From IMG/VR virus record IMGVR_UViG_3300045922_000579, positions 1-28,684 of that record: a stretch of 28,684 bases of DNA; one strand, written 5' to 3'. A program made the position numbers and the translations under genes. The DNA is from a virus. Below are positions 1-28,684 of the stretch, in pieces; the first letter of the stretch is position 1; each line of letters opens with the position of its first letter. The notes below the pieces were generated by a model. That model ran no database searches and was not told the DNA's origin. It saw only the letters and a list, made by a program, of their open reading frames with translations.

Positions 1-99
1 CCTTTTTTAAAGTGTGATTGATTAAATTTTACGTTACAAAGATACAACAGAAAATTAATACGATGCAAATATTTTTTTATATTCTTTTGTATATTTTTT
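1..99. repeat. Left copy of exact 99-bp terminal direct repeat
   Basis: The first 99 bases are identical to bases 28586-28684, and the match stops at base 100. The repeat falls inside a promoter (minus strand) that only makes sense if the two ends are joined. A short exact end-overlap of this size is what a de Bruijn assembler leaves on a circular contig. I therefore read it as assembly overlap on a circular or circularly permuted genome rather than a biological terminal repeat. Confidence 0.9.
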
Positions 100-134
100 C
101 TAAATTGTTGATTATCAACGAGAAAAAATTTTGT
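1..134 (-). promoter_or_regulatory. Repeated minus-strand promoter module, copy A
   Basis: Read on the minus strand this module has a TTGATTATCAA box (118-108), then exactly 40 bp later a -33 TTG (68-66), a 21-bp spacer and a -7 element TATCTTTG (44-37). A conserved leader containing AATCACACTT follows. The -33/-7 pair fits the Bacteroidota sigma consensus TTG-N19-21-TAnnTTTG. The promoter part is duplicated at 28622-28653 because of the terminal overlap. There it lies 43 bp upstream of the start codon at 28578, so it should drive the hexapeptide-repeat protein and the DUF4326 gene. Copies B (3681-3815) and C (14968-15100) share the whole layout. Confidence 0.8.
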
Positions 135-194
135 TAACAAAAAAAAACAGATCATCATGTATGTCTATTAGATATATTTTTTTCATTTTTTTTG

Positions 195-202
195 TATTTT
201 TG
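195..202 (+). promoter_or_regulatory. Weak candidate -7 element before the terminase operon
   Basis: TATTTTTG fits the TAnnTTTG consensus and ends only 5 bases before the ATG at 208, so the transcript would be nearly leaderless. I see no TTG at the expected -33 distance, so this is a weak call. It is the only plausible promoter for the plus-strand pair at 208-1909, because the upstream genes are all on the other strand. Confidence 0.35.
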
Positions 203-207
203 TTTTT

Positions 208-633
208 ATGACAAACATATTAAAAAATCTATTACAAGGGTCAATCTATAACTTCGTTGGTGAGGTTTATACTCTCAGAAGCCAGCAAGCAGGCGATGCA
301 AGAGGGTACATAACCACCATGCAAGGCGAGGCATTAGTCCCGAACGACAATCATATAGTATGCGGCGCTGAATTCGTGCAAGATAGAAGGCAAGCGTATA
401 ATGGCAATCTATATCATAGAATCATGACTTGGAACTTATATATAATGAAGTCTCCAATATCAGCGTTGGACGTTATCAATGTGGACTATTATCTACAAGG
501 GAAGGAGGTAGCTACTGACTCCGAATCATATCACTTCGCTGTTACTGGCTCGCAACGAAGGGACGAGAATACTATCATTATTACCATAGAAGTTCTCGCA
601 ACATACGACCCTAAGTGCTTGTGTTGCAACTAA
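208..633 (+). CDS. Hypothetical small virion-associated protein next to terminase
   Basis: A 141-residue protein that I do not recognise by sequence. It is soluble, has no signal peptide or membrane segment, and its C-terminal half reads as alternating beta strands (around residues 70-132) ending in a cysteine-rich tail (CLCCN). Size and beta-rich character would fit a tail-terminator or head-completion (neck) protein, but that is inference only. It is unlikely to be the terminase small subunit because no HTH is visible and a better candidate lies at 5758. The ATG at 208 is the first in the frame, directly after a TATTTTTG element. The gene ends 4 bases before the terminase large subunit and is probably cotranscribed with it. 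Confidence 0.75.
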   Translation: MTNILKNLLQGSIYNFVGEVYTLRSQQAGDARGYITTMQGEALVPNDNHIVCGAEFVQDRRQAYNGNLYHRIMTWNLYIMKSPISALDVINVDYYLQGKEVATDSESYHFAVTGSQRRDENTIIITIEVLATYDPKCLCCN

Positions 634-637
634 TTGT

Positions 638-1909
638 ATGGATATATTGTTGTCGCCTAAGCAATACGAGTTCTGCACATCCGACAAGCGGGAGACGTTC
701 TACATATCAGGCATAGGGAGCGGGAAGACATTCTGCTTAGCGGCTCGGGCATTAATTGCATTGTCAGTAAGCGGTGCTGTTATAGCCATATATGCTCCTA
801 CTACTAAGGTGCTTAGGTTCGCAACTCTTAGGGGGCTTGTCAGTGCTTGGGAAAAAATGGGGTTCGTCAATGGTGTGCACTACGTTGTAGATGTAAGACC
901 GAAGTGGAAGCATGTTAAGCCATTCTCGGTTAAGGACAATAAGGGAATACTTACGACTGTATGGGGAAGCTATGCTATTCTTGACGGGTTGGACAATTAC
1001 AACTCTCAACGTGGGCAGGAATTAGATGAGATATTCGTCGATGAGTTCCGAGATATAAGACCGGAGGCAAGGGATGTTCTTATAGGAAGACTTCGGGGCC
1101 AAACTTATAAGAATCTTAAGAAAGAGCATAGAATCTGGTATGCTACCACACCACCAGATAACCCTTATTATTTGCAGAAATTGGCTGCTGAATGTACTGA
1201 TAATCAGAAGTTTATATTTGGAACTACTTATGACAATATAGATAACCTGCCACCTGGATATATTGAGTCGCAAATATCCACATTAGACCCTGAGACGATA
1301 GAGAGAGAAATAATGGGAAGGTTTGTTTTTACAAACGGCAAGCGATTTGCGTACATGTTTTCTAAGGAGAAGCATATAGGGACAACACACATAAACGATA
1401 GATTGCCGCTATACTTATCATTCGACTTCAACCTCGACCCTGCTACATGTATAATTGGGCAACACACTGAGAATTACATACATATCCACGGCGAGATAAG
1501 ACTAAGGAATGCTTCAATATACGACGTATGTTCTGAGATAAAGCGGCGGTATCCTGGTTATATCTATGTAATAACAGGAGATGCTGCGGGCAATTCTCGG
1601 GAGAAAGCTACCCGTGACCTTACATCTATGTATGATATTATACAGATGGAACTTGGATTGCCATCGCATCTTATCCAAGTAGATAAGCACAACCCTACAC
1701 ATAGGACCAACCGGACACTTGTTAATTCAATTTTTCAACATTTAGAAGTTATAATTAATCCATCGTGTGAATATCTAATACAGGACTTAGATATGGTCCA
1801 ATGTGATGAGACGGGCTCAATAGATAAGTCCAACAAGGAGCTGACTCACCTGTTGGACTGTTATAGATATTATGTAAATCAATGGTTCTCTTGGTTTTTA
1901 CGGGTCTAA
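638..1909 (+). CDS. terL: Terminase large subunit
   Basis: A 423-residue phage packaging motor that uses ATP to move DNA into the procapsid and cuts concatemers. The ATPase half shows a Walker A GIGSGKT (25-31), a Walker B IFVDEF (132-137, acidic pair D135/E136) and the coupling motif YATTPP (168-173). The RNase H-like nuclease half has its three acidic positions: D263 (SFDFN), D315 (GDAAG) and D407 (HLLDCYRY). All key residues are present, so the protein should be active. Length is typical of a compact TerL. It follows the 141-residue gene with a 4-base gap. Its TAA overlaps the TAG of the convergent nuclease gene. The likely small subunit is about 3.8 kb away at 5758, not adjacent as in most phages. 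Confidence 0.95.
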   Translation: MDILLSPKQYEFCTSDKRETFYISGIGSGKTFCLAARALIALSVSGAVIAIYAPTTKVLRFATLRGLVSAWEKMGFVNGVHYVVDVRPKWKHVKPFSVKDNKGILTTVWGSYAILDGLDNYNSQRGQELDEIFVDEFRDIRPEARDVLIGRLRGQTYKNLKKEHRIWYATTPPDNPYYLQKLAAECTDNQKFIFGTTYDNIDNLPPGYIESQISTLDPETIEREIMGRFVFTNGKRFAYMFSKEKHIGTTHINDRLPLYLSFDFNLDPATCIIGQHTENYIHIHGEIRLRNASIYDVCSEIKRRYPGYIYVITGDAAGNSREKATRDLTSMYDIIQMELGLPSHLIQVDKHNPTHRTNRTLVNSIFQHLEVIINPSCEYLIQDLDMVQCDETGSIDKSNKELTHLLDCYRYYVNQWFSWFLRV

Positions 1910-2568
1910 ACCGAGAAAGGGTCTATGTCTTGTTCTTCTTGTTCACCATCTACGAACCTTATGGACCAATCATTAGCCTCCGTTACTTTTTGCGCAATTA
2001 ATTGTATATCAGCATCATTGCGCTGCACGTATATTAGTTTTATGCGCTCAACATCACCGAACCGATGTAGTGCTTCTTCTTCTCTATACAATAGTTCAAC
2101 CGGAGTATCTACGAGTACATAAGCGAGTATTGCGAGTTCTGCACCTGTAAGCATCATATACCCTTGCAGCTGCCAATAGTATTCTGTTGGTATCTTATTG
2201 GTCTGTCTATATGATGCTAAGGAATACAGCCAGTTAGCTCGTGTGAACGGGCACTTAACATCCAATACTGTTTTTGTTTTTTTTGTACTTGATAAAAAAT
2301 TATTCTGAAAAATAACGTCTGGAGTCCCTTCTATCCATTCATTCTCATATTTTTGCTCGTTTTTTGACAAATCTATATTTAAGTATTCGCTAATCATTTT
2401 AATCGCTTCATTCTCAACTAAAATACCTTTATGCATCTCACGTGAATAGGTAGAATAGCTTACACCACGCTGTTGGCTGTCATACAGCTGGCATATGTAC
2501 TTCTTAGCTGTGTCTGTTAATTTTTTTCCCTCCATAATGTTATGGAGGGAATGGCAACGGAATTTCAT
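1906..2568 (-). CDS. Lambda-exonuclease/YqaJ-like nuclease
   Basis: A 220-residue PD-(D/E)XK nuclease of the YqaJ/lambda-exo type, expected to resect one strand of double-stranded ends so that RecT can load. Visible motifs are KGILVENEA with E52, GTPD (D84), LDVKCPF (D103 and K105) and WQLQGYM (Q133), the order expected for this family. It lies 4 bases downstream of recT on the same strand, the usual exonuclease-annealase pairing. The start is uncertain. ATG at 2568 gives MKFRCHSL..., while ATG at 2535 (MEGKKLTD...) removes 11 residues. A perfect 12-bp inverted repeat (2526-2551) covers the second ATG, so I prefer the first. Its stop overlaps the terminase stop in convergent orientation. Confidence 0.88.
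   Translation of the reverse strand: MKFRCHSLHNIMEGKKLTDTAKKYICQLYDSQQRGVSYSTYSREMHKGILVENEAIKMISEYLNIDLSKNEQKYENEWIEGTPDVIFQNNFLSSTKKTKTVLDVKCPFTRANWLYSLASYRQTNKIPTEYYWQLQGYMMLTGAELAILAYVLVDTPVELLYREEEALHRFGDVERIKLIYVQRNDADIQLIAQKVTEANDWSIRFVDGEQEEQDIDPFSV
2526..2551 (-). promoter_or_regulatory. Perfect inverted repeat over the alternative nuclease start
   Basis: TTCCCTCCATAA and TTATGGAGGGAA form a perfect 12-bp inverted repeat separated by two bases. On the minus-strand mRNA the hairpin contains the ATG at 2535 and the GGAGG just after it. It could hide an internal start and set the ratio of exonuclease to RecT, or act as a processing site. It lies within the coding region if translation starts at 2568. 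Confidence 0.6.
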
Positions 2569-2572
2569 ATTA

Positions 2573-3454
2573 TTATTCTATTATTAAGTCCACGCAATCA
2601 ATAGACACTACCTTGGCATTATACATCTCAATAAGATCAGAATCTCCTGTATCCATTACATCTTTTTTAAGCTCCTTAGCCTCTTGTGCCGTCTCTATTG
2701 CTGCTATGCTATCATGTAGCCACTGCGTCTTTGTTACAGCATTCTCTTTGAGCTCGATATACTCTATGTCCTTAGTATCTTGTTCTTCTTCTTCTTCCAC
2801 TTCTACAAGAACGTTGCTTACTATTGCATAAGTCTTCATGATTGACAATAGTACGGTTTTGCATGCCATGTCGTTGAACTCGTCCACCCACACTCCGAAC
2901 AGTTCACCGTCTTCATTCTTTGATTTTGAATATTTTTTTGCATGCGCAATAACTTGCTCTATTGTCCAATAGCAAGCTTTTTTGAACCCGTGAATGGTCT
3001 CGAAATATGAGTAATAACCAACAATCTCATCATCAGGTGTAATATCTATCTGAGTAATTGTCATCTCTTCGTTGATTCTGTCCCATTTTGGGCTCTCACG
3101 TTTGTAGATAGGTATAGAGGCTATTCTTCTGTACTGGTTGGTTCGCAATGCCAACTGTATTAATCCCTTGTATCCAAGTATAAACTTTACATCATATATT
3201 TTGTTTTTGCTGTTCCAGTATTTGATAAAATAGCAATGTCCAAGTGATGGTGATACATTGAGACCCAGTTCTATTGCGTGCATAGCTGCCTTATACACTG
3301 ACTTAGGGTTTATGTTTGTTAGATCGTTGTTCTGAACAATCTGGAAAATTGCGGTTGCGAATTGTCTCGCTCTCGTTTGCGTACCTAATAGTTCACATAG
3401 ATTTTTCTGAACGTTCTCAGAAAAAAGGAATTGTTTGTGTGTTGTAATATCCAT
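2573..3454 (-). CDS. recT: RecT-family single-strand annealing protein
   Basis: A 293-residue RecT-type annealase that coats resected single strands and anneals them to complementary DNA for phage recombination and concatemer formation. Recognition rests on the family core: ELGLNVSPSLG (residues 62-72), FILGYKGLIQLA (91-102) and a central KKACYWTIEQVIAHAKKYS segment. An acidic low-complexity stretch (EVEEEEEQD) follows the core. The frame is open further upstream, but those codons run back through the stop of the preceding gene. ATG at 3454 (MDITTHKQF) is chosen because it gives a normal RecT length and leaves a 7-base gap after the 70-residue gene. The partner exonuclease follows after 4 bases. 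Expression should come from promoter module B. Confidence 0.92.
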   Translation of the reverse strand: MDITTHKQFLFSENVQKNLCELLGTQTRARQFATAIFQIVQNNDLTNINPKSVYKAAMHAIELGLNVSPSLGHCYFIKYWNSKNKIYDVKFILGYKGLIQLALRTNQYRRIASIPIYKRESPKWDRINEEMTITQIDITPDDEIVGYYSYFETIHGFKKACYWTIEQVIAHAKKYSKSKNEDGELFGVWVDEFNDMACKTVLLSIMKTYAIVSNVLVEVEEEEEQDTKDIEYIELKENAVTKTQWLHDSIAAIETAQEAKELKKDVMDTGDSDLIEMYNAKVVSIDCVDLIIE

Positions 3455-3461
3455 AGTAGTT

Positions 3462-3674
3462 TTAAAAATTTTTACCTTGACAATAATATTTTTTATATGC
3501 CCATTTTTCGACAATTGCCAATTCGTCATCTGTTAGATCGTACTTTTCTTGAATCATCTCCATTCTTGCGTTGAGCCTGTCATAACCGCAACCTTCATCT
3601 ACTTTGTCGAAGTAGCAGTAGGCTGACATCATCTCTGAGAAAGCAGCCTTTGGGATTTGTCTTTTTGTTTCCAT
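3462..3674 (-). CDS. Small early protein, unknown function
   Basis: A 70-residue protein, first gene of the recombination operon, not recognised. It is largely helical and charged (MEMIQEKYDLTDDELAIVEKW, residues 38-58) with a few cysteines and no membrane segment. The start at ATG 3674 is supported by a good AAAGGAG ribosome binding site a few bases upstream, one of the few clear Shine-Dalgarno sites here. Upstream codons in the same frame translate the promoter and are rejected. Position in front of recT and exo, and control by module B, suggest an early or recombination-related accessory role, but this is inference. Confidence 0.75.
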   Translation of the reverse strand: METKRQIPKAAFSEMMSAYCYFDKVDEGCGYDRLNARMEMIQEKYDLTDDELAIVEKWAYKKYYCQGKNF

Positions 3675-3680
3675 TTTTTT

Positions 3681-3815
3681 CTCCTTTGTTAAGTGTGATT
3701 TAAATTTTATGATACAAAGATAAGAACAAAAATTAATACCATGCAAATATTTTTTTATATTTTTTTGTATATTTTTTGCAACTAATTGATTATGAGTTAG
3801 AAAAAAATTATGATT
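3681..3815 (-). promoter_or_regulatory. Repeated minus-strand promoter module, copy B
   Basis: Same layout as copies A and C. On the minus strand it carries a box TTGATTATGAG (3786-3796, last three bases diverged), a 40-bp interval, -33 TTG (3746-3744), a 21-bp spacer and -7 TATCTTTG (3722-3715). A leader with AATCACACTT follows, and AAAGGAG before the ATG at 3674. It should drive the small gene, recT and the exonuclease. On the opposite strand a TATCTTTG at 3844-3851 may fire towards the HTH gene. Confidence 0.82.
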
Positions 3816-3843
3816 TTTTTTTCTTTATTAAAATAAAAAGTTG

Positions 3844-3851
3844 TATCTTTG
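3844..3851 (+). promoter_or_regulatory. Candidate plus-strand -7 element facing the HTH gene
   Basis: TATCTTTG fits TAnnTTTG and is preceded by an AAAATAAAAAG stretch also present before the tRNA promoter next to copy C. No TTG is seen at the -33 distance. Transcription from here would run antisense into the HTH gene. Low confidence. Confidence 0.3.
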
Positions 3852-3883
3852 GTTATTTTCCATTGCAAAGATTTTTGGGCGGT

Positions 3884-4246
3884 TCAGTTGGTTTCCCCAA
3901 TTGTTCTGCCCCCTTTCTTTTTTAAATACGCTTGTGCCTCCGCTTCAATTTCAGCGTTTTACTTTTTACGCCCTTCTTTAAGATATTCCAGTAATTCAGT
4001 ACGGGAAAAGTACAGGCGTTTGCTTCGCTTCATTACAGGCAATTCGCCTTTTGATACCTTGCTGTAAAGCGTCGGTACGGTAAGGCTCAAAAATTCGGCT
4101 GCTTCCTGAATAGTTAAAAGCTGTTCCGGTTGTTCGGTGGGTTCAACCGTTTGGGGTAGGGTTTCTTTCAAAACCTTGCGAACTGAACTTTGTATTAAGT
4201 TGCTTAATTGTTCGCTGTCTAATTGTATTATTATAATTGAACTCAT
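3884..4246 (-). pseudogene. Excisionase-like HTH protein with premature in-frame stop
   Basis: A helix-turn-helix protein of the HTH_17/excisionase type common on Bacteroidota conjugative and integrative elements. From ATG 4246 it reads 95 residues to a TAA at 3961-3959. Residues 43-89 form the domain (LLTIQEAAEFLSLTVPTLYS, then RLYFSRTELLEYL). After the stop the same frame continues for 24 codons (NAEIEAEAQAYLKKKGG...) to a TGA at 3886-3884, and that tail resembles the usual C-terminus of this family as I remember it. The gene therefore looks truncated by one nonsense change, although the DNA-binding domain is complete and a 95-residue protein may still work. It could be a residue of a mobile element or a recruited regulator. 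Confidence 0.7.
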
Positions 4247-4349
4247 TTTTGAAATTATTACTGCTGCAAAAAAACAAAGCAAAGAATACCCCAATCAATA
4301 CCCATTTACACTATGGGGTACGTTTGGGGTATAATTCGTTTTAATTCCT

Positions 4350-4400
4350 TTAACCGATTAGCTCGCATAGTTCCTGTTTTGTCATTTGTAGCATAATCAT
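4350..4400 (-). CDS. Possible 16-residue leader peptide
   Basis: ATG at 4400 begins MIMLQMTKQELCELIG and ends at a TAA. It lies just downstream of a good minus-strand promoter (4414-4444) and about 100 bases upstream of the HTH gene. It may be a leader peptide or only a remnant of a longer gene. No homologue is recognised. Confidence 0.25.
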   Translation of the reverse strand: MIMLQMTKQELCELIG

Positions 4401-4413
4401 GTTTTTTTTTTGC

Positions 4414-4444
4414 CAAAATTACAAACAAAATCTATAAAAAACAA
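4414..4444 (-). promoter_or_regulatory. Promoter for the HTH gene
   Basis: On the minus strand a -33 TTG (4444-4442), a 20-bp spacer and a -7 TAATTTTG (4421-4414) fit the Bacteroidota consensus. The downstream leader is about 160 bases long and contains the 16-codon open frame and GGGGTA/TACCCC-type repeats (around 4293-4332). Such GGGGTA-rich stretches may be element-end or regulatory sequence. Confidence 0.6.
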
Positions 4445-5183
4445 CGGTTTAGTAGAAAAAAAATGTTGTTTTTTTATTTCAAAAAAAAAGAAAAATAATT
4501 AACTAATTGATTATCAATAACTTTTATTTACAAAAATAGAGGGTAAAAAACCTGATTTTTAAGCGTTTTTAAAAAAAAATAAAATAAAAATCATTTTGCC
4601 GTTCATTTTTTACAAAAATGACTTCTTCGTCTCCAAAAATAGTAGACACCTTGTACATCATATTCTTTTATTTTTTTACCGCACAAAATTAAATAATTTG
4701 TATGATTTAAAAAAATAATTTGTATTAAGAAAATATTTTTTTTTACACTTTTTTATACTTTTTTACACTTTTTAACAAATTTTAACAGATTTTAAGCAAT
4801 TTTATAACTTGTTGATTATCAACAAAATAAAAAAAACGATAAAAATAAATATGTAATCAATCAGTTTACAAGTTATTGATTATCAACAAAATAAAAGAAC
4901 TTAAAACAAAAATTTACTATAACGTGCCAAAAAATTTCATCCAAAAACGTAATTAATTGATTATCAAGAAGAAAAAATTTTCAAAAACACTTGCTTTGTA
5001 TTCGTGTCTTTATTTTTTTTATTATTATACACATATATTATATTAAAATATAATATATTATATATAATAATAATATAAGGAGATTATTTTCTTTTTTTTT
5101 GCTTCTTTTTTTTTCTTTTGTTAACAAAAAAAAATATTTTTCTCTTAAAGATCTTTTTAAAAAAAAAAAAAAATAAAAAAAAT

Positions 5184-5275
5184 TACGGGCGGACGGGCGG
5201 CCGCAACGGCTTGGGCAGGCGGTGGCAGTTGTAGATGGCTGATGCGTTGTGTATAGAGCTCAAACGCCGCATAAT
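5184..5275. other. Isolated G+C-rich island in the AT-rich region
   Basis: A sharp compositional break in a long A/T-rich stretch. It starts with a direct repeat ACGGGCGG-ACGGGCGG followed by CCGC (together making a GCGGCCGC), can form small hairpins (GCCG-CAA-CGGC) and ends near CGCCGC. No convincing gene is present. It could be a structured RNA, a protein-binding or packaging site, or a fragment of imported DNA. Confidence 0.4.
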
Positions 5276-5340
5276 TTCGCATTTTTATAGGGGTAGAATC
5301 GATTAAAAATAAAAAGATGATACATACATTATCTAATATG

Positions 5341-5375
5341 TAAAATCGTCTTAAATCGCTCTAAAATCGATTTTA
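5341..5375. promoter_or_regulatory. Phased TAAAATCG boxes upstream of terS promoter
   Basis: TAAAATCG at 5341, TTAAATCG at 5351 and TAAAATCG at 5362 are spaced 10 and 11 bases apart, one helical turn. The last runs into its inverse, giving the palindrome TAAAATCGATTTTA (5362-5375). A related AATCGATT lies at 5297-5304. The array is 30 bp upstream of the -33 element of the late promoter and close to the putative small terminase gene. It may be an activator or repressor site, or the packaging recognition site. Confidence 0.45.
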
Positions 5376-5404
5376 AATGGATACTATTTTTTTTAAAAAA
5401 AAAT

Positions 5405-5435
5405 TTGCATAGTATAAAAAAATGAATTATTTTTG
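5405..5435 (+). promoter_or_regulatory. Promoter for terS/tail operon
   Basis: TTG (5405-5407), a 20-bp spacer and TATTTTTG (5428-5435) match the Bacteroidota consensus. The ATG at 5454 is 18 bases downstream, giving a short leader. The operon runs through 10393 and ends at the terminator at 10419-10449. Confidence 0.75.
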
Positions 5436-5453
5436 TGTCGTAAAAAATTTTTT

Positions 5454-5774
5454 ATGAAAAAAACATTCCTAAAAATAAGAGGGGCTAAAGCACACGAAAA
5501 ACTGCTATTGCAGGCATACAATGCCTACAAAGACACTGGCATATTTTCTATATACCCTGATGGAGCCCAGCACATAAAGGGTAACAAGGTGACAATCAAC
5601 AAACTAAAGGAATTGATCGGAATCAGATTCTGCCACAAAAGTCAGTTAGGAGATATCGTCACAAAGCACACAAATTTCAAAAAAATAGATGGATACCAGA
5701 CAAGCAATGTTGATTTTGACGGATTTATTTCTGAACTTTGTGAAAAAATAAAAAACCATGGGCGAAATTTCTGA
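5454..5774 (+). CDS. Hypothetical protein upstream of terS
   Basis: A 106-residue basic protein (MKKTFLKIRG...) that I do not recognise. It has no membrane segment or signal peptide and reads as mixed alpha/beta with a lysine-rich middle (NKVTINKLKELIGI, about residues 43-56). ATG 5454 is chosen over an upstream non-ATG start because the promoter -7 element lies at 5428-5435. The last 17 bases overlap the next gene (start 5758), indicating translational coupling. First in the operon and next to a putative terminase small subunit, it may bind DNA, but nothing in the sequence proves this. Confidence 0.75.
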   Translation: MKKTFLKIRGAKAHEKLLLQAYNAYKDTGIFSIYPDGAQHIKGNKVTINKLKELIGIRFCHKSQLGDIVTKHTNFKKIDGYQTSNVDFDGFISELCEKIKNHGRNF

Positions 5775-6171
5775 AAAAAACAGAGAAAAATATCTAAAAG
5801 CAATATTAGACCATCTTGAATCAGAAGAAGGGAAGGATACTATATGGGTAAAGGACTTATGTTCTGTTGTAGGTATAAGTAAAGAATGCTTCTATTCCCA
5901 TTTCCCTGTCGGTTCTGACTTTTATGACAACATAAAAGAAAAACTTGAAAAAAACAGGGTACAAATGCACAATTTCATAACAAAAGTCCTTAAAAATCAA
6001 GCACAAGACGGGTCTGCATCCGCAGCAATATACCTCCACAAGATGACACAATGCCAGGAAGCCAAAGAACACATGAACAATACCGAAGACAAGGTGTCAG
6101 ATACAAACATCCCACCAATCAACGTCACAATAGTGAATAAGTCCATGAATAAGTCCAAAGGCAAAAAATGA
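5758..6171 (+). CDS. Putative terminase small subunit
   Basis: A 137-residue protein with an N-terminal HTH (about residues 28-50: IWVKDLCSVVGISKECFYSHF). A long helix follows, then the segment SASAAIYLHKM (86-96), which resembles the helical segment after the HTH in many small terminase subunits of Bacteroidota phages (xxPTAxIFxLKN-like). The C-terminus is a flexible lysine/serine-rich tail. Small subunits recognise the packaging site and load TerL. Length fits. The gene overlaps its neighbours on both sides, by 17 bases upstream and by ATGA downstream. It is separated from terL by the early module. A generic HTH regulator is the main alternative. Confidence 0.6.
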   Translation: MGEISEKNREKYLKAILDHLESEEGKDTIWVKDLCSVVGISKECFYSHFPVGSDFYDNIKEKLEKNRVQMHNFITKVLKNQAQDGSASAAIYLHKMTQCQEAKEHMNNTEDKVSDTNIPPINVTIVNKSMNKSKGKK

Positions 6172-8393
6172 CTTGGCGATTCAAGATTAATGGTGTCGAG
6201 ATACTTGAACCCGTAGGCTGGGATAAGCTCAGAATACGTATGGAACGTCATGCCAATCATGGCATCAACTTCGTATATTCAGTTAATGAACTTGGCTTCA
6301 CATGCACAAAAGTGAATGGCATAAGCGGAGGTGCTGATATATTAAGGCAAGCCTACGAGAATGACACTTACCTGACAACGTTCCCAACGCTTACAGTAGA
6401 GTACTCATGCAATGGTGCTCCTTTCGTTCTATTTGCGCAGTTCTCGATCAACCTCGCTGGCTTCCGTGATAATCTGTCATCTTCACAAGTTTTCTGCGGA
6501 ATCGAACAAACGGGGCCAATCATACAGTTCTCCAATAATTACGAGCTGCCAATAAACTACTTCTCTGACAAAGACGTTAACGGCAATCCATTCACAAGAC
6601 CTCCGCAAGCATTACACACTGTACATCTACCACCATTAGCATATTGGACGCAGAATCTGCTCGGCACTTATGATGATGACTCTTACGGATTCGCATTTGG
6701 CCTTGGTGGGTTCAATCCATACAACCCTAATGGATTCTTTGATGCTTTTGCGCCGCTCGATAACGTGCTTGTGGATGAGCCTGATGACTATGCCTATACC
6801 TCTAACTCGTGGGTAACCGTAGGCCCAGCACCAGCAGGCACTACTATTGTAAGGTTCAAAGGGACTTTTTGGCTAAGAATAGCAAGTTTTGGCCAATCAT
6901 CTCCTCCTTATCAATCACTCCTATACAAGATAAGGGCACGTGTCCAAGTTGGGAATACATGGTATAATGAAATAGATATATATAATGACCCTTCAGGAAC
7001 GATTATATCAGTCGGAAATATATTCCAGCTACCGTATGACTTCGAGCAGCTATTCTCAAGCGTGCCATATCCTGGCACAATAAACGTCCAGCTCAGAATC
7101 AATGCTAAGCAGACAATACTATTGGGTGGGAATTATATAGAAATTATGTGTCCAATAGGGTTCGAGTGGCTAGGGCCTAACGACCCACCGATAGGGCTAT
7201 ATCATAGACATCAGTTGGAGGTGTTGGAGCAGAATCTTGTGGATGAACCAAACGGCGTGGATTTGCCAGCCACCCTTATCAACGAATCTTTCAGCGTTAT
7301 AACCAAACTAATAACAGCTCAACAAGTAGATATGATTAGTACCATATTAGGCAGGCAAGACAGCTATCCAATTGCACAAAGCGCTAACGGAGCTTGGTCT
7401 AATGTGGCTATTCTTAGTGGTCTTATGCTGCGTAGATTCCCTGCCAAGACTGAGAACGTAGGATATGACCCTTACACGTACTCATTCAAGCAGCTATTCG
7501 ATGCAGTAAGATGTTTCTTTCCAATTGGTTGGGGGTTTTTATTGGGACAATTAAGAATCGAAGCCGTCCCTTTTTTTTACCAAGACAATGTAGCACTCAC
7601 AATCGAAGCTGGGGAGATAGATGGTGACGTCACAATAGAGCTCGACAAAGAACACACGTACAATAGAGCACGCATTGGCGTAGATGACTGGAAGGTAGAT
7701 GGTTACAATGCACTTGAAGAAGTGAACACTGTTATAAGTTATGCCAGCGAATGGCAATCTGTTAACATGGAGGCTAATTACTTAGGTAAGATATACACGC
7801 AGACAAGCAGGATAATCAAGCAGCGGCAATCGGACTACAGACAAGACCCCAACAACGCTGAGACATCAACTGACTTCTATGCGCTTTGGCTCGATAGAAC
7901 AACCATAACATCACCTACTAAGCAAGTGCTGCAAGGGTTGGCTTCAGGCACGAAAATCAAAGATATAACAAAGGTAATCAATTGGAGCTTCAACCCTTCG
8001 GATTCTATGAAGCGTTATATCGCACTCGAACTGCGCAACAGGTATAATTGGGCTGGTGGAGAAGGGAATACAGAAGCAACAGGCACCGCTCATACAGTAG
8101 GTCAGACCGTATCTGTAAGCTACCCGCAGTCATCTATATGGTATCCATCCACTTATTCTGAACCAGTAACACCTACTGATATAGATGCTAACTTAGGCAT
8201 TAATTTTTATAGAAAAAGGCAAAAAATGCGTGTAAAAGGCTATGTATCAGCTGATAATTTCCAAGCAATTTTGATCAACCCTTATCAAAGGGTATGCGTG
8301 GACTTGTCTGGAACTAAATACTATGGCTGGATAGAGCAGCTCGACTACATACCAAACGAAGCAAGCATTGAACTAACTTTGTTACTAATATGA
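6168..8393 (+). CDS. Large tail protein, probable distal tail/baseplate hub
   Basis: A 741-residue virion protein. The N-terminus (MTWRFKINGVEI..., roughly residues 1-110) reads as a beta-rich domain about deforming or placing a surface, similar in style to distal tail or hub proteins of Bacteroidota siphoviruses. A middle region (about 200-330) is beta-sandwich-like. The last 400 residues resemble tail-tip proteins that bind the tail tube end. No enzymatic motif is seen. The start overlaps the terS stop (ATGA) and the stop overlaps the next start (ATGA), so three proteins are translationally coupled. Tail assignment rests on size, composition and position beside another large tail protein; the exact role is inferred. 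Confidence 0.65.
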   Translation: MTWRFKINGVEILEPVGWDKLRIRMERHANHGINFVYSVNELGFTCTKVNGISGGADILRQAYENDTYLTTFPTLTVEYSCNGAPFVLFAQFSINLAGFRDNLSSSQVFCGIEQTGPIIQFSNNYELPINYFSDKDVNGNPFTRPPQALHTVHLPPLAYWTQNLLGTYDDDSYGFAFGLGGFNPYNPNGFFDAFAPLDNVLVDEPDDYAYTSNSWVTVGPAPAGTTIVRFKGTFWLRIASFGQSSPPYQSLLYKIRARVQVGNTWYNEIDIYNDPSGTIISVGNIFQLPYDFEQLFSSVPYPGTINVQLRINAKQTILLGGNYIEIMCPIGFEWLGPNDPPIGLYHRHQLEVLEQNLVDEPNGVDLPATLINESFSVITKLITAQQVDMISTILGRQDSYPIAQSANGAWSNVAILSGLMLRRFPAKTENVGYDPYTYSFKQLFDAVRCFFPIGWGFLLGQLRIEAVPFFYQDNVALTIEAGEIDGDVTIELDKEHTYNRARIGVDDWKVDGYNALEEVNTVISYASEWQSVNMEANYLGKIYTQTSRIIKQRQSDYRQDPNNAETSTDFYALWLDRTTITSPTKQVLQGLASGTKIKDITKVINWSFNPSDSMKRYIALELRNRYNWAGGEGNTEATGTAHTVGQTVSVSYPQSSIWYPSTYSEPVTPTDIDANLGINFYRKRQKMRVKGYVSADNFQAILINPYQRVCVDLSGTKYYGWIEQLDYIPNEASIELTLLLI

Positions 8394-10393
8394 TTAAGAG
8401 GCAAGAATATAGAGCGCATAGGTTTGCGCTCAACGTTATAAACTATCACGGGTTAGGACTGCTATTAGGTTATCCACCTATTACGGTCATGTCTGATATA
8501 TTCCCAATCACACAATTCCAGCCCAATAATAGTCATCAAGACTGCGGGTATACATGGAGCATAAGCACCGGTGGAGCATACAACCTACTATCAGGCATTA
8601 CCACAAGCCCTTATTACAGAAATTGTTACGCATTAATCAACATCACAACAGGCATTGGACAAGTTTTTTTTAAAAAAGATCCAAAAAATAAGGCTGCCGT
8701 TACTGTCAATGGTATATTGTCTGATAATACCGTTGCACTTGCTGAATCGTTTAATGATAATGTCCCTGACTTTCCAGCGCTTATGGAGTTCAACGATTGT
8801 CTTTCTGATTGCCAAAAAACAGCGCAAATTACAGTCACATTTCCGAATGATACAGAAGCAAGCGATATACAACTTATACACATAGGATATAGCACCAATG
8901 TTAATTACTCAACCCCAAATGCATTAGCTACACTTTTCTCCGCTTATTACCAGGGACTTGGGTTCAGAACGATTGTCAAAGGTGGAACGCTCATTGTTCA
9001 ATACATGCCAAACGTTGGCGACAAAGTAACAAACGGGATAGAAATACTTGATTCCACTGTATTCACTGTTCTTGGGTTCGGAGCTCCATATCCTTATATT
9101 TTAGACACAAATTACATAGAGAACGAAATATGCTGTGATGATGATTGCTACAATTGGCCGCTACCTATTGGGCATAGATTCGCAGGGTTTGCTTGGGTGA
9201 ATGATAGCTGGGACTGGGAAGGCCCCGCAAGAATGAATTACACCGAGTGCAATTGCGGCGCAATATTACAAGAGGAATCATATGCACCTGTGGTTATCCC
9301 TCTTATAGATGGAAGGGTATTGGCAGCGTATGACTTCAGCATGAATCTTGCACGGAAGTGCAATTATTCGTTCAATCTGTACATGCTATCTCACGACAAC
9401 AATAACCCGTACTCAGATCCAATTAATATGATAACCCCAAACAACGCTTACGGAAGCGGCAAGATTAACTTCGGTAGGCTAATAGGCACGAGCGGGGATG
9501 ACATTATAGGATTGGTGCCTGGTGGTGGGTGGAATGTAAGTCAGAATTCAGCGTATATTGGTAATAACAAAGTGTCTAACGTTGGCGTTGGGCTGTCAGC
9601 TGGAGCTGGTGCAAGCGGGTTACTGTTTTATGTGAATTTGGATTTGAACGAGGAAACGGCTCAACAATATTCAGTGCAAATCTTTTTCTATGCGAAAGAT
9701 ACGCTGCCAGCAGACCCACATGTAAAGGTGCATGTACAAGGCGCAACGATTAATTTTGATTACGATGCGCAATGTTCGTTTGCGAACCAAATGTACTTTG
9801 TTGGCAGTGTATTCACCGCTCAACAAGGGCTATCATTGGTATCTATAGGGATTAAGCTCCATGATGGCAATGGTAATGACTTACCATCTACAACAGGTAA
9901 TAACAATTACGTTGTTTGCTTCGTTAGGCTAAATAGATTTTTCCCGACGCAACAATCAGTTTTTAAGGGTCATTCTGCAACTTTTTCCAACCAAAACAAT
10001 TGCAACATTAAAGACTTTCTACACAAAAATGTCCAATTGGAAAACGGATTCCCTGGGCATCTATTAGGTGGTTGGGATATTGCTTTCCCAATAGAACTCA
10101 ACGAGTTCAAGTCAAGCATTAAAACGCAAGACACAAAATATGTGACATCAAGCGGCAGGCATATTCAGCTCAATAGTCGGTCTGATTGGGAGGAATCCTA
10201 TAATACGAAGTGGATGGCTAAGAATCAGGTGCAATTCGTTGCGCTGGCATTCGGGTTGACTCCGTTCGAGCTTGATTATGAAGATTTTGCGTTACAATCA
10301 GTTGAAATAGAGAAGCTACAAGGGCGAAAGCTATACAAGGCAGACATAACCATTACGAAGGACGGCTGGAATGTGAATCGCAATTTGTGTTGA
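8390..10393 (+). CDS. Large tail/tail-tip structural protein
   Basis: A 667-residue protein rich in Asn, Gly, Ser and aromatic residues, typical of secreted-looking virion proteins. Cysteine pairs cluster at about residues 246-285 (EICCDDDCYNWP, ECNCGA), suggesting a metal-bound or disulfide-stabilised subdomain. A glycine-rich stretch follows (SNVGVGLSAGAGASG, about 397-411). The C-terminus (KLYKADITITKDGWNVNRNLC) resembles the end of a tail-hub-like structural domain. No catalytic motif is recognised. It is the last gene before a strong terminator and overlaps its upstream neighbour by ATGA. Likely role: minor tail protein or baseplate component contacting the host surface; this is inference from context. 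Confidence 0.6.
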   Translation: MIKRQEYRAHRFALNVINYHGLGLLLGYPPITVMSDIFPITQFQPNNSHQDCGYTWSISTGGAYNLLSGITTSPYYRNCYALINITTGIGQVFFKKDPKNKAAVTVNGILSDNTVALAESFNDNVPDFPALMEFNDCLSDCQKTAQITVTFPNDTEASDIQLIHIGYSTNVNYSTPNALATLFSAYYQGLGFRTIVKGGTLIVQYMPNVGDKVTNGIEILDSTVFTVLGFGAPYPYILDTNYIENEICCDDDCYNWPLPIGHRFAGFAWVNDSWDWEGPARMNYTECNCGAILQEESYAPVVIPLIDGRVLAAYDFSMNLARKCNYSFNLYMLSHDNNNPYSDPINMITPNNAYGSGKINFGRLIGTSGDDIIGLVPGGGWNVSQNSAYIGNNKVSNVGVGLSAGAGASGLLFYVNLDLNEETAQQYSVQIFFYAKDTLPADPHVKVHVQGATINFDYDAQCSFANQMYFVGSVFTAQQGLSLVSIGIKLHDGNGNDLPSTTGNNNYVVCFVRLNRFFPTQQSVFKGHSATFSNQNNCNIKDFLHKNVQLENGFPGHLLGGWDIAFPIELNEFKSSIKTQDTKYVTSSGRHIQLNSRSDWEESYNTKWMAKNQVQFVALAFGLTPFELDYEDFALQSVEIEKLQGRKLYKADITITKDGWNVNRNLC

Positions 10394-10418
10394 CTTTTTC
10401 TTTTTTTTAAGTGTTTAT

Positions 10419-10449
10419 AACTGCCATTTTTTTTGGCAGTTTTTTTTTA
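10419..10449 (+). terminator. Rho-independent terminator after tail genes
   Basis: AACTGCCA (10419-10426) pairs perfectly with TGGCAGTT (10434-10441) around a 7-base T loop and is followed by a run of T. It separates the terS/tail operon from the tail tube/portal operon. The T-run leads directly into the next promoter. Confidence 0.9.
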
Positions 10450-10459
10450 TAAAATATAT

Positions 10460-10467
10460 TATATTTG
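10460..10467 (+). promoter_or_regulatory. -7 element for the tube/portal operon
   Basis: TATATTTG fits TAnnTTTG, 20 bases before the ATG at 10487. The nearest TTG (10433-10435) leaves a 24-bp spacer, longer than usual, and would lie in the terminator stem, so the -33 element is uncertain. Confidence 0.5.
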
Positions 10468-10486
10468 CAAAAAATATGTACAAAAA

Positions 10487-11044
10487 ATGCCATTGAATTG
10501 TTGTAACACAATGACTTCGCTTGCTGGCTTATTATGCTACGCAGGCGAATCTGCAAGAATTAGAGCCTTTGCGCTCGTTCAGAAGTGCTTCCAGAACGAT
10601 TTTGCTGGGCCTTATGATGCCACATTCTGGCAAGACCCGTCAGTCTGGAATGATATGATTACAGGTACAGGTATTGCGACCCAAATCAGAGCCCAAATTA
10701 TCAGCCCTGTTACGTGCGAGCTTACCGGAGAACAACAGACTGCGCAAGGGTTCGGAGCCCAAGAGACCATCAACAATGGAATCAAGTGGACTATGAGCGG
10801 CTCAATGCTTTGGTCGCCAACTGCTAACGCTTGGTTCGATATTGTCAATAACTCAAATGATGAATATTGGCTTGTTGCCGCTACTGCGACTAAGATACAC
10901 GTATCTGAGACTACTGTTAGATTCAGTGCGCTTCTTAACATCCCAAGTTCAACACTTGAGAAAGCAACATTCAGCATTAGTGCAGAATGGACGAGCAACA
11001 AGAACCCACTTGCGTGTAATATACCAGTAGGATACTTTGTGTAA
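10487..11044 (+). CDS. Putative major tail tube protein
   Basis: A 185-residue protein (MPLNCCNTMTSLAGLLC...), beta-rich in its second half (residues 70-185) with a TWxMSGSMLWSP-like core and repeated strand pairs such as IHVSETTVRFSALLNI. Size, a promoter of its own and position among virion genes fit a tail tube subunit, which must be made in many copies. A head or neck protein is the alternative. The upstream in-frame codons run through the terminator and promoter, so ATG 10487 is the start. It has no membrane segment; the N-terminal cysteines (NCC) are odd for a tube protein. The portal gene starts 2 bases after its stop. Confidence 0.5.
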   Translation: MPLNCCNTMTSLAGLLCYAGESARIRAFALVQKCFQNDFAGPYDATFWQDPSVWNDMITGTGIATQIRAQIISPVTCELTGEQQTAQGFGAQETINNGIKWTMSGSMLWSPTANAWFDIVNNSNDEYWLVAATATKIHVSETTVRFSALLNIPSSTLEKATFSISAEWTSNKNPLACNIPVGYFV

Positions 11045-11046
11045 TT

Positions 11047-12612
11047 ATGATGAACATTGCGGACGTTCTAACATTCGGCGGCAATAACTCGGCTGCTGTG
11101 GCTTATGCGAATAAGCTGCAAGTGCACTCGAGAGGTGATAATATTGCAGATATTATTGAGAAATATAGACCGAACGAGCCTGAATTCATAAGGAATTACA
11201 GACGTGAGAACGTCCGCAAGGTTACAAAGGCATATTGGCGCAAAGCCGTTGCGATAATAAAGAAGGCGCAACGCTCAACAGGCATCATTACTAAGTATCC
11301 AGACGGGTCTAATCTTACTCAAGATTGGGTAGAAGAGAACAAAATCAAGGATAAAATATTCGGTGAATACTTAGAGTTGATACTCGAAGACCCGAGAGCG
11401 GTATTCGTTGTGATTGATTCTCAATGGTTTGAGGACTTGACATGCTCTGGTAAAAATGCAGAAACAAAGGTATTTACTTTTATAAGTCAAGATGTAAAAT
11501 ACCATGACAATACCAATCTTGTTGTCTCGATAGGCGATGCGGCAGTATGGTTCGATTACGAGGAGCAGCTTATCAAGGCGTACAAGAGTGTAAATGGTCG
11601 ATACGAACCAGCAGGTGTGTGGGAGGGTCTGGACGGCATGTACTTCTTCGGAGGTGGGTCATCCGATGCCCTTAGCTTCTTCGATGGCGCTATTGATTTC
11701 TGGATGGAAGCTCTTGTGCAATATTCGGACTTACAAGGGTGTATAAAGTCGCATGCGTACCCAATACCCGTTGTCATGCAGATTCAAGAATGTAAGACGT
11801 GTAAGGGAATCGGGAAAATCAAGAAAGATAGCGGTTTTGTTAATTGTCATGACTGCAATGGTAACGGTGTAGTGGGGGCGTCTCCTTATTCGGAGATACA
11901 TGTATCCGCAGACGAGTATAAGAAGAACCCGCAACTACCATGGCCTCCAGTATATTATCCGCAGAAAGACTTGGAGCCAATCAAGCTACTAAGGGAAGAG
12001 TACGAAGCGAACATATTACGTGGATTGTCCGCACTTAATATGGAGTTTATAGGGTTGATAGGCGCCAATCAAAGCGGTATAGCTAAGGCAATGGATAGAG
12101 ACGAGCTGAATGGTACGATACATAGCTGGGTTGATCACTTATTCAATTACTTATTCTACAATATTGTCAAGAATGCTGGAATATACGTACAGCGGACGGA
12201 GGTGATAACATATACCATCGTACCTGAGACGTTCGACGTGTATGGTATTATGTCGAGTGAGGAATCGATAGCTAAGGCTAAGGAGGCTGGCATGTCGAGG
12301 AATATAATACGTGGGATAGAGAAGGATTATGTTATAAATAGATACGATGGCATGCCAATAGATACAGCATTCAATCTTGACCTGATAACGTTCGATTCTA
12401 CATATGGTCTCAACGCTAACGAAGTAGAGACAATGTTGATGAATAACGGCATAAGCAAGTCTGACTATGCTATGAGTATTAATCTATATTACTTATTGTC
12501 AAAGGCTTATACAACAATACCAGACTTTTTTACGTGGGATTTCTCAAAAAAATACGATTGGTTAATCGCTGAAGCCGACAAACTCAATAGGAGCGCAAAT
12601 GGACTTGGATGA
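11047..12612 (+). CDS. Portal protein with a DnaJ-like zinc motif
   Basis: A 521-residue protein that I assign as portal, the dodecameric ring at the capsid vertex through which DNA passes. Support: length, position immediately upstream of an SPP1 gp7-like head protein and a scaffold, and the overall portal pattern, with a helical C-terminal part (LKLLREEYEANILRGLSALNM-type core, residues 315-345). Unusual are the paired motifs CKTCKGIG (249-256) and CHDCNGNG (267-274), the CxxCxGxG arrangement of the DnaJ central zinc-binding domain, with four cysteines placed to bind one metal. A second ATG follows at 11050. The end overlaps the next gene by 14 bases. Confidence 0.75.
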   Translation: MMNIADVLTFGGNNSAAVAYANKLQVHSRGDNIADIIEKYRPNEPEFIRNYRRENVRKVTKAYWRKAVAIIKKAQRSTGIITKYPDGSNLTQDWVEENKIKDKIFGEYLELILEDPRAVFVVIDSQWFEDLTCSGKNAETKVFTFISQDVKYHDNTNLVVSIGDAAVWFDYEEQLIKAYKSVNGRYEPAGVWEGLDGMYFFGGGSSDALSFFDGAIDFWMEALVQYSDLQGCIKSHAYPIPVVMQIQECKTCKGIGKIKKDSGFVNCHDCNGNGVVGASPYSEIHVSADEYKKNPQLPWPPVYYPQKDLEPIKLLREEYEANILRGLSALNMEFIGLIGANQSGIAKAMDRDELNGTIHSWVDHLFNYLFYNIVKNAGIYVQRTEVITYTIVPETFDVYGIMSSEESIAKAKEAGMSRNIIRGIEKDYVINRYDGMPIDTAFNLDLITFDSTYGLNANEVETMLMNNGISKSDYAMSINLYYLLSKAYTTIPDFFTWDFSKKYDWLIAEADKLNRSANGLG

Positions 12613-13417
12613 GATGGTTAATGATATAGAGCGGGCTATAATTACAGCCGTTTCTGGGCTAAAAAAAAGAACGGATATCATAGAAGGCTCGCTTGTGGAG
12701 CAATTGCGCAAGCTGATGAAGTCAGAACTAACATTGCGTGGGGGTCGCATTTTGCGCACGCAGGATAACATTAAGGCACTCAACAAGATAAAGCGAGGGT
12801 TAGCTGCGTTCGTCAATTCTATTGGTGGGGACGATTTGGGTCTTGATGATGCTTTTAACAAAATATCAACTTACATTATTAACAATTATAGAGATTTTTC
12901 TGATGAAGAAGCCATTGGATTGGCAAACCTTGTGAAGTCTCAATCAATAGAACAAGCCACAGATCTGTTTATCGCTGAAGGTATCAATAGCGAGGTAATC
13001 CCTGAGCTGTCATCTATTATCCGCAACGGAGTAATCAACGGGCTAACGATAGAAGAGACATTATCGGCTGTCGAGGAACTTGTAAGTTCAGGATTAATCA
13101 ACAATGCGGCGAAGCGAATAACCATTGACAGTCTTGTTGGATTCGCAAGGGAATATGTCAATGCGATAACAAGCAACTTCGATGCTGAATGGTATCTATT
13201 CGAAGGCGCATTACGTTCATCCTCAAGGAGTTTCTGCGAATCACGAGCGGGGAAATATTTTAGGAAATCGGAAATAGAAAGTTGGGTAACATTGGATTGG
13301 CAGGGTAAACGTGCAGGGACTAATAAGGAGACTATATTCAGGTTCGTTGGTGGGTATAACTGTTATCATCTATTATTGCCTGTACCCGAATCTATTGTGC
13401 CAGAAAAATACAAATAA
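12599..13417 (+). CDS. SPP1 gp7-like head morphogenesis protein
   Basis: A 272-residue minor head protein of the SPP1 gp7/Mu F type, which binds portal and is packaged in the procapsid. The C-terminal signature is visible: SRSFCESRAGKYFRKSEIESW (residues 209-229), then GTNKETIFRFVGGYNCYH (240-257), with C213 and C255 and the terminal His typical of this fold. The N-terminal 180 residues are helical. It overlaps the portal gene by 14 bases, the classical portal-gp7 arrangement, which supports both calls. An eight-A run at 12661-12668 is within the coding region. Confidence 0.8.
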   Translation: MDLDEMVNDIERAIITAVSGLKKRTDIIEGSLVEQLRKLMKSELTLRGGRILRTQDNIKALNKIKRGLAAFVNSIGGDDLGLDDAFNKISTYIINNYRDFSDEEAIGLANLVKSQSIEQATDLFIAEGINSEVIPELSSIIRNGVINGLTIEETLSAVEELVSSGLINNAAKRITIDSLVGFAREYVNAITSNFDAEWYLFEGALRSSSRSFCESRAGKYFRKSEIESWVTLDWQGKRAGTNKETIFRFVGGYNCYHLLLPVPESIVPEKYK

Positions 13418-13418
13418 T

Positions 13419-13688
13419 ATGAGCTGCAAAAGTTGTGAAAAATTCAAAGAAATCAATTCAAACAATAATAATAAAAATATAAACAACAACACTATGAGTG
13501 AAGAAATGATTGTATGCCAGCTGGAGTTCGCTGGGAAGGTGAGGACGGCGATTAAGAGCCGAAGTTTTTACGAAAAGCACCTAAGAGAAAGAGGGTGGGT
13601 AATTGTAGAACAACCATCGCAAGATGTTGAAAATCAAGAAGTTGCAAAAATTGAAAAAGTTGAAAAACAAAAAAGTAAGAAAAAATGA
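13419..13688 (+). CDS. Small Cys- and Asn-rich protein
   Basis: An 89-residue protein in three parts: an N-terminal CKSC motif (residues 3-6), an asparagine-rich linker (residues 13-24) and a folded segment (about 28-66) ending in a lysine-rich tail. A second ATG at 13494 (MSEEMIVCQLEFAGK) begins exactly where the linker ends and could give a 64-residue form. Upstream in-frame codons lie in the preceding gene, so ATG 13419 is the start, one base after the head gene stop. The stop overlaps the scaffold start (ATGA). Small CxxC proteins occur at this place in several Bacteroidota phages as I recall; a head-joining or zinc-binding role is only inferred. Confidence 0.7.
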   Translation: MSCKSCEKFKEINSNNNNKNINNNTMSEEMIVCQLEFAGKVRTAIKSRSFYEKHLRERGWVIVEQPSQDVENQEVAKIEKVEKQKSKKK

Positions 13689-14557
13689 AACTGAAAGAAT
13701 TCATAAAAACATCGTTAATCCGTGCGGGAGCAAACGTTTCTGATGAAGAGCTAAGTAATATGGACTTAGAACTGCCTGAGACTGTCAAGCCACTTATGAA
13801 CATGCAGCTTGCCAAAGCTGACAAAGACTTGAAAGCGCATTTTTTCCAACTGTTTGCGAAAAATACGGAAGCGCAAATAGCTAAGATAGTGGAAGATAGC
13901 GGTTTAGAAGTATCGCTGATTGACAAAGACGGTAAGCAATTAGGCGTGAACGACCAGATTAAGGCTCTATTATCTGCTATAGAAAACAAATTGAAAGAAT
14001 CAGAATCAAATAAAAAAGAAGAGCAGAAAAATAGCGATTGGCAGTCAAAAGAAGCAGAATTGCAGAAAAAAATTGCTGAGCTAAGCAAAAAATTAGCTGA
14101 ACAATCCAAGTCATTCGAGGCAGAAAAGGCTTCAATCCACTCCGATTACGCAGCTAAGTTGTTAGATTCCACTATTAACTTTGAACTATCAAAGCTGCAG
14201 TACAAGCCAGAGTTAGGGGAGGATGGTGTGATGCTGGCAAAGCTTAAGCTACAGAATTATCTGCAATCGAACAAGGCTAAGCTTGTAAAAGTGGATAATG
14301 GGATTAAGGTTGTCCAGGCTGATAATAGCGAGATTGAGTATTTCGACAGCAACGGTGCTGTTGTCAAGTTTGATGACATTGTTAAGCACGTAACAGGGTC
14401 ATTGGTACATGCCGGTAAGACAACTACACAAGTGCAAATGCCACAACAACAACCAATTGCCACACCGAATGTAATAACAGGCTCTACTATTCCACTGACT
14501 GCAGAACAGATTAGAGAATTGCAAGCAAAAATGATTCAGTCGAAAGTAATAAAATAA
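13685..14557 (+). CDS. Capsid scaffolding protein
   Basis: A 290-residue protein with a central coiled coil (about residues 95-155, rich in E, K, Q and A), followed by a compact C-terminal region and a proline/glutamine-rich linker (MPQQQPIATPN). This composition and its location after portal and gp7-like genes fit GP20-type scaffolds that guide capsid assembly and then leave or are cleaved. The major capsid gene, which normally follows directly, lies 7.8 kb away at 22376. It overlaps the small Cys/Asn protein by ATGA. The operon ends at a hairpin 3 bases after its stop. Confidence 0.7.
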   Translation: MKLKEFIKTSLIRAGANVSDEELSNMDLELPETVKPLMNMQLAKADKDLKAHFFQLFAKNTEAQIAKIVEDSGLEVSLIDKDGKQLGVNDQIKALLSAIENKLKESESNKKEEQKNSDWQSKEAELQKKIAELSKKLAEQSKSFEAEKASIHSDYAAKLLDSTINFELSKLQYKPELGEDGVMLAKLKLQNYLQSNKAKLVKVDNGIKVVQADNSEIEYFDSNGAVVKFDDIVKHVTGSLVHAGKTTTQVQMPQQQPIATPNVITGSTIPLTAEQIRELQAKMIQSKVIK

Positions 14558-14560
14558 TAA

Positions 14561-14577
14561 AGGGGCTTTTTGCCCCT
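14561..14577. terminator. Bidirectional terminator between convergent genes
   Basis: AGGGGC (14561-14566) and GCCCCT (14572-14577) form a perfect 6-bp stem with a 5-base T loop. On the minus strand the stem is followed by TTATTATTTTATT, which is U-rich. On the plus strand the following bases are A-rich, so it works better for the minus-strand gene, but it also closes the scaffold operon. Confidence 0.75.
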
Positions 14578-14601
14578 ATAAAAAATAATAATCAACTTAA
14601 T

Positions 14602-14967
14602 CTAAAAATAGCACGTTAAAAATCCTTGCTTAGTCTTAAGCGTTGCAGACCCCAATCCAGAACGGGAATGTATCCAAGCAGTGCACTTAACACCGTGCGT
14701 ATCGTCGTATAGGATAGCTGCAGTCTCATAAAATTCGCCATGATAGATAATTTCGCCAATGAATTGAATCTTTTTTGGCTCTCCTATGTAATCAATTGCC
14801 TCTGGTAAGAACCAAGCTCTAATCTCCTCTTGATCTTCATCGTCTTCTTGGCTTTTTGTCCCTATTATGTAGTTTAGTTTTTCTTCCTCGTCTAAATAGG
14901 TTAACAAGCCGTTGTGCAATGTTAGCTTATCCTTGTCTGGAGCTGAATAGATTTCTATTTTTTTCAT
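14602..14967 (-). CDS. Hypothetical acidic protein under promoter module C
   Basis: A 121-residue protein not recognised by sequence. The first half is strongly acidic (TKSQEDDEDQEEIRAWF, about residues 37-53) and the second half is beta-rich with a repeated hydrophobic pattern (IQFIGEIIYHGEFYETAAIL). No membrane segment. ATG 14967 follows the conserved leader with AATCACACTT and a poly-A stretch, as in the other two module-driven genes. Upstream codons in frame translate the promoter. It stands alone between two convergent or opposed transcripts. An acidic protein expressed from an early-type promoter could be a small host-takeover or DNA-mimic protein, but I have no direct evidence. Confidence 0.75.
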   Translation of the reverse strand: MKKIEIYSAPDKDKLTLHNGLLTYLDEEEKLNYIIGTKSQEDDEDQEEIRAWFLPEAIDYIGEPKKIQFIGEIIYHGEFYETAAILYDDTHGVKCTAWIHSRSGLGSATLKTKQGFLTCYF

Positions 14968-15100
14968 TTTTTTAAGTGTGATTAAATTTACGTTACAAAT
15001 ATACGATAGAAAATTAATACCATGCAAATATTTTTTTATATTTTTTTGTATATTTTTTGTAAATGATTGATTATCAGGAAGAAAAAATTTCATAATTTTT
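14968..15100 (-). promoter_or_regulatory. Repeated minus-strand promoter module, copy C
   Basis: On the minus strand this has the box variant TTGATTATCAG (15067-15077), a 40-bp interval, -33 TTG (15027-15025), a 21-bp spacer and -7 TATATTTG (15003-14996). The leader with AATCACACTT ends at the ATG at 14967. Interval and spacer are identical to copies A and B. A plus-strand promoter for the tRNA begins within the same segment. Confidence 0.82.
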
Positions 15101-15102
15101 TT

Positions 15103-15132
15103 TTGTGTTTTTTAAAATAAAAAGTATATTTG
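15103..15132 (+). promoter_or_regulatory. Promoter for the tRNA gene
   Basis: TTG (15103-15105), a 19-bp spacer and TATATTTG (15125-15132) fit the Bacteroidota consensus. The -7 element ends 11 bases before the mature tRNA 5' end at 15144, so the primary transcript would need very little 5' trimming. Confidence 0.7.
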
Positions 15133-15143
15133 CGTCAATAAAT

Positions 15144-15215
15144 AGCTGGGTAGTGAAGTGGAATCATGCTGGGCTCATAACCCAGCGACCGCAGGTTCGA
15201 ATCCTGCCCCAGCGA
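15144..15215 (+). tRNA. tRNA with anticodon CAU, initiator-like
   Basis: A 72-base cloverleaf. The acceptor arms AGCTGGG and CCCAGCG pair except at the first position (A1-G72). The D stem is GTGA/TCAT with one wobble. The anticodon stem is CTGGG/CCCAG with loop CTCATAA (anticodon CAU). The variable loop is CGACC. The T stem is GCAGG/CCTGC with loop TTCGAAT, and the discriminator is A. No CCA is encoded. The unpaired 1:72 position and the three G:C pairs next to the anticodon loop are hallmarks of bacterial initiator tRNAs, though the D stem has T11:A24, the elongator type. Elongator Met or Ile2 (modified C34) are alternatives. Confidence 0.88.
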
Positions 15216-15248
15216 CTCCTATTTTTAGTCTATAATAATTTTTATTAA

Positions 15249-15259
15249 TTGATTATCAA
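15249..15259. repeat. TTGATTATCAA box within a longer palindrome
   Basis: An exact box extended to ATTAATTGATTATCAATTAAT-type symmetry (palindromic except for the central base). It overlaps the stop codon of the minus-strand gene at 15256 and lies about 35 bases after the tRNA. Same box as in the origin-like region and the promoter modules. Confidence 0.6.
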
Positions 15260-15552
15260 TTAATAATGACATTGTCAATATATTCTCCGTAATTAGGTTC
15301 TGGTCTTATGTAGTAGTATTCAGACCCAACTTGCACCATGAACGGAATAGAATATATTGTCACATTGGGCACGAATGACACATACCCACCAGACACAGTC
15401 ACATTGTGCACGTCCATTCTGCCATCTATGGTAATAGTTACCTGTACAATAGTGCCATTAGGGATGGTAGTTGCGATCTTAATACTTCCAGTGAAGCAGG
15501 ATGGTATAACTGCTACATTATTGCATCCGTTCGTTGTTACTATGTAATCCAT
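15256..15552 (-). CDS. Small beta-rich protein, unknown
   Basis: A 98-residue protein (MDYIVTTNGCNN...) made of short predicted beta strands (TTIPNGTIVQVTITIDG, VTVSGGYVSFVPNVTIYS). It has no helices of note, no membrane segment and no catalytic motif. The style resembles small decoration, Ig-like or fiber-associated virion proteins, but it sits on the minus strand away from virion genes. ATG 15552 follows a minus-strand promoter with TTG (15598-15596), an 18-bp spacer and TATTTTTG (15577-15570). The stop codon lies in the TTGATTATCAA palindrome. Function unknown. Confidence 0.7.
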   Translation of the reverse strand: MDYIVTTNGCNNVAVIPSCFTGSIKIATTIPNGTIVQVTITIDGRMDVHNVTVSGGYVSFVPNVTIYSIPFMVQVGSEYYYIRPEPNYGEYIDNVIIN

Positions 15553-15569
15553 TTTTTTTAAAATTTTAA

Positions 15570-15616
15570 CAAAAATAAAAAAATTTTTTGCATGACAAAA
15601 AAATAATATAAATTTG
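15570..15616. promoter_or_regulatory. Overlapping divergent promoters
   Basis: Minus strand: TTG 15598-15596, 18-bp spacer, TATTTTTG 15577-15570, reading into the gene at 15552. Plus strand: TTG 15588-15590, 18-bp spacer, TAAATTTG 15609-15616, reading into the gene at 15621, whose ATG lies 5 bases after the -7 element (nearly leaderless). The two promoters interlock, so both cannot be occupied at once. Confidence 0.6.
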
Positions 15617-15620
15617 TGCT

Positions 15621-15935
15621 ATGGTTGATTTATTCGTGTCTATGTGTGAGGCTTATGGATTACCAGCGCCAACGAAGGAGTACAAATTCCACCCAGATAG
15701 AAAGTGGAGAATAGACTATTATTTTGAGAATAATGGCATAAAATTAGCCGTTGAGGTCGAAGGCGGGGTCTATTCTAATGGTAGGCATACAAGAGCTACT
15801 GGTTTTCTTAGTGATATAGAAAAATACAACGAATTAACTAAGAACGGGATATACTTGTATAGATGCACGCCAAAGAGCTTAAAAACACAAAAAACAATTG
15901 AAGACATAAAATCAATACTACAATGGAAGTCATAG
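15621..15935 (+). CDS. Small PD-(D/E)XK-type endonuclease-like protein
   Basis: A 104-residue protein with the pattern of phage-encoded small nucleases: KWRIDYYF (residues 28-35, acidic D32), LAVEVEGGVY (42-51, with the E-x-E core) and GRHTRATGFLSDIEKYNEL (54-72). The RHT-xxGFxxDxEKYN signature is widespread in small phage endonucleases that may resolve branched DNA or nick during recombination. The size is normal for the family. It is first in the accessory operon, directly after an interlocked promoter, and overlaps the next gene by 13 bases. With no other resolvase in the genome, it may process recombination intermediates made by RecT; that link is inferred. Confidence 0.75.
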   Translation: MVDLFVSMCEAYGLPAPTKEYKFHPDRKWRIDYYFENNGIKLAVEVEGGVYSNGRHTRATGFLSDIEKYNELTKNGIYLYRCTPKSLKTQKTIEDIKSILQWKS

Positions 15936-16285
15936 TAAAAAGAGGCAAAAAAAAGACGCCCATAAATGACAGTCTTATAAAAATATATCAAGATGGCAAG
16001 TTCTCCCTCACAAAAGTTGCCGCTGATGCAATAGGAGTTGGCAATAGAGACGGAATTATGTTCATTTTTAACGAAAAAGAAGGCAAGGCTTACATAATGA
16101 AGGATGAAGAAGACGATGCCTTCGTTATATCACAAAAAGGTAACCTTTACAGATTCAGCTCTAAGGAGCTGTTTGATTTTTTTGATAAAACTTTTAAGCT
16201 GTACGAAACTGATAAGCGTTCGTATGTGTTTAAGGTTGATACAGAACCCGTAAATGGCAGGCATAGCATACATCTGATGGAATGA
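15923..16285 (+). CDS. Hypothetical protein downstream of nuclease
   Basis: A 120-residue protein not recognised. It opens with a very basic segment (MEVIVKRGKKKTPINDS), followed by a mixed alpha/beta region with repeated charged loops (FNEKEGKAYIMKDEEDDAF, about residues 49-67). No membrane segment is seen. The basic start and position behind a nuclease suggest nucleic acid binding, without direct proof. It overlaps the nuclease by 13 bases and the next gene by ATGA, so it is tightly coupled in the operon. Confidence 0.7.
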   Translation: MEVIVKRGKKKTPINDSLIKIYQDGKFSLTKVAADAIGVGNRDGIMFIFNEKEGKAYIMKDEEDDAFVISQKGNLYRFSSKELFDFFDKTFKLYETDKRSYVFKVDTEPVNGRHSIHLME

Positions 16286-16725
16286 TGAAGTACATATTAG
16301 TATTGGTTGGAATAATAATAGGGTTTTTATTCTCTTTGTTTTTACGACCAAAAGTGCCAAAAATCGAGAATAAAGTAGTAAAGCCTGAATTTGTGCCAAT
16401 ACCTATCATTACACCAACCAAACCTAAGACAATAACTGTATTCGAGAAACCTGACACCGTTTTTCGAGAGAAAGTGGTGAAGGGTGATATTGTAGTGCAG
16501 ACACAATATAGGGACAGGTACTTAGACGTTACAACAATTAACACACGTGGAATAATGGAGCAGAAAGAGTATAAACTCCCTGCACTATGGTACACGGCAA
16601 CCGTTGATTACGAAGGGAAGGTGAAAGTAAAGCGCAAAATATTGCCACGTGTAATAGCTGGTATTAGCATTGCTGCTGTTGGTGGCATAACGTTTTTCTT
16701 AAATAAAAAAAAGAAGAAGCTGTAA
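16282..16725 (+). CDS. Membrane-anchored small protein
   Basis: A 147-residue protein with an N-terminal hydrophobic segment (about residues 4-21, YILVLVGIIIGFLFSLFL), a proline-rich stretch (PKVPKIENKVVKPEFVPIPI), a soluble middle, and a second hydrophobic segment near the C-terminus (about 123-140) followed by lysines. The architecture (inner-membrane anchor plus extended Pro-rich linker) is similar to spanin-like or phage membrane accessory proteins, but it is far from the lysis genes at 24522-27237. A role in the envelope is inferred. It starts by ATGA overlap and ends 3 bases before the DUF1828 gene. Confidence 0.75.
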   Translation: MMKYILVLVGIIIGFLFSLFLRPKVPKIENKVVKPEFVPIPIITPTKPKTITVFEKPDTVFREKVVKGDIVVQTQYRDRYLDVTTINTRGIMEQKEYKLPALWYTATVDYEGKVKVKRKILPRVIAGISIAAVGGITFFLNKKKKKL

Positions 16726-16728
16726 AAT

Positions 16729-17175
16729 ATGAACTGGATAAATGAATTAATCGAAAATTATTACAAATTTTTGAAAGACAAAACAACTGTAATTACTAAC
16801 ACAGGCAGTAATTGGTCGGTTATTAGTACCCCTTTTATTGGTTTGTTTAACGACACACTGGAAATTTATGTCAAAAAAGAAAATGGAAAAATTATATTGT
16901 CTGATGATGGTGTTACGCTAAAAAATCTTGAACTTGCTGGCAATCTTGAACTTGCTGGCTCTGCTATTTCTCGTTCACCCAAACGCAAAGAACTGCTTGA
17001 ACGTGTCTTGCTTACATATGGCATCCAATGGCTAAATGATGAACTTGTAGTAGAAGCCACTGAAAACAATTTTCCACAGAAAAAGCATAATCTTATTTCT
17101 GCTATTGCAGAAATTAATGATATGTATTTTTTGCAAAAAAATTTGCACTTAGGAAACGAATATTTGAAGACATAG
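16729..17175 (+). CDS. DUF1828-family protein
   Basis: A 148-residue protein of the DUF1828 family. Signature segments: STPFIGLFNDTLEIYV (residues 33-48), LSDDGVTLKNLELAG (57-71) and RKELLERVLLTYGI (86-99). The function of the family is not established. Here it sits 28 bases upstream of a DNA methyltransferase, suggesting a two-gene cassette, possibly anti-restriction, restriction or exclusion. A perfect 18-bp tandem repeat (16924-16959) duplicates NLELAG in frame (66-71 and 72-77), inserted at the end of the conserved core. Such a duplication in a compact domain may affect function. Confidence 0.75.
   Translation: MNWINELIENYYKFLKDKTTVITNTGSNWSVISTPFIGLFNDTLEIYVKKENGKIILSDDGVTLKNLELAGNLELAGSAISRSPKRKELLERVLLTYGIQWLNDELVVEATENNFPQKKHNLISAIAEINDMYFLQKNLHLGNEYLKT
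16924..16959 (+). repeat. Perfect 18-bp in-frame tandem duplication
   Basis: AATCTTGAACTTGCTGGC occurs twice head to tail (16924-16941 and 16942-16959) without mismatch, adding six residues to the DUF1828 protein. The lack of divergence suggests a recent slippage event. Confidence 0.95.
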
Positions 17176-17203
17176 CGAGACAAATAAGAGAGAAATCAAA
17201 AGA

Positions 17204-18331
17204 ATGATAGCAAAGGAAAAAATATTAAAAGGTTTTGAAACTGCTGAAGCACGTTGGGCAAGGTTTGGGCCATACTATGCTACGTTTCCTTTGGAATTTG
17301 CTTTTGAAGTGGTTGAGGAATATTCAAAGAAAGGGGATTACATCATTGACCCTTTTGCGGGCAGATGCAGCAGCATATATGCCGGTGGTGTTTTAGGCAG
17401 AAACAGTTTAGGAATTGAAATCAATCCTGTAGGTTGGCTTTACGGGACTGTAAAACTTAAGCCAGCAGAGAAAGAAGAAGTTATTGACCGACTTCTTGAA
17501 ATTTATGATAAGAGAAACTATTACGATGCAGCCATTCAAAAAATGCCCGAATTTTATCGCATTTGCTACTGTGATGAAGTTCTGAAGTTCCTTTTGGCTG
17601 CCAGAAATCATTTAGATTGGAAAAACAATAATGTTGATGCGACACTGATGTCAATCCTTCTAATTTATTTACACGCAAAACTTGGTGAAGGACTTTCCAA
17701 TCAAATGAGAATGACCAAATCAATGGGAATGAATTATTCGGTGCAATGGTGGAAGAAAAATAATATGACTTCACCTCCGGAAATAAACCCGTGCGATTTT
17801 ATTCTGAAAAAAATCGAGTGGCGTTATGAGAAAGGAAAACCAATAGTTACAGAGAGTGCCGTTGTATTTGGCGACAGTTCAACTGAATTAGTAAAAATTG
17901 CAGAACGTGCCATAAACAACGATATAAAATTTTCTTTACTTTTTACCTCGCCACCCTACTATTCAATTACCAACTATTATGCTGACCAATGGTTGCGACT
18001 TTGGCTTTTAGGTGGTTCTGAAAATCCACAATCACTAAAGGACAAACACAAGGGCCGATTTGTAAACAAGCAAGAGTATTATGACCTGCTCGACAATGTT
18101 TTTGGACTTTGTGCAAAAATGATGAAAAGGGATAGTACTGTTTACGTGCGGACAGACAAGAGAGAATTCACATTCAACTCGACACTTGAAATCCTGAAAA
18201 AGCATTTTCCAAATCATTCAGTAAAAATCTTGGAAAAGCCTTTGACAAAAGACACCAAGACACAAACAAAACTCTACGGTGACAAAACAATGAAACCCGG
18301 AGAAGTTGATATAATAATGACAAGAAAATGA
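17204..18331 (+). CDS. DNA methyltransferase, N4/N6 type
   Basis: A 375-residue S-adenosylmethionine-dependent DNA methyltransferase. FGPYYATFP (residues 21-29) is consistent with a motif X region. DPFAGRCSS (49-57) is motif I, with GRNSLGIEINP (65-75) following. TSPPY (248-252) is the catalytic motif IV in the SPPY form usual for N4-cytosine and some N6-adenine enzymes. The segment after it (SITNYYADQWLRLWLLGG) is characteristic of this subgroup. Motif I precedes motif IV and about 170 residues between them may hold target recognition. The gene is complete. It pairs with the upstream DUF1828 gene. No restriction endonuclease is seen nearby, so self-protection against host restriction is the simplest role. 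Confidence 0.85.
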   Translation: MIAKEKILKGFETAEARWARFGPYYATFPLEFAFEVVEEYSKKGDYIIDPFAGRCSSIYAGGVLGRNSLGIEINPVGWLYGTVKLKPAEKEEVIDRLLEIYDKRNYYDAAIQKMPEFYRICYCDEVLKFLLAARNHLDWKNNNVDATLMSILLIYLHAKLGEGLSNQMRMTKSMGMNYSVQWWKKNNMTSPPEINPCDFILKKIEWRYEKGKPIVTESAVVFGDSSTELVKIAERAINNDIKFSLLFTSPPYYSITNYYADQWLRLWLLGGSENPQSLKDKHKGRFVNKQEYYDLLDNVFGLCAKMMKRDSTVYVRTDKREFTFNSTLEILKKHFPNHSVKILEKPLTKDTKTQTKLYGDKTMKPGEVDIIMTRK

Positions 18332-18367
18332 GCCAACCCAACAGCCACACAATTTTGCAAAAAAAAT

Positions 18368-18398
18368 TTGCTTAATACAAAATAAAGTTATAAATTTG
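18368..18398 (+). promoter_or_regulatory. Promoter for the 18425-19575 genes
   Basis: TTG (18368-18370), a 20-bp spacer and TAAATTTG (18391-18398) match the consensus. The short leader carries GACACTTAAAAAATG, similar to the CACACTTAAAAAAATG leader of promoter module C. Confidence 0.75.
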
Positions 18399-18424
18399 TA
18401 CCGTATTAATTTGACACTTAAAAA

Positions 18425-18769
18425 ATGAAAACATTAGCAAACACAAATGAAAACAATGCAAAAGTAAAAGCATTAAAAAAACTGGAAAACACTGTTGGCA
18501 AAATATTTTGGGCGGGTAATGTAACGCACGATAGCTTGGAAAAATGTTTATTCGCCATAAATCTAAACAGCTGGAATTCAGGCTGGTACACACCTGTAGC
18601 CGTTAAAATAAACGGATTAAGCGGATATTACATGGTTAATCAAGATGGCTCTCTATTCTGCGAAGCGAGAATAATTAAACAGGACAGCAATAAATACCTA
18701 ATTGAATACCTTACAGATGAAGGTTGGGACATGTTTGAGAATTTTTACACCAAATTTATTGAAGAATGA
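18425..18769 (+). CDS. Hypothetical protein
   Basis: A 114-residue soluble protein (MKTLANTNENNAKVK...), not recognised. A lysine- and asparagine-rich N-terminal helix is followed by a beta-rich core with several aromatic residues (AINLNSWNSGWYTPVAVKI, about residues 44-62, and YYMVNQDGSLFCEARII). No motif for an enzyme or DNA-binding fold is seen. It begins 27 bases after a good promoter and overlaps the YopX-like gene by ATGA, so the two are coexpressed. Small proteins of this size beside YopX-like genes are typical of poorly characterised early phage genes; the function remains open. Confidence 0.75.
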   Translation: MKTLANTNENNAKVKALKKLENTVGKIFWAGNVTHDSLEKCLFAINLNSWNSGWYTPVAVKINGLSGYYMVNQDGSLFCEARIIKQDSNKYLIEYLTDEGWDMFENFYTKFIEE

Positions 18770-19107
18770 ATCGAAAATTAAAATTCAAGGCAGTTTATAA
18801 AAATAAACTGCATGATGTTTATGGAATTTCATTCCCTGATTTAATCGTTGATATTCAATTTGCACAAGTAAAAGCTGATGAATTAATACAGTTGGTTTGC
18901 GAGATAAATGGAAATGAAATATTTGAAGGAGATTATGATATGGATGGGAATTGTGTAGTATGGTGTAGTGAATGTAATTCTTGGCAGTTTGCCCAGTTAG
19001 ACGCCCCAACTAAGGATATATGTATCCCATGCCATGCTTGCGAAGGTAATTTTATGTTTCACGAGCATATAGAAGAATTTAAAAAAATTGGCAACAGATT
19101 TATTTAA
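18766..19107 (+). CDS. YopX-like protein with zinc-ribbon-like insert
   Basis: A 113-residue protein with YopX-family features: the RKLKFKAVYKNK start (residues 3-14), the NGNEIFEGDYDMDGN centre (48-62) and the IEEFKKIGNRF end (102-112). YopX-like proteins are common in phages of Bacteroidota and Firmicutes and have unknown function. Here two cysteine pairs, CSEC (67-70) and CHAC (89-92), interrupt the usual domain and could bind zinc. The gene overlaps the previous one by ATGA. I am confident in the family and unsure of any role. Confidence 0.78.
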   Translation: MNRKLKFKAVYKNKLHDVYGISFPDLIVDIQFAQVKADELIQLVCEINGNEIFEGDYDMDGNCVVWCSECNSWQFAQLDAPTKDICIPCHACEGNFMFHEHIEEFKKIGNRFI

Positions 19108-19114
19108 TGTAAAA

Positions 19115-19162
19115 ATGTGTAATTGCGGAACAAAAAAACCTATTAAACCACCTAAAAAATGA
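19115..19162 (+). CDS. Possible 15-residue Cys-containing peptide
   Basis: ATG 19115 encodes MCNCGTKKPIKPPKK and its TGA overlaps the ATG of the next gene (ATGA), the same coupling used elsewhere here. It lies 7 bases after the YopX-like stop. It could be a translated leader or a tiny functional peptide. The evidence is the open frame and the overlap only. Confidence 0.35.
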   Translation: MCNCGTKKPIKPPKK

Positions 19163-19575
19163 TTAGCTTCGAGGTATTCACGTCTGGAGACATGTCCGGT
19201 GGTCTGATGACTGAGAGAGCGGTCAAGGCTGCTACTTATGCTATTTGGGTGCTTATGCGTAAGCGTATATTCTTCGAAGGCCTGAAAGCTGACGGCACGC
19301 CAATTGGGACTTATTCGCCTAAATACTTAGAATACAGGCAAAAACCACCGTACAATAGAACATCGGATCCAAAGAAGATACTTGTGCTGACTGATTCTCT
19401 TAGATTGAACTTCGTTTATGAAGTCATAAATGATTCCACTGCTGTAATAGGAATCAACGGTAGGTTTAATTATTACAAGGCCCAAAAAAATGACCCTAAC
19501 AATGAGATATTTATCCCTTCACAAGAAGAGCTTAGAGCAGCAACTGATGCAGCTCTAAACGGTTTCCTATTGTGA
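19159..19575 (+). CDS. Probable tail-completion/neck protein
   Basis: A 138-residue protein. FFEGLKADGTPIGTYSPKYLEYRQK (residues 38-62) followed by KKILVLTDSLRLNF (72-85) resembles phage virion-morphogenesis or tail-completion proteins, where a gSPxYLExRxKxG segment is followed by a LTDTGxLRxxF segment. Such proteins join the head connector to the tail. It has no membrane segment. It is last of its group and its stop directly abuts the stop of the oppositely oriented tape measure gene, with no gap. It is separated from the other tail genes at 5.4-11 kb. Confidence 0.65.
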   Translation: MISFEVFTSGDMSGGLMTERAVKAATYAIWVLMRKRIFFEGLKADGTPIGTYSPKYLEYRQKPPYNRTSDPKKILVLTDSLRLNFVYEVINDSTAVIGINGRFNYYKAQKNDPNNEIFIPSQEELRAATDAALNGFLL

Positions 19576-22251
19576 TTAACTCTTTAAGTATCTCTTATTC
19601 AGCCATTTAGTTCTTGTGCCATTCCGCTCAATGTATGTATTGAGCCCGTCTCCGTCTATGCTGTTGATTATTGTGATATTCTCTTGTTTCGGCAATGTAT
19701 AATTACCCTTTTTTCCTGTTAATGCTTCGTTGGCTTCTTGTGGAGATATTTTACCCTTGTAAATTGCTTCGATTGCTGGCGCATAAGCTCTATTAGTAGC
19801 TGCTGGGATTACGGCTTCACCTGGCATAAGTAGCGCATGTACAGAATCCTTACCAGGTTCGCCACCGGTTACATTCAGAGTACCTTTCGCAAATTTTGGG
19901 ATCGGTTGTGCCTTTATGGTTGCAATTTGTAAAGCACCTGCGACGGCTGCGGATGCCATAGCGATATACGATGCTGGTGGTATAAGTGTAGCGGCTGCGG
20001 TTATGGATAGTGCCGTATTAATAAGAGCCTGAATTACAGCTGCATCACGTTGCTTTTTGAAGGCTTCAGTTTTTGCTTCCGCTTCTTTTTTTTGCTGCTC
20101 TTTTCTTTTCTCCTCTAATTCCTTTCCCAAAGCTTCTGTATTCTTCCCTTGTGAACGTCTCAGTTCTATCTGCTTTTGGATGCTATTATAGAAGGCATTA
20201 TATTCGGTATTGATTGCTTCTAATTGCGCTTCTAATTGTGCTTGCCTTTGTTGTGCTTGTATCTCAAAGGCTGTATTAGCGATGTCTTGGGCGGCTTGTA
20301 TTGCAGCCGCAAATATCTGATTCCTCAGTTCAGCCGCTTCTTTCTCTTTTTTTACGTTCTCATTGATAAGCTTACCAAACGCATCGTAATATTCCTCCAA
20401 TGTTGAGAACCTGCCTGTTATATTTCTGTTGAGCTCCAGCTCAATAGCCTTGTTTGTTGTTGTCTCTATCTCTATTAAGTCCTTGCCAAGATTGCGTGTT
20501 TTTTCTCGCTCTTTTTTAAAAATTTCGTCTCTAAGAGCTTCATATTCAAGTGCAAACTTGCGCTCAATCTCTAATCGTACGGCTGCATATTCCTTACTAT
20601 TTTGCGTTCCGTTTTTAATGGCTTCAGCTTCCAACGCTGCTAATGCCTCGTATTCCCTTTGTGCTATTTGTGTTCTTTTTCGTGCGTTTTCGTCTTGAAT
20701 TTTTGCCAAATTGTTCTCGTTTTTTAGGTCAATAAGTTGTGCTTGTAGCTTCTTAATGCCCTCTACATAGTCTCTCCACGCCTTTTCACGCCTTTTTAGC
20801 TCTTCTTGAGACAGTATGGCTGTTGTTGTTTCTACTTTTTGCAACCCGATTATTTCGTCCTGAAGTGCCTTTATGTTCTTAGCTATTAACGCCCTTGCGT
20901 CTGCATCATTCTTGTAATACCCTTGTTGTAATTGTGCATTGAGCTTGTCGATTATAGCCTGTTTCTCCTTGATTTTTATTGCATTGAGTATTTCAGCATT
21001 CGCTTTTTGTTGCGATTTGGCAATTTGCGCAAGCCCTGCGTTCTCAAGTCCTTGTAAATCAATGGTTTTGCCATATTTTTCTTGCAATGCTGCAATAGCA
21101 TCCTTTCTCGCTTGCGTGCCTGCTGTTGTGTTGATAAGAGCCTTGTATAGCTGGTTCAGGTTGTCTGATTCTTTTTTTACAGCTTCATTAACAGCTAATG
21201 TTGCCGCCTCAAAGTCCTTAGTAACCTTCCTAACTCCTTCAGTACCAGTTATAACCGCCGCCGCATCTTTTCCGAAATCAATTATTCCTGTAAGTAGAGA
21301 GTTGAAACCAGTTACTAAGAAGTTAACACCCTTAAGAACGCCATTGATTACTGGCAATAGTATTGTTCCTAATGTAGATGCTAACTGACCAGCGTTATCG
21401 CCTAAGTTAGACCATGTACCAGATAGGGTCTGCGATATAGAATCGGTTGAGCCTGCTACTCCTTCTACTTGACCAAGCGCAATGAGGAACGCATTAATAG
21501 CTTCGGGTGTGTTTTCTACTGATTCTTTTATCCCTTTGAACGCAAAAGTGATTTGCTCGCCTGATTTTGAGGCTTTTATCCCGAATTCTTTCAGCCGCTC
21601 GAACTCCCCTTGTGTGGCATCTAATACGGCTTCGACAAACTGGTCTAACTCCTTACCCTGGCTTGCGGCAACGTCTGCGAATGACTTCAGAGCCAGTTCC
21701 GTTGGTTTGAGTCCTCGATTTGCAAGTTTAATATAGGCCCCCGTGACTTGATCAAGGCTGAATGGTGTAGTAGCTGCCGTCTTGCTTATCAGGTCGAATG
21801 CCTCAGCCGCCGCTCTTTGAGACCCTAATGTATTCGCAAGAACAGCTTTTAGTTTTTCAAAAGTTGCGGTTGTCGTAATAACGGAACGAACCACTTCTGC
21901 AAGTGCAACCGTTACACCTATTGTAGCAAGCGCAGAAAATGCACCCTTGAATATGCTACCTAACTTGCTTGTCGCCCCTGATAGATTAGCTATTTGGCTT
22001 TGTGTTTTAGCGAGTTCTGCATTATATTTGCGAATGTCTGCAATATTGGTAGATTTATCACGGAGTGTTACAAGCTCCTTTTCTTTCGCTTTTAATTGCT
22101 CGATTAATCCTATTTCAGCCTTTATAGACTTATTAATATCGTTAAACGGGTCTTTGCCCTGCAATTCTTCAGGGACTTTACCAATATTCTGCTTCAGTGT
22201 CTTAAGCTCCGAATCATCTACAGACACCTTGATCACTACATTTTCGACCAT
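19576..22251 (-). CDS. Tape measure protein
   Basis: An 891-residue protein that sets tail length. It shows long helical/coiled-coil stretches (residues 20-90 and 500-720, rich in K, E, Q and A), hydrophobic segments (about 95-125, 290-320 and 765-800) and the C-terminal signature GGEPGKDSVHALLMPGEAVIPA, usual at the end of tape measure proteins of Bacteroidota phages. At about 0.15 nm per residue the tail would be roughly 130 nm; this is an estimate. It is on the minus strand while nearly all other virion genes are on the plus strand, and no tail assembly chaperone pair with a slippery site is seen beside it. No clear promoter for it was found. Confidence 0.88.
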   Translation of the reverse strand: MVENVVIKVSVDDSELKTLKQNIGKVPEELQGKDPFNDINKSIKAEIGLIEQLKAKEKELVTLRDKSTNIADIRKYNAELAKTQSQIANLSGATSKLGSIFKGAFSALATIGVTVALAEVVRSVITTTATFEKLKAVLANTLGSQRAAAEAFDLISKTAATTPFSLDQVTGAYIKLANRGLKPTELALKSFADVAASQGKELDQFVEAVLDATQGEFERLKEFGIKASKSGEQITFAFKGIKESVENTPEAINAFLIALGQVEGVAGSTDSISQTLSGTWSNLGDNAGQLASTLGTILLPVINGVLKGVNFLVTGFNSLLTGIIDFGKDAAAVITGTEGVRKVTKDFEAATLAVNEAVKKESDNLNQLYKALINTTAGTQARKDAIAALQEKYGKTIDLQGLENAGLAQIAKSQQKANAEILNAIKIKEKQAIIDKLNAQLQQGYYKNDADARALIAKNIKALQDEIIGLQKVETTTAILSQEELKRREKAWRDYVEGIKKLQAQLIDLKNENNLAKIQDENARKRTQIAQREYEALAALEAEAIKNGTQNSKEYAAVRLEIERKFALEYEALRDEIFKKEREKTRNLGKDLIEIETTTNKAIELELNRNITGRFSTLEEYYDAFGKLINENVKKEKEAAELRNQIFAAAIQAAQDIANTAFEIQAQQRQAQLEAQLEAINTEYNAFYNSIQKQIELRRSQGKNTEALGKELEEKRKEQQKKEAEAKTEAFKKQRDAAVIQALINTALSITAAATLIPPASYIAMASAAVAGALQIATIKAQPIPKFAKGTLNVTGGEPGKDSVHALLMPGEAVIPAATNRAYAPAIEAIYKGKISPQEANEALTGKKGNYTLPKQENITIINSIDGDGLNTYIERNGTRTKWLNKRYLKS

Positions 22252-22262
22252 ATTTTTTTTAT

Positions 22263-22292
22263 TTGCAATATTATAAAAAATATGTATATTTG
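22263..22292 (+). promoter_or_regulatory. Promoter of the major capsid operon
   Basis: TTG (22263-22265), a 19-bp spacer and TATATTTG (22285-22292) match the consensus. The transcript has about an 80-base leader before the ATG at 22376 containing two small hairpins (AGGGTT/AACCCT at 22303-22316 and GGCT/AGCC at about 22327-22338). Confidence 0.75.
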
Positions 22293-22375
22293 TGCACTTT
22301 TGAGGGTTAAAACCCTGCCATTTTGGGCTTTACAGCCGTTTATTTAATTTTTTTCACAGAAAAATAACAAAAAAA

Positions 22376-23599
22376 ATGTCAGTAACAGCATCAACTAACT
22401 TCGGCAATGGTTGGAGCCCTTGGCTATGTCCTGTGGCTCTTATACTTGCACAAGCCTATTCTATGGCTAACCCTCAATTGACAGGGTATAATGACGGCTT
22501 CTTGGAGAGCTTAGCGTCTCCTGATAACATGGCTAATGGGCCAATTAAGCTCGATTCGTTCGGGGAGAACCAGATTAGAATCGCATACAAACAACGGCGA
22601 TTAGCTTCTACCGTATCTACTACGCCGGTATCCGCATGTTCTACGCAGACGTCTGATGTTTTAAAGGAGGACTTATTAACAGTAGATAAGTATGTATCGT
22701 CTGGGTGGAGCCTAACAGTAAGCGAATATGCAAAATTCTGCGAAGAGATAGCAACGGCGATTAACAACGTTAATAACGTATTCGCTGGGCTTAACCAGCC
22801 GCCTGTATCAACACCAGCAGACCTTAACAGAGTAAGAGCTTCTGCGCCTGCATTGATGGCACTTATATCAAGCATGCCGTTTACCTATCACAACATTAAC
22901 TCGTTCATCGAGTGTCAGAATCGCCTCAGACATAAGATGAACATTGGGTTGGTACAAGAGTTGTACGCAAGCTTCGTCGGTGGATTCGCCGCTCCTAACC
23001 AATCTGCTTCGCCATTGGCTGTCAACATCGTAACAGCTGCTAATGGTTCTCTTGTGCAAGGAGGGTTTGGCAGAATCAACTTCGAGTACAAAAAAGCACA
23101 ACAAAGTGGCATGCCAATTATTGTTGGCTTCAATAATGTAGAGATTGCATTGAGCTCGATGACTAATTACTGCTGCAACACTGTTGGATCTGGTGCTGGT
23201 GATATGGTGACCCTTGATCCTAATAGACGAGCTGGCACATTCATGATGCACTATTACGCTGACCAAGCTATCCCAGACACGGCTAACGGAGCTTCTACTA
23301 CTGAGGACTTCATCGTTTATTCTCCAGGTGCTCTCAAGATGTTCACACGCAACGAATGGACGGGCGCAAGGGCTAAGACTTGGGGGGATGGTGTTACGCT
23401 TGGCACTGTGGCTGATGTAAGAGTACCAGGATTAGAATGGGATTTCGCTGTTCGTGAAGAAGGTTGTACAGAAAAAATTACCTTCAATATGGGAGTTGCT
23501 TATGCCCTTTGGGGCTTATTACCTGGCACAGCTTATGCCACTGGTGATGTATTAGAAGATGTAAATGGAGTGTTCCACTTCACTGCTGTAGCTATCTAA
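22376..23599 (+). CDS. Major capsid protein
   Basis: A 407-residue protein assigned as the HK97-fold-type capsid subunit. Support: size, the strongest-looking promoter and leader, and internal features such as SSMPFTYHNINSFIECQNRL (residues 161-180), KAQQSGMPIIVGFNNV (240-255), NRRAGTFMMHYYADQ and the C-terminal PGLEWDFAVREEGCTEKITF. These match the style of capsid proteins of Bacteroidota siphoviruses. No membrane segment or enzyme motif is seen. The scaffold and portal genes are far upstream (10.5-14.6 kb), which is unusual. A second virion protein follows after one base. Confidence 0.75.
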   Translation: MSVTASTNFGNGWSPWLCPVALILAQAYSMANPQLTGYNDGFLESLASPDNMANGPIKLDSFGENQIRIAYKQRRLASTVSTTPVSACSTQTSDVLKEDLLTVDKYVSSGWSLTVSEYAKFCEEIATAINNVNNVFAGLNQPPVSTPADLNRVRASAPALMALISSMPFTYHNINSFIECQNRLRHKMNIGLVQELYASFVGGFAAPNQSASPLAVNIVTAANGSLVQGGFGRINFEYKKAQQSGMPIIVGFNNVEIALSSMTNYCCNTVGSGAGDMVTLDPNRRAGTFMMHYYADQAIPDTANGASTTEDFIVYSPGALKMFTRNEWTGARAKTWGDGVTLGTVADVRVPGLEWDFAVREEGCTEKITFNMGVAYALWGLLPGTAYATGDVLEDVNGVFHFTAVAI

Positions 23600-23600
23600 T

Positions 23601-24518
23601 ATGAACTGTCTCGCTGAACTTCTGCAGTTGAATTTGTGCGGAGGTAGTATTACTAATTCGTTCGCTATCAATTCTTTATCTGGAGTTGATGTCGATTACT
23701 TGCACCAGCTGCAGAAGTCAGACGAGCCTACCGTGCAGCATCTTATAGACGGCATCCATGCGCAAGCGTGGCTATTGTTCACGTCTGAGTTCAAGTCCAT
23801 TTTATATAGTAGATATAATATGGTAAGAGCTGGCTGTCAATCCGACAGTCTAAGCAAGCCCGTTGCTTTGTGCCCTGTTTCTGCTGGTAAGCAGGGAATT
23901 GTTATCAATAACTGTTCAAAAAAACTATCAACTATTGTTAAGAGGCTTTTTTTCTACTCGAATATATCTGGGAACGTAACGTTTGAATTTTGGGACGCTG
24001 ATATGAGCGTTCTTATTCATTCTCAAGTAGTTAGCGTTATTAATGGCAAGAATACAATAAGCGTACAAAAAGCATTCAATTCCGATAACCTATTCATCTG
24101 CTATGATGGTAGTGCGTCAATAGCGTTCAAGACAGAAGGTTGTGGGTGTTGTGGTTTTTCTATTAAAGGAGGGAAAACAAACGTTACGCCTAATATAGAT
24201 ACCATGCAGTTATCAGGCGAACATTATGGATTAGGCGTGGATGTGTCATTCATGTGCATGATTGAGGATATTATTTGCGCTAATTCGGACATGCTTATGA
24301 ACGCTTATGTCTATGCCTTTGGCGCTGCGCTTAAAGAAGAACAAGCCAGTAGCAAAAAAAGCAACAAAGCAACGTTATTCAAGCCTGAAGAAGCGCAACA
24401 AGCATACAACAATTACATGGATAAGCTACGAGAAGAACTTGAATCTGTTGTTATGACAATAGACATGTCAGGATGCGCAACGTGCAAAGAATTTCAACAA
24501 ACAAAATTTTTCGTATGA
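23601..24518 (+). CDS. Virion protein downstream of capsid
   Basis: A 305-residue protein that I can only place by context, directly after the capsid gene. It is Cys-rich for a phage protein (for example GCGCCGF, about residues 189-195, and SGCATCKEF near the end), with a beta-rich middle and a helical C-terminal third (LFKPEEAQQAYNNYMDKLREEL, about 257-278). The position fits a head-tail connector or head-closure protein. The C-terminal CATC could pair with the earlier cysteines. It lies 3 bases before the holin gene, so it is cotranscribed from the capsid promoter. Confidence 0.6.
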   Translation: MNCLAELLQLNLCGGSITNSFAINSLSGVDVDYLHQLQKSDEPTVQHLIDGIHAQAWLLFTSEFKSILYSRYNMVRAGCQSDSLSKPVALCPVSAGKQGIVINNCSKKLSTIVKRLFFYSNISGNVTFEFWDADMSVLIHSQVVSVINGKNTISVQKAFNSDNLFICYDGSASIAFKTEGCGCCGFSIKGGKTNVTPNIDTMQLSGEHYGLGVDVSFMCMIEDIICANSDMLMNAYVYAFGAALKEEQASSKKSNKATLFKPEEAQQAYNNYMDKLREELESVVMTIDMSGCATCKEFQQTKFFV

Positions 24519-24521
24519 AAT

Positions 24522-24998
24522 ATGAAAATCAAAATACTATCTTTAATAGTTCCTTTGATAATTTTTGCGCCTTTTGTGCGATTTTTCGAAAAATATATCT
24601 GGGACGATTGGCAATTCGCCGCAACAATGGTTCTGCTTGTGGGTATTGATACCGCTTTAGGAACTTTGTATGCCTATAAAACAAAAGAATTGTCATCTAA
24701 AAAAATGGGTGGATTAGGTGTAAAGGTTATTGTCTATGGACTTAGTCTCGCAACTATACACAACATAACACACCATACAGTGCATGGAGAACCTAATACA
24801 GTACTTGCATCTATTCTCCCGTGGATGGATGCTACATTATACGCTTACTTTGTGATAAGAGAAGTTATGTCCATCAACGAAAAGTGCGGCAAGCTTGGGT
24901 ATCCTATCTTTCCTAAGTTTATAACTAAAAGGTTTGAGGATTTCGACGAAAACGGTAATTTCAACCCACAAAACATAAAAAATGATAACAATAACTAA
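24522..24998 (+). CDS. Holin (phage holin family)
   Basis: A 158-residue membrane protein resembling the pfam05105-type toxin secretion/phage lysis holin family. It has several hydrophobic segments (about residues 5-20, 31-50, 67-83 and 95-113), a short acidic start of the second (GIDTALGTLYAYKT, 41-54) and the SSKKMGGLGVKV loop (58-69) typical of the family. The hydrophilic tail ends in an Asn-rich end. It would form membrane lesions that release the hydrolase encoded at 26740. It overlaps the next gene by 17 bases. Confidence 0.8.
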   Translation: MKIKILSLIVPLIIFAPFVRFFEKYIWDDWQFAATMVLLVGIDTALGTLYAYKTKELSSKKMGGLGVKVIVYGLSLATIHNITHHTVHGEPNTVLASILPWMDATLYAYFVIREVMSINEKCGKLGYPIFPKFITKRFEDFDENGNFNPQNIKNDNNN

Positions 24999-26079
24999 TA
25001 CAGGGTCTGATACATTCATAAGCGATGGCACCCAGAACCCTAACAGGAATAGGCAGTTCAATGCGGGAATGACTAAGGCAACTGTCATAAGCAATCCGAT
25101 AACAGCTGCATTGGATGCTATCTTAGTAATAGATAGTACAGGGATGTCTATTATTATCCCATATTCTGACATCAGCAGCATCAACGGTAACACGCCATTG
25201 TCGCTTGGATTAACAAATGCCACCGAAGTAGCATCGTATCTGAACAACAATTTTTTTGACTTTGGGGATACAATTGTGTCGGTTGTATCTCCACTAACAG
25301 GTAACGGCACGCTATTAAATCCTATTAAGCTCATCGATGGTACTGATATTGGGCAGATTATACAATGGAATGGGACTAATTGGATATATTCTACTTTGCC
25401 ATCCGACAATATCAAGAACATAAAAAACGAGGTTGTATTCACTTTCGGTGGAGGGTTCCAGCTGTCTGGCGGTGGTAGCAATGCTAATAATCTTGTAGGG
25501 ACGCCATTGTATAGGAATTCTAATCTTGTGGCTATGCTTACACCTGGTGTTGCTAATAGACCCCCTATTATAGTAATGCCCAACATCAGTGGCAATAGAA
25601 CAAGGCTTGCAACCCCTAACGTATCTGGCAGCTATTTCAACGTGTCCACAGTAGTAGGTGTTCCTTCGGCTACATACATTGTCAGGTGCTCATTTGCGAT
25701 AACTACATGGAGTAGTCTTGGTTCTTGTTATTTTGGGTTCATACAGGAGCCTGGTATTACTATAACAGGTGGGTTTTTTGCGGAAATAGTACAAAATAAT
25801 ATACGTCTTGGCTTCAGAGATTCATTTGTTAATACAACAATATCAGGGTCTAACGTCCCTATCTCGCTTAACACCTGGTATGATGTTGAGCTTAACTTCC
25901 ATTACGATGGAACAAATGTGACTATGAAGCTGTATATCAATAACGTGTTAGTATCTACACTTAACTACACGCCAGCTGGCAACTGCCCGGCCACAAATGC
26001 GCAATTAACAGTTACGAATGCTGGCAGCAATAATGTTTGGGTTTTACAGACTGATAGACTTTCTTACGCAATACAATGA
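24982..26079 (+). CDS. Tail fiber/receptor-binding-type protein with LamG-like end
   Basis: A 365-residue protein with a repetitive N-terminal part (about 1-130) containing short collagen-free loops and strands, a glycine-rich hinge (FGGGFQLSGGGSNANN, about 153-168), and a C-terminal domain (about 200-365) resembling concanavalin/LamG-type carbohydrate-binding folds: WYDVELNFHYDGTNVTMKLY is the hallmark strand pair. Such domains bind surface glycans, so it probably acts in host recognition. It overlaps the holin gene by 17 bases and the next gene by ATGA. It could be a minor tail fiber rather than the main receptor protein. Confidence 0.65.
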   Translation: MITITNTGSDTFISDGTQNPNRNRQFNAGMTKATVISNPITAALDAILVIDSTGMSIIIPYSDISSINGNTPLSLGLTNATEVASYLNNNFFDFGDTIVSVVSPLTGNGTLLNPIKLIDGTDIGQIIQWNGTNWIYSTLPSDNIKNIKNEVVFTFGGGFQLSGGGSNANNLVGTPLYRNSNLVAMLTPGVANRPPIIVMPNISGNRTRLATPNVSGSYFNVSTVVGVPSATYIVRCSFAITTWSSLGSCYFGFIQEPGITITGGFFAEIVQNNIRLGFRDSFVNTTISGSNVPISLNTWYDVELNFHYDGTNVTMKLYINNVLVSTLNYTPAGNCPATNAQLTVTNAGSNNVWVLQTDRLSYAIQ

Positions 26080-26753
26080 ACTTAATCGCATACAATGAAC
26101 AGTTGGGCATGTTCCCATGTACATCTATACCAGACGGCTCAATAGATGTAACTACAATAACTAACATGGCTGAGGTATGTCCAGGTAGGATTAGGACAAG
26201 CTGGGTTTCCGATTGGAAGAAGATTCGGACTGCAATTATCAATAAAGCTATTGAGATTACAGGGAATCCAAACATAACACAATGGACACCACAAGAGTGG
26301 GACTTATTTAGCGACAGCGATAAGTATTGGCTTTGCCAATTTTTGCCGAACAAAATCAACCCTGCTTATATGTTATCTACTTTAGGCTCAGTAGAAGCCA
26401 TCAGTAGTGCATGCTTATACTTCGACAGCAATTCTAAGATAGCAAGGACTATGCGGTGGGAAGCTTGCAGGTTGGTAGCTCTTAATAATTTCTCTATTCA
26501 TACTATCATGTATAACATCCAGCATGATGTATTATGCTGGTCTAATGATGATTGGCAAGGAGCTAATCTCGCAACTAACTACATATTAGGATATGAATCA
26601 CAAGCAGACGATACAAGATACGGAATCATAGACTATGTGAATGACTTCCTACCTACATCAGGTTACCCTGTTAGTTGCCCAACCAACCCTAATAAGACAA
26701 TGGCTGATGTTATTGCTGAGTTTAATGCTATATTAGTAGATGGAAATTACTAG
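26076..26753 (+). CDS. Hypothetical protein between fiber and hydrolase
   Basis: A 225-residue protein not recognised. It is mixed helical and beta, contains many Trp and Asn residues (for example ITQWTPQEWDLFSDSDKYWL, about 67-86), and has no membrane segment, signal peptide or catalytic motif visible. It begins by ATGA overlap with the fiber gene and ends 14 bases inside the hydrolase gene. Its position suggests a fiber partner, chaperone for the fiber, or a lysis accessory. No further support is available. Confidence 0.7.
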   Translation: MNLIAYNEQLGMFPCTSIPDGSIDVTTITNMAEVCPGRIRTSWVSDWKKIRTAIINKAIEITGNPNITQWTPQEWDLFSDSDKYWLCQFLPNKINPAYMLSTLGSVEAISSACLYFDSNSKIARTMRWEACRLVALNNFSIHTIMYNIQHDVLCWSNDDWQGANLATNYILGYESQADDTRYGIIDYVNDFLPTSGYPVSCPTNPNKTMADVIAEFNAILVDGNY

Positions 26754-27237
26754 TCCAAAGACAGGTGATCTTGTCTTCTTCCGTGATAAATTGACATGGA
26801 ATCCAATGACATGGCTTGCTAAGCTTATACAATGGATAGCTGGGATTACGCACAACCATGTGGGTGTAGTTGTTGTAGAAGACAATGGACAAACATACAT
26901 ATACGAGGCTGTAAAAGAAGGCATAGTTGTTAGACCGTTATGGTTACGGATACATAATAGAGACATAATGATTAGGAGACCAAAAAAGGAATCATCTTGG
27001 GTTAAACATCGGGCTAAGAATGCAGTAGGTACTAAGTATGACTTCGCCGGTCTGCTATGGTTCCAGTTGTTGTATGCGATATTCGGTCGGTGGTTTGGAT
27101 ATAAGGGTGATAAGGCTGGGTCAAGGTTCTACTGCTACGAGTTCGCCGCATATGTCCATGACTACCCAAATTGGCAAATGGTTAAGCCTAAGGAGTTTAT
27201 CAATAGTAGTGACTTCTATACTATTGATTATTATTGA
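26740..27237 (+). CDS. YiiX/permuted NlpC/P60-type hydrolase, candidate endolysin
   Basis: A 165-residue enzyme of the permuted papain-like/NlpC-P60 (YiiX-like) type. The motifs in order are GDLVFF (residues 9-14), NHVGVVV with H40, YIYEAV with E56 and YCYEFAA with C132. This permuted order (His first, Cys last) is as expected. No signal peptide is seen, so it would need the holin to reach the cell wall. It follows the holin and fiber genes, typical of lysis modules. The stop overlaps the convergent DUF4326 gene by 7 bases. Substrate (cell-wall peptide versus lipid or other amide) is not certain. Confidence 0.8.
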   Translation: MEITSPKTGDLVFFRDKLTWNPMTWLAKLIQWIAGITHNHVGVVVVEDNGQTYIYEAVKEGIVVRPLWLRIHNRDIMIRRPKKESSWVKHRAKNAVGTKYDFAGLLWFQLLYAIFGRWFGYKGDKAGSRFYCYEFAAYVHDYPNWQMVKPKEFINSSDFYTIDYY

Positions 27238-27596
27238 TTGGATAATTGAATCAATAAATCAGCGTGGCATTTTTCTTTAAGCCTACACCAGCAGCTAAGA
27301 TTTCTACCTTTTAGGTGTTGTATGTCAATTTTTACAATCGCTAACCACCTTCGATAGCATTCAATTGCATCAATAGCCGCTTCGTCTCTTGTCTCATAAA
27401 AATAACGACAATGCTTGATAAACAACTCTTTACATGTATCGCTGCCATCTGTTTCTATGCGCCATTTTTTGTTTTTGCACTTTACAATTCTGAATGGATT
27501 GCCCCATCTACTGCCCCGCCCTACATAGACAATTGGCAATCCATTCGGAGATACTTGCTTATATTGCCTACTTCTTTGTATCCTTACAGGTTTCAT
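27231..27596 (-). CDS. DUF4326-family protein
   Basis: A 121-residue protein with the DUF4326 signature: VYVGRGSRWGNPF (residues 23-35) at the start and LKGRNLSCWCRLKEKCHADLL (94-114) at the end. These motifs hold conserved Cys and His residues that could bind metal. Function is unknown; the family is common in phages. It overlaps the hexapeptide-repeat gene upstream (same strand) by 29 bases and the hydrolase stop by 7. Expression should come from promoter module A as the second gene. Confidence 0.85.
   Translation of the reverse strand: MKPVRIQRSRQYKQVSPNGLPIVYVGRGSRWGNPFRIVKCKNKKWRIETDGSDTCKELFIKHCRYFYETRDEAAIDAIECYRRWLAIVKIDIQHLKGRNLSCWCRLKEKCHADLLIQLSNQ
27232..27256. terminator. Weak AT-rich hairpin at convergent stops
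   Basis: TATTGATT (27232-27239) pairs with AATCAATA (27249-27256) around GGATAATTG. It lies where the plus-strand hydrolase gene and the minus-strand DUF4326 gene converge. A/T-only pairing makes it a weak bidirectional terminator candidate. Confidence 0.35.
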
Positions 27597-28578
27597 TGAA
27601 TCCTTTTGTTTTTAGGAATTCTATAAGTTCATAATAATTTCCTTGCCCTTTGTATTTTTTATCCACCAATTTTTTAAATTCTTCAAGATTACCGTAGAAA
27701 CATCCTGCTGCTATTGTTTTTTCTAAGTAATTAATGGTAACGTATCGATTGCTATCGCCATAAGGCCCCAATACTTGATAATCTTCTGTTGTCAGAACTT
27801 TGCCTTTTATTATCGCATTGCCTTTTATTATCGCATTGCCACTTATGTAGGCATTGTCAGTTAGAATAACATAATCGCAAACTTGGGCATCGCCACTTAC
27901 GTAAGCATCCTCACGAACTTGAGCATTGTCACTTACGTAAGCATTGCCAGTTATTTTAGCATTGCCGGTTACAATAACATTGCCACTTACGTAAGCCTCC
28001 TCACGGACTTGGGCATTGCGACTTACTTTAGCATTGCCACATACGCAAGCATTGTCAGTTACATAAGCATTGTCAGTTACATAAGCATCTTCAGCTACGC
28101 AAGCATTGTCACGAACTTGAGCCATGTTAGTTATTTTAGCACTGCCTTTTACTAAGGCAGTGTCAGTTACAATCGCATCATCACCTACGTAAGCCATGTT
28201 AGTTATTTTAGCATTGCCGGTTACATTTCCACGGACTTGGGCATTGTGAATTACGATAGCATAACCACTTACGCAAGCATTGCCACGGACTAAGGCATAA
28301 TCACATACAATAGCATTGCCAGTTACAATAGCCTCCTCACAGGCTTGGGCATTGTCACGGAATTTAGCATTGCCACGAACAATAGCATTGTCATAAATTT
28401 TAGCATTATCATAAATCCAACAGTCACCCTTATGCGATAGGTTATGTTCAGATTCTACGAAGCCACCTAAGTCTCCTTCTTTTACGTCGCTGAATGTGAA
28501 TGAGCGTAATGCTTGGATTCTGTATAGAGTTCTTCCATTGAACTTAATCGTCTCATCCGTCAATCTGTACTTTTTCAT
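27568..28578 (-). CDS. Hexapeptide-repeat beta-helix protein
   Basis: A 336-residue protein in three parts: an N-terminal domain (YRLTDETIKFNGRTLYRIQAL, then VKEGDLGGFVESEHNLSH, residues 4-49), about 200 residues of six-residue repeats of the form xxVxGN/DA (residues about 50-265), and a C-terminal domain (PYGDSNRYVTINYLEKTIAAGC... to the end). The repeats predict a left-handed beta-helix rod. This domain set recurs in many phage and Bacteroidota proteins without known function. ATG 28578 follows promoter module A and a ctccttt-type ribosome site on this strand (AAAGGAG). The 18-bp repeat DNA includes recent exact duplications, so the rod length probably varies. Confidence 0.82.
   Translation of the reverse strand: MKKYRLTDETIKFNGRTLYRIQALRSFTFSDVKEGDLGGFVESEHNLSHKGDCWIYDNAKIYDNAIVRGNAKFRDNAQACEEAIVTGNAIVCDYALVRGNACVSGYAIVIHNAQVRGNVTGNAKITNMAYVGDDAIVTDTALVKGSAKITNMAQVRDNACVAEDAYVTDNAYVTDNACVCGNAKVSRNAQVREEAYVSGNVIVTGNAKITGNAYVSDNAQVREDAYVSGDAQVCDYVILTDNAYISGNAIIKGNAIIKGKVLTTEDYQVLGPYGDSNRYVTINYLEKTIAAGCFYGNLEEFKKLVDKKYKGQGNYYELIEFLKTKGFNETCKDTKK
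27801..28400 (-). repeat. 18-bp-period tandem repeat array inside the beta-helix gene
   Basis: The DNA encoding the hexapeptide repeats has an 18-base period. Two neighbouring pairs of units are exact: TGCCTTTTATTATCGCAT (27801-27818 and 27819-27836) and AGCATTGTCAGTTACATA (28048-28065 and 28066-28083). Others differ at a few positions, so the array mixes old and new copies. Confidence 0.9.
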
Positions 28579-28585
28579 TTTTTCT

Positions 28586-28684
28586 CCTTTTTTAAAGTGT
28601 GATTGATTAAATTTTACGTTACAAAGATACAACAGAAAATTAATACGATGCAAATATTTTTTTATATTCTTTTGTATATTTTTT
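28586..28684. repeat. Right copy of exact 99-bp terminal direct repeat
   Basis: Identical to bases 1-99. Joining the ends gives a circle of about 28,585 bp and places the intact regulatory region (box at 108-118, promoter at 37-68 / 28622-28653) directly upstream of the minus-strand gene starting at 28578. Confidence 0.9.
28622..28653 (-). promoter_or_regulatory. Right-end copy of promoter A core
   Basis: The same promoter as described at 37-68: TTG (28653-28651), 21-bp spacer, TATCTTTG (28629-28622). It is 43 bases upstream of the start codon at 28578. Confidence 0.8.

Follow-up and report, generated by a model that had tools for sequence, protein, structure and literature searches.

The box that recurs at the promoters of this phage appears to be an IHF-type core sequence, WATCAANNNNTTR, lying upstream of primary sigma promoters of the ordinary kind (-33 TTG, -7 TAnnTTTG). 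From sequence comparison, we consider it reasonably probable that a host HU/IHF-family protein binds such cores upstream of Bacteroidota primary sigma promoters, bends the DNA and boosts the phage promoters. The bend, at about -67, -78 or -89, would let upstream DNA or the protein itself meet RNA polymerase. Because this action would be confined to one face of the helix, the allowed distances would be about 27.5, 38.5 and 49.5 bases, with a weaker preference for about 60 bases. Phages carrying the element probably borrow a host DNA-bending activator.

The window, i.e. the whole stretch of 28,684 nucleotides analysed here, is the IMG/VR record IMGVR_UViG_3300045922_000579. Its positions 1-99 are identical to 28586-28684, and this exact 99-base terminal overlap marks the record as a closed circular genome of 28,585 bp. 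The ends overlap on the circle, and module 1 therefore reads into the gene starting at 28578. An earlier sequence-only reading had described three near-identical promoter modules; these exist, all on the minus strand, with boxes 0, 2 and 1 changes away from the consensus, and all three share the 21 bp from the -33 TTG to the -7 element and the common leader AATCACACTT, as that reading had stated. Its distance of "exactly 40 bp" from box to -33 TTG is likewise constant in all three, but comprises 39 intervening bases (40 is the count of steps). The modules and their genes are as follows.

101-118, minus strand: module 1 IHF-type site (sequence match), TTGATAATCAA-CAAT-TTA; box 108-118 is TTGATTATCAA, exact
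37-68, minus strand: module 1 promoter; -33 TTG at 66-68, 21-base spacer, -7 TATCTTTG at 37-44
10-19, minus strand: module 1 leader AATCACACTT; the module runs on across the circle joint
27568-28578, minus strand: module 1 gene, beta-solenoid (hexapeptide-like) protein
27231-27596, minus strand: second gene of the module 1 unit, DUF4326 protein
3779-3796, minus strand: module 2 IHF-type site (sequence match), CTCATAATCAA-TTAG-TTG; box 3786-3796 is TTGATTATGAG, 2 changes
3715-3746, minus strand: module 2 promoter; -33 TTG at 3744-3746, 21-base spacer, -7 TATCTTTG at 3715-3722
3691-3700, minus strand: module 2 leader AATCACACTT
1906-3674, minus strand: module 2 unit; small protein 3462-3674, RecT 2573-3529, YqaJ/RecE-like exonuclease 1906-2568
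15060-15077, minus strand: module 3 IHF-type site (sequence match), CTGATAATCAA-TCAT-TTA; box 15067-15077 is TTGATTATCAG, 1 change
14996-15027, minus strand: module 3 promoter; -33 TTG at 15025-15027, 21-base spacer, -7 TATATTTG at 14996-15003
14974-14983, minus strand: module 3 leader AATCACACTT
14602-14967, minus strand: module 3 gene, acidic protein of 121 aa with no family match

The core promoters are of the same kind as the TTTG / TAnnTTTG promoters of the Bacteroidota primary sigma factor (-33 TTG/TTTG and -7 TAnnTTTG, about 19-21 bases apart), with a spacer of 21 in the three modules and 20 in a fourth promoter described below. Start maps of B. thetaiotaomicron (PMC7366714) and F. psychrophilum (PMC9723704) describe -7, -33 and sigma motifs, and the passages on the start maps in these two papers contain no upstream phased element. 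The three modules are paralogous (85-92% identity across the 39-base gap from box to -33), so that the fixed spacing within this genome is explained by duplication and is not independent evidence.

Further copies of the box lie elsewhere in the window. Exact TTGATTATCAA occurs 6 times, against 0.05 expected for TTGATWATCAA under a local first-order Markov model, and the full TTGATWATCAANNNNTTR occurs 5 times, always on the minus strand, against 0.005 expected over both strands. Besides that of module 1, exact boxes start at 4507, 4812, 4876, 4957 and 15249. The core WATCAANNNNTTR is fitted by 7 of the 8 boxes of the window on the minus strand and by none of the 8 on the plus strand.

4500-4517, minus strand: fourth site, perfect TTGATAATCAATTAGTTA; box 4507-4517, 62 bases upstream of a -33 TTG
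4414-4444, minus strand: fourth promoter, before the HTH_17 gene; TTG at 4442-4444, 20-base spacer, -7 TAATTTTG at 4414-4421
3959-4294, minus strand: HTH_17 / excisionase-like DNA-binding protein
4805-4822, minus strand: fifth site, perfect TTGATAATCAACAAGTTA; adjoins AT-rich repeats, no promoter at a phased distance
4869-4886, minus strand: sixth site, perfect TTGATAATCAATAACTTG
4950-4967, minus strand: seventh site, perfect TTGATAATCAATTAATTA; upstream T-tract as in modules 1 and 3
15249-15259, strand unassigned: eighth box; lacks both the NNNNTTR extension and a promoter, and overlaps the end of the gene at 15256-15552
4739-4804, strand unassigned: tandem AT-rich 10-bp repeats up to the box at 4812; might act as the unwinding element of an origin

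The eighth box is probably not the same element. The central base of the box is T on the plus strand in all 8 boxes of the window; we rejected this as meaningful, A and T being equally common across phages. The sequence bears out the suggested connection with the 4.5-5.0 kb region: four more sites lie there, in the most AT-rich part of the genome and beside the 10-bp AT-rich repeats. The cluster at 4500-4967 sits in the genome's GC minimum (20%), and the boxes at 4812 and 4876 each contain the DnaA-like TTATCAACA, one base off the DnaA box. The repeats at 4739-4804 with the adjoining boxes suggest a candidate replication origin, and AT-rich repeats beside a cluster of such sites would fit an origin that uses a bending protein. 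The element would serve to boost the three duplicated promoters, and probably the HTH_17 promoter too, with three further sites in an AT-rich, putatively replicative, region.

In other phages the element recurs at distances one helical turn apart. IMG/VR was scanned for TTGATAATCAA and TTGATTATCAA, each followed by 25-55 bases and then TTG-N20/21-TAnnTTTG, the wide range of gaps acting as an internal control; the counts are lower bounds and a sample (at least 120 stretches per scan), and redundant matches were recognised by the 9-mers they share rather than from a phylogeny. Among the matches listed, 90 of 164 non-redundant viral ones have gaps of 27-28, 38-39 or 49-50, i.e. 6 of the 31 positions (p = 6.6e-24 against a uniform distribution), and 0 of 5000 uniform sets reached the periodicity observed in these 164. 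Power at 11 bp, again among the matches listed, is 54.6 with the NNNNTTR extension (n = 89) against 2.1 without it (n = 75), where the distribution is flat and many matches resemble coding sequence. A scrambled box of equal composition, TTCATWATGAA, was likewise flat, with 37 non-redundant matches, 6 on phase, a power of 0.2 and none with NNNNTTR. Farther sites gather in a weaker peak at 59-62 bases, a range that covers the 62 bases of the site at 4507. At boxed phage promoters an ATG follows the -7 element after a median of 38 nt, and because the downstream genes are unrelated, the element looks like a general promoter booster and does not seem to mark a regulon. No boxed promoter is present in five named phages of Flavobacterium, Cellulophaga and Riemerella. 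The Riemerella phage RAP44 carries one perfect TTGATTATCAATAAATTA at 45237-45254, about 100 bp upstream of the integrase gene, which might be either a promoter element or a bending site of the att region.

The phased sites also define what the motif is. On-phase viral sites read TTGATWATCAA-nn-A-G-T-T-A, with T, T and A/G of the extension in 82, 89 and 86% of them. The three peaks are still present in a scan that required only ATCAANNASTTA and ignored the left arm (50 of 88 non-redundant matches on phase); the base preceding ATCAA is W in 96%, and the full TTGAT arm is retained in only 13 of the 50 on-phase sites. Since the peaks persist without the left arm, the required core is WATCAANNNNTTR and the palindrome is an optional preference. 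This core is the IHF consensus known from E. coli and printed in PMC5963220. Its commonest form in the phage window is YTTGATWATCAANNAGTTAY, and a direct scan of lambda attP gave three matches to the IHF consensus, one of which, AATCAACTACTTA, agrees with WATCAANNASTTA, the form seen in Bacteroidota. A preference for the TTGAT arm nonetheless remains (T 86%, G 64% and A 70% at three positions), beyond what IHF requires. Sites are directional, the right extension NNASTTA being found in 67 of 202 and the left one, TAASTNN, in 33 of 202. An IHF-type site would have an A/T tract about 8-15 bases 5' of the core; a T-tract is present in modules 1-3 and at the 4957 site, and positions -11 to -13 of on-phase sites are 92-94% A/T, yet both flanks are AT-rich. 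We found no earlier description of the element in the open-access literature on its sequence, on Bacteroidota upstream elements or on IHF sites.

These properties bear on the strongest alternative, namely that a host HTH-dimer transcription factor recognises TTGATWATCAA as a dyad and makes direct contact with the polymerase, as Fis or CRP do at class I sites, the likeness to IHF being coincidental. Most strong sites do carry a perfect dyad, which in some phage sites is lengthened to TAACTnnTTGATWATCAAnnAGTTA, and helically phased positions near -67, -78 and -89 are typical of a class I activator. We nevertheless judge this reading unlikely: the site is directional, the phasing survives a degraded left arm, and the part that is required equals the IHF consensus. 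It is quite improbable that no extra protein is involved and that the site is a UP-type element read by the alpha subunits of polymerase, or acts through intrinsic curvature. In its favour, the gap is AT-rich and has A/T tracts, but UP elements adjoin the -35 region and are degenerate A/T tracts, whereas the present site is a defined 18-mer in which C and G occupy fixed places, recognisable 50-60 bases away.

In the genomes of potential hosts, we searched for TTGATAATCAANNASTTA-N13..43-TTG-N20-TAnnTTTG over 84,980 bacterial and archaeal species genomes. The full architecture was present in 55 stretches, all 55 from Bacteroidota, with a gap of 39 in 26 and of 49 in 9. Downstream genes are rplM (L13) in about 25, many of these matches being related to one another, as well as rpsA and rpsF-rpsR-rplI. 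A 16S rRNA gene follows in three stretches (Rfam), and three more stretches with related leaders are directed towards the ends of their contigs. Hosts seldom carry the perfect site (50 copies in 296 genomes, the reversed pattern giving 4), and rplM promoters chosen irrespective of the motif mostly lack it, with one perfect and one degenerate copy, gap 39; host use is therefore lineage-specific. The degenerate core ATCAANNNNTTR before promoters gave 30 matches in 247 host genomes with no clear phasing, so the site is not general in hosts. In several Bacteroidota genomes the box lies in a conserved setting near position 1500; in the four inspected, it is upstream of a DEAD-box RNA helicase gene beside an rdgB-like gene, with no clear TTG/TAnnTTTG promoter at a phased distance.

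This distribution, which reaches beyond the phage and its relatives, leaves little of the proposal that a phage-encoded regulator, e.g. the HTH_17 protein (3959-4294), recognises the box and ties the three units into a regulon of the phage. The HTH gene does adjoin module 2, and a box lies upstream of it as well. Even so, we hold a dedicated phage regulator and a specific regulon to be very improbable, because many unrelated phages carry the same phased element before genes that are themselves unrelated, and it is also present at the rplM and rrn promoters of hosts; the word "operator", in the sense of a repressor site, is equally unsupported. Negligible likelihood attaches to the view that the modules are recent duplicates without a functional box, their spacing due to descent only: the 85-92% identity across the gap agrees with it, but unrelated phages show the same distances and also the next helical positions, which refutes it as a full account. 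What endures of the single regulator deduced from helical spacing is that, judging by unrelated phages and hosts, one factor very probably acts at all three modules and helical spacing matters; the paralogous copies themselves are no proof of it.

Recurrence of the element in unrelated phages and at host ribosomal promoters points instead to a general host DNA-bending activator. We infer that the factor on the site is a host-encoded protein of the IHF/HU family, that its effect is activation and that bending is the means. That the element raises transcription is suggested by its presence at rplM and rrn promoters. The phage proteins that were scanned gave no HU/IHF match. PF00216 proteins are present in 20 of 21 Bacteroidota genomes. 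One host with an rplM box had two PF00216 proteins scored, one HU-like and the other best with IHF-beta models, the latter scoring below the NCBIfam IHF cut-offs. Unusual diversity has been reported for the HU/IHF proteins of Bacteroidetes (PMC5683647). Some Bacteroidota would use the element for translation genes (rplM-rpsI, rpsA, rpsF-rpsR-rplI and rrn), and phages of the phylum have probably adopted it. Going further, we tentatively raise the possibility that Bacteroidota have a general IHF-/Fis-like activator of translation-apparatus promoters that acts from phased sites on their unusual primary sigma promoters, and that a large and diverse group of their phages captured these sites and so ride on growth-linked transcription.

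Known systems offer partial parallels. IHF-assisted promoters in Proteobacteria include lambda pL and ilvPG. With the IHF sites of Proteobacteria (lambda attP), the element shares the core consensus WATCAANNNNTTR, the asymmetry, the use in phages and promoters, and the helical dependence expected of a bend; the AT-rich upstream flank and a use in origins may be further likenesses. It differs in belonging to Bacteroidota and to promoters of a different sigma factor, in its fixed phased positions upstream of -33, and in its extra preference for TTGAT before the core and AG within the N4. In Enterobacteria, rRNA and ribosomal promoters have upstream sites in helical phase for Fis, an abundant nucleoid-type protein. 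Phased upstream sites at translation-gene promoters are a likeness to these Fis-activated promoters, from which our case departs in that the motif is not a Fis site, the rrn/rplM use is restricted to part of the Bacteroidota, and activation is putative. Descriptions of Bacteroidota promoters comprise two short elements, and general activators in the phylum are poorly known. If the proposal is true, a strictly phased 18-base site would be a general upstream element for Bacteroidota, and it would give a direct bait for its protein and a means of adjusting gene expression in Bacteroidota of the gut and the environment.

No close relatives of the phage were found by megablast, in IMG/VR via peptide patterns of RecT or of the protein at 22376-23599, by tblastn with the latter protein or by searching with the module's own -33 region; terminase and RecT as queries returned distant phages only. 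Apart from RecT and the exonuclease, the phage proteins that were scanned included no recognisable polymerase, primase, integrase or replication initiator. Rfam matched nothing in the window except a tRNA. This tRNA-Met (CAT) at 15102-15216 has its own plus-strand promoter, TTG-N19-TATATTTG, divergent from module 3. The beta-solenoid protein gene at 27568-28578 contains some 23 imperfect 18-bp (6-residue) coding repeats.
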